DNA of 64,000 nt, taken from the NCBI GenBank assembly GCA_014584465.1, contig JACTMU010000093.1, positions 1 through 64,000 of the forward strand, written 5' to 3'. This stretch comes from Pseudomonadota bacterium. GTDB taxonomy: Bacteria; Bdellovibrionota; Bdellovibrionia; Bdellovibrionales; JACTMU01. Both the position numbers and the translations under genes were made by a program. The notes under the pieces are model-generated. The model was not told the DNA's origin, did no database searches, and saw only the letters and a program-made list of their open reading frames with translations. Positions 1-64,000 of the stretch are shown in pieces (position 1 is the first letter of the stretch; every line of letters begins with the position of its first letter).

Positions 1-120
1 CATCGCCGCTTGGACCGCACGCAGAATGTGCAAGTCCTAGGTCGGGGTTGTCAGGCCGTTCCATGGAGGTCCAACTTGCTCAGACCTTGGATCTATCAAT
101 TCTGTGAAATTCGGAATTGA

Positions 121-2052
121 TTAGCATGGAACTTCAAAACTCCGAATATTATTGGCAATTTTGTTAGGCGCGCTTCCTCCTTTTTTCACGGCCTCATCCA
201 ACTGAGCAAAAAACTGCTTTCGATATGATTCAGGCATTGCTGAAAGCTTTCCTGCCAGTTCCCCAATTTCCGCTTCACCCATCTGGTTCTTTAGAGCTTG
301 AAGGGTTGCCTTATGAGCTGGGTTGTTCGAGATAGCACGAAGCCCTTCGGTCCCGTTTTTTCCTGTCGCCTTCATCCAAGGGCCCATCGCCCTAAGGCCT
401 TTTATAATTCCGAGACCACCCATACCTGTAAATCCAAGATCCGTTGCCAGATGAAAGGCCTCAGAACTGATCTTCTTTCGGACTTCAATCTCGTCATCAA
501 GTCCCGATCGGTCGTTGTTTCCACTTGAGAGTCCTCGTTGCAGGCTATTGAGCGCGCTCCTTGCTTCAAAGAGTTCCTTGAGATCAACTCCTGCGGAAAC
601 TCCAGATAGAGCTGTACCTGCGATCGCCATGGGCACTCCAGCAATGGCACCAACTCCCGTAAGTGTTAGGCCGACACCAGCAACGGCGAGACCTCCACCT
701 GCGATCTGAGTTGCATAGTGCCACCAATCCTTGTTCTCCAACAAAGATTCTGCATAGAGATCTGCTTGATTGGCAAGATCACACACAACACCAGCATATG
801 CGGGATCCGACCCTATGATCTGAGCTGCGGCCATCGGATAAGCATAGATCGTGGCAGCCATAGCCTTTTTCATCTCCTCGCTGGAGAGCCCAGTTTGAAG
901 TCCCTTGTTTGCAAGCTTTTCCATCTCAACCGAGAGCATGGCCATGTTGTGAAGATATTCGGAACGTGCATTCTGAATGTCATAGGCAGAAACCATCCCC
1001 AAATGGCGGCCTGAAGACTTGATGACTCGACGATGCTCACTAGATTGGTTTTTCGTTTTGTTTGCTTCATCAATTCCACCAGCATCATTGACTTCTAAGA
1101 GAGGTGCTTCACCCTTTTTCCACTTGTAACCCTTGTACTCTTTTTGATCTCCAAAACTCTCACGAAGAGTCGCTGTGCGCGCCAGGAGCCCAGCGCCATG
1201 TGAAGTAAACCCAAAGTACACCGCCTCATAGTCCTCGTAATGTCTGCGTGCCGCATCTTCAATGGATTGGTCCGGAGTCGAAACAAATGGCCTATCGAAA
1301 AACTCATTCAAACTCTTCGCCGTTGAATTGTATGCCTCTGCGGTTTTGCTGAAATTATTTGATGCAACATTCTGATTCTTTAGTTTTGTTGCCTGATCAA
1401 GAGCCGCATTGTAGATGGACTTTTTCTGCTCCTTTGTGCAGCGAGATCCTTGCTTCGGGCAAAGCGTCTCAGCAATTTCTGTGGCAATTTTTGCGGGTGT
1501 GGCCCCCGGCTTATCTTGGACTCGATACATCATGTCGGCCATGTTCTCTGAAGCGTTTTGACGGGCTTGATCGATCATCTTCTTTCCGAAATCTCGATAC
1601 TTTGCCTCATTGAGCTGATCCGTAGTGGTAACTAAATCGTCCAGGGCTGGGGATGGACAATCGGTATTGATGTACCGGGTGTCCAGTTGTGCCAACATAT
1701 TGAGAATGTCGCGGCCCTTTCCGTTTTTATTTTTCAAGCAATCTTGAAATCTGGCCGCGGTCGATAGAACTCTGCCAAGATGAGCGGCTCTCTTGTCCAG
1801 CTCTTGAAGGTTCAAATCGTTCTTGTTTGATCCATATTTCTCTCGCCACCCTTTGAGACTGTCATAAATGGATCGAATATCATTTGGTGGAAGATCTAGA
1901 ACATTAGCCAGATCCACCTGTTGCATAATAGCCCCAAACTCAGCTTGAGCGGGTGGTAGAGTGGCTTCGCCGCTGCTTGGATGCGGGAATTCTATCACCA
2001 ACAACAAAGTAAATAGGCAGGCTTTCTTGAAAAGAAACTTCAAAATGTTCAT
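121..2052 (-). CDS. Exported protein of unknown function with a glycine-zipper hydrophobic segment
   Basis: I do not recognise a family. The start at 2052 is chosen because an AAAGGAG box lies 8-9 bases upstream and the product then opens with a signal peptide (MNILKFLFKKACLFTLLLVIEF); the longer frame adds 12 residues without a ribosome site. The 643-residue product is mostly charged and helical. A Gly/Ala/Val-rich stretch of about 40 residues in the last third (around GGGLAVAGVGLTLTGVGAIA) could enter a membrane. It is the last gene of a three-gene minus-strand operon, 48 bases after the 265-residue gene. An envelope or secreted effector role is only a guess from the signal peptide and the zipper. 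Confidence 0.75.
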   Translation of the reverse strand: MNILKFLFKKACLFTLLLVIEFPHPSSGEATLPPAQAEFGAIMQQVDLANVLDLPPNDIRSIYDSLKGWREKYGSNKNDLNLQELDKRAAHLGRVLSTAARFQDCLKNKNGKGRDILNMLAQLDTRYINTDCPSPALDDLVTTTDQLNEAKYRDFGKKMIDQARQNASENMADMMYRVQDKPGATPAKIATEIAETLCPKQGSRCTKEQKKSIYNAALDQATKLKNQNVASNNFSKTAEAYNSTAKSLNEFFDRPFVSTPDQSIEDAARRHYEDYEAVYFGFTSHGAGLLARTATLRESFGDQKEYKGYKWKKGEAPLLEVNDAGGIDEANKTKNQSSEHRRVIKSSGRHLGMVSAYDIQNARSEYLHNMAMLSVEMEKLANKGLQTGLSSEEMKKAMAATIYAYPMAAAQIIGSDPAYAGVVCDLANQADLYAESLLENKDWWHYATQIAGGGLAVAGVGLTLTGVGAIAGVPMAIAGTALSGVSAGVDLKELFEARSALNSLQRGLSSGNNDRSGLDDEIEVRKKISSEAFHLATDLGFTGMGGLGIIKGLRAMGPWMKATGKNGTEGLRAISNNPAHKATLQALKNQMGEAEIGELAGKLSAMPESYRKQFFAQLDEAVKKGGSAPNKIANNIRSFEVPC

Positions 2053-2100
2053 TTGACAGTGTCTCCTTTGAAAAACTTCAGATGGCATTGCATCTCTGGT

Positions 2101-2898
2101 TCAATTGCCTAGGGCATTTTCCATAATTTTCGCAGCGCTCTTTGCAAATCTTACTTCATACTTAGAAAGTTCTGACGTCAGATTGAACGCTTTCAATTGC
2201 GTTTGGACCTCCGGCTTCAGGCTCTTAAGTACCTTTTCATCCTCTTTCATTGCTTGAAGAAATTTCAATGTTTTGAGTCGTTTCCCTACTTCCACCAAGT
2301 CTGCCTTGGCATTCCTATAGCTGTCGACGACCCCAATTTCTGAAACTTTGAAGTGGCCTGTCGAACTTACTATTGAATCAACGGTCTGATTCGTTTGACC
2401 ACTCTTTAGAATAATGGATTTGGCCTTGGCAATGTCTTCGGCCTCACCACTCCAAATGTAATGTTTTACCGCCGAAATGGATTCTCCTTCCTTCTCATAC
2501 CCGTTGGCAGCCATTCGTGACATTTTCACGGAAGGCGCGTGATTCAAGCCAAACACTGAAAAACCATCTTCTGCTGCTTCCGCCGCCTCTTTTGGCGAAA
2601 CATTTTGATTGAGATTATTCCTTTGAAGAATGATGCCCGTCTTTTTATGAAACGCCTTGACTCTGTCATACTCATCCGCGTAGAAACCAAATTCACCAGG
2701 AGATCGCTTTGTCCTCAAAACCTCGACATTTTTTTGGACAACAGCTTCAACCTCTTTTGCCATGACACCAAAGCTACACTCGCTTTGACCTCTATTCGAC
2801 AATAGACATAGGCCTAGGACAATCGCATGCGTTGACCATTGTGGCAGTCTCTCTGAACTGCGTGAGGTTTGAGTCGACTGATTTTCAACTAGTTCCAT
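2101..2898 (-). CDS. Exported protein of unknown function, paralogue of the upstream gene
   Basis: The 265-residue product has a hydrophobic signal segment at about residues 24-36, followed by a Cys. No known domain is recognised. It is clearly related to the gene just upstream: both carry an ED(I/F)A(K/R)A segment, then a G-(H/Y)-FKV block followed by about 10 residues and an S-(Y/F)-(R/Q)-(N/T)-A-(K/R) motif, in the same order and spacing. The start overlaps the end of the upstream gene by 10 bases, so the two are translated as a unit. No good ribosome site precedes the ATG, which suggests translational coupling. Function unknown. Confidence 0.7.
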   Translation of the reverse strand: MELVENQSTQTSRSSERLPQWSTHAIVLGLCLLSNRGQSECSFGVMAKEVEAVVQKNVEVLRTKRSPGEFGFYADEYDRVKAFHKKTGIILQRNNLNQNVSPKEAAEAAEDGFSVFGLNHAPSVKMSRMAANGYEKEGESISAVKHYIWSGEAEDIAKAKSIILKSGQTNQTVDSIVSSTGHFKVSEIGVVDSYRNAKADLVEVGKRLKTLKFLQAMKEDEKVLKSLKPEVQTQLKAFNLTSELSKYEVRFAKSAAKIMENALGN

Positions 2899-3689
2899 GG
2901 ATTGCGCTTCATTGGATTGTTCCGCTCTATGTAGTTTGCTGCTTCCTCGAAACGCTGCTGCATTTCTCCTCTAAGCTGCCCCATCCTCGGCGCGACTTTT
3001 CGAACCGTCTCTGCAGTGTCCATGTCCATGTACTTTAAGTCGTCCGACTTGGATAAATACTCAATGAAATCGGCCATAGCTGATCGTTCATGGGCACCCT
3101 TCATCTGGGCTCGCGCAGTTTGGAAGCTTGAAATGGAACCGTCATTCACGACCTTGAAATATCCCTTGCCCTCGAGGATCTCGCGTACAATCGCGTCACC
3201 TTCCTTTGTATCCCATCTGAGCGCTTTGACCGCCCGAGCAAAATCCTCTGGAGTTCCAGCTCGAATGCTGTTTTTGACTATCTCGTCCGTGGGTCCGCCC
3301 CCCTTCATCAATGCTTCAGCGGCCTTACGAGAATAGGTTATGACTTCATTGTTCCGCGGCCCTCGAATGATTCCAAGGTTCTCCGCAATGGCAGCGTAGG
3401 TTTTAGCATTGACTCGAGCTCCGCTGAATTCCAACTCCTTCGCGCTTTCCGTCAGCATATTGATTGTTTGCACATCTTGGTAATACGAAGCGTTCGAAGC
3501 ACTTTTCATGAGCTCTCTGACGTCATCTTTCCCTACATATTTAAGATTGGACTCATTTTCCCTCAACACTTGCTCAGCCTTTATGACATGGTCGGACAGA
3601 GTGCAGGCGGATTGAGCGACATTTACGAAAATCGTCACCAAAAGGATGACTGATCCTACTCTTAACGGCGGCATCTTGCTCCGCAACAT
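2889..3689 (-). CDS. Exported protein of unknown function, first gene of three-gene operon
   Basis: Start at 3689 is chosen because GGAGG lies just upstream and the product then begins a few residues before a clear signal peptide (VGSVILLVTIFVNVAQSA); an ATG at 3674 is the other option, and the open frame continues to 3773. The mature protein, about 240 residues, is helical and charged. Its C-terminal half matches the downstream 265-residue protein (FKV...SSFQTARAQ against FKV...DSYRNAKAD). A tandem duplication followed by divergence is the simplest reading. No family recognised. Confidence 0.7.
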   Translation of the reverse strand: MLRSKMPPLRVGSVILLVTIFVNVAQSACTLSDHVIKAEQVLRENESNLKYVGKDDVRELMKSASNASYYQDVQTINMLTESAKELEFSGARVNAKTYAAIAENLGIIRGPRNNEVITYSRKAAEALMKGGGPTDEIVKNSIRAGTPEDFARAVKALRWDTKEGDAIVREILEGKGYFKVVNDGSISSFQTARAQMKGAHERSAMADFIEYLSKSDDLKYMDMDTAETVRKVAPRMGQLRGEMQQRFEEAANYIERNNPMKRNPWN

Positions 3690-3828
3690 AAACCTCCAGA
3701 TGGGCATCAGTTGGTTGCAATTCTTATTATACATCGAAGTTGTTTCGAAAAAACTCATTTTGACCAAGTTCAATGAGCTAACTACTTAGGTCCCATTGGA
3801 AATCTGACAGAAACCCTGATTCTTAAGT

Positions 3829-3856
3829 AGTGCCTGGCGCGAAACCTGCTTTCGAG
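3829..3856 (+). repeat. Dispersed GCCTGGC-type repeat, copy 1
   Basis: The 28 bases match the reverse complement of 50750-50777 at 26 positions. The block contains GCC(T/A)GGC followed by a small hairpin (CGAAA-CCTGC-TTTCG). It belongs to the same loose family as the GTGCC(T/A)GGCAC palindromes at 23176, 26849 and 47772. Confidence 0.6.
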
Positions 3857-3869
3857 TGAATTTGCATAA

Positions 3870-4076
3870 ATTTCTTTTGTACCAAGGCGGGCCGACGAAG
3901 GGCTAGCCAGAGGCGCTCAGGCTAAGATGCCAGGTTCAGAAATTCTAGGGGCCTCGAAAAGATCTGAAGATGCGTTGGCTTGCAATTTGAAGGAGATCAA
4001 GGAGCTTCAGCAAAAACTGGCTGAACTCCAAAGTTCTCAGAATCAAAAAGATCCTGAATTCGCAGTCAATCCTTAA
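3870..4076 (+). pseudogene. Open remnant with repeated RRADEG core; possibly the 3' end of a repeat-associated transposase
   Basis: An open stretch of 68 codons follows a stop at 3867. It reads through a PRRADEG block, then an LARGAQAK block, then a Glu/Lys-rich coiled-coil-like tail (KEIKELQQKLAELQ) ending at TAA 4076. The DNA at 3881-3901 matches 6901-6921, the tail of the DUF4143 ATPase, at 20 of 21 bases and in the same reading frame. A third relative of the DEGLAR part lies in the loop of the hairpin element at 40627-40648. No start codon or ribosome site fits the whole stretch, although an ATG at 3927 would give 49 residues. A worn 3' end of a mobile gene is my guess; it could also be a repeat that happens to be open. 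Confidence 0.35.
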
Positions 4077-4115
4077 TGCCGAGTTATTCTGAGAATAGCA
4101 TCAAGTATTATTTAA

Positions 4116-4141
4116 TGCCAGACACTAATTAGTGTCTGGCA
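4116..4141. repeat. Perfect 26-base palindrome of the GTGTCTGGCA class
   Basis: TGCCAGACACTAA is followed directly by its exact reverse complement, with no loop. It lies 33 bases beyond the stop codon of the vWA gene, which is read on the other strand. Its TGCCAG core relates it to the other GTGCC(T/A)GGCAC palindromes in the window. It could form a transcript hairpin or be a repetitive extragenic palindrome. Confidence 0.7.
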
Positions 4142-4173
4142 CTGAAGACCCTCTAATGGAGTGCGATCGGGTT

Positions 4174-5451
4174 TTAATCAATCGTTAAGTCATACTGAAG
4201 AAGGATCACTCCACCATTGGGTTGTTCGGAATAGAAGAGTGTTGAGTTTTCTAATGAGAGATCCTCTCCATCAACGGTCACCTTTTCGGATCCAAAAATC
4301 TCAGAAACTTTGGTCTCTAGGCCAGTTACCTTAACGAGTGCCTTTAGATCATAGGCAATCGGAGTTACCAAGAAGTCAAACCCGATTGAGAAGTTGTTAA
4401 AGCTCTCTTCAGAATCCAAGAAAAAGGAGTTGCCACCTTGAACATCGGCAATCTTTTTGAGCACCTCCTTTTCTGCCATGTGCCCTACAGCAACTGTGGT
4501 TAAGCCAATCGACGCATTGGACTTGGATTGCACCAACTCACGGATGGTTTCAATCTCGTCGCTGTTGCGATGAAAGACGCCATCGGACACGAGAATGACT
4601 CGATTCAAATGTTGAGGATCAAAAGAGCGCTCCACCAGTTCAAATCCTCTTGCAAGCCCACCTTCGACATAATCTGAACCATTTGCCGTGAGCTCTCCTA
4701 TTTTTTTGATCGAAGCCGAGAGTGCTTTTCGCGTGACTCGAGTGGGTGGTAACAGTGTTTGAGGTTCTGTTCCAAAGGTCACTATGCTCAACTGATCTCC
4801 ATCTTTGAGTTGCTGAAGCACAAGAACGGCCACTCGTTGAATCCACTGAAGCAGTGTTGTGCGGCCATCTTTAGCTGCATTCATAGATCTACTTGTATCT
4901 ATGACAAGCGAGAGATTTAGAGGTGGACGTGCAAAACGATCTGAGGCGATCTCAGAACTAAGACCCAACTGCAACCAGAGTTTGCGGGCAGGAACATCCA
5001 CAGCGACGGCGGGGTGAGCACAGACGAGTTGCCCGCACTGTTCCGTGCTCAATGGGTAGTCGAACTCTGAGAGTAGATCCTGGACTTCAAAACTGTCAGA
5101 GTTAGGAACATCAAGACGATCTATCACATTTGAGCGTAGGAGTTCAAAATGTCTATGGCCGCCGGCCACCAATCTGGTCCCACTTGGAACAATGTTTGGT
5201 GCGAAGCTGAGGGCATCTGCTTCGGATCGAAGGGCTCGAAATGGTTCAACTTCAATCAGACTCCCCCGTTCACGAGAGTTGGAGATGTCGGTTGGCATAG
5301 GCATTGCCATCGGCATCGGTGGGAGGGGATTCTCTACAGGCGGCTTGGGTAGAGATGGAAGCCACAGAGTCATGTTTTTGGCAATCTGAAAGCCAAACTC
5401 AATCAAGTCACTTATTTGCTCATCGTCTTTAAGAACGCGAGAGCTGGCCAC
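4174..5451 (-). CDS. von Willebrand factor type A domain protein, 5' end uncertain
   Basis: The middle of the 425-residue frame holds a vWA domain with an intact MIDAS motif (DTSRS in LSLVIDTSRSMN), a following TFG segment and the VSDG strand. A Pro/Met-rich linker (PPMPMAMPMP) lies near the N-terminus. The region just before the vWA domain (DLLSEFDYPL, then VDVPARKLWLQLGL) resembles the N-terminal block of YfbK-type vWA proteins. Start: the only in-frame initiator is a GTG without a ribosome site, the frame is closed by TGA shortly upstream, and no signal peptide is seen although such proteins are usually exported. The gene may be 5'-truncated. Metal-dependent protein binding is expected from the domain; the partner is unknown. 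Confidence 0.7.
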   Translation of the reverse strand: MASSRVLKDDEQISDLIEFGFQIAKNMTLWLPSLPKPPVENPLPPMPMAMPMPTDISNSRERGSLIEVEPFRALRSEADALSFAPNIVPSGTRLVAGGHRHFELLRSNVIDRLDVPNSDSFEVQDLLSEFDYPLSTEQCGQLVCAHPAVAVDVPARKLWLQLGLSSEIASDRFARPPLNLSLVIDTSRSMNAAKDGRTTLLQWIQRVAVLVLQQLKDGDQLSIVTFGTEPQTLLPPTRVTRKALSASIKKIGELTANGSDYVEGGLARGFELVERSFDPQHLNRVILVSDGVFHRNSDEIETIRELVQSKSNASIGLTTVAVGHMAEKEVLKKIADVQGGNSFFLDSEESFNNFSIGFDFLVTPIAYDLKALVKVTGLETKVSEIFGSEKVTVDGEDLSLENSTLFYSEQPNGGVILLQYDLTID

Positions 5452-5719
5452 ACATTTGGTGTCATGTTGGCCGTGTCACCGCTCAATATTGTGGCCTAGG
5501 GTGTTCTCTGGTACACTGTGAACCCTGAATTAGGGGACTCAACTTTCTTGAACAGCACTCTCTCTGCACAGTCACAAATTTTCAATCTGAAAACGTAATT
5601 TCAATCAGTCTGTTTCCTGTATGCCTTTTCCGAGAGCTCCGACCTCAAGGATTGGTTCGTATGAGCGACACTCTAATGGCGAGCTCAAATGGGCAGCCTA
5701 AAATTGGATCTTGACCTAT

Positions 5720-5748
5720 ATGTCCATTTTTGATAGCATTTTGGACAT
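5720..5748. promoter_or_regulatory. Inverted repeat overlapping the start codon of the DUF4143 ATPase gene
   Basis: ATGTCCA and TGGACAT are exact inverted repeats 15 bases apart, and the right arm runs into the ATG at 5747. The second DUF4143 ATPase gene has the same arrangement with a different half-site (31375-31402). No ribosome site precedes either gene. An operator for self-repression, or a site controlling a leaderless transcript, is inferred. Confidence 0.55.
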
Positions 5749-6931
5749 GATTGCAAGATTTTGTAACATTCCGAAATCACAGAGTTTTTTTCTCTTTGGA
5801 CCTCGGGGCTCAGGTAAATCTACGCTCCTTAAGCACCATTTCGCCGATAAGGACGTCCTTTGGATCAATCTACTCAATCAAGCTACCGACCTGCAATTAG
5901 CGCACAATCCCGATCTCCTCATAAACCTTTGGTTACCCAAAAAACCGGAGTGGATCATTATTGATGAGGTCCAGAAAATTCCTCGGCTTTTGGATGTTGT
6001 GCACCTTGGGATTGAAGAATACAAAATAAGATTTGCTCTTACCGGATCCAGTGCGCGAAAACTGAAACGCGGCAACGCAAACCTGCTCGCCGGTCGGGCT
6101 GTTGAACGTCATTTAATGCCTTTCTCGTCTTTGGAACTCGGTGATCATTTTGAATTGGATAAGGCGCTTAGATTTGGTTTGCTCCCCAAGATATGGAGCG
6201 AGCAGCTCAGCTTTGACGAAGCTTCTGATTTTTTATACAGTTATGTCAACACCTACCTCAAAGAGGAGGTTGCAGCTGAACAGCTCGTACGAAACCTTGA
6301 GCCTTTTAGACGGTTTCTCGTCTCTGCGGCTCAATCAAACTCAAAGATTATCAATCACTCCGCGATTGAGCGCGATTGTGGGGTCCCCCGAAAGCAATCA
6401 GAGCGACATTTTGAAATCCTCGTCGACACCCTTATTGGTAACTTTCTCTATCCCTTCGACACTTCGGCAAGAAAGCGTCAAACTCAAAAGGCTAAATTTT
6501 ATTTCTTTGATACTGGGGTCGTACGCGCACTTCAAAAGCTCTCTGAGCAGACTCTTGAGAATTCCACGTTTGACTATGGTAATATTTTTGAAACTTTCGT
6601 GATCAACGAGTTTCTTAAAACTGCAAGCTCTCTTCAAAATCACTGGGAGTTTTCCTATTTTCAGACGACAGAAAACAGCGAGATTGACCTGATTATTGAA
6701 AGACCTAGGGGGAAACCCATTCTGATTGAAATCAAGTCATTCCAGAAATTCTCAGAGGATAAAGTTGGATCCTTTTTCAAACTGATCAAATCTTTTAAGT
6801 ATGAAACAGCTTATATCCTTTCCAATGACCCACAGAGTAGGGAGATTAATGGTGTGCGATGCTTGCATTGGCAAACCGGGTTAAATGAGATTTTTCTTAT
6901 ACCGAGGCGGGCCGACGAAGGTCCGATCTGA
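5747..6931 (+). CDS. AAA-type ATPase with C-terminal DUF4143 domain (copy 1)
   Basis: P-loop GPRGSGKST and Walker B IIIDEVQ mark the AAA_14 domain in the first half; a sensor-like LTGSSARKLKR follows, then DUF4143 with KFYFFDTG and a nuclease-like end (EIDLIIERPRGKPILIEIKSF). Start at 5747 rather than 5711 (TTG) or 5720 because homologues begin shortly before the P-loop, and the paralogue at 31403 has its ATG in the same place relative to an inverted repeat. The last ten residues (IPRRADEGPI) lie on a sequence also found at 3881-3901, so the original C-terminus may have been replaced by repeat DNA. The family is widespread and poorly understood; mobile-element or defence roles have been suggested. 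It stands alone. Confidence 0.88.
   Translation: MIARFCNIPKSQSFFLFGPRGSGKSTLLKHHFADKDVLWINLLNQATDLQLAHNPDLLINLWLPKKPEWIIIDEVQKIPRLLDVVHLGIEEYKIRFALTGSSARKLKRGNANLLAGRAVERHLMPFSSLELGDHFELDKALRFGLLPKIWSEQLSFDEASDFLYSYVNTYLKEEVAAEQLVRNLEPFRRFLVSAAQSNSKIINHSAIERDCGVPRKQSERHFEILVDTLIGNFLYPFDTSARKRQTQKAKFYFFDTGVVRALQKLSEQTLENSTFDYGNIFETFVINEFLKTASSLQNHWEFSYFQTTENSEIDLIIERPRGKPILIEIKSFQKFSEDKVGSFFKLIKSFKYETAYILSNDPQSREINGVRCLHWQTGLNEIFLIPRRADEGPI
6901..6921 (+). repeat. 21-base repeat shared with 3881-3901
   Basis: ACCGAGGCGGGCCGACGAAGG here differs by one base from 3881-3901. It encodes the last residues (PRRADEG) of the DUF4143 ATPase in the same frame as in the remnant at 3870-4076. Confidence 0.6.
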
Positions 6932-7073
6932 ATTCTTTGGTGAAGGAAGAGGCTCTTTTTTGTGACAGGCTCTTCACAAACTCCTGATGATTGCCGATAT
7001 CTCAGTTTGGTAAAGAGAGGAGCTCTTTGCCAAGAGGCGTAGACCTTATTTCTCAAAGGATTGAAGAGACATC

Positions 7074-9458
7074 ATGGCGATTCCACAACGGACTGTAAGG
7101 ATCAACTTCCAATGCCTCATTTCAAACTTGATCGCTACCCTGTCGCTCTTTGCATCTTCTCCGTTGTGGGCGCAAGAGACCGAAGTGGAACATCCAGGGG
7201 CAGTGGGCTCCAACTTAAGTTCAGGTAAAATCTTTGTCGAGTTTCTACCCATCAAGGGCCAAACCATCTGGATGAGCAAGGCATTGGAACTTACGTTTAA
7301 ACGCGATCTTCGAAGAAATCCGCGATTGAACCTTGAAGAGGATTTGGGGAGAAAGTTGCAAACCTGTGCAACAGGGGACCTCTCTTGCATTCTCAAAGTT
7401 CACCAGGACCTTGGGACGGACATCGTGTTTGTTGGACGGGTGACGCCGGATCGTATCCACTATCGCATCTATGAGACCTGGACTCAGGCCATCGTTCGCC
7501 AAGGTGAGATGGAGGTCACACCTGGGGAATCGTCGCTCACTAAGTTGCGACAAGATCTTCTACGGGCGATCAAACCCTTTACGGAAAAGGGAGGGTTGCT
7601 CGACCAGAAACCTGTCTTTGTGCCAAATGTGACGAGTCAAGTGGGATCTCCTTCGGATGTGCAGGTGAGTTCTGGTGATGAGAAGAGTGTGAACCGTGTG
7701 GGATCCCATTGGATCACGATGTCCGTTGGGATATGGATGTTTTTACCCTACCTCCTTGGCACGCTTCTCGTGCGAAGAAGGAAGCTCTACTTTAAAAAGA
7801 TAAGAAACCCTTTGATTTGGACTTCAGTGATGGTCCTGGGCTTGCTACTTGTGGGTTTGGTCGACGGAGCCTTTCGATCCAATGTTGCGTTGCAGTTGCA
7901 ATTCAATGAGGCTTTACAAAACCTCTCCTCTTACTCTCTCTCCAACATCCAGTGGAGTCTTACTCTATTTAGTGGAATGGCTTACGGTTGGCTGATTCTG
8001 CTTTCGATGAAGATGATCTTTCCAACTCTTGAGGGGATTCGTCGCATTCGACACTGGAATCTTTTGGAGCTCCTTCGTGCTTGGGCGACCATCAGCGTCT
8101 TAAGGGCCATAACTTTGATGATTCCAACCGTTCTCTATGTTTGGGTTGCATTGAAAATTGGAGAGGCAATCGGGTTAAGTCGAAATGTACAGATATTCTC
8201 TCTGGTCCCAGTTTTAGGTTTACTTTCATTTTATTGGTTCTTTTCCATGCTCGAAGTTCTATCCCTCTATCTCGATCAGGAGTATGCCTATGGTGGAGCC
8301 ACAGAGGAGCATCCCTGGCATAAAGAGTTGCAAGCCTACTTCTTTGGTTATCTCAAACGACTCGGTCTAGATTCTTCGGATCGACTTTTGAAAAGAGTGC
8401 TCTTTTTGCCCTGTCATCAGTCTCACATACTGACCTACGGAAGTCCCCTCTCGCACTACCGAATTGTGATCGATCGAGATCTCCTTGATTTTGCAATAGG
8501 TCGGTTGAGCGAAGACCCGGGGGACTTCAACCCCAATGTCTTAGATCCATCTTTTGGAGCCCTGTTCCCAGGTGGTGCCGGTGATGTGGATGTGGAGAGA
8601 CGAAAACGTTTCTTTCAAAAAATACGTACGATACAACACGATCCAGAGAGGGTGAGTATGCTCGTCAACTGGGTCTATGGGTTCATACTTCCAGAGAGGC
8701 GTCACGAGTCGATCCCACTGATCTCCAACAACACTCAAGATCTCATGATCGTCGAGCAACTTCTCACTGAACAGGAGCGAGAGCGCGCTCAGGGACTTTC
8801 CCACCTTGATGAAGTGGACGATACAGATCCCACGGATCGAGATTTTCTTTTTGGGCTTCTTCTTCATCAGTTTGGAATGATCAAACGGCAGGAAACCTCT
8901 CTCTTGACTCCTCTTCATGCGCTTCACAGATCGCTTCATCGATTTCCTTGGTGGATTGCACAGGGTCTGGATCAAGGGTTCATCTATGGTCGCAAGATCT
9001 TCTACCGGTACTGGGCGGTCCTAGCCGACTCTTATGCGGCATTGAACTTTGGATTGCACCATTTCATGCAGTACCTCTATCTCTTTGTGGAACATGAACC
9101 ACGATTGATCACTGCAAGAGCAGACAAGCTGCGGCTTCACCGAGTGGCTCTAGCGATTTTGAAACGAACAAGAGAGAAGATGCACTATCAGAATGAAAAT
9201 CCTTTGGTGCAGGTCGCAGTCGATCGTCTTGTTTGGCTCTCTCAATACTTTTACTCTCCAATTGAAGTGGGAAGAGTGAGTGCTCTTCGTTTTGTCATTT
9301 ATGGTACTATTGCCGTCAGTGGAATTTGGGTTGGCGTGAACCTGATTTATAATGCATGGAAATATCATCCTTCCTATGAGCAGGTGATGTTGCAGGAAGA
9401 GCAAAAAGTGAAATCCTACAAAGAGAGGATTGAAAGCGAGAAGAAAAATGAAAAGTGA
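7074..9458 (+). CDS. Large exported/membrane protein of a MotAB-type operon
   Basis: First gene of a six-gene operon. The 794-residue product starts with a signal peptide ending near PLWAQE. A periplasmic domain of about 170 residues follows, with an IVFVGRV-type beta pattern that recalls the small alpha/beta domains of outer-membrane lipoproteins that sense or build complexes. Several membrane segments lie at roughly residues 215-380, then a long soluble part, one more membrane helix near residue 745, and a Lys/Glu-rich tail. I do not recognise the family. The next gene starts inside its last codons, so it is coupled to the MotA-like protein and probably forms part of the same envelope machine. 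Its length and mixed topology suggest a scaffold or regulator of the motor. Confidence 0.75.
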   Translation: MAIPQRTVRINFQCLISNLIATLSLFASSPLWAQETEVEHPGAVGSNLSSGKIFVEFLPIKGQTIWMSKALELTFKRDLRRNPRLNLEEDLGRKLQTCATGDLSCILKVHQDLGTDIVFVGRVTPDRIHYRIYETWTQAIVRQGEMEVTPGESSLTKLRQDLLRAIKPFTEKGGLLDQKPVFVPNVTSQVGSPSDVQVSSGDEKSVNRVGSHWITMSVGIWMFLPYLLGTLLVRRRKLYFKKIRNPLIWTSVMVLGLLLVGLVDGAFRSNVALQLQFNEALQNLSSYSLSNIQWSLTLFSGMAYGWLILLSMKMIFPTLEGIRRIRHWNLLELLRAWATISVLRAITLMIPTVLYVWVALKIGEAIGLSRNVQIFSLVPVLGLLSFYWFFSMLEVLSLYLDQEYAYGGATEEHPWHKELQAYFFGYLKRLGLDSSDRLLKRVLFLPCHQSHILTYGSPLSHYRIVIDRDLLDFAIGRLSEDPGDFNPNVLDPSFGALFPGGAGDVDVERRKRFFQKIRTIQHDPERVSMLVNWVYGFILPERRHESIPLISNNTQDLMIVEQLLTEQERERAQGLSHLDEVDDTDPTDRDFLFGLLLHQFGMIKRQETSLLTPLHALHRSLHRFPWWIAQGLDQGFIYGRKIFYRYWAVLADSYAALNFGLHHFMQYLYLFVEHEPRLITARADKLRLHRVALAILKRTREKMHYQNENPLVQVAVDRLVWLSQYFYSPIEVGRVSALRFVIYGTIAVSGIWVGVNLIYNAWKYHPSYEQVMLQEEQKVKSYKERIESEKKNEK

Positions 9459-10266
9459 AGAGAAGAAAGATGAAAAGCCCAAGTTCTTTTCGACCATAAA
9501 AAAGAGCACACTTGTGGTCAACCAGGCCGCAGCAGGTGCTGGTGTGGCAGGACTTTTGGGGTTTGGTGGGTTCTTCGTTGTCGCAAGCGTCTTTTTTGTA
9601 ACTGAGAACTACTTTATATCGATGCTCACGATCTCCTTTGGTCTTCTTGTCTATGTTGCAGGTCTTGATCTTGCAAAGATCCTCCTCTCTTCATTTACGA
9701 TCTTCTTTTCAAGTAAACATCTGATCACCAAGGCGGCTCATCTTCAAGACACACTTGAGGCTCTCAAGGAAGCTCTGAGGTTGAGAAGAGATGCTCGTGG
9801 AGAGATCAAAGGTGGTCCCGTTGAATCCAGTTCATCGCTTCGGCTTCCAAACAACCCTCTTGTTCATGAGATCAAAAAGGTCTTGGAAGATCGAAAGGAC
9901 TTCGAATACGCTGAATACATCAGTCATTCCTATTATGTTGAGTGCCATGAGCTCTATGACTATTCGATCACGAGTCTTGATTTTGTGGCTCACTCCATGC
10001 CGCTCTTTGGATTGATCGGGACCATTGTGGGACTGATTGCCATGTTTGATGGGCTAGGGGCTGACGTTACAGTGGAGACCCTCTCGCCTCAGCTGGCACT
10101 GGCTCTTAAGACGACACTCTATGGAGCGATCTTCTCTTCAGTCTACAAGGTTATAAGTTCGCGTTTTGAACAACGCATTCGGGCACTGGATTACGATTAC
10201 GAGACCTTTTCTCGAGCCTTAGAAGTGGTTGTTGAGAACAAGTGCAGCATTGAGGTTGAAGAGTGA
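9448..10266 (+). CDS. MotA/TolQ/ExbB-family proton-channel protein
   Basis: The last 100 residues carry the family core: LFGLIGTIVGLIAMFDGL, then a polar stretch, then a LALALKTTLYGAIFSSVYKV helix. Two more hydrophobic segments lie near the N-terminus and a helical cytoplasmic loop lies between, giving the usual membrane plan. Start at ATG 9448, overlapping the upstream stop; a TTG at 9430 is a weaker choice. The following gene encodes a MotB-like partner, so the two should form a stator-like complex that uses ion flow to drive movement or envelope work. Relation to flagellar MotA, Tol-Pal or gliding-motor (AglR-type) channels cannot be settled by eye. Last codons overlap the next gene (GTGA). 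Confidence 0.85.
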   Translation: MKSEEKKDEKPKFFSTIKKSTLVVNQAAAGAGVAGLLGFGGFFVVASVFFVTENYFISMLTISFGLLVYVAGLDLAKILLSSFTIFFSSKHLITKAAHLQDTLEALKEALRLRRDARGEIKGGPVESSSSLRLPNNPLVHEIKKVLEDRKDFEYAEYISHSYYVECHELYDYSITSLDFVAHSMPLFGLIGTIVGLIAMFDGLGADVTVETLSPQLALALKTTLYGAIFSSVYKVISSRFEQRIRALDYDYETFSRALEVVVENKCSIEVEE

Positions 10267-10856
10267 AAAAGAGATCCATGCGCCTTCAGCGTCCCGTAAA
10301 AACGGAATCTTGGCAGATCATCTACATGGATCTTATGACCAACATTATGGTCTTTTTTGTAATTCTATGGTCTCTCAATCAGGGTAAGAGTGAGGGGATC
10401 AGTGACACGGTCGGTGATACGACCACGCGTCTCATTGATCTTCCGGGAGACATACTCTTTGCTCCAGGTAAGACCGAGATTACGCAGGAGGGGAAGTCCA
10501 TCATTAAAAATCTCTTTTACACTTCCACTGGGTCCATTTTGAATTTTGATACAAGTGGACTGGTCAAGCGAATGCTCGTCATTCACGGACACACGGACAG
10601 CGATGGCAAGAAAGAGGAGAACATTCAGTTGGGCTTTGATCGTGCCTACTCTGCCTACCGGGAGGTTCTCTCCTACAGTCATGAGCTTCCGAACCACGTG
10701 ATCATCTGTTCTCATGCGGACAATACGCCTGAACAGGAGGTTCCAAAGTTTGAAGGAGCCGTGAATGCGGTTCAAAGAGAGACCTTGCGTGAAGCCAAGT
10801 CTAAGAACCGTAGGATCACCTTGGAAGACAAACTCATCAACAGGTTTCAACGGTAA
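10263..10856 (+). CDS. MotB-like protein with OmpA peptidoglycan-binding domain
   Basis: The 197-residue product has a short basic N-terminus, one membrane helix (MDLMTNIMVFFVILWSL) and an OmpA-type domain with the HGHTDSDG motif and a following FDRAYSAY helix. Asp23 at the membrane entrance sits where MotB has its essential proton-binding Asp, so an active ion path is likely. It would anchor the MotA-like channel encoded upstream to the cell wall. Starts at a GTG that overlaps the stop of the motA-like gene; its own stop overlaps the next ATG (TAATG). The OmpA domain is shorter than in flagellar MotB (total about 300 residues). Confidence 0.85.
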   Translation: MKKRSMRLQRPVKTESWQIIYMDLMTNIMVFFVILWSLNQGKSEGISDTVGDTTTRLIDLPGDILFAPGKTEITQEGKSIIKNLFYTSTGSILNFDTSGLVKRMLVIHGHTDSDGKKEENIQLGFDRAYSAYREVLSYSHELPNHVIICSHADNTPEQEVPKFEGAVNAVQRETLREAKSKNRRITLEDKLINRFQR

Positions 10857-12508
10857 TGAGAGGACTCGGAACAAAGACCATCACGACGACACTGCTGTTC
10901 ATCTTGTGCTCCGGCGTGGTTTGGAACTTGGAACTTCTTCGACCTGAACGTCTGAGAAACCTAGATTCATCTGTTCCGTTTGTGATAGGGCTTTTTGCCT
11001 TCTTCTGTGGCTCTCTCTTTTTTCTCTTTTGGGACTTTCAGACTCCAAGTCGATACGTTTTTCAGTGGATACGAGTGAAGGCAATGAGGTCTGAGGATGT
11101 GATCTTGCTGAGGCTCAGGAGAGTGGCCCTCATCATTAGGGAAAACAAGGGTGCAAAGGGTGTCGATCTTCCACCCACATTGCAAAAGGTCATCTATCAG
11201 GTGACGTTCCTTCTGGTGGGTCTTTTGACGTTTAACAACCGATCCGTGCACATTCTTAAAAATCTTCCTGATCAGATTACGATCTCACCTTCACGATTTT
11301 GTGATGAGAAGAAAGCTGATCGTGAATCAAAGCCGGAAAAGCTCGGGTGTGAACTTCTCCTGAGGGCGTATGATCTGGGGTACGCAAAGTCTCTTGGTTC
11401 ATGTGCTCCGGATGAAGATGAGGAGGTCAAAGAGATCTGTCACCTTCGTCGAGAAGATGAGCCCTACCTTCACTATGCCTGGAGGCAGCTGACCGATGCA
11501 ATGGCAGACCTTGCCTGGGTGTTTTCAGAAGAGTACAGGAAGATGCAGGAGGAACGTTTTTCTGGGCAGCTCAGAGCTTTGAGAGAGCTCTTTCATTTTC
11601 GAAAGAATGCCATCACGACAGCACCACGGAGTCAACACCACCTTTGGACCAACTTTCCACATCCAGAAGGAGGACTGATCTCGGTGCTGAACGAATCCCT
11701 CTCTCCCAACGAGTGTTTGGATCGCTACGCAAGACTTCCACTTTCTCTTGAGGATCCAGATCATCAGTCCATGTCACGCAAGCTGGATCTCATGATGGGA
11801 CACATTCTCTATTCTACGCGCTATGACCGTATGGCAGGTTATTGTAAAGAGTTTGTCGTTCATTGGAATGCTGGTTTCGATGCGTGTAAGAGACTGAGTG
11901 AAGATCCCTACACGTTCTTGAAGGAGCAGGGCAGTTTGGAGTCGGTGAGAGACATTTTTGATCGATTGAAGATCCGGTCCACACTTTCTGGGTTGCGTGA
12001 AGAGTTGAATCGACTTCAAAGCGAAGGTGGAGAGGGTGAACACCTTAAAGACGAGAAGGGCTTTAAGGAGGTGGTGAGCTTTCAGTGTGTTGTGGAAAAT
12101 CGAGCTTCCAACTCCCCATCGTTTTCCGAGCAATCCACTGAGATCGACGGTCACTCCTTTGCGGTGCGAAGCTTGAGTTTGCCGGTTCATGATGACAATG
12201 GTCGTATTGAGTTTCGTTCCTATCAAGATCTGGCTCGACTCTTTGCAAAGGATTTTCGATACACACCAATTACGAGTCGTGCCAAGATTGATCCGGACCT
12301 CGATGAGGAGGCCATTCGAGGTTCACTCTCAGATCCAGGGTTTCTACTCTCACGACTTGAGTTTTTACGAAATGCCGACATCTTTTTGGGCCATCGATGG
12401 ATCCAGGATCGACCCGATCTTCTGGAGGTCTATCCCTATCATCTGCATCTCTATCGTTTTGTGACACTCTTTCGTGAGAGTTATCGAAAGGAGAAGGGAA
12501 GATTATGA
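10856..12508 (+). CDS. Membrane protein of unknown function in the MotAB-type operon
   Basis: The 550-residue product has two or three membrane helices in the first 130 residues (LLFILCSGVVWNL, PFVIGLFAFFCGSLFFLF, VIYQVTFLLVGLLTF) and then about 420 residues of soluble, charged, helical sequence with several Cys (for example CDEKKADRESKPEKLGC and CAPDEDEEVKEIC), suggesting a periplasmic domain with disulfides. No family recognised. It overlaps both neighbours (TAATG before, ATGA after), so it is made together with the channel proteins and is a likely partner of them. Confidence 0.75.
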   Translation: MRGLGTKTITTTLLFILCSGVVWNLELLRPERLRNLDSSVPFVIGLFAFFCGSLFFLFWDFQTPSRYVFQWIRVKAMRSEDVILLRLRRVALIIRENKGAKGVDLPPTLQKVIYQVTFLLVGLLTFNNRSVHILKNLPDQITISPSRFCDEKKADRESKPEKLGCELLLRAYDLGYAKSLGSCAPDEDEEVKEICHLRREDEPYLHYAWRQLTDAMADLAWVFSEEYRKMQEERFSGQLRALRELFHFRKNAITTAPRSQHHLWTNFPHPEGGLISVLNESLSPNECLDRYARLPLSLEDPDHQSMSRKLDLMMGHILYSTRYDRMAGYCKEFVVHWNAGFDACKRLSEDPYTFLKEQGSLESVRDIFDRLKIRSTLSGLREELNRLQSEGGEGEHLKDEKGFKEVVSFQCVVENRASNSPSFSEQSTEIDGHSFAVRSLSLPVHDDNGRIEFRSYQDLARLFAKDFRYTPITSRAKIDPDLDEEAIRGSLSDPGFLLSRLEFLRNADIFLGHRWIQDRPDLLEVYPYHLHLYRFVTLFRESYRKEKGRL

Positions 12509-13104
12509 TAGCACTTCGATGCCTCTTTATTCTATTCTTGGTGTTGAATGTGGCACGCGGGTGGGCTCTCAATTATGATGCGGATCGAAGAGAGGCCTAC
12601 ATTGAGTCTGCTTTGGCGAGTCTTTACGGAGTGAAGGTGACCACCTTGTGGAACAGCTACAAGTACTTGACGACGGTGGAGAGGAACGAGTGCCATTCGG
12701 GAATTGATCGTCTGAAGGTCACCTGTTTGATTGAAGCGGCCAAGAGAGGTTGCTCTCACCTTTCAGGAGCCGCGAAGTCAAGCTGCCTTCTCTATAGCGA
12801 TGTCATCTTGATCAACAAGCTGGGCGAGGACAAGATGATCTCACCAAGAGAGCGTTACAGCATCATGATGGAAGCCGGTGACTATCGAGGAAGGTTCATT
12901 CAAGAGATCACCTATCTCTATGCAACGCTGGCAACAGAGTATGGTTTGTCTAAAGAAAATCAATGTGAAGTCAACGATTTGAGATGTTTTGGAAGATCGA
13001 TCAATCAATTTTGTGTTTCGTATGGGAGTCGCAATGATCTCTCGTGGCAGTACTGTGTTGGAGGCCTTCTTTGGTTCATTGTAACTCATAGGACGGAGAG
13101 GTGA
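12505..13104 (+). CDS. Small exported Cys-rich protein of the MotAB-type operon
   Basis: A 199-residue product with a signal peptide (LRCLFILFLVLNVARGWA) and about eight Cys in the mature part, spaced as in a disulfide-bonded periplasmic protein. No family recognised. It overlaps the upstream gene by four bases (ATGA) and the downstream gene by one (TGATG), so it belongs to the same operon. A periplasmic accessory of the motor is inferred from position only. Confidence 0.72.
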   Translation: MIALRCLFILFLVLNVARGWALNYDADRREAYIESALASLYGVKVTTLWNSYKYLTTVERNECHSGIDRLKVTCLIEAAKRGCSHLSGAAKSSCLLYSDVILINKLGEDKMISPRERYSIMMEAGDYRGRFIQEITYLYATLATEYGLSKENQCEVNDLRCFGRSINQFCVSYGSRNDLSWQYCVGGLLWFIVTHRTER

Positions 13105-14282
13105 TGGTGAAAGGAGAACTTCTTAAAATTATAGAGTCAGAACTCAACAACCTGGAGGCTGCCGGACTCTATAAGGAGGAGCGGACCGTTGGACTTCAGC
13201 CCGATCAGATGGTGGAGCTTTCAGGAGGTTCAACCTATCTCAATTTCTGTAGCAGTGACTATTTGGGTTTGGCTTCAGATTCTGATCTTGGGAGAGTCGA
13301 AGAGGGTTCCTCACCATTTGGATCTTCATCGACGCGTCTTTTGTGTGGGACTTTGAAGGTGCATCAAGATCTGGAGAGCTGGCTCTCGCTCTTCTTCGAT
13401 CGAGAGGCCTCGATGGTGCTACCCACGGTCTATGAGGCTCACCTTGGGATCTTTGAAGCCCTTTGCGGAGAGAAGGATGTGATCATCTTGGATGCTCTTG
13501 CATCTTCTTCACTTCGTGATGGGGCCCGACTCAGTCAGGCCAAGGTTCTCTTCTATCAGAACAATGATATGCAAAATCTTGAAGAACAACTTAAAAAAAC
13601 AGAGCACCATCGCTTTCGCTTCATCGTGACCGATGGGGTGTTCACCCTCAACGGGATTCCAAGTGATCTGATCTCAATGGTGGATCTTTCTAAAAAGTAC
13701 AATGCCACTTTGATCGTGAGTGACGTGGAGGGGGTTGGTGTGATGGGGGCTACAGGTCGGGGAGCTCTTCAATGGCAGAATGTACAAACAGAGGTGGATC
13801 TCCTCATTGGATCCCTTGGCCACCTCATTGGGGAGAGTGGAGGAGGATTCATCTCAGGGCGTAAGGATCTGATTCGGTGGCTCAAACAAAAATCCAAACC
13901 CTATCTCTTTCAAATTCCCTCATCTCCTAGAAGCCTATTTCCCTACATCAAACTGATCGAGCGCCTCAATGGGGATCAAGCTCCACTGGATCGCCTCAAC
14001 AAGCTTAAAAATCTCTTTGGTCAAAGTCTTGTGGACCATGGACTTGAAGTCCTAGGCTTTGATCACCCGATCATCGCAGTGCGAATTGGAAATGCAGTGG
14101 CCACTCAGCGAATCGTGAACTATCTCTTTGAGAAGCAGATCTATGCCACCGGCTATTGTTATCCCTTGGTGCCTCGAGGAGAGGCTCTCCTTCGTTTTCA
14201 AATCACTGCAGGCCACTCCGTTGAGGCACTTACGGAATCAATTCAGACACTGACCCATGCGGTTCATCGATTTTTGGACTAG
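13104..14282 (+). CDS. AONS/KBL-fold PLP-family protein lacking PLP-binding residues (likely pseudoenzyme)
   Basis: The fold is that of alpha-oxoamine synthases (8-amino-7-oxononanoate synthase, KBL): YLNFCSSDYLGLA, FGSSSTRLLCGT, the F-NDM-LE segment, and a late LLRFQITAGHS. The three residues that hold PLP are gone. The stacking His in the DALNHAS motif is Ser135 (DALASSS). The His of the D-x-H motif is Glu210 (SDVEGVG). The Schiff-base Lys of the TLGKALGG loop is His241 (SLGHLIGE; codon CAC at 13821). Numbering is from the GTG at 13101; I prefer the ATG at 13104 with GGAG upstream. All other landmarks and the 392-residue length are normal, so this is not decay by frameshift. Last gene of the MotAB-type operon. 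A binding or structural role is inferred. Confidence 0.85.
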   Translation: MVKGELLKIIESELNNLEAAGLYKEERTVGLQPDQMVELSGGSTYLNFCSSDYLGLASDSDLGRVEEGSSPFGSSSTRLLCGTLKVHQDLESWLSLFFDREASMVLPTVYEAHLGIFEALCGEKDVIILDALASSSLRDGARLSQAKVLFYQNNDMQNLEEQLKKTEHHRFRFIVTDGVFTLNGIPSDLISMVDLSKKYNATLIVSDVEGVGVMGATGRGALQWQNVQTEVDLLIGSLGHLIGESGGGFISGRKDLIRWLKQKSKPYLFQIPSSPRSLFPYIKLIERLNGDQAPLDRLNKLKNLFGQSLVDHGLEVLGFDHPIIAVRIGNAVATQRIVNYLFEKQIYATGYCYPLVPRGEALLRFQITAGHSVEALTESIQTLTHAVHRFLD

Positions 14283-14352
14283 ACTGCAGGTGGGGCCAGG
14301 GAATTCAATCTCTTAAAGACGGAGCTTTTTTGAGATTTCAGCAAGACCCTAG

Positions 14353-14553
14353 CGAATTGAGTCGGATTGTGGAAGCCACAAAAGCGTCCAACTGTTCAGG
14401 GTTATTGATACGCTTCTCGGTGAACTTTTGCAGCCCTGGCCACTTAAGTTCAGGGTCAAAGAGGTCGATCGCCCCAAATTCTACTTTTTTGATACGGGCA
14501 TCGAAAGAGAGTGCCGGACTCCATTTGCTGGGCACAGAGGGTCAATTTCATGA
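14353..14553 (+). pseudogene. Fragment of a third AAA/DUF4143 ATPase
   Basis: Read from CGA 14353, just after a TAG, this frame gives RIESDCG, then a RVIDTLLGELLQPW segment, then PKFYFFDTGI. These match, in order, the segments IERDCG, EILVDTLIGNFLYPF and AKFYFFDTGV of the ATPase at 5747-6931. After the DTGI motif the match is lost and the frame ends at TGA 14551. The ATPase domain and the C-terminus are absent. It is a relic of a third copy lying between the pseudo-AONS gene and the GNAT gene. Confidence 0.65.
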
Positions 14554-14569
14554 TACTTTAAGGGAGAAT

Positions 14570-14872
14570 ATGGATATGGAATCAAATGGTCGGGTGGAAC
14601 ATCGAATTGGAGAGTCGAGGTTTGTTTATCAAGATGATCCTCGTTGTGAGGTCGTCTATCGTCAAACAGGAAAGGTTGTCGACTTTGTACGAACCTACGT
14701 CCCCAACGACTTGAGAGGGAAGGGGATCGCTCAAGCTCTCGCTCATGAGGCTCTTCTTTGGGCTAAGGAGAATCACTTGGAGGTGGTTGCGACCTGCAGT
14801 TTCGTTGGAAGGTACATCGATCAACACCAAGAGTTTCAAAATCTACGAAGGAGTTCGGGATCAAGAGATTGA
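14570..14872 (+). CDS. Small GNAT-family N-acetyltransferase (YjdJ/COG2388 type)
   Basis: Start at 14570 follows an AGGGAG box by 5 bases; the longer upstream frame is the shadow of the DUF4143 relic. The 100-residue product matches the short GNAT type: a VVYRQTGKVVDFVRTYVP beta pair, the acetyl-CoA loop LRGKGIAQALAHEALLWAK and a closing CSFVGRYI segment. Proteins of this size act on unknown small molecules or proteins in the cytoplasm. It stands alone between convergent neighbours. Confidence 0.8.
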   Translation: MDMESNGRVEHRIGESRFVYQDDPRCEVVYRQTGKVVDFVRTYVPNDLRGKGIAQALAHEALLWAKENHLEVVATCSFVGRYIDQHQEFQNLRRSSGSRD

Positions 14873-14969
14873 GATCGAGAGAAGTCAATCGGTCCTTGAG
14901 CAAAAATTCAAAAGCTGTATGTCCGGAAGAGGTAAGGGGCTCTAGGACCTGCGATGGCTTTTCGTGGCA

Positions 14970-17309
14970 TCACAGATCGTAGACGTAGTTCCCATGGTCG
15001 AGGCTCATGTGAAGGCGGTGGTGGCGAGGATCGACATCCAAACTCCAAACATTGGAGTAACCGGTAAGTCCTTCAAGGAAAGGGGCCCACGTTTTGCCGT
15101 AATCGGTGGAGCGGTAGATGAAGTTGGTGCAGTGACCGAGCCCTGCGCAACGAAGCCCTGCGAAGATCGTTCCAGGATCTTTGGAGCTCATGGCGATGCT
15201 CTCCACATTGAAATTGGTCTTGCCATTGAAATCCTCACGTACAAATCCACCCATTGCGTTTCTTGCGATCTGGCTCCAAGAGGTGCCATTGAATCTGTAG
15301 ATGCCACCGGAGCTCGCTACGACCAGCTGGTGGGGATCAAAGGGGTCGATCTCAAGATCATTGACCACATTGAATGAGGCGTCACCGATTTGACTCCAAG
15401 AACCTCCATAGTCGAGGGACTTCCATATTCTGAGATCTCCGGAGCTATCCTCACCTCGGGCGTAGACAAGACTTTTACCATCAGAGCCAAGTGTTGAGAT
15501 CAAAATGGTCTTGCCAGGAATCTCTTGCCAACTGAGTCCTTTGTTGGAACTTACAAGACTTCGTTGAACTCCACCAATGTAGACGGTGTTGGGATTGTAG
15601 GAGTCAAAGGAGAAATGGATGATCTGGTCCACGATGGAGGTGAACTTCTGCCAGGTTTGTCCGCCGTCGGTTGATCGGACCAGCGTGTGATTGGTCCAAT
15701 CACCTGTTGCAGTTATAACAAGGTCGGGATTGGTGGGGTCCACAGTTCCTGCTTGAGATGTGGTCCCATCAATGTAGGGGGGAGGTAGAAGAGACCAGGA
15801 CTCTCCGCCGTCCATCGTGACGATAGGGCCATGATCGATCAAAAAGAAGATCATCTTGTTGGGATTTGATGGGTCGAAAAAGGCGGAAGTGCCATTGCCG
15901 GCCCGTCGTCCTCCCATATAGCCATTGCCAGAGTACTCCCAATTTTTCCCACCATCTGTGGTCTTCATGATGGTGTTGTTGAGGTTTGCGAGCGCCACAT
16001 TGGGATCTGTGGGGTGAGGGATGACCGGGGTTCCATGATAGGTGTTCCCAGAACCCGCGGTCGACTTTGTGGTGAGAAGTCCAAGATCAAGCTTTGATGG
16101 TGAGGACCAAGTTGCGCCACCATCGGTGGAGACGTAGGGGTTGTAGCGTCCCGAGAGGTGGGCGCGAGCATAGAGACGCCTGGGTGAAGTGGGAGTGATC
16201 TCTATGAGCTGGTAGATGGTGCTACTTGGGAGTCCACTGTTTCCCGCAGGTGCAAAGTTGGCACCTCCGTCGGTGGATTTGTAGATCTTGTCTGTGCCCA
16301 TCGCCGCATAGATGGTGATCTGGTTCACGTTGTCCGCATCGATGGCGATGGATCTGGGGTAGTTGCCAGTGAGGTTTAAGCCTGCTCCAATCTTCGTGGA
16401 GGTTGCCGTCGTGCGAGGGGTCTTAATCTTATAGATTCCAGAACCTGTGGCTGCATAGAGGGTGATTTGACCATTGATGGTCACAGAGTCGAGGTCCACG
16501 ATTCGCTCTCCGCTCAGCGCGATCACCGACCAAGTCACTCCGCCGTCAAGCGATCGAAGAAGTCCCGCCTTGTTGGTGGCTGCATAGATCGTCTGATGTT
16601 GGGTGCCATCAAAGGAGCTCGGATCAAAAACATAGTGTTGGCCCTGGCCGTAGTCGTAGCCGGGTTCTATCTTTGAGTAGTAGGTCTGTTGGACGAGCTT
16701 CCAACTTTCTCCACCATCGGTCGATCGGTAGATGCCATCCACATCCGAACCACCTGAAGCCAAACCGCCACTCACAAAGATCACATTTTCATTCTTAGGG
16801 TCCACTCCGATGGAGACGCCACCGTTGGCTTGAAAACCATTGCGTTTGGAGATCCAAGAGGAGCCCCCATTGGTGGACTTCCAAACTTGAGAGGTGTCGA
16901 CCACCAGGTAGACCGTTTCGGGGTTGGACTGGGCATAGGCCATACTTTGAATCATTTGAAAACCCTCGCCTCCTTCAAGGCCTGCTTGAAGTTGAGCTGG
17001 GGATCTGAGAGGGAGAGCCTTCCATCCTGTAGATACTGGGACAGGGTCAGTGGATTCTCCATTGCCGGTTTCAGGAAGGGGATTGGCAGGAGGCTCATCG
17101 GTTGAAGTGGGGGTTCGATCAGTCGGATCTAAGTTAGGATCTAGGTCGTCGGTTTCTGATCCGTCTGTGAGATCGCCCAAACCGTGTGTTGAGAGGAGTT
17201 GCGTCTGTTTGGTGCAACCACAAACCACCAGGAAAACCAAAGCAAGAATCCCACGGAATCTGGGGGCTTTCAGCCGTGCCCTCTTGTGCGAACAATCCAT
17301 TTGTTTCAT
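14970..17309 (-). CDS. Lipoprotein with BNR/Asp-box beta-propeller repeats (sialidase/VPS10-like)
   Basis: Start at 17309 follows a GGGGGAG box; the product opens with a basic region and a lipoprotein signal (LALVFLVVCGC). A Thr/Asp/Pro-rich linker follows, then about 650 residues of repeated Asp boxes: STDGGESW, SLDGGVTW, STDGGATW, TTDGGKNW, TMDGGESW, STDGGQTW, SLDYGGSW, STDYGKTW. This is the pattern of large beta-propellers of the GH74/sortilin type. Catalytic residues of a sialidase (Arg triad, Tyr) are not evident, so binding or polysaccharide cleavage are both open. It should sit on the outer membrane or face the periplasm. It is flanked by unrelated genes and appears monocistronic. Confidence 0.82.
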   Translation of the reverse strand: MKQMDCSHKRARLKAPRFRGILALVFLVVCGCTKQTQLLSTHGLGDLTDGSETDDLDPNLDPTDRTPTSTDEPPANPLPETGNGESTDPVPVSTGWKALPLRSPAQLQAGLEGGEGFQMIQSMAYAQSNPETVYLVVDTSQVWKSTNGGSSWISKRNGFQANGGVSIGVDPKNENVIFVSGGLASGGSDVDGIYRSTDGGESWKLVQQTYYSKIEPGYDYGQGQHYVFDPSSFDGTQHQTIYAATNKAGLLRSLDGGVTWSVIALSGERIVDLDSVTINGQITLYAATGSGIYKIKTPRTTATSTKIGAGLNLTGNYPRSIAIDADNVNQITIYAAMGTDKIYKSTDGGANFAPAGNSGLPSSTIYQLIEITPTSPRRLYARAHLSGRYNPYVSTDGGATWSSPSKLDLGLLTTKSTAGSGNTYHGTPVIPHPTDPNVALANLNNTIMKTTDGGKNWEYSGNGYMGGRRAGNGTSAFFDPSNPNKMIFFLIDHGPIVTMDGGESWSLLPPPYIDGTTSQAGTVDPTNPDLVITATGDWTNHTLVRSTDGGQTWQKFTSIVDQIIHFSFDSYNPNTVYIGGVQRSLVSSNKGLSWQEIPGKTILISTLGSDGKSLVYARGEDSSGDLRIWKSLDYGGSWSQIGDASFNVVNDLEIDPFDPHQLVVASSGGIYRFNGTSWSQIARNAMGGFVREDFNGKTNFNVESIAMSSKDPGTIFAGLRCAGLGHCTNFIYRSTDYGKTWAPFLEGLTGYSNVWSLDVDPRHHRLHMSLDHGNYVYDL

Positions 17310-17621
17310 AGTGGAACTCCCCCCAACGGGATGGCGACCAACCTGATCATCACATTTCTGCAGTGGTCGAGCCCCTTTCGAGTTAGATAGAAGCATAAGC
17401 TATGCCGCGTCAGGCCGGTTTAAATGCGTCTAAGATGGGCTCGACTGCCCAAAGCTTCTCCACTCAATGGATCAAATGCAAAGATTTCCCAATCTTTTCA
17501 GTGGGAAAGGTGCAAGCCGAACCCTCCATGACATGATCTGCAGATCGACGCTTTGAAATGGATCACTCCCTATTCAGTTGGCTTAAAGTGAGACATTTCG
17601 ACTGGAACTTCACCAAAAGCG
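17310..17621. other. Intergenic region, nothing recognised
   Basis: About 310 bases between the Asp-box lipoprotein start and the methyltransferase stop. I see no gene, RNA or strong repeat; it should hold the promoter of the lipoprotein gene, but no convincing -35/-10 pair stands out. Confidence 0.5.
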
Positions 17622-18314
17622 TTACGATTTGCGGCGGGCAACAATCACACCATCTCGCACGGGGTTGAGAAACGAATCAAAGTGGGGGTCATTTGCAACA
17701 GCCTCATTGTGTTTTCGAATGGCCTCGGTCCATCCGGGACGAACATCGTTGGTCACCTGCTCTTGAGCGACACGTCCACTCCAGAGCGTGTTGTCGCAGA
17801 TGTAGAGTCCCCCCGGGCGAAGGCGAGCACGTGCCATGTCCCAAACTTCAGGGTAGCCATTTTTGTCCACATCGTTGTAGATGATGTCAAACTCTCCATC
17901 TGTGGTTTTAAAGATCTCTTGAGCCCAGCCCACACGAAAATCAATTTTTGACCAAACACCGGCTTCACTCAAAAAGTGTTTGGCTCTTCGCTCGTTCTCC
18001 TGGTCACCCTCTGAGCAGATGATCTTCCCCGAAGCGTCCATCCCTTGGGCAAACCAGTAGGCGGAATAGCCGTAGCCACTTCCAAATTCAAAGATTCGTT
18101 TTGCATGGATCGACAAGGCAAGAAGTTTCAGCATCAGCCCAACCTGACGACCTACAATCGGAAAATCCTCTTTGAGTGCAAGATCCTCCATCTGCTTGAC
18201 CACCGAATCACCGCTCTTTTCAAAGAGGCGATCGAGATAGGCCATGATTTCAGGATGTACAGGTTGCATGGGAGGATTGGTTTTCGTTGAGGGATCGATG
18301 ATATCTTTTTTCAT
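17622..18314 (-). CDS. SAM-dependent O-methyltransferase (family 3, caffeoyl-CoA type)
   Basis: The 230-residue product has the O-methyltransferase layout: an N-terminal helix pair (IMAYLDRLFEKSGD), motif I EFGSGYGYSAYWFA, an acidic SEGDQEN end of strand 2, FDIIYNDVDKNGYPEVW with the metal-binding Asp region, and the RPGGLYICDNTLWSGRV motif. It methylates an acceptor hydroxyl with SAM, probably with a divalent metal. Start at ATG 18314; a GTG at 18332 is possible. The divergent neighbour is S-adenosylhomocysteinase, which removes the by-product, a fitting but common association. Confidence 0.88.
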   Translation of the reverse strand: MKKDIIDPSTKTNPPMQPVHPEIMAYLDRLFEKSGDSVVKQMEDLALKEDFPIVGRQVGLMLKLLALSIHAKRIFEFGSGYGYSAYWFAQGMDASGKIICSEGDQENERRAKHFLSEAGVWSKIDFRVGWAQEIFKTTDGEFDIIYNDVDKNGYPEVWDMARARLRPGGLYICDNTLWSGRVAQEQVTNDVRPGWTEAIRKHNEAVANDPHFDSFLNPVRDGVIVARRKS

Positions 18315-18395
18315 AGAGATCCATCTAAGCACAAGACAGGGGTGTCATCAAGTGGTCCGTAAAAGATGTGCAAAATCTAATGTGGGGGGATCTTC

Positions 18396-18424
18396 TTGAC
18401 ACCGATTCAATGGCCCTCTAGGCT
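18396..18424 (+). promoter_or_regulatory. Candidate promoter of ahcY
   Basis: TTGACA at 18396-18401 and TAGGCT at 18419-18424 are 17 bases apart. The -35 is a full match to the sigma-70 consensus, the -10 is weak. It lies about 50 bases before the ahcY start. No SAH-riboswitch consensus was found in the leader. Confidence 0.4.
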
Positions 18425-18474
18425 CGTGAAACAATTCGGGCGTTGAGACGTATTGCAGTCGCCGGAGGTTAACG

Positions 18475-19863
18475 ATGTTTGAAAAGGAGATGAGGATGAG
18501 TGTTCCTGGAGTTGAACCACTGCATAAAGCCAAGACCAAGAGTGTTGATTACCGAGTGTGTCACGAGGCGATGGAGAATCCCAAACGATTTGAAGAGCTT
18601 GCGCGCTGGGGGCGCGAGGAGATTCTCATTGCAGAAACAGAGATGCCTGGCCTTATGGCACTTCGTGAAGAGTATGGCAAATCTCAACCATTGAAGGGGG
18701 CACGCATTGCCGGTTGCCTTCACATGACGATTCAAACAGCGGTGTTGATGGAAACATTAACGAAGCTTGGGGCTGAGGTGCGTTGGTCCTCTTGCAACAT
18801 CTTTTCGACCCAAGATCATGCGGCGGTGGCGATGGCCGCAGCGGGCATCCCCGTCTTTGCTTGGAAAGGGGAGACCGAAGAGGAGTTCAATTGGTGCATT
18901 GAGCAGACCATCACAGGATGGGGACCTGAGGGATACAACCTCATTTTGGATGATGGTGGTGATCTTACCAACATGATGCATGAGCCTCGCTTTGCAGAAA
19001 TCATGTCCAAAATTGTGGGTCTCTCTGAAGAGACCACGACTGGGGTTCACAACCTGGAGAGACTCCATAAGTTGGGTAAGCTCAAAACACCTGCGATCAA
19101 CGTGAACGATTCGGTCACCAAATCGAAGTTTGACAATCTGTATGGTTGCCGTGAGTCGTTGGCAGATGGAATCAAACGTGCCACAGATGTGATGGTTGCA
19201 GGTAAGGTGGTGGTCGTTGCAGGTTACGGTGACGTCGGTAAAGGGTGTGCCCACTCCATGAAATCCTATGGGGCGCGAGTGCTCATTACGGAGATCGATC
19301 CCATATGTGCGCTTCAGGCTGCAATGGAGGGTTACGAAGTGACCACCATGGAGAAGGCCGCCGCTCAAGGAGATATCTTTGTGACTGCCACAGGCTGTTG
19401 TGACATCATCGCCGAAAAGCACTTTTCCCAAATGAAAGATGGCGCCATTGTCTGCAACATCGGACACTTTGACATTGAGATTGATATGGCTTGGCTCAAC
19501 AAGAGCACTAAGATGAGGGAGATCAAGCCGCAAGTGGATCTTCACACCTTTGGTGACGGTCGTCGAGTCATTGTCCTTGCCAAGGGTCGACTTGTGAATT
19601 TGGGTTGTGGAACGGGTCACCCCTCTTTTGTTATGAGCAATTCGTTTACGAACCAAGTCCTTGCGCAGATTGAACTCTACACTCAGCGCGAAAAATACAG
19701 GGAGATCAAGGTCTATCGTTTGCCAAAGGAGATGGATGAAAAGGTGGCGGCTCTTCATCTCAAGAAGATCGGTGTGGAGTTGACGAAGTTGACGCCGAAG
19801 CAGGCGGATTACCTGGGACTCAACGCGGCCGGCCCCTTTAAACCGGAACACTATCGGTACTGA
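18475..19863 (+). CDS. ahcY: Adenosylhomocysteinase (S-adenosylhomocysteine hydrolase)
   Basis: Splits S-adenosylhomocysteine into adenosine and homocysteine, using bound NAD, in the methyl cycle. Family marks are all present: the [14 protein letters not shown] region, [15 protein letters not shown], the [13 protein letters not shown] motif, the NAD loop [13 protein letters not shown], the [11 protein letters not shown] segment, and the KPEHYRY C-terminus. Length 462 fits. Two starts are equally good: ATG 18475 (GGAGG six bases upstream) and ATG 18496 (AAGGAG six bases upstream). The LemA gene follows after only 10 bases, so read-through is likely. Confidence 0.97.
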
Positions 19864-19873
19864 GGGTGAGATC

Positions 19874-20473
19874 ATGATGAGGTCAAATCTTCGTACTGCC
19901 TGTTTGGGTGTTTTAATTGTCAGTTTGTCTCTGGTTTCTGGGTGTGGCTGGCGGGCCATACCCCAGTCTAAGAATGAGGTTGAGGCTCAGGTCTCTGAGG
20001 TGACCAACCAATACAAGCGCAGAGCCGATCTCATCCCAAATCTGGTGAGTGTGGTGAAGGGATATGCAAAGCATGAGAGCTCAACCCTTGAGGCGGTCAT
20101 CTCGGCTCGGGCGAAGGCGACCCAAGTGGCCATTGATCCCACAAAAATGACGGCTGAAAAGCTTCAAGAGTATCAACAAGCGCAGGGCTCATTGAGTTCG
20201 GCGTTGGGCCGGTTGATGGTGGTGATTGAGCGCTACCCTGATCTCAAAGCCGACCGTAATTTTCGAGAACTTCAAGCGCAACTTGAGGGTGTTGAAAATC
20301 GGATCACCGTGGCTCGACAGCGCCACATTGAAGCGATTAAGAATTTTAATAATCTTGTCACAGTTCCTCCGGAGAGTTGGACCAACTCGATCTTTTACCA
20401 TTTTGAAAAGATGCCTCAGTGGAGTGTAGAAAATGCGAAGAGTCTGGAAGAGGCTCCGAAAGTTGAGATGTAA
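19874..20473 (+). CDS. lemA: LemA-family lipoprotein
   Basis: The 199-residue product has a lipoprotein signal (VSLSLVSGCGW), then the LemA core with NQYKRRADLIPNLVSVVKGYAKHE, a short coiled coil, and RDYNNAV-like ending in HIEAIKNFNNLVTVPPESW. LemA proteins are helical envelope proteins of uncertain job, nearly always next to TPM-domain proteins, as here (two follow). It lies directly after ahcY. Confidence 0.93.
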   Translation: MMRSNLRTACLGVLIVSLSLVSGCGWRAIPQSKNEVEAQVSEVTNQYKRRADLIPNLVSVVKGYAKHESSTLEAVISARAKATQVAIDPTKMTAEKLQEYQQAQGSLSSALGRLMVVIERYPDLKADRNFRELQAQLEGVENRITVARQRHIEAIKNFNNLVTVPPESWTNSIFYHFEKMPQWSVENAKSLEEAPKVEM

Positions 20474-20489
20474 AGAGCGCTCTTCTTTC

Positions 20490-21302
20490 ATGGACTCGAC
20501 CTCATTCCTTCATATGCGATGGCCAAGTTTGGTTTGCTCGGCACTCTTTCTTGTCATATGGGTCGTCAACTCCTCTCTTTTTGCAGATGATTTTCGAGTT
20601 CCACCTCTTCGCGGTCCGGTCAACGATGAGGCACGCATGGTCTCCTCGAAATTTGAGGGAGCTCTGGGAAGTGCTTTAAAGAAGCTCTATGAGGGTCGTG
20701 GGACACAAATTTCGGTTTTGACCGTGGAGAATTTGGGTGGGCTCTCGATAGAAGATGCCTCGATCCGGGTGGTCGATGAGTGGAAGCTCGGTGGACAAAA
20801 GAGTGATCGTGGGGTCCTCCTGATGCTCGCCAAATCGGAACGGACCATTCGAATCGAAGTGGGTCAGGGGCTTGAGGGAGATTTGACCGATGCTCACTCA
20901 AAGAGAATCATTGATGAAGCCATGGTCCCACTTTTGCGCAGTGGTCACGTTGAAGCAGCTCTCCTTGTGGGGGTTTCTCAGATCGTCTCTCGCACAGATC
21001 CCGATTTTGATTTTAAATCCATGGTCGAGCAGGGAGGGTTCTCCTATCAACCTCGTGGCAAAAAGGGGATCTCAATCTTTGAGATTCTTCTCTTTCTTTT
21101 TATCTTTCTTGTGGTGGTGGGATCGCGAGGAGGGCTTTTGGGATTTCTCTTGGGAGTGGGACTTGGTCGCCACAGCCGAGGCGGTTTGGGAAGATACAGT
21201 GGTGGTCTTGGTGGCGGTCTAGGTGGAGGCTTCGGTGGTGGCGGAGGTTGGTCTGGCGGCGGCGGTGGTTTCAGTGGTGGTGGCGCTTCAGGGAGGTGGT
21301 GA
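20490..21302 (+). CDS. TPM-domain protein with Gly-rich tail (YgcG-like)
   Basis: Start at 20490 leaves a signal peptide ending near SSLFADD; an ATG at 20514 is possible, and the frame is open from 20433 inside lemA. The TPM domain covers about residues 35-165, with GPVNDEARMVS, VRVVDEWKLG-type and RTIRIEVGQGLEGDLTD motifs. A membrane helix (ILLFLFIFLVVVGS) precedes a tail of Gly/Ser/Arg/Trp typical for this partner of LemA. TPM domains in other bacteria and plants act in assembly or repair of membrane complexes. The next gene starts on its stop codon (TGATG). Confidence 0.9.
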   Translation: MDSTSFLHMRWPSLVCSALFLVIWVVNSSLFADDFRVPPLRGPVNDEARMVSSKFEGALGSALKKLYEGRGTQISVLTVENLGGLSIEDASIRVVDEWKLGGQKSDRGVLLMLAKSERTIRIEVGQGLEGDLTDAHSKRIIDEAMVPLLRSGHVEAALLVGVSQIVSRTDPDFDFKSMVEQGGFSYQPRGKKGISIFEILLFLFIFLVVVGSRGGLLGFLLGVGLGRHSRGGLGRYSGGLGGGLGGGFGGGGGWSGGGGGFSGGGASGRW

Positions 21303-21964
21303 TGAAGAGCGTAGATCTGCCGAATTGGATTGGTCACAGATTGGATGCGGACCACGCAGCTCGCATTGAGGCCTCCATAGTCGAGGCTGAATCAAAGACG
21401 AGCGGAGAGATCATTCCGATGGTTGTGAGGCGATCGTCCACGATAGGCCATGTTCCGCTTGTTCTGCTTTTGACCCTCTTGTTGGTGGTCTCTTTGCTTC
21501 ATCTCTTTTTCTTCGCTGAGGAACATTTGGAGTGGAACATTTGGGTGGGGTTGGCGGAGTTGATGGCAGTTCTAGTTTTGGTGCGCCTGCTTGCCCCCCT
21601 TGAGACGATTCAACGATGGCTGACTCCGGTGGGCGATCAAGAGGTCCAGGTTTTGGCTCGAGCTCAACTGGAGTTCTACCAATCTTCAGTGAGACAAACA
21701 GAGGGAGCCACGGGGGTTCTTCTCTTTGTTTCGCTTATGGAGCGCCAGGCTGTTGTACTTGCAGATCAAGCCATAGATGCTCGGCTGGATGAAAAAGATT
21801 GCCGAGGAGTTGTTGGGCGAATTGTTGAAGGAATCAAGCAAGAGGATTTGACCCGCGGCCTTTGTGACGGAGTTCAAGAGTGTGGTGAGCTTCTCTCTCG
21901 ACACTTTCCTCTACGTGAGGGCGATCGCAATGAGCTTTTGAACCACTTGATCATCAAGGAGTGA
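21302..21964 (+). CDS. TPM-domain membrane protein (second copy, COG3762 type)
   Basis: Start at 21302 follows GGAGG by 5 bases; the frame is open farther upstream in the Gly-rich region of its neighbour. The 220-residue product has an acidic N-terminal part with KTSGEIIPMVVRRSS, two membrane helices (LVLLLTLLLVVSLLHLFF and a second one around AELMAVLVLVRLL), and a second half resembling TPM (VLLFVSLMERQAVVLADQAI). The LemA-TPM-TPM order is the standard arrangement. Confidence 0.88.
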   Translation: MKSVDLPNWIGHRLDADHAARIEASIVEAESKTSGEIIPMVVRRSSTIGHVPLVLLLTLLLVVSLLHLFFFAEEHLEWNIWVGLAELMAVLVLVRLLAPLETIQRWLTPVGDQEVQVLARAQLEFYQSSVRQTEGATGVLLFVSLMERQAVVLADQAIDARLDEKDCRGVVGRIVEGIKQEDLTRGLCDGVQECGELLSRHFPLREGDRNELLNHLIIKE

Positions 21965-21967
21965 CCG

Positions 21968-23173
21968 ATGATATCTCTGGGGATCGATCGTCTTAAGTCT
22001 GAGGTTTCATGGCAAAGACAGTTGCAGGGGCGCCGGGTGGCTCTCTTAGGACATGCGGCTTCAACTGATCGCGAGCTAACCCCCACGCTGGACATCTTGG
22101 CATCCCTCAAAGGGATTCAATTGACCTGCGCCTTTGGCCCCCAGCATGGAGTGAGGGGCGAAAAGCAGGACAACATGGAGGAGTCTGAGGATTTCGTGGA
22201 CCCCATCTGGAAGATCCCAATCTACAGTCTTTACGGGAAAAGTCGAACCCCCACGGATGAGATGATGGAGAGCTTTGATCTTCTCATCATCGATCTTCAA
22301 GATGTGGGTTGTCGCATCTACACCTACATCACAACAATGCATTTTATGCTTGAGGCCTGCGCGCGTAAGGGACGAGAAGTGTGGGTGCTCGATCGCCCCA
22401 ATCCAGCCGGAAGGGGGGTGGAAGGGACCCTTCTTGAACCTGGATGGGAGAGCTTTGTAGGTTTTGGTCCCATACCGATCAGACATGGTTTGACTCTCGG
22501 GGAGCTGGCCCGTTGGATGGTGGTTCACTCCCAACTCGATTTGAAACTTGAGGTGATCCCTATGAGCGGCTATGACCCCTTGAAGGCGCCTGGTTTTGGC
22601 TGGCCGATGGGAGAGCTCTCTTGGGTAAATCCAAGTCCCAATGCGGCCTCGGTCTCGATGGCTCGCTGCTATGCTGGGACGGTGCTGCTTGAAGGCACAG
22701 AACTCTCAGAAGGGCGTGGGACGACTCGTCCTCTAGAGATGGTGGGGGCTCCTTGGATTCGGCCCTGGGAGCTATTGAAGTCGATGCAGGAGTTTGCACC
22801 TGAGTGGATGGAGGGGTGTCGGTTGCGTGTGAGTTTCTTTCAACCGACCTTTCAGAAGCATGCAGGAAAGCTCTGTGGGGGGTTTCAAGTTCACGTTGAA
22901 GACTCCGGATTTGACCCCAACACCTTTCGGCCCTATCGGCTCTTTGCGGCTCTCTTTAAGGTGGTTCGAAAACTCCATCCACACGAAAAATTGTGGAGGA
23001 TCTTCCACTACGAATATGAGACGGAAAGGCTCGCCATTGACCTGATCAATGGTGGCCCCTTCTTGAGGGAGTGGGTCGAAGATCAGAGCTCCTCAAAAGG
23101 TGACTTTGAGAAAAAAGTCGCCCATGATGAGGATGTGTGGACTGATGTTCGACGTCCTTTTTTGATTTACTAG
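21968..23173 (+). CDS. DUF1343 / NamZ-type exo-beta-N-acetylmuramidase
   Basis: The 401-residue product shows the DUF1343 core: LGHAASTD, CAFGPQHGVRGEKQDN, PIYSLYGKSRTPT, LLIIDLQDVGCRIYTYITTM, VLDRPNPAGRGVEGTLLEPGWESFVGFGPIPIRHGLT, and SPNAASVSMARCYAGTVLLEGT. Characterised members (NamZ) remove terminal MurNAc from peptidoglycan fragments. No signal peptide is seen, so a cytoplasmic recycling role is more likely here. It begins 4 bases after the TPM gene and ends on a GTGCC(T/A)GGCAC palindrome. Confidence 0.92.
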   Translation: MISLGIDRLKSEVSWQRQLQGRRVALLGHAASTDRELTPTLDILASLKGIQLTCAFGPQHGVRGEKQDNMEESEDFVDPIWKIPIYSLYGKSRTPTDEMMESFDLLIIDLQDVGCRIYTYITTMHFMLEACARKGREVWVLDRPNPAGRGVEGTLLEPGWESFVGFGPIPIRHGLTLGELARWMVVHSQLDLKLEVIPMSGYDPLKAPGFGWPMGELSWVNPSPNAASVSMARCYAGTVLLEGTELSEGRGTTRPLEMVGAPWIRPWELLKSMQEFAPEWMEGCRLRVSFFQPTFQKHAGKLCGGFQVHVEDSGFDPNTFRPYRLFAALFKVVRKLHPHEKLWRIFHYEYETERLAIDLINGGPFLREWVEDQSSSKGDFEKKVAHDEDVWTDVRRPFLIY

Positions 23174-23175
23174 AG

Positions 23176-23188
23176 AGTGCCTGGCACT
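23176..23188. repeat. GTGCCTGGCAC palindrome
   Basis: AGTGCCTGGCACT is an inverted repeat around one base. It begins three bases after the stop codon of the DUF1343 gene. It is one of the dispersed palindromes placed at gene ends in this window. Confidence 0.6.
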
Positions 23189-23259
23189 AGATAGCGCTGA
23201 GTTCAGAACGGATAGGGTTCAACCCGGATTTGAAATTGAGGTGGTGAAAGAGGGTCATC

Positions 23260-24201
23260 ATGGGTGTAAAGATTCGACTTACCAATGGAGTCTTAGAGAC
23301 GATTCCACATCACCCTATTGACAGTGTGGGTGTGAGTGAGCGTGCAGCCTCTTTTACTAAACGAAGTTTGAAGAAGGGGTCCAAGCTAGAGGCTCTCAAG
23401 ACGATGGTCGCCATGATGGATCTCACAACCCTTGAGGGCGCAGATACCCCTGAACGCGTGCGACAGCTTTGCGGTCGCGCACGTCAACCCCTGCCAGCCC
23501 ATTTGGATGAGCTGGTCGGAGGGGTTCCACCCGTGGCGGCAGTCTGCGTTTACCCGGCATTGGTGCCTGTGGCCGTGGAATTTTTGGCCGAAACGTCCGT
23601 TCAGGTGGCGTCGGTTTCAACTGCATTTCCATCTTCGCAAGTTTCTGGTGAGTTAAAGTTACTCGATGTTCAGCAGGCCGTCTCATGGGGAGCAACCGAG
23701 ATCGATATGGTCATCAGTCGCAACGCTTTTTTGAGAGGGGACTACCAGACGGTCTATGATGAGATCGTCAAGGTCAAGGAGGCTTGTGGCACGGGGGCTC
23801 ATCTCAAGGTGATTCTAGAAACCGGTGAACTCGGCACCCTCGATCAGGTCTACCGAGCCTCGAAGCTTGCGATCTTAGCGGGTGCCGATTTCATCAAGAC
23901 CTCCACAGGGAAGGTGCAGCCCGGGGCGACACTGCCAGTGACACTGGTCATGCTGCAATCCATCTTTGACCACTTTCAACAGAGCGGTCAGCGCATTGGG
24001 ATGAAGCCAGCTGGTGGAGTGCGAACGGCCAAGGAGGCCATCGCCTACCTCTGCATGGTCTATGAAGTGTTGGGAGTGGAGTGGTTGACACCAACTCTTT
24101 TTCGATTTGGGGCGAGTCGTCTTTTGAACGATGTGCTAAGGCAGATTTTAAGGCAGGTGACAGGGAGCTACTACAACGAAGAGGTGTTTGGAAGTGAATA
24201 G
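23260..24201 (+). CDS. deoC: Deoxyribose-phosphate aldolase
   Basis: Cleaves 2-deoxyribose-5-phosphate to glyceraldehyde-3-phosphate and acetaldehyde. Class I aldolase landmarks are clear: EIDMVISRNAFLRGDY, LKVILETGEL, the Schiff-base Lys in ADFIKTSTGK, and GMKPAGGVRT. At 313 residues it is longer than bacterial DeoC (about 220-260), with an N-terminal extension, as in eukaryotic-type enzymes. The stop overlaps the next gene, an aldehyde dehydrogenase that could oxidise the acetaldehyde produced. Confidence 0.94.
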   Translation: MGVKIRLTNGVLETIPHHPIDSVGVSERAASFTKRSLKKGSKLEALKTMVAMMDLTTLEGADTPERVRQLCGRARQPLPAHLDELVGGVPPVAAVCVYPALVPVAVEFLAETSVQVASVSTAFPSSQVSGELKLLDVQQAVSWGATEIDMVISRNAFLRGDYQTVYDEIVKVKEACGTGAHLKVILETGELGTLDQVYRASKLAILAGADFIKTSTGKVQPGATLPVTLVMLQSIFDHFQQSGQRIGMKPAGGVRTAKEAIAYLCMVYEVLGVEWLTPTLFRFGASRLLNDVLRQILRQVTGSYYNEEVFGSE

Positions 24202-25687
24202 AGTGGAAACAGGCAAGAGCACAAGTAAGGGATCCGAAGGTCCGTCAGTGTGGAAAGGGGAGTTTGCCCCTTCGATGGAGTCTTCAAGCACAGTGAAGAT
24301 TCGACCTCGATATGGTCACTACATTGCGGGAGGTTGGGTGGCTCCCAAAGCGGGTCGGTACTTTAAGACTCTCAATCCCGCAACAGAGGAAGTTCTTTGT
24401 GAAGTGGCTGAAGGCTCGGAGGCTGATGTGGGCTCGGCGGTTCAAGCGGCCGATCGTGCCTACAAGGATGTCTGGTCTAAAATGAGCGGGGCCGAGCGAG
24501 GAGGCTATCTTTTTCGCATGGCCCGTCTTCTTCAAGAACGAGCGCGAGAGTTTGCAGTTCTTGAAACCCTCGATGGCGGAAAACCGATCAAGGAGTCACG
24601 GGATTTTGATCTACCTTCGGCCTGCAACCACCTCTTCTACTATGCCGGGTGGGCCGACAAATTGGAGTACGCCTTTGGAAAACGAGAGAGTCGAGCTTGG
24701 GGTGTGGCAGGGCAGATCATCCCCTGGAACTTCCCCCTTTTGATGGCGGCTTGGAAGATTGCCCCGGCTCTGGCGTGTGGAAATTGTGTTGTACTTAAGC
24801 CGGCAGAGACCACGCCGCTCACAGCCCTTCTGTTTGCCGAGATTGTGGAGGCCTCGGGGCTTCCGCCCGGAGTTGTGAACATTGTGACTGGGGCAGGCCC
24901 CACGGGGGCAGCTCTTGTGCGCCACCCTGGTGTGAAGAAGATCGCCTTTACAGGTTCCACGGAGATCGGAAAGCTCATTGCACAAAACTCTGCGGAGTTT
25001 GATAAGAGGCTCACTCTGGAACTTGGCGGTAAGTCGGCTCACATCATCTTTGAGGATGCTCCCATCGATCAGGCGGTGGAGGGAGTGGTTCAGGGAATCT
25101 TTTTCAATCAGGGGCACGTCTGCTGTGCAGGCTCGCGCCTCTTTGTGGAGGAGAGCATCAGCACACTCTTTGTGGAGAAACTCAAGCGGCGGATGGAGAC
25201 CCTTCGAGTTGGTCCACCTCTGGACAAGAACACCGACCTAGGGGCGATCAACTCCAAGGAGCAGTTGACGAAAATTCAAGGATTGATCCAAAGAGGGAAA
25301 GAGGAGGGGGCTCTCTACTTTGAGACCTCTTGCAAGTTGCCCGATCGAGGCTACTTTCTGCGCCCGGCCCTCTTTGAGAGGGTCTCCCCCTCGGCCACCA
25401 TTCAACGAGAGGAGATCTTTGGTCCCGTGCTCACGGTCTCAACCTTTCGAACTCCTGAGGAGGCCATTCAAAAGGCCAACGACACCCAATATGGGTTAGC
25501 TGCGGGAGTTTGGTCCGACAAGGGAGCCAAGCTCTTTGAGGTCTCACGAAGGCTCAAAGCTGGAGTCGTGTGGGCCAACACCTACAACAAATTTGACCCC
25601 TGCTCACCCTTTGGGGGCTACTTTGAGAGTGGTTGGGGACGAGAAGGTGGGCTTCATGGCCTCTATCCCTATCGGGAGGTTTTATGA
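24194..25687 (+). CDS. Aldehyde dehydrogenase, catalytic partner (ALDH16 N-half-like)
   Basis: A complete ALDH: PWNFPLLMAAWKIAPALA, VVLKPAETTPLTAL, GSTEIGK, general-base Glu in LELGGK, nucleophile Cys in NQGHVCCAGSRL, EEIFGPVL, and the end segment FGGYFESGWGREGG. It oxidises an aldehyde with NAD(P). Start: GTG 24194 overlaps the deoC stop, TTG 24188 and ATG 24275 are alternatives; conserved sequence begins near residue 40. It is followed, with a four-base overlap, by a second ALDH-like protein that lacks the catalytic domain; together they mirror the two-domain ALDH16 protein. Confidence 0.93.
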   Translation: MNRVETGKSTSKGSEGPSVWKGEFAPSMESSSTVKIRPRYGHYIAGGWVAPKAGRYFKTLNPATEEVLCEVAEGSEADVGSAVQAADRAYKDVWSKMSGAERGGYLFRMARLLQERAREFAVLETLDGGKPIKESRDFDLPSACNHLFYYAGWADKLEYAFGKRESRAWGVAGQIIPWNFPLLMAAWKIAPALACGNCVVLKPAETTPLTALLFAEIVEASGLPPGVVNIVTGAGPTGAALVRHPGVKKIAFTGSTEIGKLIAQNSAEFDKRLTLELGGKSAHIIFEDAPIDQAVEGVVQGIFFNQGHVCCAGSRLFVEESISTLFVEKLKRRMETLRVGPPLDKNTDLGAINSKEQLTKIQGLIQRGKEEGALYFETSCKLPDRGYFLRPALFERVSPSATIQREEIFGPVLTVSTFRTPEEAIQKANDTQYGLAAGVWSDKGAKLFEVSRRLKAGVVWANTYNKFDPCSPFGGYFESGWGREGGLHGLYPYREVL

Positions 25688-26850
25688 TCACAGTGGCAAA
25701 GACGCACAAGATGTTCATTGGGGGTGCCTTTGTACGTTCGGAGTCGGGGCGAACCTTCAACGTGACCCTCGCGGCAAAGAGCGTGGCCAAAGGCACGCCA
25801 CGAAGTCGGGCAAGCTCGGCGCCTGGTGCAGCACTCTTAGCACCCAGGACAGCGGCCTCGGCGCCAAGTGCAACGCTCTCAGTGCAACTTGGGCGAGCTT
25901 CTGGCAAGGATCTTCGAAACGCGGTCGAAGCTGCCGAAAAGGGGTTTGGGGCATGGCAAAAGTGCTCTCCCTTTCTGCGGAGTCAGATTCTCTACCGCTG
26001 GGCTGAGATGGTGGAGGGAAAGCGCGAGGAGTTTTCCCACCTGATTGAGAGCGCGATCTTGGATCGTCACGCTTCATCCTCTAAAGTGCAAAGAGCGAGG
26101 GATGTTTCAGCTGAGATTCGAAATGAAGTTGGTGCGGAGTTTGAACGCGGACTTGCCTCGCTCATCTACTTTGCCGGATTTTGCGATAAGTTCGGTCAGA
26201 TCGTAGGAAGTCTCAACCCCGTCTCTGGCCCTTTTCACAATGTGACCTTTCCTGAGTCTGTAGGGGTCGTCGCCTATGTGGGTCTGGCTGGTGGGCCCCC
26301 CGGTCAGCCTGGAAAGTCGAACCGATCGAGCCGAAACACCCAAGCGACCCGCACGACGCAATCGACCCGCACGACGCAATCGACCCAAACGACCCGATCT
26401 GGCAAAATCCACAAATTGAGCAAATCTGGTGAGCCTTCCGGCAAGCTCGGTGGCTCTGGTGTGGGCTTTGGAGAGCTTCTTTGTGACCTTGCGGCCATCC
26501 TCGCCTCAGGAAGTGCGGTGGTGGCTCTCATACCAGGAGCCAGAGGGATTTTTGTAAATACCCTTGGTGAGGCTTTGGCGACCTCAGATCTCCCAGATGG
26601 GGCTGTGAATCTCCTGACTGGGGAGGTGGAGGAGATTCTTCCTACGATGGCAAGCCACCGAAGAGTCCAGGCACTCTCTCTACCGAATCGGGGAGGGGTC
26701 TTAACACCAGGTTCGATCTTGGTTGAGGCCAAAAAGAGTGCGGTTGGAAATATGAAGCGAGTGGTGGGCGGGCATCGTGGAGAAGAGTCGATGGAGCATC
26801 TGATGGAGTACAGTGAATTCAAGACCGTGTGGCATCCCAGCGCCATTTAG
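25684..26850 (+). CDS. ALDH-like protein lacking the catalytic domain (ALDH16 C-half-like)
   Basis: Start at ATG 25684 overlaps the upstream stop (ATGA). The 388-residue product begins like an ALDH (KMFIGGAFVRSESGRTFNV, then NAVEAAEKGFGAWQKCSP) and keeps a LASGSAVVALIP and LPDGAVNLLTG part, but jumps from there to a short C-terminal end (KTVW). The Glu and Cys of the active site are absent. Two low-complexity inserts interrupt the fold: a Ser/Ala/Pro-rich one at about residues 48-80 and a Thr/Gln/Arg/Ser-rich one around 26310-26420. In ALDH16 proteins the second domain is likewise non-catalytic and structural. The overlap with the active ALDH argues for a hetero-complex. The stop codon lies inside a GTGCCAGGCAC palindrome. 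Confidence 0.8.
   Translation: MITVAKTHKMFIGGAFVRSESGRTFNVTLAAKSVAKGTPRSRASSAPGAALLAPRTAASAPSATLSVQLGRASGKDLRNAVEAAEKGFGAWQKCSPFLRSQILYRWAEMVEGKREEFSHLIESAILDRHASSSKVQRARDVSAEIRNEVGAEFERGLASLIYFAGFCDKFGQIVGSLNPVSGPFHNVTFPESVGVVAYVGLAGGPPGQPGKSNRSSRNTQATRTTQSTRTTQSTQTTRSGKIHKLSKSGEPSGKLGGSGVGFGELLCDLAAILASGSAVVALIPGARGIFVNTLGEALATSDLPDGAVNLLTGEVEEILPTMASHRRVQALSLPNRGGVLTPGSILVEAKKSAVGNMKRVVGGHRGEESMEHLMEYSEFKTVWHPSAI
26346..26399 (+). repeat. 18-base tandem repeat inside the ALDH-like gene
   Basis: GACCCGCACGACGCAATC occurs twice exactly (26346-26363, 26364-26381), followed by a worn third unit. It encodes the repeated Thr-Arg-Thr-Thr-Gln-Ser hexapeptide. The repeat is in frame (18 bases), so copy-number change would not break the gene. 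Confidence 0.8.
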
Positions 26851-26860
26851 TGCCAGGCAC
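26849..26860. repeat. GTGCCAGGCAC palindrome overlapping a stop codon
   Basis: AGTGCCAGGCAC shares its first bases with the TAG stop of the ALDH-like gene. Same family as 23176-23188. Confidence 0.6.
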
Positions 26861-27249
26861 AAGATTAGCTAGACACTTGTCATGAGCTAGATGGGGGAGG
26901 TCTCGAGGGGCCGGGGAGGAGGGGCTGACCCATTCAAAGGCTCAAACAGTCCTCGTCTGGCCAAACGCCATTTCATGGCGCATGTCCAGACTGCGGAACT
27001 CGCTTTGAACGGATCAGCCCCTCCTTCCCGGCCTCGCAACCATCGTGGGTCATCGAAATAGGGGCGCGGCCTAGTTGCGCATAATTCGTTCTGTTCAACC
27101 CAAAAAGGAGCACATGCAGAAGTAGACCGAAATCCTGGCTCGTATGAGTAAAGAGCTTGAGAGGCTTTAATTGGGTGAGATTTTCCTATCGAATCATTGA
27201 GATAGGGCAAGGCATGATCATTTGTGCCACACGGCCTTTGTTGCTCGAG
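26851..27249. other. Gene-free region with large hairpin
   Basis: About 400 bases between the ALDH-like gene and a broken methyltransferase. The main content is the 121-base hairpin at 26911-27031. I see no coding frame I would support. Confidence 0.6.
26911..27031. repeat. 121-base long hairpin element
   Basis: The two halves are inverted copies of each other, centred on 26972-26974 (GCCAT-TTC-ATGGC). The outer 29 bases agree at 26 positions (CCGGGGAGGAGGGGCTGA against its partner), and the inner 17 bases (GTCTGGCCAAACGCCAT) at 14. Only the stretch between has drifted. It could be a non-autonomous mobile element, a palindromic extragenic element, or a structured RNA. Confidence 0.7.
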
Positions 27250-27656
27250 TTACGATGAAGTGTGGGAAAAATTGATCCTCAATATTTCCATTACCCCATT
27301 TACTTTCATGAAATCCCGTAATAAAGAAGCCAGCTTCAGCTCAGGAACAAAACAATTTGAAACTGGGTGCACGATCAAATCGAAGGTTTCATTGTCAAAG
27401 TTTTCCAGATTTCTCATATCACCAAGCACTGTTTTGAGATTCAAATTTTCCGATCCGCGACCATTCGATCAGACTCTAGCTGCAACGGCGACGCATCCAA
27501 TACGGTCACATGAGCTCCATCTGTCGCCAAAATGGGAGCTTGCTGCCCTCCGCCGGAGGCAAGGCAGAGAATCTCTTTCCCCTTTATGGGCTGAAGCCAA
27601 GAGTCGGGCAAAAAATAGGAAGGGATCCTGATATCATCAATGTCTCGGTTTTTCAA
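27250..27656 (-). pseudogene. Frameshifted class I SAM methyltransferase
   Basis: Two adjacent minus-strand frames join into one methyltransferase. The first (27441-27656) gives SWLQPIKGKEILCLASGGGQQAPILATDGAHVTVLDASPLQLESDR, motif I and the acidic loop. The second (27250-27444) continues with LNLKTVLGDMRNLENF and FDLIVHPVSNCFV. The break is at the AAAATTT run near 27441-27450. The N-terminal helices and the C-terminal third are missing too, so the gene is dead in this form. The homologous family is small cytoplasmic methyltransferases of unknown substrate. Confidence 0.65.
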
Positions 27657-27800
27657 ATAGGTGTGTGACCATAGGATGCGCGAGAGGGGGGAGAGTTTCC
27701 TATTCTGCTCCGTTTACATTAAGCAAGGCGCCAGAACGGTTCGAATTTCGATTAGAGTCCTGCAAGGCAATATGGCAACTTTTGCCACGCCTCAGTTATG

Positions 27801-28397
27801 CTAGGACGCTACTATGAAGATACTTTTTAGCTTATCCATTTGACGTGCAGTTTGTTTTTTTTCGATAATGTCATCATAAAAACGAAGCATAAACGTTTTA
27901 ATAAGATCAGTTGTAGATATTCCCATCTTCTCCTTTAACTTATTAAATTCAACAAATAGTGATTCAGATAGCTTTATTGAGACACGTTCCGAAGCTTTCC
28001 CTTTAATGTGTTCCGAATTTATGATTTTAGCGAAGTCTGACTTCCGAAAGTTCATTTTATATTCATTGATATAATACCTTACTATTGGTGCTACTTTATC
28101 GCTACTGTCAATGCCCATTTCATCATAAGAAACCAGAAGCATATCATATAGGTGTTTCGGCACTCTTGCTTCTATCGAGCGGACTAACTTCTTTCTCTGC
28201 TCTCTAATTCTCGGGGCAGATTGTTGAGGAACTGAAACCAGTTTGTCACAAGAATCACATATGGCAACCAAAATATCTTTTGCCTGACCCTTGCCACTAG
28301 AAAAAGGTACATCTCTCACCTTAAAGGTCGTTGGGACCACCTCTTTGCAATGACTGCAGAGAGCTCTTGATTTTTCGCCTTCTTTATAAATCTTCAT
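27801..28397 (-). CDS. Putative antitoxin: zinc finger plus two tandem ribbon-helix-helix-like units
   Basis: The 198-residue product starts with a CxxC...CxxC zinc-finger-like part (CSHC and CDSC about 30 residues apart), comparable to the N-terminus of MqsA/YgiT antitoxins. Two similar units follow: RSIEARVPKHLYDMLLVSYD...YYINEY and ERVSIKLSESLFVEFNKLKE...RFYDDI. Each has a beta strand and two helices, the ribbon-helix-helix pattern, with matching MGIDSSD / MGISTTD turns. The ATG overlaps the stop of the upstream small gene (ATGA) with GAGG upstream, so both are made from one message. DNA binding to the palindrome at 28732 is expected. The region is AT-richer than its surroundings, which suggests transfer. 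Confidence 0.6.
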   Translation of the reverse strand: MKIYKEGEKSRALCSHCKEVVPTTFKVRDVPFSSGKGQAKDILVAICDSCDKLVSVPQQSAPRIREQRKKLVRSIEARVPKHLYDMLLVSYDEMGIDSSDKVAPIVRYYINEYKMNFRKSDFAKIINSEHIKGKASERVSIKLSESLFVEFNKLKEKMGISTTDLIKTFMLRFYDDIIEKKQTARQMDKLKSIFIVAS

Positions 28398-28723
28398 CTT
28401 TTCATCCTCGTTGCATTTCTAGCTTTCTTTCTGTGAACACTTATGAACCACACATCCGGCTCCAAAAAATAGCATTTTATATACCAATCATAACCATTAT
28501 GTTTTGGCTCAAAAATGTGAACGGGTATTCCTGAATGAGCATGATGAGGACTCACGCTATATTGAGTGCCTTGGCACTTTTTTAAGCAATTTGCCACATC
28601 TTCAGGAGAAACTTCACCTACCAGCAATAGGTTCTTCTCATCGATGTTCTTCCTCATCTCATGCTGAATCGAGCCCTCCCTGAGCTGTTCAATGACCCTG
28701 GTGCGAACATCTTTAAGACCCAT
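28394..28723 (-). CDS. Putative toxin, MqsR/DUF4258-like
   Basis: A 109-residue protein read before the zinc-finger protein. Its pattern is a charged N-terminal helix, an EVSPEDVANCLKKCQG helix, a Pro/His-rich turn (SPHHAHSGIPVHIFEP), and a final WYIKCYFLEPDVWFISVHR hairpin. The last strand pair resembles that of MqsR or DUF4258 proteins, which are RNA-cleaving toxins in the RelE/BrnT fold class. The toxin-first order is as in mqsRA. Identification is by pattern and context only. Confidence 0.5.
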   Translation of the reverse strand: MGLKDVRTRVIEQLREGSIQHEMRKNIDEKNLLLVGEVSPEDVANCLKKCQGTQYSVSPHHAHSGIPVHIFEPKHNGYDWYIKCYFLEPDVWFISVHRKKARNATRMKR

Positions 28724-28731
28724 AATGTAGA

Positions 28732-28749
28732 GTACGATATTTATCGTAC
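28732..28749. promoter_or_regulatory. Operator palindrome upstream of the toxin-antitoxin pair
   Basis: GTACGATATTTATCGTAC is an inverted repeat with eight-base arms and a two-base centre, nine bases before the toxin ATG. A site of this kind at a TA promoter usually binds the antitoxin, alone or with the toxin. Confidence 0.65.
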
Positions 28750-29175
28750 AAATTCAACAAAAATTCTCGCTTCTGACCGAAACTGGGGAGTGGGCAGTTT
28801 CTATTGAGTTCGATCTGTTGGAGCCCGATGTCTGCGGGTTTGAACTTGGAAACTGTGGCCATTTGGGATCTGCCACAGAATGGCTAGGCTCTTTTGTCAC
28901 AGATCTTAGGGACGCAAATGTGTCTCTTTGAGACGTCACTTTGATGTCGTTCGTAACACATTGAATTTCAAAAGGATTCTGAATTTAGGTCAACGGCGGT
29001 GTTTCATTTTTAGACATCCAGGTAGTCTTTTCATGGTTCTCGAAAGCGTGGCCCTAAAATCAATTTTGTAAAGTAAAATTCAATAGATAGATCTCATTGG
29101 AGGGTGGTTGGTCCAGATCTTGGAGTAGGTGAGCCTTGAAGCTCAAGGTGTAACTATTCCTAGGAGGAAAGTGAA
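28750..29175. other. Intergenic region, little recognised
   Basis: About 425 bases between the TA pair and the exported protein at 29176, which are divergently read, so it must hold two promoters. Apart from the operator palindrome at its edge and the TAGGAGG ribosome site at its right end, I see nothing definite. Confidence 0.5.
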
Positions 29176-31275
29176 ATGAGACGTAAAATGCCAAAAAACC
29201 AGCTCGTCATGATCATGATGTTGTTTGGTGTCTTAGGGATGAACTTGGTATTAACTCAACGACTCGGTCGGATCGAACTGGCTGAGACCTACGATCCCGA
29301 TTTCTCAGATGACAGCAGCTATAAGGACCTGGGCGATTTCGGTATGAGCGAGGTCGACGGGGGCGCAAGCATTGCCGCCGACGCCCGAAAGTGGCTCAAC
29401 TGCGGTAAGTACCTGGATACCACAAGAACAAAGAATACGATCAAGCACGGTATCAAATATTTGGTCTCTAAGGGTGGCTCGCTCGGAAAGGAACTTGTTG
29501 GTGAAATGGAGAGTTTGAAGACAGATGGGGATAAGTACACATTTCACTATATGACGACCATGGATGATTATGATCGCACGATGGTGGTTTGGAAAGCCAA
29601 AAATCCCAGTGAGGACGGCACAAGTCCCTACCTCTTTTCGTTCTACACAGATCGCAACCTTACAGATCAGATTGGTCGTTGCATTGAGCGAGACGGGCCC
29701 CATTCGGGCGAGACCATGAATGAGATGTACAAGAGTGCCTTTCAGGAGCACCTTCAGTCGGAAGAGATTGACGGAATCAGCACAAAGCGGGCGGAAGAGC
29801 GGGAAGTCATGGCAAGGATCAAGGAGTGTAAGGTGGCTGGGGCTCTCAATAAAGCTGGTTTTGTGAAGAGAGTTCGTAAAGAGGCCAAGACGGCTGAGGA
29901 TAAACTTGAGTTTCACCGGGAACTTCTTAAGGAGATGGACGAAGGGTTTGACGATGACGTCAAAAAGCTTGATTCGAGAATCCAGAAGAAGTGTTTTGTG
30001 AAGCATCTCAAGGAGGTTTTGGCAAAAACTTCTCAGGAGGATGTTAAAGTTTTTGGTGAAGACATCTTGGATTTTGTGAATGATTTGCAAACGAAGGATC
30101 AGGTCTTCACGAAGGATGTGAAGAAGATCGTGATGAACTATTCCAAGAGGTATGTGTCCAAGGCCATCCGCACGGAAGTTCGAGATGAGGTCAAGGAGTA
30201 TGTCGATGAACTCAAGGAGCTGGATGAAGAGATTTCTGAGAATCAACGCCGCATAGAGAGTGGAAATCCCTATGAGGCATGGTCGGCCTTTGCAAAGAAC
30301 AATCAGTTGATGATGAAGCGAAACTACTTGTCTCAAAAAGCAGGCCGCTTCTTAAACCATCGAATCCCTAAGGCCGATGAGTTGGGCTGGATTGGTTCGG
30401 ATCAAGAGCTTAAGAACTTGATCTTGAAGGATGGATCGGTTCGTACACTTAAGAATCTCGTGAAGCGCAACCCATGGGACATGAGTGGTTCTGGTGGTGG
30501 ATTGCTGGATGATGATCGTGGCCATGACGGTCATGGTGACGGTTGGAACGACACCTTTTACAATGGTTCTGCCTACCAGGATCGAGGACTTCGACGGCCG
30601 CTCTATGGTGACAATAAAGGTGGCGGATACTATGACTATGTTCATGATCAGGAATTCTTTGACAACGGTTCCAATCGTGGTGGCTCTGGCTCGCGAGGCT
30701 ACATCAGTGGCAGCAGAATGGATCGAGGTGGTGGATTTTCTTCAAGAGGTTACGTGTCGGGCGGAATTATGCCCTCAACACGAAGCTACATGGGTGGTGC
30801 CCGTGGACTTCCTTCGCGTGTGGATGATCTCTACTACAACAGTGGCCGCTTCGGATACAACTATGGGTACAATGGGTATAATACAGGTGTTCAAGGACGT
30901 GGCATCGTGGCGGACTATCGTTATGGAGCGGGCGTTGGGGTGAGAGGATACCCCAATGCGGCGGTCGGTGGGTCGCGGTATTCACCTAGTGGTAGTGGTG
31001 CCGTTGGGTATCGTGGCGTCTACAATCAGTATGATCCCTATCTTTCTGGAATGACCTCGCGCTCTCTGGTGAGCCCCTATCGTGGAGCCTACTACGGCGG
31101 CTCTTATAGCGGTTCTTACGGTGGAGTCGGCTCACAAGTGGGAACGACCAGCCTACGAGGTGGAGTTGTCAACCCAACAGGAACATCCGGGCGCTACGAC
31201 TACAACCTCTACAACGGTGGTGCAGGTCGTGGTTACGCTCCCGGGATTCGTGGCGGCGTCGGTCGCTCCTATTGA
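29176..31275 (+). CDS. Exported protein with coiled-coil middle and Gly/Tyr/Arg-rich C-terminus
   Basis: Strong TAGGAGG site before the ATG. The 699-residue product has a signal or anchor helix (LVMIMMLFGVLGMNLVL), an acidic section, about 250 residues of charged helix (heptad-like EVRDEVKEYVDELKELDEEISENQRRIE), and a final 250 residues dominated by Gly, Tyr, Ser and Arg with RGY(I/V)SG, GGARG and YNGY-type repeats. Such tails are flexible and sticky and are seen in surface or adhesive proteins. No family recognised. A perfect nine-base hairpin follows the stop codon. Confidence 0.75.
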   Translation: MRRKMPKNQLVMIMMLFGVLGMNLVLTQRLGRIELAETYDPDFSDDSSYKDLGDFGMSEVDGGASIAADARKWLNCGKYLDTTRTKNTIKHGIKYLVSKGGSLGKELVGEMESLKTDGDKYTFHYMTTMDDYDRTMVVWKAKNPSEDGTSPYLFSFYTDRNLTDQIGRCIERDGPHSGETMNEMYKSAFQEHLQSEEIDGISTKRAEEREVMARIKECKVAGALNKAGFVKRVRKEAKTAEDKLEFHRELLKEMDEGFDDDVKKLDSRIQKKCFVKHLKEVLAKTSQEDVKVFGEDILDFVNDLQTKDQVFTKDVKKIVMNYSKRYVSKAIRTEVRDEVKEYVDELKELDEEISENQRRIESGNPYEAWSAFAKNNQLMMKRNYLSQKAGRFLNHRIPKADELGWIGSDQELKNLILKDGSVRTLKNLVKRNPWDMSGSGGGLLDDDRGHDGHGDGWNDTFYNGSAYQDRGLRRPLYGDNKGGGYYDYVHDQEFFDNGSNRGGSGSRGYISGSRMDRGGGFSSRGYVSGGIMPSTRSYMGGARGLPSRVDDLYYNSGRFGYNYGYNGYNTGVQGRGIVADYRYGAGVGVRGYPNAAVGGSRYSPSGSGAVGYRGVYNQYDPYLSGMTSRSLVSPYRGAYYGGSYSGSYGGVGSQVGTTSLRGGVVNPTGTSGRYDYNLYNGGAGRGYAPGIRGGVGRSY

Positions 31276-31292
31276 TCCTCTTCCAATGGATT

Positions 31293-31316
31293 GGCCCAAT
31301 TTGAGACAATTGGGCC
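31293..31316 (+). terminator. Hairpin after the Gly/Tyr-rich protein gene
   Basis: GGCCCAATT and AATTGGGCC form a perfect nine-base stem with a six-base loop, 18 bases after the stop. An outer CCTCTT/AAGAGG pair can extend it. No long T run follows, so it may be a weak terminator or a message stabiliser. Confidence 0.5.
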
Positions 31317-31374
31317 GTCAAAGAGGCTTTCTCTTGGCGATCCAGTGAGGAGCAACTTTCAATATGTTGACTTC

Positions 31375-31402
31375 ATGCTCGTTTTTATGAAATTATGAGC
31401 AT
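31375..31402. promoter_or_regulatory. Inverted repeat at the start codon of the second DUF4143 ATPase
   Basis: ATGCTC and GAGCAT lie 16 bases apart and the right arm abuts ATG 31403. The spacer is rich in T and A, as in the repeat at 5720-5748 (TTTTTATG here, TTTTTGAT there). The half-sites differ, as if each ATPase had its own specific site. Confidence 0.55.
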
Positions 31403-32560
31403 ATGGACAACAAAATAGTTGAACGGAAAATCACACCTCATCTGAAATCTGCAACCAAAAGCGTCTTGCTCTTAGGCCCTCGTCAGGTCGGAAAGTCCAC
31501 ACTCATGGAGGCTATGGATTGTGACTTGGTGATCAATTTGGCCGATGAGGTCGAGTTTTTGACTCACTCCGGACATCCAGAAGAACTAAGGAGACTTATT
31601 GAACTTCAGAAGCCAACGCGAATCTTAATTGATGAGATACAGCGATTGCCGTCGCTTCTGAACACTGTACAAGCCCTAACTGATGGCAACAAGAAATTGA
31701 AGTTTTTTATTACAGGATCAAGTGCCAGAAAACTTAAGCGAGGGGGAGCAAACCTTCTTCCTGGAAGAGTTTTCAATTATCACCTAGGTCCCTTTGTCGC
31801 TTCTGAATTCAATTACAAAATGGGTACCGAGGTGGTTTTGAAATTTGGCGCATTGCCAGAGGTCTATCTATCAAAAAGTGAAGGCTTTCGGAAAAAACAC
31901 CTTGTATCCTATGTTGCCAATTATCTGAGAGAGGAGATCGGGCAGGAGGCTCTTGTGAGGAATCTTGACTCTTTTTCTCGTTTTCTTCAGACAGTGGTTT
32001 TGTCTGTAAGTCAGTTTGTCGATTATACGAAACTGGCAAAGGCCGCCAGAATCTCACGACATGCGTGTCCAAGGTATTTTGAGATTTTAGAAGAGACGAT
32101 GGTTGGGTATCGCATATTTCCCTTTCTTGCCGCAGAGGGCGAGTTTGATCTTATTCGACATCCAAAATTCTTCTTGTTTGACAATGGAATTTATAATGGT
32201 CTGCTCAGAAATTTCGAAAGCAGTCGGGATCGGATAGGAGTTCTGAGTGAACAGCTCATTTTCAATCAAATATTTCATTCAGCATGGGCCAATGAGAAGG
32301 CCATTGAAATGAACTCATTTCGAACAAGATCAGGAGAGGAAATTGATTTCATTGCAACTGTCGATCATCATGTTTTTGCTATTGAAGTAAAGACGTCTGA
32401 TCATATTCAAAGCGACGACATCGAAAGCCTCATGCTCTTTGACAAAGCCTATCCAAAAAACGAAGGTCTCTTCATTTTTCATCTGGGGGCCAAAGAGCGT
32501 AAGATCGGAAAGGTCTCTGTTCTCCCATGGCAGAAGGGCCTTGAAGAGATTGGGCTTTAG
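31403..32560 (+). CDS. AAA-type ATPase with C-terminal DUF4143 domain (copy 2)
   Basis: The 385-residue product has P-loop LGPRQVGKST, Walker B ILIDEIQ, the TGSSARKLKRGGANLLPGR segment, a DUF4143 part with KFFLFDNGIYNGLL, and an EEIDFIATVDHHVFAIEVKTSD end that resembles a PD-(D/E)xK nuclease strand (E..D...E.K). It is a paralogue of 5747-6931, identical over TGSSARKLKRG and close elsewhere. The C-terminus is the normal type (LPWQKGLEEIGL), unlike copy 1. Starts directly at an inverted repeat with no ribosome site. Function of the family is unsettled. Confidence 0.9.
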   Translation: MDNKIVERKITPHLKSATKSVLLLGPRQVGKSTLMEAMDCDLVINLADEVEFLTHSGHPEELRRLIELQKPTRILIDEIQRLPSLLNTVQALTDGNKKLKFFITGSSARKLKRGGANLLPGRVFNYHLGPFVASEFNYKMGTEVVLKFGALPEVYLSKSEGFRKKHLVSYVANYLREEIGQEALVRNLDSFSRFLQTVVLSVSQFVDYTKLAKAARISRHACPRYFEILEETMVGYRIFPFLAAEGEFDLIRHPKFFLFDNGIYNGLLRNFESSRDRIGVLSEQLIFNQIFHSAWANEKAIEMNSFRTRSGEEIDFIATVDHHVFAIEVKTSDHIQSDDIESLMLFDKAYPKNEGLFIFHLGAKERKIGKVSVLPWQKGLEEIGL

Positions 32561-32603
32561 TTCCCGCCAAGCACCAGTTACCGAAATGAACGGGTCATCG
32601 ACT

Positions 32604-33992
32604 TCACGCAGAGGTCAACGAAACTTCCTGATGGGCAAAATGGACTCGAACGGGCGTCAGAGTGATGGGATCAAGCTCGGTTTGACATCCTGGAATCCAG
32701 TTGGGGTCGGGGTGTTGATGGTACTTCCAAGGTGCATCAGGAAATTGCAGCGGTCTTGCAATTCCATATCGAGCGGCATGAGTGATGGCCGTGATGGAGT
32801 CAGAGAGTTTGGGCTCCTCGATGGGGCTGTCACTTCCAAAAAAGAGTCGCATCCCATTTTTTTCGATATCACTCCACGGGAAATAGTGTGGCTTGGACTG
32901 CGGCACCTTTTTTTCAAGCCAAGTGTGGTCACTCAGCCAGTGGCAGGGTTGCATGTGACAGGTCGGATGAAGTGCGGAAAGCTCTCGTAAGGTTTCAGGC
33001 CGAGCAATCTCCAGATGCTCCAGATGGAGGTCGCCCGCAATGCCCAGACGGGCGAGCGCAGACCCACATCGAGCTGCCTGCGCCACCGCCTCGTCTCCAA
33101 GAGCATGAACGGCTAGGGTCAGAGAGTGTTCCCACGTCCTTCGCATGATCGACTGAAGTTCCTCATTGGTCATGAGCGAGAGGCCATTTCCGGATCCTGA
33201 GCGGTAGGGCTCACTGACCCATGCCCCTTCGGATCCCAGCGCTCCATCGAGGTAGATCTTCACTCCACACACCCGGATCTTGTGAGCTTGGGGTGCCTTG
33301 AGGCCGTGAAGATCAGATCGAGCGCGCAAGGCTTCTTGGAGTGCTCGATCAAAATCACGAGGACCATCAGTTGAAAAGTACTGTTCAATCGCCAAGGTTA
33401 AGGGGATCTCTCCCTCAAAAAGTGAGAGTTTGGCTTCCCACTGGGTTTGATTGCAGCTCAGATCGCGAATGTGGGTGTAGCCATGTTGATTGAAGATCGA
33501 TATGCCACGAAGCAGGGACTCTCGCATTGAAGATGAGGAGGGTTTGGGGATCTTGTCCAAGACGCTGTTCATGGCTAGATCCACGAGGATTCCCGTTGGC
33601 AACCCCTTGATGTCACGAAGGATCTTCCCACCCGTTGGGTCACTCAATGAGAGTGGTGTTGGGCGCCAGTCGCCGGGCGTTCCCTCAAGAAGTCCTGATT
33701 GACAGAGTGCCACGGTGTTGACCCACAGAGCGTGGCGATCTGCTCGCCAGAGGACCATGGGGCGATCCCCCGACATTTTGTCGAGATCGAGTCGGTTGGG
33801 CGGATCCTCGTGATCTGGCCACTCATTGTCGTTCCAGCCCGATCCAAGAATCCAACCATCGATGTCGGGGATCGGTTGTGGGATGAGGAGAAGGTCCTCC
33901 TTGGAGCGAAAATGACGACAGGAGAGGAGTCGGCTGTTGTAACCTGTTCCGAGCCAATGGACATGACTGTCATAGCAACACTCAATGATCAT
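32604..33992 (-). CDS. Amidohydrolase of the YtcJ type (Amidohydro_3)
   Basis: The 462-residue product has the metal-binding DSHVH, then LGSGWNDNEW, RADRHALWVNT (a YtcJ hallmark), the bridging Lys in GVKIYLDGALGSEGA, His in VHALGDEAV, LEHLEIA, and the last Asp in FGSDSPIEE. The full set of residues for a binuclear metal centre is there, so it should be active; substrates of this group are poorly known amides or cyclic ureides. No signal peptide. It stands between the ATPase (convergent) and the Gly/Met-rich gene. Confidence 0.9.
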   Translation of the reverse strand: MIIECCYDSHVHWLGTGYNSRLLSCRHFRSKEDLLLIPQPIPDIDGWILGSGWNDNEWPDHEDPPNRLDLDKMSGDRPMVLWRADRHALWVNTVALCQSGLLEGTPGDWRPTPLSLSDPTGGKILRDIKGLPTGILVDLAMNSVLDKIPKPSSSSMRESLLRGISIFNQHGYTHIRDLSCNQTQWEAKLSLFEGEIPLTLAIEQYFSTDGPRDFDRALQEALRARSDLHGLKAPQAHKIRVCGVKIYLDGALGSEGAWVSEPYRSGSGNGLSLMTNEELQSIMRRTWEHSLTLAVHALGDEAVAQAARCGSALARLGIAGDLHLEHLEIARPETLRELSALHPTCHMQPCHWLSDHTWLEKKVPQSKPHYFPWSDIEKNGMRLFFGSDSPIEEPKLSDSITAITHAARYGIARPLQFPDAPWKYHQHPDPNWIPGCQTELDPITLTPVRVHFAHQEVSLTSA

Positions 33993-34025
33993 GCCTAGGT
34001 CTTTACCTCTAAAATGGGGGGAGAT

Positions 34026-36023
34026 TCAATCCAGAACTTTGAACCCGGATCTGAAATTAGAAATGGAGATAAAAATCATCAAAGGTGCTGCCAGAGCATA
34101 AAGCGCAGAGAAAATAGGCCGAGGCGTATCCCCAGTTCTTCTGTAGTAGGGGTCATAGTATCCACGACGACGGCCATAAGGGGCATACCCGCCACCGACA
34201 CCTCCGCCGATGCCACCACGAATTCCAAGGCTGTAGCCTCCGCCTCCGCCTCCATAGCTGCTAAAGGCACCACCACCATAGAGGACATTTTGCAGCTGGG
34301 CTTGCAATTGGTAGAGCTGCATCTGAAGGTCCGAGGCAATCCTCATGCGTTGCTGTTGCTCCTGCTGCACGCGCATCTGCATCTGCATCTGAAGCTCAAG
34401 TTGCATTTGATATTGCTGCATCATCTGCGATTGATAATCAAAGCCAAGCGTACCTCCGCCAGGCATCATCCCTGGCATTCCTAAGCCGCCCATACCGCCC
34501 ATGCCCATACCAGGTCCCCAGGGTCCCATACCCATACCACCCCAAGGTCCACCCATGCCCATGCCAGGCCCCCAAGGTCCCATTCCACCCATACCCATGC
34601 CGAGTCCCATGCCCATGCCCATGCCCATGCCAGGTCCCCACGGTCCCATTCCACCCATACCCATGCCAGGCCCCCAAGGTCCCATTCCACCCATGCCCAT
34701 GCCGAGTCCCATACCCATACCCATACCCATGCCCATGCCGGGTCCCATGCCCATACCGCCCCATGGTCCCATACCGGGCATGAACATTCCGCCGTTCATC
34801 ATGGCGTAGGGGTTCATCATGGGGTTAAAGCCCCCCATGCCGCCCATACCGTACATTCCGCCGTAGGGTCCCATCATGCCCATGGGTCCCATCCCAAATC
34901 CGCCACCGCCCATTCCACCGGCGCAGCCAAAGCCTCCAGCACCAAATCCGCCATTGATGGCCCCATAGAGCCCACCCATAAAGAATGGGAAGGCATAGCC
35001 AAGGGCCCCATAGGGGTTGGTCCCCCAGCCCAACTTGGCATTGTATTTGGCCGCTTGTGAATATCCAAGGTATCCAAGGGCCGCCGAGCCGAGCGCCCCG
35101 ACTGTACCGCCAAGGATCTCCCATTTTCGATTTTTGGAGGTCTTTCGACGCTCCTTCATTGCACACTCCCAGCAACCATTGTGGGCTTCGAGCTTATCTT
35201 CCCACTCATCATCGAGATCCTTCTTTCTGTACTTGATGGCGTCTTTGATGTCCTTCTTGGTCTCCTTGATTTGGGCAATCTCCGTATCGATCCCCGGGTC
35301 ATTGATCACCTCTTTACAAGCATCTCTGATGCTTTCGCTACGTGGCAGTTTGCCACCCTTCCAGATCTCAGTATTATTGCAAAGTGAGATTTGAAAGCCA
35401 TTCTTTCCGCTTATGCACGCCTTTGACACAGTTTGGAGCGGTTTGAATGCCTCATCCTTGACCATAGCATCGAGGACGTCTTCCTTGGGGCTTTGTAGGG
35501 CACCATTAATTTTATCTTTATCTGGTTTGCCTGATGGCGTCTTTAAACTATTGTCGAGGTATTTTGCCGCAATCTCTTCAATGGCGCTGGGGTCCATTGC
35601 GCTGACAACGCTCCCAGCCAGATTTGTCGTTGAATACTCAGCGGACTTGCTGGCGGAATTAGGGGAATATTGCGAATCCCAGTACTTTGTGAGTTCCGTT
35701 CGAAGATCACCCACTGTACAGCCCAGTAACTTTTCGGAGTTCAATCTGGTTTCGATCAGGGTGCGGTAGTTGTCATCGACTTGATTCAAAAAGCGTTTGA
35801 GACGAGTGGCTTTTTTCTTGGCTTCTTTCATATCATCTTCGACGTCATCGAGATCATCTTCGAGAGCGTCGAGTTCGTCGTCTTCGTCGTAGGCGCCGCC
35901 GCCGATGCCGTTGGGCCATGGGCACATGGGGTTTGCGTAGTAGGCGCCGGTTCCCCAGAATGCGTGGGCGAAGTCGGTGCAGATGAGCGCAATGATCGGC
36001 ACAATAAAAAGCCTGGCTTTCAT
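34026..36023 (-). CDS. Exported Gly/Met/Pro-rich repeat protein with coiled-coil N-terminus
   Basis: Signal peptide (LFIVPIIALICTDFAHA) after a GAGGAG ribosome site. The 665-residue product then has an acidic coiled coil (LDALEDDLDDVEDDMKEAKKKATRL), a Cys-containing helical part, a Gly-rich membrane-like segment, about 140 residues of near-perfect Gly-Met repeats with PWGPGM units, a Gln/Met-rich helix (QMQLELQMQMQM), and a Gly/Tyr/Arg tail. No family recognised. Its plan (helical front, Gly-rich back) parallels the protein at 29176-31275, which suggests a similar surface or scaffold role. A TATACT -10-like box lies 38 bases upstream. Confidence 0.75.
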   Translation of the reverse strand: MKARLFIVPIIALICTDFAHAFWGTGAYYANPMCPWPNGIGGGAYDEDDELDALEDDLDDVEDDMKEAKKKATRLKRFLNQVDDNYRTLIETRLNSEKLLGCTVGDLRTELTKYWDSQYSPNSASKSAEYSTTNLAGSVVSAMDPSAIEEIAAKYLDNSLKTPSGKPDKDKINGALQSPKEDVLDAMVKDEAFKPLQTVSKACISGKNGFQISLCNNTEIWKGGKLPRSESIRDACKEVINDPGIDTEIAQIKETKKDIKDAIKYRKKDLDDEWEDKLEAHNGCWECAMKERRKTSKNRKWEILGGTVGALGSAALGYLGYSQAAKYNAKLGWGTNPYGALGYAFPFFMGGLYGAINGGFGAGGFGCAGGMGGGGFGMGPMGMMGPYGGMYGMGGMGGFNPMMNPYAMMNGGMFMPGMGPWGGMGMGPGMGMGMGMGMGLGMGMGGMGPWGPGMGMGGMGPWGPGMGMGMGMGLGMGMGGMGPWGPGMGMGGPWGGMGMGPWGPGMGMGGMGGLGMPGMMPGGGTLGFDYQSQMMQQYQMQLELQMQMQMRVQQEQQQRMRIASDLQMQLYQLQAQLQNVLYGGGAFSSYGGGGGGYSLGIRGGIGGGVGGGYAPYGRRRGYYDPYYRRTGDTPRPIFSALYALAAPLMIFISISNFRSGFKVLD
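34496..34800. repeat. Tandem Gly-Met-Gly coding repeats
   Basis: Nested repeats of 6, 12 and about 45 bases (CCCATG/CCCATA hexamers, and larger units coding GMGGMGPWGPGMGMG). Copy number is likely to vary by slippage without breaking the frame. Confidence 0.85.
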
Positions 36024-36485
36024 GTTCGTCTCCTCAAGTAGGATTCTTCATCCATTACTAAGTATACATTTCGTCAGGGAAGGGTCGTGACTTGACCTGT
36101 CGGCTCCGATTCTGGCCTTTGAGCGAGGTCGAGGGGGGTACTCCCGTCCCTGAACGTTATTCCTATTTGTAGCTAGACCAGATCGAGCTCCATTGGAGAT
36201 TCGATTTTCAAGACCTGGTTTTTCCGGTCGATCTGAGTGTTCTGAAGGAATGAACGTGTCACTGGAACGTATGGGCAGGGGATCGATCGGAGGGAATGAA
36301 CGGGTACACCCTGAGGTAAAGCAAAATCCATGCCGACGACTCTAGTTACAAGAGTTCTGCTTCTTGCTGTTCAAAACTTGGACAGATGTGAACTCTTTGG
36401 GTCACTCGCCAACCTCCACCCGCTTTGCTCCGTTCAGATCTGGGTCTAAAGCAGATGGTTTGGTTGGATCGAAAATGGGGTGTTG
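36024..36485. other. Intergenic region with candidate promoter for the Gly/Met-rich gene
   Basis: About 460 bases without a gene. A TATACT box on the minus strand at 36061-36066 is a fair -10 for the gene ending at 34026, though the -35 is not convincing. The rest holds nothing I recognise. Confidence 0.45.
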
Positions 36486-37541
36486 CTACTCCTGGGAATC
36501 GGGGATGGGAACGATGAGTTGCATCTGCTTGAGTGCCTCCACCGCCGGTTTTGGAGTGAAATTCGATTCAAAGAGGCCCCATGCCTTCTTCTCATCGGAG
36601 TTTGAAGGGGCATCTTGAAAAGAGTAGATGAAGCTCTTTTGAATCCACGAAAGCTCTTGGGTGCGCTGAAGAGCCTCTACCAGGTAACGAGCTTGAGTCT
36701 CGACGTCAACGCACTCATCATCTTCTTCGGGATTGCTGCACCAACCAGTTTCCGTGAGCCAAAAGGGTTTCACCTTAACGTCAGGATGTTCCGCGTAGTA
36801 GAGATCGAGAAGTTCTTTGATTCCAGTCTGAAACCAGCCACCGCGGGTCAGTTTGGTGATCAGAGTTGAAGGGGTCTTTTCATAGATGTGATAGGAGATG
36901 ATGTCGATGTAGTCACCACCCTTTTCAAGGATTTTTCTGAGCCATGCACGGCCATCTTTTGATGGATCAGAGCTCTCACGATGGGCAAGGTCAGGGCCAA
37001 TCACCTTTGCATCGGGATCGACGGATTTGATGGTCGCATGGGCAACCTTAAGAAGTTGAACGTAGTCCTCGGGACTGCCATCAAAGAAATGTTTGTAGTT
37101 GGGCTCATTCCAAATTCCCCAATGTTGAATCTTTCCCTTAAAGTGAGTGGAAGTCTCTTTAACAAAGTTGGCCCAATCGGTCAGTTGGCTTGGGGGTGTG
37201 GCATGACTTCTCTTTCCGTTGGCCCAACCTGGCGTGTAGGCCAGAGAGGCAAAGATCTTGAGGTTTTGCTCTTGAGCCTTTTCGACGATGCGATCCAAAC
37301 ACTCAAAATCAAAAACTCCCTGCTCGGATTCGATCCGATCCCAATTCATATCCACTCGGATCCACTGGGTTCCGATCTCTTTGATCGCCAAGATCTTTTG
37401 TTTGGTCTTTCCACAGGGAGCGTGAATGTTAAGCCCCCATTCAAACGAAGGCTCACTCGTGGTGATCGATGGAGTTCCATTGGCCAACACCCTACATGGG
37501 ATTGAGATCAAAATTGCAAAGAAGACATTTCCGATTTTCAT
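36486..37541 (-). CDS. Exported glycoside hydrolase of clan GH-A (GH39/GH5-like)
   Basis: Signal peptide (VFFAILISIPCRVLA) after GGAGG. The barrel is plain: WIRVDMNWDRIESEQGVFDF, LKIFASLAYTPGWANG, acid/base Glu in HWGIWNEPNYKHFF, GPDLAHRESS, ISYHIYEK, and nucleophile Glu in FWLTETGWCS. At 351 residues it is a single catalytic domain, acting on an unknown beta-linked polysaccharide in the periplasm or outside. Monocistronic. Confidence 0.9.
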   Translation of the reverse strand: MKIGNVFFAILISIPCRVLANGTPSITTSEPSFEWGLNIHAPCGKTKQKILAIKEIGTQWIRVDMNWDRIESEQGVFDFECLDRIVEKAQEQNLKIFASLAYTPGWANGKRSHATPPSQLTDWANFVKETSTHFKGKIQHWGIWNEPNYKHFFDGSPEDYVQLLKVAHATIKSVDPDAKVIGPDLAHRESSDPSKDGRAWLRKILEKGGDYIDIISYHIYEKTPSTLITKLTRGGWFQTGIKELLDLYYAEHPDVKVKPFWLTETGWCSNPEEDDECVDVETQARYLVEALQRTQELSWIQKSFIYSFQDAPSNSDEKKAWGLFESNFTPKPAVEALKQMQLIVPIPDSQE

Positions 37542-37714
37542 GGCGATTCCTCCATTTCAATATGTTGTCAGTCTCAAAAAAAAGATCTGCAACCACGTGA
37601 TTGCCCTCTTGAAATGTGAGAGGGACTTCATGCTCTTATACTACATAGGGTGAAAAAAGTATATGGGCCGCGACGAAGCTAGAAAGAATTTCCATGGTGT
37701 CAAAAGGTTCGCCA

Positions 37715-40369
37715 CTACTGAGGCAGTTCACTTTGAAACTGGTAGAGAAGTGTCTGAACTTGGTTGCTGAGTTTGTAGTTTCGAAATGCGCAGACACGCT
37801 CCATCTGATCATGACGACCTAGACTTGCAAGATGGTCATAGTCGACGATCACCGATTTGTAGAGGTCGGGTTCTTGAAGTTGATCCGCGAGTCTTTTGAT
37901 GTGGCCCTCGGCAAATTGATTGGTCAAAATGGAACCGCGGCAGAATTCATCAAACTCACCACGGTTCTTTTCAAAGGCGAGAGATTGAATACAAAGTTTA
38001 GCGATGATCTTCTTAAGCGCTTCACCGTTGTCGTAGGTTCCCAGCAGAACTTTATCTTCATCGAGGTTGATTCGAATGGGGTAGCGGGGGCCATGAAAGA
38101 GCCCGTTGAAGGGATATTGAACCAGCTCCAGAAAAAAATTCTTTGGGTCATAGATGTTGGCCAAAGCCACCTTCCACGTCTTGTTCCAAATGGATGAGGG
38201 GGGATTCTCCTTCCAATCGTTTCGGGCCCGTTTGTACCCCGGTGCCTCTTTGACCAACCGAGCGAAGACCTCCTTGAGGTTGTTTCGGTGGGTTCCGTAG
38301 GTGCCATCGAGAACGTCGTGCATGATGTTGAGCATCCCGAGAAAGTAGTCCTTCACAGAAGTTTCAAGGGCGGCCATGTTGTTGTTTGAGATGACCAGTG
38401 CGTTGTTGAGATCCAACTCGGCGAGAGCTTGAGATTGCATATCGCCGGTGCCACCATTGAGGCTATCTCCAATGGTCTTCATGATCGAATTTCCAGAGAC
38501 GGTGAGAAGATCTTGAACGTGCCGGTCGTTGATCTGTCCTGAACGAATGAACTGCCGATAGTCATAAAGTGCGATGGTCTCAATTCGCTGTTTGAGAAAG
38601 TTGGGTTGCTGATAGAGGACGTTGAGCTCCTTGTAGACGCTTCGAATGACATTTTCGGCAGCTTCCTTGATGGGGGTTTCTCCTTGTACAACCTTCATCG
38701 CGTTTAAGGATTCAAGAACTCTTGTGAGTTTCGGAAGAAGGTTCTCAATGTTGTTGATGACAATGCGAGATTCATCAACCTCTCGAAGTTCGGTGGACTC
38801 TTTCTCGGCCATCTTTAAGCGATCAGAAATCTTGAGGAGGTAATTTCGAACATTGTAGATACTGTCGAGGACCGAGACGCCTGGATCTTTAAGAGCTTCG
38901 GTCACCAGATTGACCTCATCCACTACAATGAAGTCTTTGAGGTACTCCATGACAGTGGTTTTCGACATCTGCATGATCTTGGTGTAGTTCTTATAAATGA
39001 CCCCAAGGAGCTCGTCGGGTTTGTCTAAGGAGCAATGGAACTGTCCGTTGTTTTCGAGGAAGGCTCTCCATCCTCCAAAGCGGCCGTTGTTGGAGTTGTA
39101 GATGACCTTACACTTCGGATCTTCCCAAGTATCTTTCCCTCCGTAGAGACCTGTAATGGGAGGTGGAACTTCATTCCCCCATCCCATGAGGAGGAATGGG
39201 AGCTGATTGGCAGGGAAGTTGCTCGTGATGAAATTGACATTGGACTTATCACCCCAAACACCGCCGGTCATCTCATCGATGATTCGCTCAATCATGTCGA
39301 GCACAAGAACTTTTTGGGCCTTTGGCTCTGCGGTCTTCTGAAATGATTCCATCGTAAGACGCAAGTAATTGAAAGTGGAGGTCACATTGTTCTCATCTTT
39401 CATAAAGTTGACCACGTCGGTCCAAACTTCATTTTTTCGATTGGCATCATATTTCGTCATGGGCTCGGCGCCGAAGTGAATCTTTAGAACCCAGTTCGAG
39501 ATGCGAGGAATGTCTCGTGCAAGAACAAAGTAGGATTCAAGGGGGTTGTAGGAGTTTCCCGCTTTGATCGGTGTGTGGTAGAGCCGACTGTAGTTGGCAA
39601 GTTCGCTTTGAAGATCTTTGTGCATCTCAATTTGGCAAAAGGAGTCCGTCGTGACTTCAGCGAGGCAGGACAAGGTGTTCCAGAGCTTGGTCATGCTGAG
39701 GCTCTGAAGGGCGGCATTGAAACGACTGTTTCGAATGGCAAAAAAGAGCTTTTCAAGGACGGAGGAGATTCTGGTGGTGTATCCTGAGTAATCTCCGTTT
39801 CCCACGAGATTTCCAATGAGCTGGGTTGTGGACTCAAGCATCGGTATGATTTGGGCTCCTGAGCTATGGACGCAATCCTCGTTGTCTGGGTTGTTGATGT
39901 TGTCAAGAACATGTTCGGAAAGTGCCATTCCTTCCAAAAAAGAGTCATTGATCATCTGTTTGGTTTGAACTGCATCGGTTGCAATGGTGGCAGCTTTGAG
40001 AGTCGTCTCCTGTAGGAGTAGGATTCCCAATTTCTTTAGCGGAGTGAGTTTGCCTGTAGCCTTACTTCGTAGACCTTCGATCTTCGATCCAAGCTGGGAC
40101 ACCTCATCGACATCGGATGCACGATTTCTTTCTAACTCAATAAGCTTCTTGATTTCTGTCAACCGAAAGAGTTTTGCATTGTCAGCAAAGAGTGAGCACT
40201 CCTTTTTGCTTTTGAGGCTCTGAATTCCATTGATCAGGTTGTTCATGCTCGCTTCAGCTGCGAGCGTCCACCGGCCTTGAGAGGAGCAGCTCTCCATAGC
40301 AAGTGCGAACTCGCCGCCACAGACGATGGAGACCGCAATGAAAAATAGAGTTAAAAGTCCACGTACCAT
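37715..40369 (-). CDS. Large exported protein of unknown function
   Basis: Start at 40369 follows AGGGG by 5 bases and gives a clear signal peptide (LLTLFFIAVSIVCGGEFALA). The mature part, about 860 residues, is nearly all helix, with scattered Cys (SCSSQG, KECSL, EDCVHSSG, LSCLAE, SFCQIE) that may pair in the periplasm. No repeats and no known motif were seen. It is flanked by gene-free regions and seems monocistronic. Confidence 0.75.
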   Translation of the reverse strand: MVRGLLTLFFIAVSIVCGGEFALAMESCSSQGRWTLAAEASMNNLINGIQSLKSKKECSLFADNAKLFRLTEIKKLIELERNRASDVDEVSQLGSKIEGLRSKATGKLTPLKKLGILLLQETTLKAATIATDAVQTKQMINDSFLEGMALSEHVLDNINNPDNEDCVHSSGAQIIPMLESTTQLIGNLVGNGDYSGYTTRISSVLEKLFFAIRNSRFNAALQSLSMTKLWNTLSCLAEVTTDSFCQIEMHKDLQSELANYSRLYHTPIKAGNSYNPLESYFVLARDIPRISNWVLKIHFGAEPMTKYDANRKNEVWTDVVNFMKDENNVTSTFNYLRLTMESFQKTAEPKAQKVLVLDMIERIIDEMTGGVWGDKSNVNFITSNFPANQLPFLLMGWGNEVPPPITGLYGGKDTWEDPKCKVIYNSNNGRFGGWRAFLENNGQFHCSLDKPDELLGVIYKNYTKIMQMSKTTVMEYLKDFIVVDEVNLVTEALKDPGVSVLDSIYNVRNYLLKISDRLKMAEKESTELREVDESRIVINNIENLLPKLTRVLESLNAMKVVQGETPIKEAAENVIRSVYKELNVLYQQPNFLKQRIETIALYDYRQFIRSGQINDRHVQDLLTVSGNSIMKTIGDSLNGGTGDMQSQALAELDLNNALVISNNNMAALETSVKDYFLGMLNIMHDVLDGTYGTHRNNLKEVFARLVKEAPGYKRARNDWKENPPSSIWNKTWKVALANIYDPKNFFLELVQYPFNGLFHGPRYPIRINLDEDKVLLGTYDNGEALKKIIAKLCIQSLAFEKNRGEFDEFCRGSILTNQFAEGHIKRLADQLQEPDLYKSVIVDYDHLASLGRHDQMERVCAFRNYKLSNQVQTLLYQFQSELPQ

Positions 40370-40559
40370 AAATTCCCCTCTATTCACAATCCGTGCCAAT
40401 AGGCGAATGACGAAAGATCCAATCTGTAGGAGTTAGCGAGATCTATTGGGTTAGCGAGTGAAAATTAAGATGCAATTCCTTCAGGACTGTTGAGAATATC
40501 GACGACAAAGAGCCTCTTTCTTTTATTTGTGGGAGCTTAAAATAAAGTTGTGGTTGAGG

Positions 40560-40726
40560 TATAGTCCGTTCGGAAAATTCTGCGATGCAAATTACGACGG
40601 TGTTTTTTATCAGATTGAACAAAGATCGACGAAGAACTAGCCAGAAGCTAATTCGAGGAGATCTTTGTTCAATCTGGTGAAAAAGAACAAGCAAGTTGTG
40701 TCGTAGAATTTTCCGAACGGACTATA
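40560..40726. repeat. 167-base nested inverted-repeat element
   Basis: Outer arms 40560-40585 and 40701-40726 match as inverted repeats at 25 of 26 bases (TATAGTCCGTTCGGAAAATT). Inner arms around 40610-40628 (CAGATTGAACAAAGATC) and 40660-40677 match exactly, and the stretch between is similar too. The loop carries CGACGAAGAACTAGCCAG (40627 on), a relative of 3893-3910. A non-autonomous mobile element or large extragenic hairpin is likely. Confidence 0.7.
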
Positions 40727-40746
40727 TTCAATATTCAATTGAGATC

Positions 40747-40787
40747 AAAAAGCAAAAGGCCACATCTTCTGGATGCGACCTTTTGCT
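40747..40787 (-). terminator. Rho-independent terminator of the 166-residue gene
   Basis: Read on the minus strand: AGCAAAAGG, then a further paired CGCATC/GATGTG block, a short loop, CCTTTTGCT and a T run. A 15-base stem in all. It lies about 30 bases beyond the stop at 40819. Confidence 0.75.
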
Positions 40788-40818
40788 GGCATCAACTCAA
40801 TGAAGTTGATTCTTACTC

Positions 40819-41319
40819 TTACTTTACGCAGTACCAAACGGCAACTTTGTCAAGATAACGAGGAGTGTTCTTTGTAGCGATGGTCACGCTGTCGACGTTT
40901 CGAACCGTTGCAAGATCAATAAAGAGGGCCTCTTTCTCTTCGAGTTCTTTATCAAAATACTTGTCAGAGATCACTTGGCCGTTTTCCATTCGGATTGCGT
41001 AACCACGAAGAAAAATCTGATCCCTGCGGTTTGTTGCGCTGTGGTTGTCATTAACAGCTTTGATCATGAGAGTCTTAACGTTACGGACATCGCGAAGCAC
41101 AACGTCAACGTCACTTCCCAAGATTGAATCTGAATCGAGCGCGTCTGGCTCGACTCTCTTTTCAATTTTGAGCCAGTGACAGCCATGGAGTCGCGCATTT
41201 TTATCACGAAACTCTTTGCCATTTCGAGTGATGCCGATTTCCGGACCAAACGCGAGGGCGCCGACGCTGAAGACAGATGTAAGAACAACTGCAGCTGCAC
41301 GAATGATTGAACTTTTCAT
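40819..41319 (-). CDS. Small exported protein of unknown function (possibly DUF2541-like)
   Basis: Signal peptide (IIRAAAVVLTSVFSVGALA) after AGGAGG. The 166-residue product has a beta-rich pattern (VDVVLRDVRNVKTLMIKAVND, LRGYAIRMENGQVISDKYF, DSVTIATKNTPRYLDKVAVWYCVK) that suggests a small beta-sandwich. Two Cys, one near the front (HGCHW) and one near the end (WYC), may form a disulfide. It has its own leader hairpin and terminator, so it is a monocistronic unit. The resemblance to DUF2541 is only tentative. Confidence 0.72.
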   Translation of the reverse strand: MKSSIIRAAAVVLTSVFSVGALAFGPEIGITRNGKEFRDKNARLHGCHWLKIEKRVEPDALDSDSILGSDVDVVLRDVRNVKTLMIKAVNDNHSATNRRDQIFLRGYAIRMENGQVISDKYFDKELEEKEALFIDLATVRNVDSVTIATKNTPRYLDKVAVWYCVK

Positions 41320-41340
41320 AATAGATACCTCCTACGTACT

Positions 41341-41370
41341 TGTACGGGGCGTTGTTCTCTTGTTTTCGCC
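41341..41370 (-). promoter_or_regulatory. Leader hairpin before the small exported protein gene
   Basis: On the minus strand GGGGCG and CGCCCC pair across a 15-base loop, about 20-45 bases before the ATG. It would fold in the 5' leader and might stabilise the message or control access to the AGGAGG site. Confidence 0.35.
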
Positions 41371-41544
41371 CCAGGTTTTTGGTTAGAGGAGGTAAATTAG
41401 CACGAAATAATGCGATGCACAAATTTGTAAAAGCTACCTTGTATAATCTCCACACCAGAACCGAAGGCGTCTGAGATTTAGACAAAGGGCTGTGCGGCTC
41501 CTCAATCTGGTGTCCGATAAGCTTATGGCAATGGCATCAGCCTT

Positions 41545-42378
41545 TTGGGGGTAGAACGCGTGGTGGGATTGATCGATCATTTGGGTAGAAGATCGCTTCG
41601 CATGGTGGAGTATGGGCTTGATCTTTGGATGGTCTTCTATCTCTCTCTTCGGTCGGTCATTCTCAACCGGGCCCAAAGTGTGCGCACGATCTTAGGGGTC
41701 ATTGCCTCGCAGATCTATTTTACCGGGGTCCAAGCACTCCCCCTCATTTCTGTGTTGGGTCTTGCAGCAGGAACCATCGTGATTCTTCAATCCTCAGCCC
41801 AGCTGACCCTTGTGGGTGGAGGAGAGATGATCGGAAATCTCTTGGTTGCCATTGTGGTCCGAGAGCTTGGTCCCGCACTGACGGCCTTTGTGGTCATTGC
41901 AAGATCGGGGACTGCCGTGGCTTCCGAAATTGGAACCATGAAGGTCAACCGTGAGTTTGACGCCCTTCAGATCATGGGCATTCACCCTTTAAGCTTCATC
42001 GTCTTTCCGCGAGTGGTCGGTGGGATTTTGAGTGTTCTTTGCCTCTCACTCTATTTTGATCTTGTTGCTCTTGGGGGTGGCTACTTCATCACACGGTTTT
42101 TGAGAGAAGATATGCCGCTCGTCTTCTATTTGGAATCCGTAATTCAAGCCATCGCATTTGAAGATGTTTGGCTCTTTTTTGTCAAAAATACATTCAGTGG
42201 AGCAATGATCTTTGTCGTTTGCTGTTATCAGGGGATGTTGGTGCAACAGAGTCCTCACGAGGTCCCTCAAATGACGACCAGAGCCGTCCTCAACAGCATG
42301 ATTTGTGTGGTTGCATTCAATCTGATGGTGACAACTCTCTTCTACCTCAACCAGCTGTTGAGATTGGGAATTCTATGA
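41545..42378 (+). CDS. mlaE: MlaE-type ABC transporter permease
   Basis: A 277-residue integral membrane protein with the MlaE/YrbE family core: TGVQALPLISVLGLAAGTIVILQSS, VRELGPALTAFVVIARSGTAVASEIGTMKVNREFDALQIMGI, and PRVVGGILSVLCLSLYFDLVALGGGYF. It moves phospholipids between the membranes with the MlaF ATPase and an Mce protein, both encoded next. Start is TTG 41545 or GTG 41560; neither is certain. The stop overlaps the ATPase start (ATGA). Confidence 0.92.
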   Translation: MGVERVVGLIDHLGRRSLRMVEYGLDLWMVFYLSLRSVILNRAQSVRTILGVIASQIYFTGVQALPLISVLGLAAGTIVILQSSAQLTLVGGGEMIGNLLVAIVVRELGPALTAFVVIARSGTAVASEIGTMKVNREFDALQIMGIHPLSFIVFPRVVGGILSVLCLSLYFDLVALGGGYFITRFLREDMPLVFYLESVIQAIAFEDVWLFFVKNTFSGAMIFVVCCYQGMLVQQSPHEVPQMTTRAVLNSMICVVAFNLMVTTLFYLNQLLRLGIL

Positions 42379-43097
42379 AGCGAAGCTTGAAGAAAGTGAT
42401 TCATGAGATTGAATTTAAAAAGATGTCATTTGCTCGAGAGGTTTCCTTCTTTGAGGATGTGAGTTTTAAGTTCCCTATGGAAACTGTGGTTTGGGTTCGA
42501 GGAGAGAGTGGGGCGGGCAAATCCACTCTGCTACGCCTTCTTGCGGGTTTGGAGAGCATCACCTCCGGTGAACTTCTCATCAATGGCGAAGACGTATCAG
42601 AGATGTCCTTTGAGGAGTTCTTGCCCTATCGTCTTGGGATTGGATTTAGTTTTGACTTGGGAGGGCTGATCAACAATCGATCCCTCTTTGACAATCTGAT
42701 GCTTCCCATACTCTACCACCAGGAGATGGACTACTCAGAGGCAAGTCAATGGGTGCTTGAGCTCATGAGTGCCTTTGGAGTTGAGAGTTACAAAGAGGAT
42801 CGGCCTGCGATGGTGTCGGGAAGAATCCGCAAATCCGTGGTGGTGATGAGAAGTCTCGTCTTAAGACCTTCCACACTGCTCATGGATGAACCTCTAACGG
42901 GTATGAGTCGAGAGATGATCTCCGCGTTGGTCACGACGATCAGTGTTCTACAGGCTAAGTGGGGGCTTAAGAACATCGTCATTGCAACTGGACACGAGAT
43001 GTTTGGAGATCCAACAGCTCACGATGTTGTCGAGGTCCGTGAGCGCAAATTGATCTTCGCAGACCAACGGCAAGAGCTGCGGGAGAAGATAGGGTAG
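42375..43097 (+). CDS. mlaF: MlaF-type ABC ATPase with altered signature and Q-loop
   Basis: Start at 42375 overlaps mlaE; the longer open frame is inside mlaE. The 240-residue ATPase has Walker A GESGAGKST and Walker B TLLMDEPLTGMS. Two motifs depart from the norm: the LSGG signature reads VSGRIRKSV, and the Q-loop (FQSGAL in MlaF) reads FDLGGL. A His is present near the H-loop position (ATGHE). It should still power MlaE, perhaps with changed kinetics. Four bases separate it from the Mce gene. Confidence 0.9.
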   Translation: MKRSLKKVIHEIEFKKMSFAREVSFFEDVSFKFPMETVVWVRGESGAGKSTLLRLLAGLESITSGELLINGEDVSEMSFEEFLPYRLGIGFSFDLGGLINNRSLFDNLMLPILYHQEMDYSEASQWVLELMSAFGVESYKEDRPAMVSGRIRKSVVVMRSLVLRPSTLLMDEPLTGMSREMISALVTTISVLQAKWGLKNIVIATGHEMFGDPTAHDVVEVRERKLIFADQRQELREKIG

Positions 43098-43101
43098 AGT
43101 T

Positions 43102-44199
43102 ATGAAAGTGAAGCTGACCAAATTTGAACGAGCCGCGGGTCTCTTTGTTGGAGTGGCGATCATGAGCTCCATAGTTCTCACCGTCTTAACTGCGATCAAG
43201 AAAGGATGGTTCTCACTCAAATCTGAGTTCACAACAACATTTGATACAGCCTCGGGGATCCATGCAGGGACTCTTGTGCAGATGGCGGGTCTTCGTGTGG
43301 GTTCCGTCGACAACGTAGATCTTCTGGATGACAACAAGGTGCTCGTAAAATTCAGCATTCTTGAAAAGTTTGTCTATCGCATTCGACAAGATAGTGTTGT
43401 GATTGTGACTCGTCCATTCATCATTGGAGAAAAGGTGTTGGATGTAAGTGTGGGAAACCCAAAGCTTCCAGGCCTTAAAGGGGGCTCTGCAATTCGATCC
43501 GAAGAGGCCATGGACATCATGGATCTTTTCAGTGGACGAAAGATTGGACCCTATTTGGAGATGATGGCTCGACTTTTTGAAAATCTCCGAGTGATCGCTC
43601 AGGCGTTTCTGGACCCAGAAAGATCCAAAATCATCGTCAAAGCATTTGATGAGTTGTATCCGCTCATGGTGAACATCAACAAGATGTCTCATTCCATGAT
43701 CGACATGAGCGAGCAACTCACTGAAGAAAAGCGACTGCAGACCGTCATGAAGAACTTCATCGTTGTCACCCGCGAGCTCAATTCGATGTTGCCCCACTTT
43801 AGAAAAGTTTCACCTAAATTGGCAAAAGATACAGTCGGCATGATATCCAATCTGAATCAAATCACTGGAGATTTTGGTGGACCTCAATTCGTTTCTGACT
43901 TTCAAGCGATGGTGAAGAACTTCAGCCTTCTCTCTGAGGAGTTTAAGATGGTGGTGCCAGCACTTGCCGCAGTATCTGATGACCTTCCCCAGGCCGGGGT
44001 TAGAGCCATTGAGGCACTGGATGAGGCGGTGGTTCTTCTTAAGGCAATGCAGAGATCCTTCTTGCTTAAGAGTTCTGTGGAAGAGGTCCGAGAGGAGGAG
44101 GCCAAGAACAAGAAGGCAAGAGTGCTTGATCCGGTCAAAGTCAACCGGGTGCCGACCAACGACCCTGGTGAAGAGAAGTCCGATGACCAAGAAAATTAG
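43102..44199 (+). CDS. mlaD: Mce/MlaD-domain lipid-binding protein
   Basis: One N-terminal membrane helix (GLFVGVAIMSSIVLTVLTAI), then an Mce domain: FTTTFDTASGIHAGTLVQMAGLRVGSVDNVDLLDDNKVLVKFSI, and VVIVTRPFIIGEKVLDVSVG. A long helical C-terminal half (about 200 residues) follows, as in Mce proteins that form a tunnel. At 365 residues it is longer than E. coli MlaD (183). It binds lipid in the periplasm for the transporter. The next gene overlaps its end by 17 bases. Confidence 0.92.
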   Translation: MKVKLTKFERAAGLFVGVAIMSSIVLTVLTAIKKGWFSLKSEFTTTFDTASGIHAGTLVQMAGLRVGSVDNVDLLDDNKVLVKFSILEKFVYRIRQDSVVIVTRPFIIGEKVLDVSVGNPKLPGLKGGSAIRSEEAMDIMDLFSGRKIGPYLEMMARLFENLRVIAQAFLDPERSKIIVKAFDELYPLMVNINKMSHSMIDMSEQLTEEKRLQTVMKNFIVVTRELNSMLPHFRKVSPKLAKDTVGMISNLNQITGDFGGPQFVSDFQAMVKNFSLLSEEFKMVVPALAAVSDDLPQAGVRAIEALDEAVVLLKAMQRSFLLKSSVEEVREEEAKNKKARVLDPVKVNRVPTNDPGEEKSDDQEN

Positions 44200-44752
44200 T
44201 GTCGAAAGGGGCATCTTCACCAACTTCTTTGATGCCAAAGGTTTGGGGCGCACCATGGTGGAAGTTGAGGCCCATCTCATACGAACCGAGAACAACATTG
44301 AGGTGTTGAGTCGGTGGTTTCATAGCCAAAGAGACCTTGATTTTTACATTTGGACCGACAAAAAGAACAATGTGATCAAACAGCAGATGAACATATCGGG
44401 TCTGATCATCGAATGGAACATTGTGGATGGCTCAAAAACCGGGATGATCGTCGAAGAGGAGGAGATTCAAAAAAACCAGCTGATTCAAAAGGTCCATTAT
44501 GACAAGACACCTCAATCATCCGTGATTCATCAGGCCTCCGAACTCATCCTTCACATTGCGGGTTTGAGTGAATCTGATAAGCAAGTCCTTGTGGACAACC
44601 TCAAGCTCTCTCCCACTCTAACCAGCTTGGGCCTCCAGGAGATTCTTCACCGATATGGTCCTGACTTTTCACATTTCTTTCCCGTTCGCATGTGGATTGG
44701 ATTTGTAAAACGTATAAAGGGGCTGTGGGATTACCTATTTCGGCGTCACTAG
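44183..44752 (+). CDS. Protein of unknown function, last gene of the Mla-type operon
   Basis: Start at ATG 44183, inside the end of the Mce gene. The 189-residue product has no signal peptide or membrane helix and no family I recognise. It looks alpha/beta (DLDFYIWTDKKNNVIKQQMNISGLIIEWNIVDG), with a helical C-terminal part. It may be a cytoplasmic partner of the ATPase. Its end overlaps that of the convergent gene by 18 bases. Confidence 0.72.
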   Translation: MTKKISVERGIFTNFFDAKGLGRTMVEVEAHLIRTENNIEVLSRWFHSQRDLDFYIWTDKKNNVIKQQMNISGLIIEWNIVDGSKTGMIVEEEEIQKNQLIQKVHYDKTPQSSVIHQASELILHIAGLSESDKQVLVDNLKLSPTLTSLGLQEILHRYGPDFSHFFPVRMWIGFVKRIKGLWDYLFRRH

Positions 44753-45175
44753 CTGCTTAAGATCGTCACTGCCAGAGAGTTTAAAAGAGGGGTCTCGTTG
44801 CAACCTCTCGGCAAGTTGTGAGATGGACCTTTGAACTTCGGGCGAAAAGCTCTGATAGGCGCCAAGTGCTCCGCCACCTTCAAAGACGTCCACATGGTTC
44901 TTGGCACGCTCTCCTTGAGCCTTCATGATCTCGAGGATGATCTTTCGAATTTCATCTTGAGCCCAAGGAGGAAAGGCCTTTAAGCGATCGTTGGCCTCCT
45001 TGGCTGCTGGGTCCTTACGAGAAAGCTCTGCCATGGCATTTGGATCAAATAAGAGAGATTGCAACATCATCACGGCCATCATGGAGTCACTGTTTTGATC
45101 CTGAGCAACAGCCAAATCAATCTTACCAAACTGCAAAGCCACCACGGCATGAATGAGTAAAAGAGCTCTTTTCAT
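44735..45175 (-). CDS. Small exported protein, probably leaderless
   Basis: A 146-residue product with a signal peptide (LLLIHAVVALQFGKIDLAVA) and a helical mature part; no family recognised. No ribosome site precedes the ATG. Instead a perfect TATAAT lies six bases upstream, which would put the transcript start at or next to the ATG, a leaderless message. Confidence 0.68.
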   Translation of the reverse strand: MKRALLLIHAVVALQFGKIDLAVAQDQNSDSMMAVMMLQSLLFDPNAMAELSRKDPAAKEANDRLKAFPPWAQDEIRKIILEIMKAQGERAKNHVDVFEGGGALGAYQSFSPEVQRSISQLAERLQRDPSFKLSGSDDLKQLVTPK

Positions 45176-45181
45176 AACAAC

Positions 45182-45187
45182 ATTATA
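45182..45187 (-). promoter_or_regulatory. TATAAT box six bases before a start codon
   Basis: Perfect -10 hexamer on the minus strand; a poor -35 (TTTAAA-like) lies at about the right distance. Confidence 0.4.
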
Positions 45188-45319
45188 TCGAACGAAGGGA
45201 CTTTTTTAAAAAGGAATCGATGAATTGTCTCGTGTTGGTACATCGAAGTGGGAGGATCAAGCAAAACGCCCAGAACCGAACGGCTCTGGACGAAGATTTG
45301 GCGAAATGTCTAATTCATT

Positions 45320-45347
45320 CACACTAGGAATGACACACTAGGAATGA
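45320..45347 (+). repeat. Tandem 14-base repeat
   Basis: CACACTAGGAATGA occurs twice in direct succession, exactly. It lies downstream of the diheme cytochrome gene (minus strand) with no obvious role. Confidence 0.7.
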
Positions 45348-45379
45348 GTGTGCCGTGAAACTTCTCCCAGCTTCCTAGG

Positions 45380-46168
45380 TCAGTTTACACCGTGGCACTT
45401 CATGCATCCGTTGGTCACGGCCTGCATTTTATTAATGAGAAGCGGGCTATTTTCTTCAGCAAGTTGAATGATCTCATCTGCTGATTCAATGACCTCCTGG
45501 AAGAACTGAACATCTTGACCTGGAAGATGGACCATTCTCTTTTGATCCAAATCCATCGCAATGCGCTTAAGCTCTTGTGCGGTCTTAATCACGGCACTGT
45601 TGTTGACCTGTTGAAGAGCTACACCGCTCCAGAAGTAGTCAACAACTTTGAACATTCCATACATGTGTTTGCAAAGGTAAGGGTTTCTTCCCTCTTTAGG
45701 TTCATTGCATTTCTTAGAGATGTAATCCCAATTGAATTTAGAGATCTTGTCCCATTTGTAACCACCACCGTCATCAGGGTCTTCGGATTGATGGCAGGTC
45801 TGACACTGCTTTTGAATAAGGTTGGCCTTCTCAAGGGCTCTTCCACTCTCCTTCTGTGCTTCAACAACAACATCGTTGGCAAGGGTTGCAACAGCCTGTA
45901 GGTTGACAAGATGTTCATGACCCTCTTTCTCTAAGACTTGAGAAACGATCTGCTTCATGTCTTGCGCGACTGCGATGAGAAATGGATAATCTACCCGCAT
46001 CAAGTCACGTTGTTCCCCCAAAAGATTGGTTTGCGTTCGTAGGTGATGCATGTTGTAGCAAACAAACGAATCTCGAAGTGGATCGTCACAGAGGCCGGCA
46101 AGTCCTCTCTGTGGGTTAAGAATTAAAACGGCTGTGGTTGCAATCAGGGCCAAGAGTGCTGTCTTCAT
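45380..46168 (-). CDS. Exported diheme cytochrome c-like protein
   Basis: Signal peptide (LLALIATTAVLILNPQRGLA), then two CxxCH heme sites, CQTCH in the middle and CMKCH four residues from the end. The helical pattern between and the C-terminal heme site are as in cytochrome c'-type four-helix bundles. Electron transfer in the periplasm is expected; the partner is unknown. It lies about 5.7 kb from the nir/NOR cluster and is not in an operon with it. Confidence 0.85.
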   Translation of the reverse strand: MKTALLALIATTAVLILNPQRGLAGLCDDPLRDSFVCYNMHHLRTQTNLLGEQRDLMRVDYPFLIAVAQDMKQIVSQVLEKEGHEHLVNLQAVATLANDVVVEAQKESGRALEKANLIQKQCQTCHQSEDPDDGGGYKWDKISKFNWDYISKKCNEPKEGRNPYLCKHMYGMFKVVDYFWSGVALQQVNNSAVIKTAQELKRIAMDLDQKRMVHLPGQDVQFFQEVIESADEIIQLAEENSPLLINKMQAVTNGCMKCHGVN

Positions 46169-46374
46169 TTCAATCCCCCTTTAGGTTGGTTGACCTCTAC
46201 TCATATCAGAACTTGAATTGAAATGCCGAATAATTTGTTTTCGGTCTACCAGATTAATGTACTGCGTTAATACGTAGAAGGACCTAGAATTACAGAAGAA
46301 ACCCGCAATGTGCGAGTTTCATGAGCAATATCGAATTTTCTTATTAGTCCTCTTAGAATTTCTAATAGGAATTT

Positions 46375-47580
46375 CTAACGGGAGTCCTGAGGATCATCGC
46401 TGCTGTCAACTTGGTAGTCGACCATGATTTTCGTGTTGGAAATCGGAGCTGTTTCAAAGATCAACTTTCTTCCCTTGAGCGACCATGAGATGGACTGTTC
46501 GGGCTCCATGGTCAATTGAACCGTTTCCGCAAAAGGCTTCTCACTGAGTTCAAAGGTGAGAATGAGATCCTTCACATCTTCGCTGATCCTCTCAAGAGAT
46601 TGACTGTAGTCCTCATCGCAGATCGATCCAGTCACTCCTCCGGTCAGTGTGATGAAAGTGTCAATGTAATTGGCGTAGAAGGTGCCTTGATTGTTCAAAC
46701 ACTCAACATCACCTGGGCGAGTGATGACACCGTAACCGCGAATGTTTTTCGTCTCTCCCCAGATCTTCTTAAACTCCTCCAAGACATCCATTCCAGTCTT
46801 TCCAGATCCCTTGCTCCCCTCATCTTCGTCCGTCAAGACGACGATCGCAAGATCCACGCCGTCACGAAAGAAGCCCTGGTTGTAACCATCATGTTTTCGC
46901 ATTGCCATAATCGACGCTTCGAGAGGACGTTCATTACCCGATGGACAAACGTCGTTGGGGCATGAAACTTCGGGGCGTACGATCGTGTTCAGAAAGAGCG
47001 ATTCTGGATCTGGGCTCTGAGGGGTGATGAAACGGTTTCCTTCACGGTCGACGTCGAGCAGTTTGCCCTTAAGACCATAGAGTCCATTGGTGATGTCCGT
47101 CGTCGTGACCCCGATGTGCCAATCGACATCGTTGAGATCTTTCATGAAACTTGAAAAGCGTGAGCCCATCTTCTCCTGCTCCTTTTTCATGGAACGAGAG
47201 TTGTCATCGATGAAGAGAATGTCGACTTGAGGAACATCGACTTGAAAGAAAGTCTCGCTCTTAAAGACGGGTTGAGGAGGTTCTTCCTCACCACCTTGGT
47301 CGCCGCCCGTGTCACCAGGATCCTCACCACCTGAAGAATCACCGTCGTCAGGAATCTGGCCATCATTGGGAAATGGAACATCGTCTTCTTCATCGCCCAC
47401 TCTTGGCGTTTTGTCATTGGAATCGTCATCGTCCGGTAGGCCCATGCTTGGGTTATCCGCACTTGATTGTTCTTGAGATGAAGACTGTGGAGATGCCGTA
47501 GGGTCAAAGGAAATTTGATTTGTGCATGATGCGAGAAGCGAAACGCCCATTAAGATTGTAAGCGTATTCAACTGATTCAT
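46375..47580 (-). CDS. Lipoprotein with vWA-like domain
   Basis: AGGAGG site, then a lipoprotein signal (MGVSLLASC). About 90 residues of Asp/Gly/Pro/Ser-rich linker follow. The rest is a vWA-like fold: VDILFIDDNSRSMKKEQEKM has a MIDAS-type DxNxS, and LAIVVLTDEDEGS fits the later metal-binding strand. A C-terminal beta part (SISWSLKGRKLIF...KIMVDYQV) may be a separate sandwich. Likely on the outer membrane, binding a protein ligand. Similar vWA lipoproteins are common in deltaproteobacterial groups. Confidence 0.82.
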   Translation of the reverse strand: MNQLNTLTILMGVSLLASCTNQISFDPTASPQSSSQEQSSADNPSMGLPDDDDSNDKTPRVGDEEDDVPFPNDGQIPDDGDSSGGEDPGDTGGDQGGEEEPPQPVFKSETFFQVDVPQVDILFIDDNSRSMKKEQEKMGSRFSSFMKDLNDVDWHIGVTTTDITNGLYGLKGKLLDVDREGNRFITPQSPDPESLFLNTIVRPEVSCPNDVCPSGNERPLEASIMAMRKHDGYNQGFFRDGVDLAIVVLTDEDEGSKGSGKTGMDVLEEFKKIWGETKNIRGYGVITRPGDVECLNNQGTFYANYIDTFITLTGGVTGSICDEDYSQSLERISEDVKDLILTFELSEKPFAETVQLTMEPEQSISWSLKGRKLIFETAPISNTKIMVDYQVDSSDDPQDSR

Positions 47581-48065
47581 GCAACACCTCCTATGAGCTT
47601 TGAGTTTGCAACACGTATGCCGAGGAGATTTTGAGACGTATCAATTTGAGAAGGATCTTAAGTGGGTGAGAAGCATGGAATTTTTGGATTTCTTTACAAT
47701 TTCATTTTTTGTCTGAATCCTCGCCAAATGTCCAGACGTTGGATAGTGCTGAGATCTTCAACAAATTTATGAAAAGGTGCCAGGCGTATTTTTCGGATGC
47801 TCTGCATCCGAAAAATACGCCTGGCACCTTTTGGAACGCCTGAGGGCGAAGGCAAAGATGTTTCATTTCGTGTTCACGGGCTTGGTACCTTGAGAGAATT
47901 GCAGCCACCTTGATTGGATCAGGTGGCTCATTTTGATCAATGAGAATGGTTATGGCTCAGCATGGGATATGGACTAAAGTTTTAGGGGGCGGGATCCGAT
48001 GAGACCTAAGACAAGAGAGTTTCAAGGGTGAAAATAAACATATTGAAATGACCGGAGGAACGTCA
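47581..48065. other. Intergenic region with long perfect hairpin
   Basis: About 485 bases between divergent lipoprotein genes. The only clear feature is the perfect hairpin at 47772-47832. Promoters for both genes must lie here but none is convincing. Confidence 0.55.
47772..47832. repeat. 61-base perfect hairpin with GGTGCCAGGC arms
   Basis: Two exactly complementary 29-base arms (AAAAGGTGCCAGGCGTATTT...) enclose a three-base TCT loop. The arm contains GGTGCCAGGC, linking it to the dispersed palindromes at 23176 and 26849. It could act as a two-way terminator but is much longer than needed. Confidence 0.85.
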
Positions 48066-49898
48066 ATGTTGGGAAGGGATCATCTATCTTCTATTTTTCT
48101 GTTATCTATTTTTGTTGGAGTCTTGCAGGGTTGCACGGTCAAAGTTGAATCATTGAAGGGTTCAAATTCTGAGGCTCCTGATGTTCAACCTATCCTATCG
48201 TCAGCTTTCATCGAAAATGATTGCCTGGTGCTTCGTGGCACATCTCTTGGATCCGTCACAAAGGTCCAAATTCAGGGTGTCGACGAGGCCTTTCATATAG
48301 ATTCTCAGAGTGAGAACGAACTTCGAGCCTCTGTGAGCTCAGCGCTGAAACTTCTTTCAAACAAGAGCTACACGATCATAGCTTCTACCGCCAATGCTGA
48401 AGCCACAGCGCCCATCACACTCGTGCTGGATGATCTGGGAGCTCAGGATGGCCAAATTCTTCAGTTTGATTCAAATTCCAACGAGTGGAAGCCTGGCGAT
48501 CTCAACGGTCTAAGATTTGTAGGAAGTTGGAATGCACAGACCAACACCCCTGAGCTTCTTGATGGGGGTGCAGCAACGCAGCCATTGCCAGGAGACTACT
48601 ACATAGTAAGTAGTGCGGGGACTACAGCTCTGGATGGGATCAGCTCTTGGCTCAGCGGAGATTGGGTGGTCTACCGCAGTGACGGAACTTGGACTAAGAT
48701 TGTGAACAATGGTGGTGTCACAAGTTTCAATGGTCGCATGGGTGCTGTGGTACCTGAAGCCGGTGACTACAGCTTTATGGTTTCAGATTTAAGTGATGTG
48801 GACCTCACTTCATTGAGTGATGGAAAGGTGCTCAAATGGAACAGTGGCAGTAGCAGATGGGTTGCAGCCACCGATGAGACAGGGTCAGGTGCTGTGACGG
48901 GAAATTCCATCAGTGTCAGTGGAGGAGGATATGTGAATGGCAGCTTCGGGGTGGGGATGGGGTCCACACCCTCTTCTGCCACTCTTCAAGTGAGTGCGAC
49001 ACAGCCATCTCTTCTGATGGAACCGACCACCTCTGGGAACTCATCATTGATTCAACTAAAAAACGACAGTGCAACCACTTATGGTGTGTATTTGGGAGTG
49101 GAGACGAGTGGTGGTGGTACCCTTGTCACAGGATCTTCGGCGTCCTCCGCTGTCATCGGCCAACGAGGAAACGCACAAACCCACATCATCAGTAGTGATA
49201 AAATTGGTCTAACCGTCGACACATCAGGATGGATTGGCCTTGGGACGACGACGCCCTCAGCACCACTTCAGATCTATGACGAACGTTCGACCAACGGGGA
49301 CGTCAAATCTGCTTTGACCATTACGCGGACCACATCGTCTGGGAATGGTTCTGATGGGATCGGAGCTCAAGTGATGTTCCAAGCAGAAAACAGTGCGGGT
49401 GCGATCAAGAATGTGGCTGCCGTCAATGGAGTATTGACTTCTGCCACGAGCACCAGTGAGAGTGGAGCACTCTCATTTGAAGTGCAAAATGGGGGAACAT
49501 TTAGTGAAGTTATGCGCATCACAAACGAAGGAAGAGTCGGAATTGGGACAACCACTCCGCAAGCGGCTTTGGATGTCAATGGAACAATTAAGGGGAAGGC
49601 TGCGGTCTCAAATGGGACTTCAACTATCGATTTTTCAACGGGTAATATCCAGTATACCTCATCGAACTGTGGCTCTTTTACGTTACACAATCTCAAAGAT
49701 GGCGGGACCTATATCTTTATTGTGAAGGGAGCGACCAGCAACACCTGCTCATTCACTGGTTATTCAGGAGCAGGTTCGGGAGCATTGACCATTCATATGC
49801 CTTCAGATCATGGAGCAACCACAACAAGCAAGCACACACTCTACAATTTGCTCATTGCTGGAAATGATGTTTATATCAACTGGGTGCCAGGGTTGTAA
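48066..49898 (+). CDS. Lipoprotein with tail-fibre-like beta repeats
   Basis: Start at 48066 follows GGAGG by 7 bases; the ATG at 48048 lacks a site. Lipoprotein signal (LSIFVGVLQGC). The 610-residue product has an IPT-like front domain, a collagen-like or fibre-type middle (FNGRMGAVVPEAGDYSF, a sequence seen in phage tail fibres), and repeats of GIGTTTPxAxLxV (two clear: LGTTTPSAPLQIY and IGTTTPQAALDVNG), known from fibre and surface proteins. It probably forms trimeric fibres on the cell surface. The next gene starts two bases after its stop codon. Confidence 0.82.
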   Translation: MLGRDHLSSIFLLSIFVGVLQGCTVKVESLKGSNSEAPDVQPILSSAFIENDCLVLRGTSLGSVTKVQIQGVDEAFHIDSQSENELRASVSSALKLLSNKSYTIIASTANAEATAPITLVLDDLGAQDGQILQFDSNSNEWKPGDLNGLRFVGSWNAQTNTPELLDGGAATQPLPGDYYIVSSAGTTALDGISSWLSGDWVVYRSDGTWTKIVNNGGVTSFNGRMGAVVPEAGDYSFMVSDLSDVDLTSLSDGKVLKWNSGSSRWVAATDETGSGAVTGNSISVSGGGYVNGSFGVGMGSTPSSATLQVSATQPSLLMEPTTSGNSSLIQLKNDSATTYGVYLGVETSGGGTLVTGSSASSAVIGQRGNAQTHIISSDKIGLTVDTSGWIGLGTTTPSAPLQIYDERSTNGDVKSALTITRTTSSGNGSDGIGAQVMFQAENSAGAIKNVAAVNGVLTSATSTSESGALSFEVQNGGTFSEVMRITNEGRVGIGTTTPQAALDVNGTIKGKAAVSNGTSTIDFSTGNIQYTSSNCGSFTLHNLKDGGTYIFIVKGATSNTCSFTGYSGAGSGALTIHMPSDHGATTTSKHTLYNLLIAGNDVYINWVPGL

Positions 49899-49899
49899 G

Positions 49900-50700
49900 A
49901 TGAGAGTTTCAATTTTCTTGATATCAACATGTTTCCCAGTCGCGATGTTAGGACAGGGTCTTATCACAACTGGGTTGATGAAAAAGAACTGCCGTTCTTA
50001 TACATTTTCATTTACAGGAGATGAACAAGTTCTGAAAATACCGGCAGGATGTACCAAGGCGACAATTTCCGCATTTGGTGCTCAAGGTGGATCTACTAAC
50101 TCTCCGCCATTTTTTGCAACTGGTGGATTGGGTGGTCAAGCGGTAGGGACGGTCAACGTGACTCCAGGCGAGACACTCTATATCTACGTTGGTGGTCAAA
50201 ATGGTTATAATGGCGGAGGGGGAACAGGCACACAGATCGGTGGCGGTGGATCGGATGTGAGGCAAGGTGGCACAGCATTGGGGAATCGAATCATTGTTGC
50301 GGGTGGTGGTGGCGGTGGAGCAGCGGACAATGAACAATTCCTTAGTGGCATCACAGGTGGTGCCGGAGGCGGGGCAGGAGGCGGAGCGGGTCGCTGTGGT
50401 GGTGCCGGTGGAGGTGGAACCTCTTCAGCTGGCGGTGCCGGTGGATCAGCAGGATGTTACTGTGCGGGTCTTGCGGGGAGTTTGGGTCAAGGTGGAGGTT
50501 CGGCCAGTGGGGGGACATGTTCCGATTCCGGCGGCGGAGGCGGAGGCGGATATTATGGCGGAGGCGGAGGTGGTTGTGGAAATTGTGCTGGTGGTGGCAG
50601 CGGTGGCGGAGGATCTAACTATGTTACTGGCACCAACACCTCAACTGCATCAGGTGTCCGAAGCGGCAATGGAGAGATCACGATCGCTCTTGCGCCCTGA
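49900..50700 (+). CDS. Exported Gly-rich beta protein
   Basis: Start at 49900, right after the fibre-like gene; the frame is open farther upstream inside that gene. Signal peptide (IFLISTCFPVAMLGQG). The front has a YTFSFTGDEQVLKIPAGC module and a TVNVTPGETLYIYVGG module, the usual head of Gly-rich (ALK-like) proteins. About 150 residues of Gly with regular Cys (CYCAG, CSDSGG, GCGNCAGG) follow, then a short end. Cell-surface partner of the fibre protein is inferred from the tight spacing. Confidence 0.8.
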   Translation: MRVSIFLISTCFPVAMLGQGLITTGLMKKNCRSYTFSFTGDEQVLKIPAGCTKATISAFGAQGGSTNSPPFFATGGLGGQAVGTVNVTPGETLYIYVGGQNGYNGGGGTGTQIGGGGSDVRQGGTALGNRIIVAGGGGGGAADNEQFLSGITGGAGGGAGGGAGRCGGAGGGGTSSAGGAGGSAGCYCAGLAGSLGQGGGSASGGTCSDSGGGGGGGYYGGGGGGCGNCAGGGSGGGGSNYVTGTNTSTASGVRSGNGEITIALAP

Positions 50701-50749
50701 TGAGGTAACTGTTTCTGCATCGCTGTGAGGTGGCCTATTTGGTGTTTGG

Positions 50750-50777
50750 CTCGAAAGCAGGTTTCGCGCCTGGCGCT
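50750..50777 (-). repeat. Dispersed GCCTGGC-type repeat, copy 2
   Basis: Inverted copy of 3829-3856 with two mismatches. It runs into the TAG stop codon of the SUMT gene, as the palindrome at 26849 does for the ALDH-like gene. Confidence 0.6.
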
Positions 50778-51504
50778 ATTTCGGATTCACATCGAGTGCG
50801 TGAACGACGTGGCCCACCACCATGATGGCAGGTGAGCGGATCTCGGGTGCATCTTCGCTAAGGAGGGTCTTCAGAGTTGTGACGATCTTTCGTTCCTCTT
50901 CTGAAAATCCATGTTCGAGAAAGGCGACAGGGGTTGTTGGTTCTAAGCCCCCCTCAACTAAACTTCTTGCGATGGCCACGCGGTTTTTGACACCCATCAA
51001 GAAGACGAGTGTGTCGGATCCAACGAGTTGTTGCCACTGCTGCGGCAGGATCTCCTCTTGAGCTCCATGCCCGGTGACCACGGTAAAGGACTGAGCCACA
51101 TTCCGATGTGTGACTGGAATCTCAAAGTGGGCAGGGACACTGATGGCCGATGTGATTCCTGGAATCACTTCGGCAACGACACCTCGTTCTCGAAGAAAGA
51201 GGAGCTCCTCACCGCCACGCCCAAAGACGAAAGGGTCGCCTCCTTTAAGTCTCACAACCGTCGCAAATTGTTGAGACAGGCGGTAAAGCTCTTCATGGAT
51301 CTCCTCTTGGGGGACGCTGTGATTTCCTTCGGTTTTTCCTACATAGATGCGCTCGCATCTGGGTGGAGTTAATTTCAAAATCTCAGGGTTCATCAGCCGA
51401 TCGTAAAGAACCGCGTCAGCCTGTTGCAACACTCGATGAGCCTTCAGGGTGAGCAGTTCCGGGTCTCCTGGGCCAGCTCCAACAATGTAGACGCGTCTTT
51501 TCAC
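50776..51504 (-). CDS. cobA: Uroporphyrinogen-III C-methyltransferase (SUMT)
   Basis: Makes precorrin-2 by two SAM-dependent methylations of uroporphyrinogen III. Family marks: YIVGAGPGDPELLTLKA, ADAVLYDRL, the VRLKGGDPFVFGRGGEE motif, EVIPGITSAISVPA and PVTHRN. At 242 residues it is the single-function type. It is read from a GTG with GAGAGG upstream. Precorrin-2 feeds siroheme, cobalamin and heme d1; lying head to head with nirC-nirF-nirN, this copy probably serves heme d1 and would then be called nirE. Confidence 0.93.
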   Translation of the reverse strand: MKRRVYIVGAGPGDPELLTLKAHRVLQQADAVLYDRLMNPEILKLTPPRCERIYVGKTEGNHSVPQEEIHEELYRLSQQFATVVRLKGGDPFVFGRGGEELLFLRERGVVAEVIPGITSAISVPAHFEIPVTHRNVAQSFTVVTGHGAQEEILPQQWQQLVGSDTLVFLMGVKNRVAIARSLVEGGLEPTTPVAFLEHGFSEEERKIVTTLKTLLSEDAPEIRSPAIMVVGHVVHALDVNPK

Positions 51505-51556
51505 AATGGGTGCCTCTCAATCTTCTTCGTTTCTTCGTTGTAGATCAGAGGCAATA

Positions 51557-51781
51557 TCATCTTTTCGAAGTGATGAGAATCAAAAGGTGATCTCCGAGGA
51601 GATCATAGATCATATCATAGGCTGAATCGTGACGGGAAAAATCGTCCCATAGCCATTTTAGAGAGGAGTTCATGGGAAAAATTACCTCAAACGGGCCTCT
51701 GCTTCCACCGAAGTCACCTTGATCTGAGAAAATTTGGAGCGTTGATCTAAAAGTAGTGACTTTCTTGAGCCCCGAGGGCAA
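51557..51781 (-). CDS. Possible small protein, 5' end unclear
   Basis: A minus-strand frame of 74 residues between the SUMT and nirC genes reads like a real globular segment (FRSTLQIFSDQGDFGG, FEVIFPMNSSLKWLWDDFSR, YDLLGDHLLILITSKR). The TTG start has no ribosome site. In another frame, an ATG at about 51823 followed by a run of nine T residues could be joined to it by a slip, so a frameshifted gene is possible. Low confidence; it may be chance. Confidence 0.3.
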   Translation of the reverse strand: MPSGLKKVTTFRSTLQIFSDQGDFGGSRGPFEVIFPMNSSLKWLWDDFSRHDSAYDMIYDLLGDHLLILITSKR

Positions 51782-51874
51782 ATAGATTTCATATAAAAAA
51801 AAAGAGAGTGATAGAAGGACATTGTGGTTGTTGGCGGAGGATCCGCCGTGATCACAAGAAAGGGAGCTACAGAG

Positions 51875-52285
51875 ATGATGAAGTTGGTGGTCACGTCATT
51901 GCAACGCGTCCTGGCAACCCTCTTTGCCTTTGCTACCCTCCTTGTCTTTCTCAATTGCGTCCATGCGAATGCGGTGAGCGAAAAGGTGAGCGATTCTCAA
52001 GATCCAATCGGGTCCGCAAGAACACCTCCGTTTGCCCCTTCCTTGAAGCGAAGTGGTGAACTTCGTTATCTACTCAAACATGATTGTGGATCTTGTCACG
52101 GGATGACCCTTAAGGGTGGTCTTGGACCTGCTTTGACTCGTGATGCTTTGAAGGGGCGATCTGTAGAAGAGATCGCTTCGGTGATTCGCTATGGACGATC
52201 TGCGCTGGGCATGCCTCCTTGGAGCCCATTTTTAAGTCAGGAGGAGGCTCTTTGGTTGGCGGGTATTTTGAAAGATGAGGATTGA
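51875..52285 (+). CDS. nirC: Cytochrome c55X, heme d1 cluster cytochrome
   Basis: Start at 51875 follows GGGAG. The 136-residue product has a signal peptide, a single heme site in LKHDCGSCHGMTLKGGLGPALT and a distal Met in GMPPWSPFLS. This string is characteristic of NirC from denitrifiers (DCGSCHGLTLKGGLGPALT and MPPW). It passes electrons in the periplasm during heme d1 making or to nitrite reductase. First gene of nirC-nirF-nirN, nine bases before nirF. Confidence 0.88.
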   Translation: MMKLVVTSLQRVLATLFAFATLLVFLNCVHANAVSEKVSDSQDPIGSARTPPFAPSLKRSGELRYLLKHDCGSCHGMTLKGGLGPALTRDALKGRSVEEIASVIRYGRSALGMPPWSPFLSQEEALWLAGILKDED

Positions 52286-52294
52286 GGAGGGATT

Positions 52295-53479
52295 TTGAAA
52301 GGTTCGAAGTCGATCGTGCGTTTGGTTTTTGGTTGTGGTGCACTCCTCTTTTTGAGTTGTTGTGCGACCTTACGAGGAAGTGGTGATTTGGGGTTGGTGG
52401 TGGAGCGTGAAAAGGGTTCGCTGCTTGTGGTTGAGACCACGGGATCGGAAGTATTGGGAAAGGTTGAAGGTCTTGGTGATCTCTCTCATGCCTCGATTGT
52501 CTATTCGCGAGATGGTCGCTACGGCTACGTCTTCGGGCGCGATGGGGGTCTCACCAAGGTGGATCTTCTTAAGGCCAAGATTGATCGTCGAGTCATTCAG
52601 GCTGGAAATTCAATTGGTGGGGCTATCTCTCAAGATGGTCGACTCATTGCGGTTTCTAATTACGAGCCTGGCGGAGTTAAGATCTTCGATTCTGAGAATT
52701 TGGAGTTGGTTGCGGACATTGTGGCTCAGACCTCAAAAGGGGAGCGCCCCTCGAAGGTCGTTGGCTTGGTGGATGCTCCTGGGCAGAGGTTCGTCTTTAG
52801 CCTTTTTGATGGCGGTGAGATTTGGGTGGTCGACATGTCCAATTCGAAAACACCACTTATCACAAAGTTACCTCAAGTGGGTGATCGCCCTTATGATGGT
52901 CTCGTGAGCTCCAATGGGCGTTATTATATGGCAGGACTCTTTGGAGAAGAGGGGATCGCACTTGTGGACCTCTGGAACCTCAAGAACGGGGTTCGTCGAA
53001 TTCTCCCAACCTATTCGAAGGCCGATGAGCGTCTTCCTGTCTACAAGATGCCTCATCTTGAGGGGTGGGCGTTGACGGATGATCTTGCCTTTCTCCCGGC
53101 TGTGGGAAGAGAGGAACTTTGGGTTGCAGACCGTCGAACGTGGAAGATTGTAAAGAAGATTGCGCTTCACGGACAACCTGTTTTTGCGATGGCAAGCCCC
53201 GATGATCGTCAGGTATGGGTGAACTTTGCCTTCCCAAAGAATGATCATGTTCAGGTCATCGATGTCTCTTCGTTAAACATCGTGCAAGACTTGAAGCCTG
53301 GAAAGGGAGTGCTCCACATGGAGTTCACACCCAGAGGGGAACGAGTCTGGGTTTCGGTTCGTGACGAGAATCAGTTGGTCATCTACGACACTCGGGGTTT
53401 TGAAATCTTGCGGAAGATTTCTGCAGATCGACCAAGTGGGATCTTTTTTACTTCGCGCAGCCAAAGGATAGGTTTATGA
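52295..53479 (+). CDS. nirF: Heme d1 biosynthesis protein NirF
   Basis: TTG start with GGAGG upstream. Lipoprotein signal (LLFLSCCA). The 394-residue product is the eight-bladed propeller related to the d1 domain of cd1 nitrite reductase, without the heme c domain. NirF hallmarks: GDRPYDGLVSSNGRYYMAGLFGEEGIALVDLW and VYKMPHLEGWA, with the d1-contacting His. It acts in the late periplasmic steps of heme d1 formation. Overlaps nirN by four bases. Confidence 0.92.
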   Translation: MKGSKSIVRLVFGCGALLFLSCCATLRGSGDLGLVVEREKGSLLVVETTGSEVLGKVEGLGDLSHASIVYSRDGRYGYVFGRDGGLTKVDLLKAKIDRRVIQAGNSIGGAISQDGRLIAVSNYEPGGVKIFDSENLELVADIVAQTSKGERPSKVVGLVDAPGQRFVFSLFDGGEIWVVDMSNSKTPLITKLPQVGDRPYDGLVSSNGRYYMAGLFGEEGIALVDLWNLKNGVRRILPTYSKADERLPVYKMPHLEGWALTDDLAFLPAVGREELWVADRRTWKIVKKIALHGQPVFAMASPDDRQVWVNFAFPKNDHVQVIDVSSLNIVQDLKPGKGVLHMEFTPRGERVWVSVRDENQLVIYDTRGFEILRKISADRPSGIFFTSRSQRIGL

Positions 53480-55065
53480 GAAAACTGAGCGGAATTCGAG
53501 ATGGAGTGTCGACAATTGTTTTTGCACTGGGGATGGTCGGATGCGCCGGGGGGGCGATTTCTGAAAAGAGCGCTTCAAATGATGTGATCAGCAAAGCCCA
53601 TGATCTCTATCAAAAACATTGTCAAAGTTGTCACGGTGAAAATCGTATTGGTGGAAGTGGGCCAGCGCTCTTTCCTGAGAATTTGGGGCGTCTTAAGCCT
53701 GAGGAGGCTTCTAAGGTGATTCGCGAGGGTCGACCTCTAACGCAAATGGCCTCCTTTCACAAGGAGTTGAATGAGCAGGAGATTCAGATGTTGGTTGACT
53801 TCATCTATCAGCCCTCAAGTCAAGAGCTGAAGTGGGGGTTCTCGGAGATTGAAGGATCGTTGATCTCCTATCCCTACGAGGTGCCATCAAAACCGCAGTT
53901 TAAGTCCGATCCGCTCAATCTCTTTATGGTGGTGGAATCAGGTGATCACCATGTGACGGTGCTCGATGGGGATCGTTTTGAGCCCTTGATTCGATTTCCT
54001 TCGCGCTACGCGCTTCACGGAGGGATTAAGTATTCACCGGACGGTCGGTACGCCTACATGGCCTCCAGAGATGGATGGGTCACCATGTTTGACATCTACG
54101 CACTCAAAGTGGTTCGTGAAGTTCGAGCTGCCATCAACACGCGAAATCTTGCCATCTCCGATGATGGGAAGACTTTGGCTGTGGGGAACTACCTTCCTAA
54201 AACTGTGGTTCTTTTAGATGGTGGAACTTTGAAGCCCATCCAAGTTCTTGATGCAGTTTCGAAGTCAGGTGGGGCGTCGCGCGTGAGCGCAGTCTACACG
54301 GCTCCTCCACGAAAGAGCTTTGTGGTGGCTCTTAAAGATGTACCTGAGGTTTGGGAGATACCCTATGGAAATCTCATTCAGATCATAGATAAAAATTCAG
54401 ACAAAGATGTTCAAGGCGGGCAGAAAACAGTGTCTGAGATATCCCATTTGATTCGAAGGATGGGGGTTGAAGATGTTCTGGATGACTTCTTTTTTGATGG
54501 GGAGTATCGCCATCTGATCGGAGCCTCTCGAGGTGGTGAGACATTTGTTCTCAATCTTCAAAGTGGTAAGACCATCAAGAGACTTTCGATCTCGGGAATG
54601 CCCCATTTGGGATCGGGAATTGAGTGGAGCTATCATGGAAGAAAGGTCTTCGCCACTCCCAATTTGAAAGAGGGGGCCATTACGGTGGTCGACACTTCAA
54701 GCTGGTCGATCTTAAAAAAGATTTCCACTGAAGGCCCTGGCTTTTTTCTGAGAAGCCATGAAAATTCCCCCTATGCCTGGAGTGAAGTTTTTTTTGGACC
54801 CAATAAAGATCTGGTTCACGTCATTGACAAGCGAACGCTGAAGATTGCCAAAACCTTAAAGCCGAGGCCACAGAAGACCTCGGGGCATGTGGAGTTCACC
54901 CGAGATGGCAAATATGCATTGGTGAGCATTTGGGAAGAGGATGGCGAACTTCTTATTTACGATGCTAAGACTCTTGAGTTGAAGAAGAGCCTTCCGATGA
55001 AAAAGCCTTCGGGGAAGTACAATGTTTACAACAAGATCACCTATGCACAAGGAACGAGCCACTAG
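53476..55065 (+). CDS. nirN: Cytochrome c / d1-domain protein NirN (dihydro-heme d1 dehydrogenase)
   Basis: A lipoprotein-type signal (GMVGCAGG), then a cytochrome c domain with CQSCHGENRIGGSGPAL, then the d1-type propeller. SGMPHLGSGIEW, GPGFFLRSHENSPYAW and the C-terminal KPSGKYNVYNKITYAQGTSH identify NirN rather than the NirS reductase. NirN oxidises the last precursor to heme d1 and passes the cofactor to NirS. No nirS lies in this window, so the reductase and the other nir genes (nirJ, nirDLGH) must be elsewhere or absent. Confidence 0.88.
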   Translation: MRKLSGIRDGVSTIVFALGMVGCAGGAISEKSASNDVISKAHDLYQKHCQSCHGENRIGGSGPALFPENLGRLKPEEASKVIREGRPLTQMASFHKELNEQEIQMLVDFIYQPSSQELKWGFSEIEGSLISYPYEVPSKPQFKSDPLNLFMVVESGDHHVTVLDGDRFEPLIRFPSRYALHGGIKYSPDGRYAYMASRDGWVTMFDIYALKVVREVRAAINTRNLAISDDGKTLAVGNYLPKTVVLLDGGTLKPIQVLDAVSKSGGASRVSAVYTAPPRKSFVVALKDVPEVWEIPYGNLIQIIDKNSDKDVQGGQKTVSEISHLIRRMGVEDVLDDFFFDGEYRHLIGASRGGETFVLNLQSGKTIKRLSISGMPHLGSGIEWSYHGRKVFATPNLKEGAITVVDTSSWSILKKISTEGPGFFLRSHENSPYAWSEVFFGPNKDLVHVIDKRTLKIAKTLKPRPQKTSGHVEFTRDGKYALVSIWEEDGELLIYDAKTLELKKSLPMKKPSGKYNVYNKITYAQGTSH

Positions 55066-55169
55066 GGATTGGCATTTGGCCATTTTGCGCCAGCCACCGA
55101 AAGAGATTGCATTCACTTGAGGTCGAGTTAAAGTAGAAGAACAACGGAGCTCAAAAAAAGGGGGTCTCA

Positions 55170-55331
55170 ATGGGAAAACACGATGGAGGAAACAGCGAAG
55201 TCCCATGGCAACAGAGGGTTTTTGATCAACCCTTTCTGTTGCTGGCGGCAGGGCTGATCGTCATGTTCGGATTTTACACAATTTGGGGATTGGTAGAACT
55301 TCTTAACTTGCCTGCGGGCACCTTACCATAA
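55170..55331 (+). CDS. 53-residue membrane peptide at the head of the NO-reductase-like operon
   Basis: ATG 55170 with GGGG upstream; stop TAA 55329-55331, six bases before the CuA subunit gene and overlapping no other gene. The peptide has a polar N-terminus (GKHDGGNSEVPWQQRVFDQP) and one membrane helix (LLLAAGLIVMFGFYTIWGLV). Small one-helix subunits are normal companions of heme-copper enzymes. It is too short for usual gene finding; spacing, ribosome site and helix make it credible. Confidence 0.72.
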   Translation: MGKHDGGNSEVPWQQRVFDQPFLLLAAGLIVMFGFYTIWGLVELLNLPAGTLP

Positions 55332-55337
55332 GGAGGA

Positions 55338-55889
55338 GTGGCTATGGCACAAGAGGAAATTCATTCAAGCATAGTGAGTCCGCAAGGTGTTTGGTGGAAA
55401 CCTGTAGGGGCACAAGAGAAGCTCTGGGTCACGATCGCCTTCATTTGGTGTTTAATTCTCTTTGCGATGATGCCCTTTTGGCATCTCAAGGGGGGGCAGA
55501 ACCCAGCTGGGATTCGAAGTAAAGTCGATGGTGAAGCTTTTCGTGAACGGGTCAACCGGTTCATCAGTGACTACCGCATCGGTGAGGAGAAGGGGATTCC
55601 GGTCGTCGAACCTCCTCCAGGAAGCGAAATCTACTTGATGGGGCAGATGTGGAGCTGGACGCCGATCATCAAATTGAAGCAAGGAGCAGAGTACACACTC
55701 CATCTTTCCTCGGTGGACCTCAACCACGGGTTTGGTCTCTCGCACATCAACGTGAACTTTCAGGTGGTTCCGGGCTATGACTACGCTCTTAAGATCACCC
55801 CGAAGACAACTGGAGAGTACAAGGTGCTTTGCAATGAGTTCTGTGGAATTGGACATCATCTCATGATCGGTAAGATGATCGTAGAATAG
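55338..55889 (+). CDS. Heme-copper enzyme subunit II with CuA site
   Basis: AAGGAGG site overlapping the stop of the small peptide gene. The 183-residue protein has one membrane anchor (LWVTIAFIWCLILFAMMPFW) and a cupredoxin domain with the CuA ligands: His in SSVDLNHGFGL and CNEFCGIGHHLM, that is C-x-E-x-C-x3-H-x2-M. It takes electrons from a donor such as a cytochrome c and feeds subunit I. Short subunit II with one helix is the ba3/NOR type, not the two-helix mitochondrial type. Confidence 0.9.
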   Translation: MAMAQEEIHSSIVSPQGVWWKPVGAQEKLWVTIAFIWCLILFAMMPFWHLKGGQNPAGIRSKVDGEAFRERVNRFISDYRIGEEKGIPVVEPPPGSEIYLMGQMWSWTPIIKLKQGAEYTLHLSSVDLNHGFGLSHINVNFQVVPGYDYALKITPKTTGEYKVLCNEFCGIGHHLMIGKMIVE

Positions 55890-55915
55890 CTGGTTGCAGC
55901 AAGGAGAAGCATAAA

Positions 55916-57646
55916 ATGAGTCAAACGATAGGTAATTTAGCAAATCGGTTTCGCACCTGCCCTGTGACCGGTCTTAAGGTCGACAGTCAGGCAGAGAATT
56001 TAATTAAGATCAATGCTGTTGTGGCTGTGGTGTGCCTTCTTTTTGGAGCCATCGCAGCTGTAGGGCTCGTGCTCACACGTTGGCAGGCTGTTCATTTGCT
56101 GCCAGCGGAGAGTTACTACCGCTTTCTTACAGCGCATGGTCTTAATATGTTGATTTTCTTTATTGTGTTCTTCGAGATGGCAGTCCTCTACTTTGCAGGA
56201 CCTGTCTTGTTAAGTTCAAGGCTTCCGGCACCGAAGGTGGGATGGTTTGCCTTTTTATTGATGTTTGTGGGGATGGCGATGGTGAACTTCATGGTCTTTA
56301 CAGGCCAAGCCGATGTTCTCTTCACATCCTATCCGCCGTTGAAGGCCCACCCCGCCTACTATTTGGGAATTATCTTCTTTGCCGTTGGAGCGCTGACGGT
56401 GGTGCTGCACTTTTTTGGTTCACTTGTTGTGGCCAAGAAGGAGGGTGCCTACAAGGGGTCCGTTCCCATGGTGACCTTTGGGGCGATTACAGCAGCAATC
56501 ATTGCCTTCATCACGCTTCTCCATGGAGCGATCATCTACATTCCGACCTTCTTGTGGTCGCTCGATCTGATCAGTATGGATGCTGAACTCTATCGACTTA
56601 TTTGGTGGGGGCTTGGCCACTCTTCTCAACAGATCAACGTGGCAGCTCAAGTGGCCATTTGGTATCTTTTAGGAAGTTTGACCGTCGGTGCTGTGGTCGT
56701 AAACGAAAAGATCAGTCGATTGGCATTTGTACTCTACGTTCTTTTCATTTCGATGGCGTCTGCTCACCATCTCTTGGTGGATCCAGGTTTTAGCCCTGCT
56801 TGGAAGGTTTGGAACACGAGCTATGCAATGTACCTCGCGGTTCTGGCCAGTATGATTCATGGCTTTACGGTTCCAGCGGGGATTGAGCTTGGTTCGAGAC
56901 TTCGAGGTCTGACTCAGGGGACCTTTGAGTGGTTGAGAAAGGCCCCTTGGAGTGATCCTGGTTTTTCAGGGCTCGTCCTCTCACTGGTCATCTTTGGTTT
57001 TCTTGGTGGAATCACTGGGGTTACCATTGGAACTGAACAGATCAACATCATCGCTCACAATACGATGAGAATTCCTGGCCACTTTCATGCCACTGTGGTC
57101 GGTGGGACGGCACTCTCCTTTATGGCTGTGACCTACTATGTGCTTCCACTCATTTTTCGAAAGCGAGTGGCCATGTGGGGCTTAGCTAAAATTCAGCCCT
57201 ATCTTTTTGGAATTGGGATCACAATCATGTCGATGTCGATGATCTTTTTGGGAATCTTTGGAGTGCCTCGGCGTCACTGGGACATCACCTTTGCTCAGGC
57301 TCCATTTACAATGGAATTCCCAACGGCCACTGAGACCTTTCAGGCAACGATGGGATTCGGTGGGATCATCGCCGCGCTCGGAGCTGTCGCTTTCATCTTG
57401 ATTGCAGTCGTGACCGTCTTCTTTGGCAAACCTGTGACCGAAGCTGACATCAAGTCCGGTGCCAGCGGGATTCCTCAAGGGATTCTAAAGCTCCCTCCTC
57501 AAGTGCATAGCGGTGCAAAAGTTGCGGAAGCTCACAAAGTTGGGACACCAGGTACGATGATTCTTGTCTTTATCTTTCTTGCCTGTTTTGTTCTCTACTA
57601 TTTTACGAACTGGAAAATATTGGGTGCTCTTTGGAAGATCGGTTAA
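55916..57646 (+). CDS. Heme-copper subunit I of oxidase-type NO reductase (eNOR-like)
   Basis: Twelve or more membrane helices in 576 residues. Ligands in place: His74 (LTAHGLNM) and His391 for low-spin heme with His389 for the active heme (IPGHFHAT), and His235 (WGLGHSSQQIN) plus His284-His285 (SAHHLL) for the second metal. Where oxygen reductases have Tyr four residues after the His (GHPEVY), this protein has Gln238-Gln239. Loss of the cross-linked Tyr is the mark of NO reductases in this superfamily, and a CuA subunit II is known for several of them. NO to N2O is therefore more likely than O2 reduction, in line with the nir genes nearby. Which subfamily it belongs to needs a tree. Confidence 0.8.
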   Translation: MSQTIGNLANRFRTCPVTGLKVDSQAENLIKINAVVAVVCLLFGAIAAVGLVLTRWQAVHLLPAESYYRFLTAHGLNMLIFFIVFFEMAVLYFAGPVLLSSRLPAPKVGWFAFLLMFVGMAMVNFMVFTGQADVLFTSYPPLKAHPAYYLGIIFFAVGALTVVLHFFGSLVVAKKEGAYKGSVPMVTFGAITAAIIAFITLLHGAIIYIPTFLWSLDLISMDAELYRLIWWGLGHSSQQINVAAQVAIWYLLGSLTVGAVVVNEKISRLAFVLYVLFISMASAHHLLVDPGFSPAWKVWNTSYAMYLAVLASMIHGFTVPAGIELGSRLRGLTQGTFEWLRKAPWSDPGFSGLVLSLVIFGFLGGITGVTIGTEQINIIAHNTMRIPGHFHATVVGGTALSFMAVTYYVLPLIFRKRVAMWGLAKIQPYLFGIGITIMSMSMIFLGIFGVPRRHWDITFAQAPFTMEFPTATETFQATMGFGGIIAALGAVAFILIAVVTVFFGKPVTEADIKSGASGIPQGILKLPPQVHSGAKVAEAHKVGTPGTMILVFIFLACFVLYYFTNWKILGALWKIG

Positions 57647-57669
57647 GAGCATTTCCTATTTCATCTCAA

Positions 57670-58554
57670 ATGGGTAGCCCTCTGCTACCCATTTTGATTT
57701 TGATCCTCTGGATCTTCATGACCATGTTTTGGTGGGGGGCTGCCTTTTATCCCGCAGCCGGAGAAGCCTTGCCACGATTTCAATCGGTTTGCTTTGGCAT
57801 TCAGTCCGGAGGACTTCCAGAAACTTACGGATGGATCAATCTCATCGGGGGCCCTCTGCTTCTTCTCTCTTTTTTGCTCTTAAGTTGGGGAGATGAGATC
57901 CCCTCCTCTTTTCGTTATCTGATACGGACTTCATTTGGCAAAAGTGTTGCGGTCTTGATTGTGATCTGTTTCGCTCTAGAAGCCGTTTGGGTGGCTCTTC
58001 GAATTGCAGATCTTAAAGCGTCTCAATGGGTTGAGACGGGATTTGATCCCTCTTTAACTTTGCCGGACTCCTATCCAAGGAGTTCCAAAGATGCCCCCCC
58101 CTTTGAACTGGTCGATCAGATGGGAGGCGTTGTGAATCTTGGGAGTTTTCAAGGAAGACCCTTTCTATTGACCTTTGCATTTGCCCATTGTCAGACGATC
58201 TGTCCGATGATCATAAAAAATGCAACTTCGGCACTTGATCAAGCAGGTTCGGGGGCCTCTTTGGTGGTTGTGACGCTGGATCCGTGGCGGGACACCCCCG
58301 CAACTCTTCCTCACCTAGCACGGGATTGGGAGCTGCCAGGTGCTGTTCATCTTCTGTCGGGTAAGGTTGAAGATGTCAACGCCATGTTGGATGCCTATAA
58401 GGTTCCTCACGAGCGCGACGAGAAGAGTGGAAACATCACCCATCCCGCACTTGTTTACGTCATTGATGGCGAGGGCAAGATTGCCTACAGTTTCAATAAT
58501 CCCAGCCCAACGTGGATGGCTGATGCACTGTCTCGAGTTTCCGTTTCGAAATGA
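57670..58554 (+). CDS. SCO1/SenC copper chaperone with N-terminal membrane domain
   Basis: C-terminal half is a thioredoxin-fold SCO domain with the copper motif CQTIC (AFAHCQTICPMI) and the distal His in NITHPALVYVIDG. The front half, about 120 residues, has three membrane helices (LPILILILWIFMTMFWW, LLLLSFLLLSWG, SVAVLIVICFALEAVWV), more than the single anchor usual in SCO proteins. It should load the CuA site of subunit II. Start at ATG 57670; a TTG at 57631 overlapping subunit I is possible. Ends with a four-base overlap on the next gene. Confidence 0.85.
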   Translation: MGSPLLPILILILWIFMTMFWWGAAFYPAAGEALPRFQSVCFGIQSGGLPETYGWINLIGGPLLLLSFLLLSWGDEIPSSFRYLIRTSFGKSVAVLIVICFALEAVWVALRIADLKASQWVETGFDPSLTLPDSYPRSSKDAPPFELVDQMGGVVNLGSFQGRPFLLTFAFAHCQTICPMIIKNATSALDQAGSGASLVVVTLDPWRDTPATLPHLARDWELPGAVHLLSGKVEDVNAMLDAYKVPHERDEKSGNITHPALVYVIDGEGKIAYSFNNPSPTWMADALSRVSVSK

Positions 58555-60596
58555 GCAGTCGTCCGGATCGATGGGGTCGAGTTTTTCGAAAAGTTTTAGG
58601 GCCCATCGACTCCCTTTTTGATCGAGTCTACAGCTCAAAGTGGAATCCTCTCTATCAGAGTGGAACTTTGATGGTGGGTCTACTTCTCATCGTACTTGTT
58701 ACGGGCCTCTACCTCCTCTTTTTCTACAGTACAGAGACTCCCTATGAATCCATGGTCTACATTGAAGAGAGACTCTTTTTGGGGAGCTGGTTGAGGGCCG
58801 TTCACCGTTATGGTTCGGATGCGGCGATTGTCGCTCTTGGCATTCATATATTAAGAATCTTTGTCGAGGGAAAGACGTGGGGGCCTCGTCTTCTTGCATG
58901 GATCAGTGGTGTGATCCTCTCGGTTCTCCTCTACTTTTCTGGTGCGACCGGGTTTGTGATGATGTGGGATCAATTTGGAAAGGTGCTTGCGATGGAGGGA
59001 GCACGCATTGGAGATCTGTTCCCCTTCTTTTCTGCCCCCCTGTCGATGATGTTTGATGGGTCTCGTGAAATTCCATCTCCCTCCTTTTTCTTTATGAACC
59101 TCTTCTTGCACGTGGCGCTTCCCCTAGTCATGATTGCAGGTCTTTGGATTCACACGATTAAAATGGCTCGATCGTTGTGGCTGCCGGCCCGCCCCATTTT
59201 GATTTTCTTAATGGTGACACTCGGTGTTCTTGCACTGTTGTGGCCCGCCCCACTTCAAAGGAGGGCTGATCTTTTGGAGGTGGGGGGACCACTTTCAGTC
59301 GATCTCTTCTATGGTTTTTGGCTCTGGTTCACTCAAGGGGTGAACCCCTGGATTCCCGTTTGGGTTGGGGGAGTTCTCACGATTTTGTTCTTCTCGATCC
59401 CCTTGTGGTGGCGTCCAAAACAGGGAGAAATTCATCCTGCCGAGAACAATCCCGAGACTTGTCTCTCATGTCGCCAATGTGTGATCGATTGCCCCTATGA
59501 GGCCATTGAGATGGTGGAGTACACCTCTAAGAGAGGTGAGACCAAAGAGGTGGCCCGCGTGATCTCAGAGTCTTGTGTCAGTTGTGGTCTCTGTTCCGGC
59601 TCCTGCTCGACCTATTCGATTGGTCCAGAGGGTTCATCGGGCAAGGATCAATTGGAGAGATCGAGAAAGTTTTTGTCATCACAGAGTTCCGGTATCTCCA
59701 GCATTGTTGTGTTTTGTGAAAAGAACGGATCAATGAAGCGCAAGATTGAAAACAGAGATGTGGCCTCTTTTCCTGTACCCTGTGTGGGGAATCTTCATCC
59801 ACGAATCGTAGCTCAGTTTCTGGGACGATTTGAAGAGGTGGTCATTGTGACTTGCCCTGAACGCAATTGTGTCAACCGTGAAGGTCCTTTTTTACTGAAG
59901 GAGAGACTTCTTCAGGGAAGATCTCCCAACGAGAATTCAAAGATGGAGCTCGAACGTCTGAAGATCTGGTCTTTTTCAGAGAGTGAGCTTTCCCAATTTC
60001 TTAAGCGGAGCTCTCACTCTCAAGAGTCCAATTGGAAATCGAAATCTCTCTCCATTTTGAAACAGACTCTCTTTTCTGCGATTCTGCTCTTTACCCTGGC
60101 CTTTTTGAGCCAGATCAAATCAGATGAGAATGTGAGCTATGCGGAGTTGCGGTTGAGTTTTCGCCTGCCGGGACAGAAGCAGGAGGTTTGTGAGACTCGA
60201 AGTGAGGAGGAGCTTAAGAAATTACCTCGCCACATGAGGCGTCCACAAAAATGTGAGGTGACTCTTCTTAGTTATAATCTGCGGATTCGAATCGATGGTG
60301 AAGAGAGACTCACAAAACGAATCAACCCACCCGGAGTTCGTGGAGATCGCCCGCTGATTGTCAGTGAGACTTTTCGTGTTGAGCCAGGTCGCCATGAGTT
60401 TGAGATCGACTTTTCTCCAATCCAGGAGAAGCAGGTGGAAAGCTCCCTTCAAGAGGATGTGAGTGACGTTTCAGCTCACTCGTCGGCGATTTCACTCAGT
60501 CTCTCTGAGTCTTTTGACTTCAAGGTGGGGCGAGTGGGACTGGTATCGTACAAACCCACTGAGGGTAGGCTTCAAATCCGCTCTCAACATCGCTAA
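58551..60596 (+). CDS. Cytochrome b / 2x[4Fe-4S] / MvhD-like fusion protein
   Basis: Residues 30-290 are a cytochrome b of the bc/b6 type with His85, His99, His187 and His201, spaced 14 apart in each pair. Residues 304-314 and 342-352 are two [4Fe-4S] motifs (CLSCRQCVIDC and CVSCGLCSGSC). Residues 385-455 match the MvhD/FlpD domain (SIVVFCEKNG, VPCVGNLHP, VIVTCPERNCVNREGP) found with heterodisulfide reductases. A second membrane helix (FSAILLFTLAFLSQ) and a beta-rich end of 160 residues complete it. It could oxidise quinol or a soluble donor and pass electrons toward subunit II. I know no named protein with this order. It overlaps the SCO gene (ATGA). Confidence 0.85.
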   Translation: MSSRPDRWGRVFRKVLGPIDSLFDRVYSSKWNPLYQSGTLMVGLLLIVLVTGLYLLFFYSTETPYESMVYIEERLFLGSWLRAVHRYGSDAAIVALGIHILRIFVEGKTWGPRLLAWISGVILSVLLYFSGATGFVMMWDQFGKVLAMEGARIGDLFPFFSAPLSMMFDGSREIPSPSFFFMNLFLHVALPLVMIAGLWIHTIKMARSLWLPARPILIFLMVTLGVLALLWPAPLQRRADLLEVGGPLSVDLFYGFWLWFTQGVNPWIPVWVGGVLTILFFSIPLWWRPKQGEIHPAENNPETCLSCRQCVIDCPYEAIEMVEYTSKRGETKEVARVISESCVSCGLCSGSCSTYSIGPEGSSGKDQLERSRKFLSSQSSGISSIVVFCEKNGSMKRKIENRDVASFPVPCVGNLHPRIVAQFLGRFEEVVIVTCPERNCVNREGPFLLKERLLQGRSPNENSKMELERLKIWSFSESELSQFLKRSSHSQESNWKSKSLSILKQTLFSAILLFTLAFLSQIKSDENVSYAELRLSFRLPGQKQEVCETRSEEELKKLPRHMRRPQKCEVTLLSYNLRIRIDGEERLTKRINPPGVRGDRPLIVSETFRVEPGRHEFEIDFSPIQEKQVESSLQEDVSDVSAHSSAISLSLSESFDFKVGRVGLVSYKPTEGRLQIRSQHR

Positions 60597-60608
60597 ACCA
60601 ATCTTTTC

Positions 60609-60647
60609 AAGGATATTTTTGAAATCAAAAAGGATATTTTTGAAATC
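60609..60647 (+). repeat. Direct repeat before the sugar dehydrogenase gene
   Basis: AAGGATATTTTTGAAATC occurs at 60609-60626 and again at 60630-60647, a 21-base period. It lies between the fusion gene and the PQQ dehydrogenase gene, where a promoter would be. Confidence 0.75.
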
Positions 60648-60693
60648 GAAGTTGAACTTGAGATTGTCGGATCAAGGTGTTATCTTTGAACTT

Positions 60694-61791
60694 ATGCGTT
60701 GGTTAAGTGTTCTTACCGTTTTCTTTTCCATAGGTGCCGGGGCAGAGGTTGATCTTAGTAAGATCAAGTTGGCCGAAGGTTTCAAGATCGAACTCTTTGC
60801 TCAAGGAGTGAAAAACGCTCGTTCACTTGCTCGTGGAGATGACGGAGTGATCTATGTTGGAACCCGAAGTGAAGGAAAAGTCTATGCACTTGTGGACACC
60901 AATGGAGACTTCGTTGTCGACTCCAAGCACACTCTCCTTGAGGGGAAGAAGATGCCCAACGGAGTGGCCTATCGCAATGGAGATCTCTTTGTGGCAGAGG
61001 TTCATCAGGTGCTTCAGATCAAAGGGATCCATCGATCCAATTTGGATCAGAGGCTCAATGTTCAAGTGCTCTTTTCGAATCTGCCGAGAGAGTCCCATCA
61101 CGGTTGGAAGTACATTGAGTTTGGACCAGATGGAAAGCTCTATTTGCCGGTCGGAGCCCCTTGCAATGTCTGTTTGAAGAGCGAGAAGATTTATGCTTCG
61201 ATTCAACGGCTCGACCTCGCAACAAATCAGTTGGAAGCTGTAGCTCATGGAGTGAGAAACACCGTCGGTTTTGATTGGCATCCTGTGACTCAAGAGCTCT
61301 GGTTTTCTGACAATGGTCGTGACATGATGGGGGACGATGTGCCTCCCGATGAGATCAATCGAGTTTCGGCGGTGGGACAGCATTTTGGTTTTCCCTACCT
61401 TCATGGGAAAGATGTTTTGGATCCCGAGTTTGGAGGGCAAAGACCTGAGGGTTTGAAGGTGGAGCCTCCTGTTTACGAAAATGGGGCCCACGTTGCCAAC
61501 TTGGGGATCCACTTCTATCGAGGGAGGATGTTCCCATCGAAATACCTTCATGCACTCTTCATTGCAGAACACGGATCTTGGAATCGAACCGACCCCTCTG
61601 GGTATCAAATCAGAGTCCTTTTTCTCAATGGTTCACGCGTTGAGAGTTCGATCGTCTTTGCATCTGGATGGTTGAACCAGGGCAAGGTGTGGGGACGGCC
61701 CGTTGCTTTTTTGGAGCTCCCCGACGGTTCTCTGTTGATCTCGGACGACCATGCCGATGTCATCTACAGGGTCACCTCCACACTTCCGTAA
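60694..61791 (+). CDS. PQQ-dependent soluble sugar dehydrogenase-like protein
   Basis: Start at 60694 gives a signal peptide (WLSVLTVFFSIGAGA); the frame is open upstream inside the fusion gene. The 365-residue product is a six-bladed propeller of the glucose/sorbosone dehydrogenase type: FKIELFAQGVKNARSLA, NGVAYRNGDLFVAE, GPDGKLYLPVGAPCNVC, VRNTVGFDWHP, WFSDNGRD and FIAEHGSWNR with the catalytic-type His and Arg. It oxidises a sugar or alcohol in the periplasm with PQQ and could pass electrons to cytochromes of the neighbouring operon. Confidence 0.87.
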   Translation: MRWLSVLTVFFSIGAGAEVDLSKIKLAEGFKIELFAQGVKNARSLARGDDGVIYVGTRSEGKVYALVDTNGDFVVDSKHTLLEGKKMPNGVAYRNGDLFVAEVHQVLQIKGIHRSNLDQRLNVQVLFSNLPRESHHGWKYIEFGPDGKLYLPVGAPCNVCLKSEKIYASIQRLDLATNQLEAVAHGVRNTVGFDWHPVTQELWFSDNGRDMMGDDVPPDEINRVSAVGQHFGFPYLHGKDVLDPEFGGQRPEGLKVEPPVYENGAHVANLGIHFYRGRMFPSKYLHALFIAEHGSWNRTDPSGYQIRVLFLNGSRVESSIVFASGWLNQGKVWGRPVAFLELPDGSLLISDDHADVIYRVTSTLP

Positions 61792-61941
61792 TCGCTAATG
61801 AGAAGTTGATTTGTGAACCCACGAGACCATATCTGAAATCTCTTTTTTTGCTATATTTTCTTCTCCTGGTGATGCTTCAGACGGGCATGGGCCCAAAGGA
61901 CTCAATACCGTTACCAAAATCTTTAACGTTAAAGTTTCTAA

Positions 61942-62805
61942 GTGATGAACAGTTCTGGAATGGGAAAACAGAGAGAGATCGATGTACTGGGGATCAATCA
62001 GAAGCTTCAGGTTCTACAAAGAGAGAATCCAGAGATCCTGACGTTGGAGATTGTAGACACTTCGGATTGGATGCCTGTCTACAAGTTGACGGTTCGTTCT
62101 CAATCTTCTTTAAAGAGAAAGGTGAGAGTCTTTGTCAGTTCGGGGGTCCATGGCAACGAGCCTGAGGCGGTCAGGGTGGCGCTCCATTGGTTGGAAAGAG
62201 TTTTGGAAAACCCGCGGCTGTTGGAGCAACTTGAGATCGTGATGATTCCTATGGTCAATCCTGGTGGACTTTCACGATTTCTGCGAACCACTTTCATTGA
62301 CAAGTTGGATCTCAACCGGACCTTTCAACTGCACGTTGAGCAACATTGGGATCCAGAGAGTGAATCGCCCCATCATGGGTCGATTGCACAAAAGATCATG
62401 ACCAACCCTAGAGACGAGAACTTCGATTTGGCAGTGGACCTTCATGGATCCATTTATGCCACAGGCTTCTTCATTGTAGGTTCGAAGGAGAGTTTGGATC
62501 TTGCAAAAAGGGTGGTGGATCAGATGGATGTGGTATGGTTTGCCGTTCCTCCTGATGGAAAATTTCCTGGAAAGATTGGCACAGTCAATGACCCCAATCG
62601 CTATGAGGTGTTGAGCCCCGGCATATCGGTCTCCTCAAATTCAGGAACTCTTCGTCAATTTCACCAGGAACATTTGAGGACTCCCTACAGCTCCACATTG
62701 GAGTATCCTCAACGCCTTGAGTCCTCCGTGGGTCGTCATGCCATTCTTCTTGAGATCTTGGAAAACATCGTAGGGCAGGTATTGGTCGAAAAGCTTGGTC
62801 CATGA
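61942..62805 (+). CDS. M14-type zinc carboxypeptidase / deacylase, N-terminus split off by a frameshift
   Basis: This frame holds the catalytic domain: zinc ligands in VHGNEPEA (H-x2-E) and DLHGS, substrate residues in NPGG and DLNRTF, and a late TLEYP with the general-base Glu. The ATG at 61942 is probably not the true start. In another frame, from TTG 61806, lie a signal peptide (LKSLFLLYFLLLVMLQTG) and a segment ending FLSDEQFWNGKTERD, which would join this frame at the GGGAAAACAG run near 61960-61970. Either the gene is broken, or one base is wrong in the sequence. The joined product would be an exported M14-family peptidase of about 330 residues acting on a peptide or acylated amino acid. 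Confidence 0.75.
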   Translation: MMNSSGMGKQREIDVLGINQKLQVLQRENPEILTLEIVDTSDWMPVYKLTVRSQSSLKRKVRVFVSSGVHGNEPEAVRVALHWLERVLENPRLLEQLEIVMIPMVNPGGLSRFLRTTFIDKLDLNRTFQLHVEQHWDPESESPHHGSIAQKIMTNPRDENFDLAVDLHGSIYATGFFIVGSKESLDLAKRVVDQMDVVWFAVPPDGKFPGKIGTVNDPNRYEVLSPGISVSSNSGTLRQFHQEHLRTPYSSTLEYPQRLESSVGRHAILLEILENIVGQVLVEKLGP

Positions 62806-62970
62806 GAGGCACCAATTCGAATTTGATCCGACATTTGAAATGGAGATCAAGATTGGCCAAGGCGTTACTAAGACCATGGATTCGTCGTACAGTTGCACCT
62901 TGCATTTGATGGGCGGAATTTGTAAAAATGGGGCAACAAGAAGAGTTTCTCTTTGAATGGGTGGGGTTGA

Positions 62971-64000
62971 ATGGAAGAGATGGTCGGAGAGTTTTGGGAT
63001 CGGTTGAGAGATCAATTTTGGATCACTCGACAGGGTGCCTATCTCATGAATGCAGCTGTGGGAGGAGTTCACGAGAGGGTGCATCAAGCCGTGGTCGATT
63101 GGCATCGTGATTTCACCTGCTTTGGAGCCATCCATGATGAGATGAATTTTGAAATGATCTCAGGAGCGAGAAAAGTCTGTTCCAAGTTGTTGGGAGTGGT
63201 ATCAGAAGATCTTGCGTTTACGCCAAACACATCGTTCAACATGAACCTTTTGGCATTGGCTCTTAAAAATGCGAGTGGGAAACGTCAAATCATCTTGCCG
63301 GAAGATGAGTTCCCCTCTTCGGTCTTACCGTGGTTTCACCATGGCTTTGAAGTTGTTCAGGTTCGATCTCATCAAGGTCGAATCCACATTGAAGACATTC
63401 TAAGAGTGGTTCATGGCAACACAGCCGCAGTGGTCACAAGTGCCGTGCAGTTTCTGACAGGCTTTCGAATGCCACTTGTGGAGCTAGGTCAGAGCTTAAA
63501 GGAGCGAGGTGTTCCCTTGATTGTGAATGGGACTCAACAATTGGGGGCGTTTGAAATACCCTTTGAGAGGGCTGGCATATCCGCTCTTTCGGCTTCGGGG
63601 CACAAGTGGTTCTGTGCAGGGATGGGGCAAGCTCTCTTTGTAACTAGCAAGGAGTTTCGAGAGAAGATCTCATGGCCACTTGTGGGTTGGACGAGTGTGG
63701 AGGATTGTTGGAGTCTTAAGAATGAACCTCCTCGGATTCGAAAAGAGACCTCATCGCAGGAGATTGGAACGCTTCCATTTGCCAACATTGTAGCCCTCAA
63801 AGGAGCGGCAGAGCTGATTTCGGAGGTTGGTCTTGAAAAGATATCGAAGCAAATACTCTCTCTCTCAAATGAGCTTGAAGGCCGACTGAGGGAGGCAGGT
63901 GCAGAGATTGTCTCCTGTCGTGACTCCGAAGATACCAACAGCGGGATTGTGACCTTTGGTCTTAAAAAGATCAGAGATGGAAACGAGTTCGTTAAGAAAT
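62971..64000 (+). CDS. Class V aminotransferase / kynureninase-like, partial at the window edge
   Basis: An open frame of 343 codons from ATG 62971 with no stop before the window ends. Fold type I PLP features are present: AYLMNAAVGGVHERVHQAV at the front, ISGARKVCSKLLG, FTPNTSFNMNLLALAL, LPEDEFPSSVLPW, the cofactor Asp position read as VNGTQQLGAF (Asn where Asp is usual in DxxQ), and the Schiff-base Lys in SASGHKWFCAGMG. Cysteine desulfurase or kynureninase-type chemistry is likely; substrate unknown. Confidence 0.82.
   Translation, partial: MEEMVGEFWDRLRDQFWITRQGAYLMNAAVGGVHERVHQAVVDWHRDFTCFGAIHDEMNFEMISGARKVCSKLLGVVSEDLAFTPNTSFNMNLLALALKNASGKRQIILPEDEFPSSVLPWFHHGFEVVQVRSHQGRIHIEDILRVVHGNTAAVVTSAVQFLTGFRMPLVELGQSLKERGVPLIVNGTQQLGAFEIPFERAGISALSASGHKWFCAGMGQALFVTSKEFREKISWPLVGWTSVEDCWSLKNEPPRIRKETSSQEIGTLPFANIVALKGAAELISEVGLEKISKQILSLSNELEGRLREAGAEIVSCRDSEDTNSGIVTFGLKKIRDGNEFVKK

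Follow-up and report, generated by a model that had tools for sequence, protein, structure and literature searches.

The last gene of a six-gene operon in a Bdellovibrionales genome was found to encode a full-length AONS-fold protein that descends from the lineage of 2-amino-3-ketobutyrate CoA ligase (KBL, glycine C-acetyltransferase) and has lost its PLP site. The gene lies in the window, namely the whole 64,000-nucleotide stretch of DNA analyzed here, and its protein is hereafter called pseudo-KBL. A sequence-only reading of this DNA had proposed a PLP-less AONS-fold protein locked into a MotAB-type operon, and the homologue search bore this out, since such a protein recurred under selection and in the same gene order in three phyla. 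The explanation that we favor, and consider likely, is that an envelope complex driven by protons and anchored to peptidoglycan took over a copy of KBL, on a single occasion, as a cytoplasmic subunit without catalytic role.

Loss of the PLP site in the window protein

The gene and the residues that bear on its cofactor site are located as follows.

13104..14282, + strand: pseudo-KBL, 392 aa; AONS fold without the PLP residues
13503..13505, + strand: Ser134 (TCT), replacing the PLP-stacking His (E. coli KBL H136)
13719..13730, + strand: S206-D-V-E209, replacing D-x-x-H (E. coli KBL D210 and H213)
13821..13823, + strand: His240 (CAC), replacing the Schiff-base Lys (E. coli KBL K244)
14157..14159, + strand: Cys352, at the position of E. 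coli KBL F356; Cys in 13/13 operon members and in 0/37 other AONS-fold proteins

The ATG at 13104 overlaps the stop codon of the upstream periplasmic gene opE as TGATG, an overlap already noticed in the sequence-only reading, and GTG 13101 is an alternative start. In phmmer searches, residues 3–385 were aligned to E. coli KBL (1FC4) with E = 5e-83, SPT, BioF and ALAS scoring behind, and the other solved KBLs also aligned end to end with the protein. For the comparison of residues, the KBL sequence from the E. coli K-12 genome served as the reference.

The replacement of three hallmark PLP residues was confirmed at Ser134, Glu209 and His240 counted from the ATG, the numbers given earlier being one too high. 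The second of these sites had been described as a D-x-H motif; its His is indeed replaced by Glu, whereas the motif is D-x-x-H and its first residue, the pyridine-N1 Asp (KBL D210, BioF D204), had been overlooked and is also lost, being Ser206 in the window protein. Likewise, the rest of the fold had been called intact, and the RFQITAGH segment is present as described; the pocket residues S185, M186 and S274 of E. coli KBL, however, are lost too (Thr181, Leu182 and Gln270, respectively), and the segment given as FxNDMxxLE reads YQNNDMQNLE. The carboxylate Arg (R368) is retained as Arg364. The alignment around His240 is ungapped and no Lys occurs within 13 residues of it, the nearest being residues 254 and 261 (14 and 21 residues off), and thus a shifted alignment that would restore the Schiff-base Lys was ruled out. 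Nor can His in place of Lys be put down to a simple sequencing error, as the codons AAR and CAC differ in two bases or more.

By descent and by its full-length AONS fold, the protein belongs with KBL, while the Schiff-base Lys, the stacking His136 and the D210-x-x-H213 motif of that enzyme are absent from it. Its scores also lay below the NCBIfam equivalog cut-offs (342.8 against 460 bits for NF005394, 310 against 493 bits for TIGR01822). It was 37–39% identical to the intact KBL of its own genome, whose gene is followed by that for threonine dehydrogenase (G000:C107). Four further AONS-fold matches were seen in this genome (C107, C109, C58 and C27), those on C58 and C27 being weaker and the latter partial.

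Erosion of the site and selection within one clade

The 13 operon KBL-like proteins fell into a single clade (support 98/97), with true KBL as its sister group (100/99). All four residues H136, D210, H213 and K244 were kept in 37/37 comparison AONS-fold proteins, which comprised E. coli KBL and BioF, nine further KBLs, and BioF, SPT and other paralogues from the window's own and related genomes; the full set was kept in 0/13 operon members, which excludes chance (Fisher p ~4e-12, computed with 36 controls). At the equivalent positions, in this order, the window protein reads S/S/E/H. A Tyr or Asn stands at the Lys position in L034 (N/D/L/N), L035 (D/D/L/Y), L036 (N/D/M/Y), L037 (N/D/F/Y), L041 (N/D/L/Y) and L067 (N/D/L/Y), and an Asp or His in L043 (H/H/L/D), L068 (H/D/H/H) and L069 (R/D/H/H); the Lys is kept in L038 (H/H/S/K), L040 (H/H/N/K) and L042 (H/D/L/K). 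The Lys is therefore absent in 10/13 members, where it is replaced by His, Tyr, Asn or Asp.

Operon homologues that keep the Lys had been named beforehand as evidence against the idea of a dead synthase. In part such homologues were found, as three of the 13 do keep it; all three lack H213 and two of them D210, which points to gradual erosion rather than to an ordinary enzyme. Because these three are scattered over the tree, a minimum of three losses of the Lys must be assumed unless it was regained (the KBL tree gives four), and the residues that replaced it differ. Moreover, the six catalytic positions (H136, S185, D210, H213, K244 and R368) were kept by a mean of 5.0/13 members, compared with 10.3/13 at other conserved positions (permutation p = 0.0016 over a set of 35 superfamily-conserved positions). 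The cofactor site has thus been eroded repeatedly within the clade.

The fold itself has been maintained. Between the Lys-less proteins L034 and L036, pN was 0.18 and pS was 0.78, indicating that pseudo-KBL is under purifying selection; the two are 71% identical, compared with 58–65% for the opA, opD and opE of the same pair, and the same order held for L030/L031 and L042/L043. With catalytic residues missing and the fold kept under purifying selection, the protein qualifies as a pseudoenzyme on sequence grounds and is probably non-catalytic. The KBL tree and a tree of MotA, MotB and opD agreed in their strongly supported groups. The longest branch of the clade is that of the window protein (1.53), whose site is also the most eroded.

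The operon, its partners and its recurrence

Pseudo-KBL is preceded in the window by five genes, and every junction in the operon overlaps.

7074..9458, + strand: opA, 794 aa; no curated family
9430..10266, + strand: 278 aa; proton-channel subunit resembling MotA/TolQ/ExbB; match to Pfam PF01618 above its cut-off (E = 8e-16)
10263..10856, + strand: MotB-like (MotB/OmpA-like) subunit, 197 aa; Pfam PF13677 and PF00691, above cut-offs
10856..12508, + strand: opD, 550 aa; large Cys-rich domain preceded by N-terminal TM helices; no curated family
12505..13104, + strand: opE, 199 aa; Cys-rich, with a signal sequence; no curated family

The Pfam search recognized MotA_ExbB, MotB_plug, OmpA and Aminotran_1_2 parts and nothing else, and thereby confirmed the MotA/MotB-like pair reported earlier, while opA, opD and opE gave no significant family match in Pfam, NCBIfam or PADLOC. 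The profile of the MotA-like protein, which in the window is 51–61% identical to the other operon copies, matched solved MotA/PomA best and then TolQ. The MotB-like protein consists of one TM helix with a conserved Asp23, a MotB_plug region and a short OmpA-like domain. This proton-carrying Asp (motif YMDLMT) was invariant among the aligned MotB-like proteins and was also visible in L048 and L049. With both the domains and the TM-helix Asp present, the pair would belong to the MotA/MotB-type motors, at scores far below the equivalog cut-offs of flagellar MotAB/PomAB stators (PomA 41.1 against 341, MotB 30.6 against 277) and of TolQ (30.7 against 221 bits); of Tol-Pal, only a TolB-N/LpoB-like fold in opA was recognized.

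As judged from hydropathy and alignment, opA has a signal peptide, a periplasmic domain (~50–175), several TM helices (~214–398), a conserved cytoplasmic domain (~405–725) and one more TM helix (~737–758). In its AlphaFold model (pLDDT 70, pTM 0.56), the N-terminal domain matched LpoB (4q6l, E = 1.5e-3, probability 1.00) and TolB (E = 2.6e-3) by Foldseek, which is suggestive of an LpoB/TolB-N/PelC-like fold. The cytoplasmic domain, as well as L039:6883-10161, contains a motif resembling a degraded HExxH (LLHQFGMI, LLREVGVV, LLSEIGHV), following a strand that resembles M48 proteases. None of the local matches that hhalign gave with E. coli HtpX, LoiP, BepA and YcaL was significant, although the M48 profile and YcaL alone did align at the expected place; a degenerate M48 protease is therefore not claimed, and we treat a possible second pseudoenzyme among these genes as no more than a lead. 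The model of opD was of low confidence (pTM 0.43) and gave no significant fold match in Foldseek. Eight Cys of opD and six of opE are invariant in 13 sequences, suggesting that both may be disulphide-bonded periplasmic proteins; hydropathy and signal sequences place opE and most of opD probably outside the cytoplasm. By the same means pseudo-KBL, which lacks a signal peptide and TM helices, would lie inside it.

The operon with its pseudo-KBL is shared with 12 other genomes of Bdellovibrionota, Myxococcota and Gammaproteobacteria. Searches with opD and MotB located the operon in two families of the window's own order (G027 and G029), elsewhere in Bdellovibrionota (G1110, G142, G143 and the Oligoflexales genome L039), in Myxococcota (L042, L043 and G1143) and in Gammaproteobacteria (Pleionea L034, Teredinibacter L035, L036, L037, Pseudohongiella L041 and G840). 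Among the sampled genomes it was rare (6/369 Bdellovibrionota, 3/195 Myxococcota and 2/369 Gammaproteobacteria), the relatives being mostly metagenome assemblies and the Gammaproteobacteria being thinly sampled. No relative was found among the plasmids or viral contigs searched, and the open PMC literature gave no description of such an operon. The flanking genes were unrelated from genome to genome, and thus the unit is these six genes.

In the window, an AAA_14/DUF4143 ATPase (5711-6931) lies just upstream, a neighbour that the operon was not seen to have in any other genome checked, and further upstream a VWA-domain protein is encoded on the opposite strand (4174-5451, − strand). In L041 and L037, too, VWA proteins are neighbours of the operon, which may be a coincidence. 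The adjoining genes L041:14492-16141, L037:7274-8821 and L043:13979-15547 encode VWA or ABC1-kinase proteins with a C-terminal ribosomal-L12-C-terminal-like domain (PF00542).

In L048 and L049, which belong to one family, the operon lacks pseudo-KBL, and opA, with 370 and 249 aa, respectively, is without its cytoplasmic domain. In the tree of MotA, MotB and opD these two nest among the carriers of pseudo-KBL, beside L068, which has both, indicating a joint secondary loss; as they are close relatives, this co-loss counts as one event. It may be read as a hint of joint action of pseudo-KBL with the cytoplasmic domain of opA. In L039/G148, opA is of full length, the gene order is altered and no pseudo-KBL was found in the assembly, so that the subunit is not strictly required.

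Proposed role of the probable pseudoenzyme and comparison with known systems

Under recruitment as a subunit, the MotA/MotB-like pair would sit in the inner membrane as an ion-driven motor unit, for MotB keeps the proton-carrying Asp and an OmpA-like domain. The periplasmic side would be built from opD, opE and the LpoB/TolB-like domain of opA. On the cytoplasmic side, the KBL-fold protein would dock on the cytoplasmic domain of opA, or on the cytoplasmic part of MotA, and could serve there as a scaffold or brake, or as a ligand sensor through its emptied pocket. It had been supposed earlier to be part of a motor; its physical membership is inferred from the operon linkage and the co-loss. The lipid or acyl-CoA binding role also supposed for it found no support. 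More tentatively, the operon may represent an undescribed class of proton-driven envelope machine, spread over three phyla, with a KBL fold of enzymatic origin as the regulatory subunit in the cytoplasm and with an emptied PLP/CoA pocket that either binds a metabolite gating the motor (glycine, CoA or acyl-CoA) or is purely a docking surface for opA.

The main rival to recruitment is an altered but active enzyme, in which His240 would perform acid-base chemistry on non-covalently bound PLP or PMP, its product or activity serving the envelope system. A His naturally takes the place of the Lys in the active enzymes ColD/E1/SpnQ (PMC8987622), and also does so in the window protein, L068 and L069. 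L068 keeps H136, D210, H213 and S185 and lacks only the Lys among the four residues, with His instead as in active ColD-type dehydratases, and such activity may be possible for it. Similarly, residual PLP chemistry is possible in some relatives, namely L042, which keeps H136, D210 and K244, and the two other members with the Lys. For the window protein an active enzyme is unlikely because the N1 Asp and both the stacking and the D-x-x-H His are gone too, and the S274 equivalent is likewise replaced; the Tyr, Asn or Asp of other relatives at the Lys position, moreover, conform to no common alternative active-site pattern. We give less weight still to a heterodimer in which the protein would be the catalytically silent partner, the active AONS-fold subunit being encoded at another locus, e.g., its own genome's KBL, and the operon link being regulatory. 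The need of serine palmitoyltransferase for its Lys-less subunit SPT1 (PMC6148460) and the presence of the intact KBL would accord with this, whereas G027, G029 and G149 carry the operon protein with no other AONS-fold protein found in the assembly, and what is conserved with it from phylum to phylum is a set of motor genes rather than an AONS enzyme.

A Zorya-type anti-phage defence system with pseudo-KBL as the sensor appeared very improbable and was rejected. Although the distribution is patchy and the MotB-like protein matched PADLOC ZorB models with E down to 1e-15, neither ZorC/D/E nor any other recognizable effector was found, PADLOC was empty for opA, opD, opE and pseudo-KBL, the MotA-like protein with its 278 aa lacks the long ZorA tail, the flanks are not defence genes, and the plasmids and viral contigs searched yielded no relative. 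The least credible reading is a functionless, decaying paralogue carried along by translational coupling. Its start codon does overlap a stop codon, and within the clade both branch length and erosion of the site are greatest in the window protein; nevertheless, the frame is intact in 13 genomes of three phyla and the family-specific Cys is found in 13/13, and recurrence together with pN far below pS between Lys-less members rules out a lone decayed copy. For the clade as a whole, the data thus argue against decay.

In this bacterial branch of the KBL lineage the cofactor site was given up repeatedly, and yet the protein stayed fixed to a motor operon with three unannotated families, an operon that would define a candidate new ion-driven envelope system. 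The natural series within the clade (Lys kept, Lys → His, Lys → Tyr, all residues lost) lets the passage from enzyme to pseudoenzyme be followed.

The window protein resembles KBL in fold, length, end-to-end alignment and its position as a sister clade, and differs from it in that the Lys, both His, the N1 Asp and S185 are replaced and that its gene does not adjoin tdh. The ColD/E1 3-dehydratases likewise have a PLP fold with the Lys replaced by His (PMC8987622); unlike the window protein, which lost further cofactor residues, they belong to the sugar aminotransferase branch and are active enzymes that use PMP. The operon shares with the MotAB/PomAB, TolQR, ExbBD, AglRS and ZorAB motors a MotA-like protein and a MotB/OmpA-like protein with a conserved Asp, and with Tol-Pal the TolB/LpoB-like periplasmic domain of opA, whereas it adds three unannotated partner families and pseudo-KBL to these, its proteins being far below the equivalog cut-offs of the flagellar and Tol proteins. 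In a survey of MotAB and their non-flagellar homologues, the latter were placed together as generic transporters of ions, the function of some being unknown (PMC12505986), and Zorya demonstrates that such a motor can couple to unusual accessory proteins (PMC11890865). The nearest precedent is SPT1/LCB1, the non-catalytic, Lys-less AOS-fold subunit of eukaryotic serine palmitoyltransferase (PMC6148460), which has likewise been kept without the PLP Lys as a non-catalytic partner; in contrast to it, the window protein is bacterial and KBL-derived, and its link is with a MotAB-type operon, where SPT1/LCB1 has a catalytic AOS partner.
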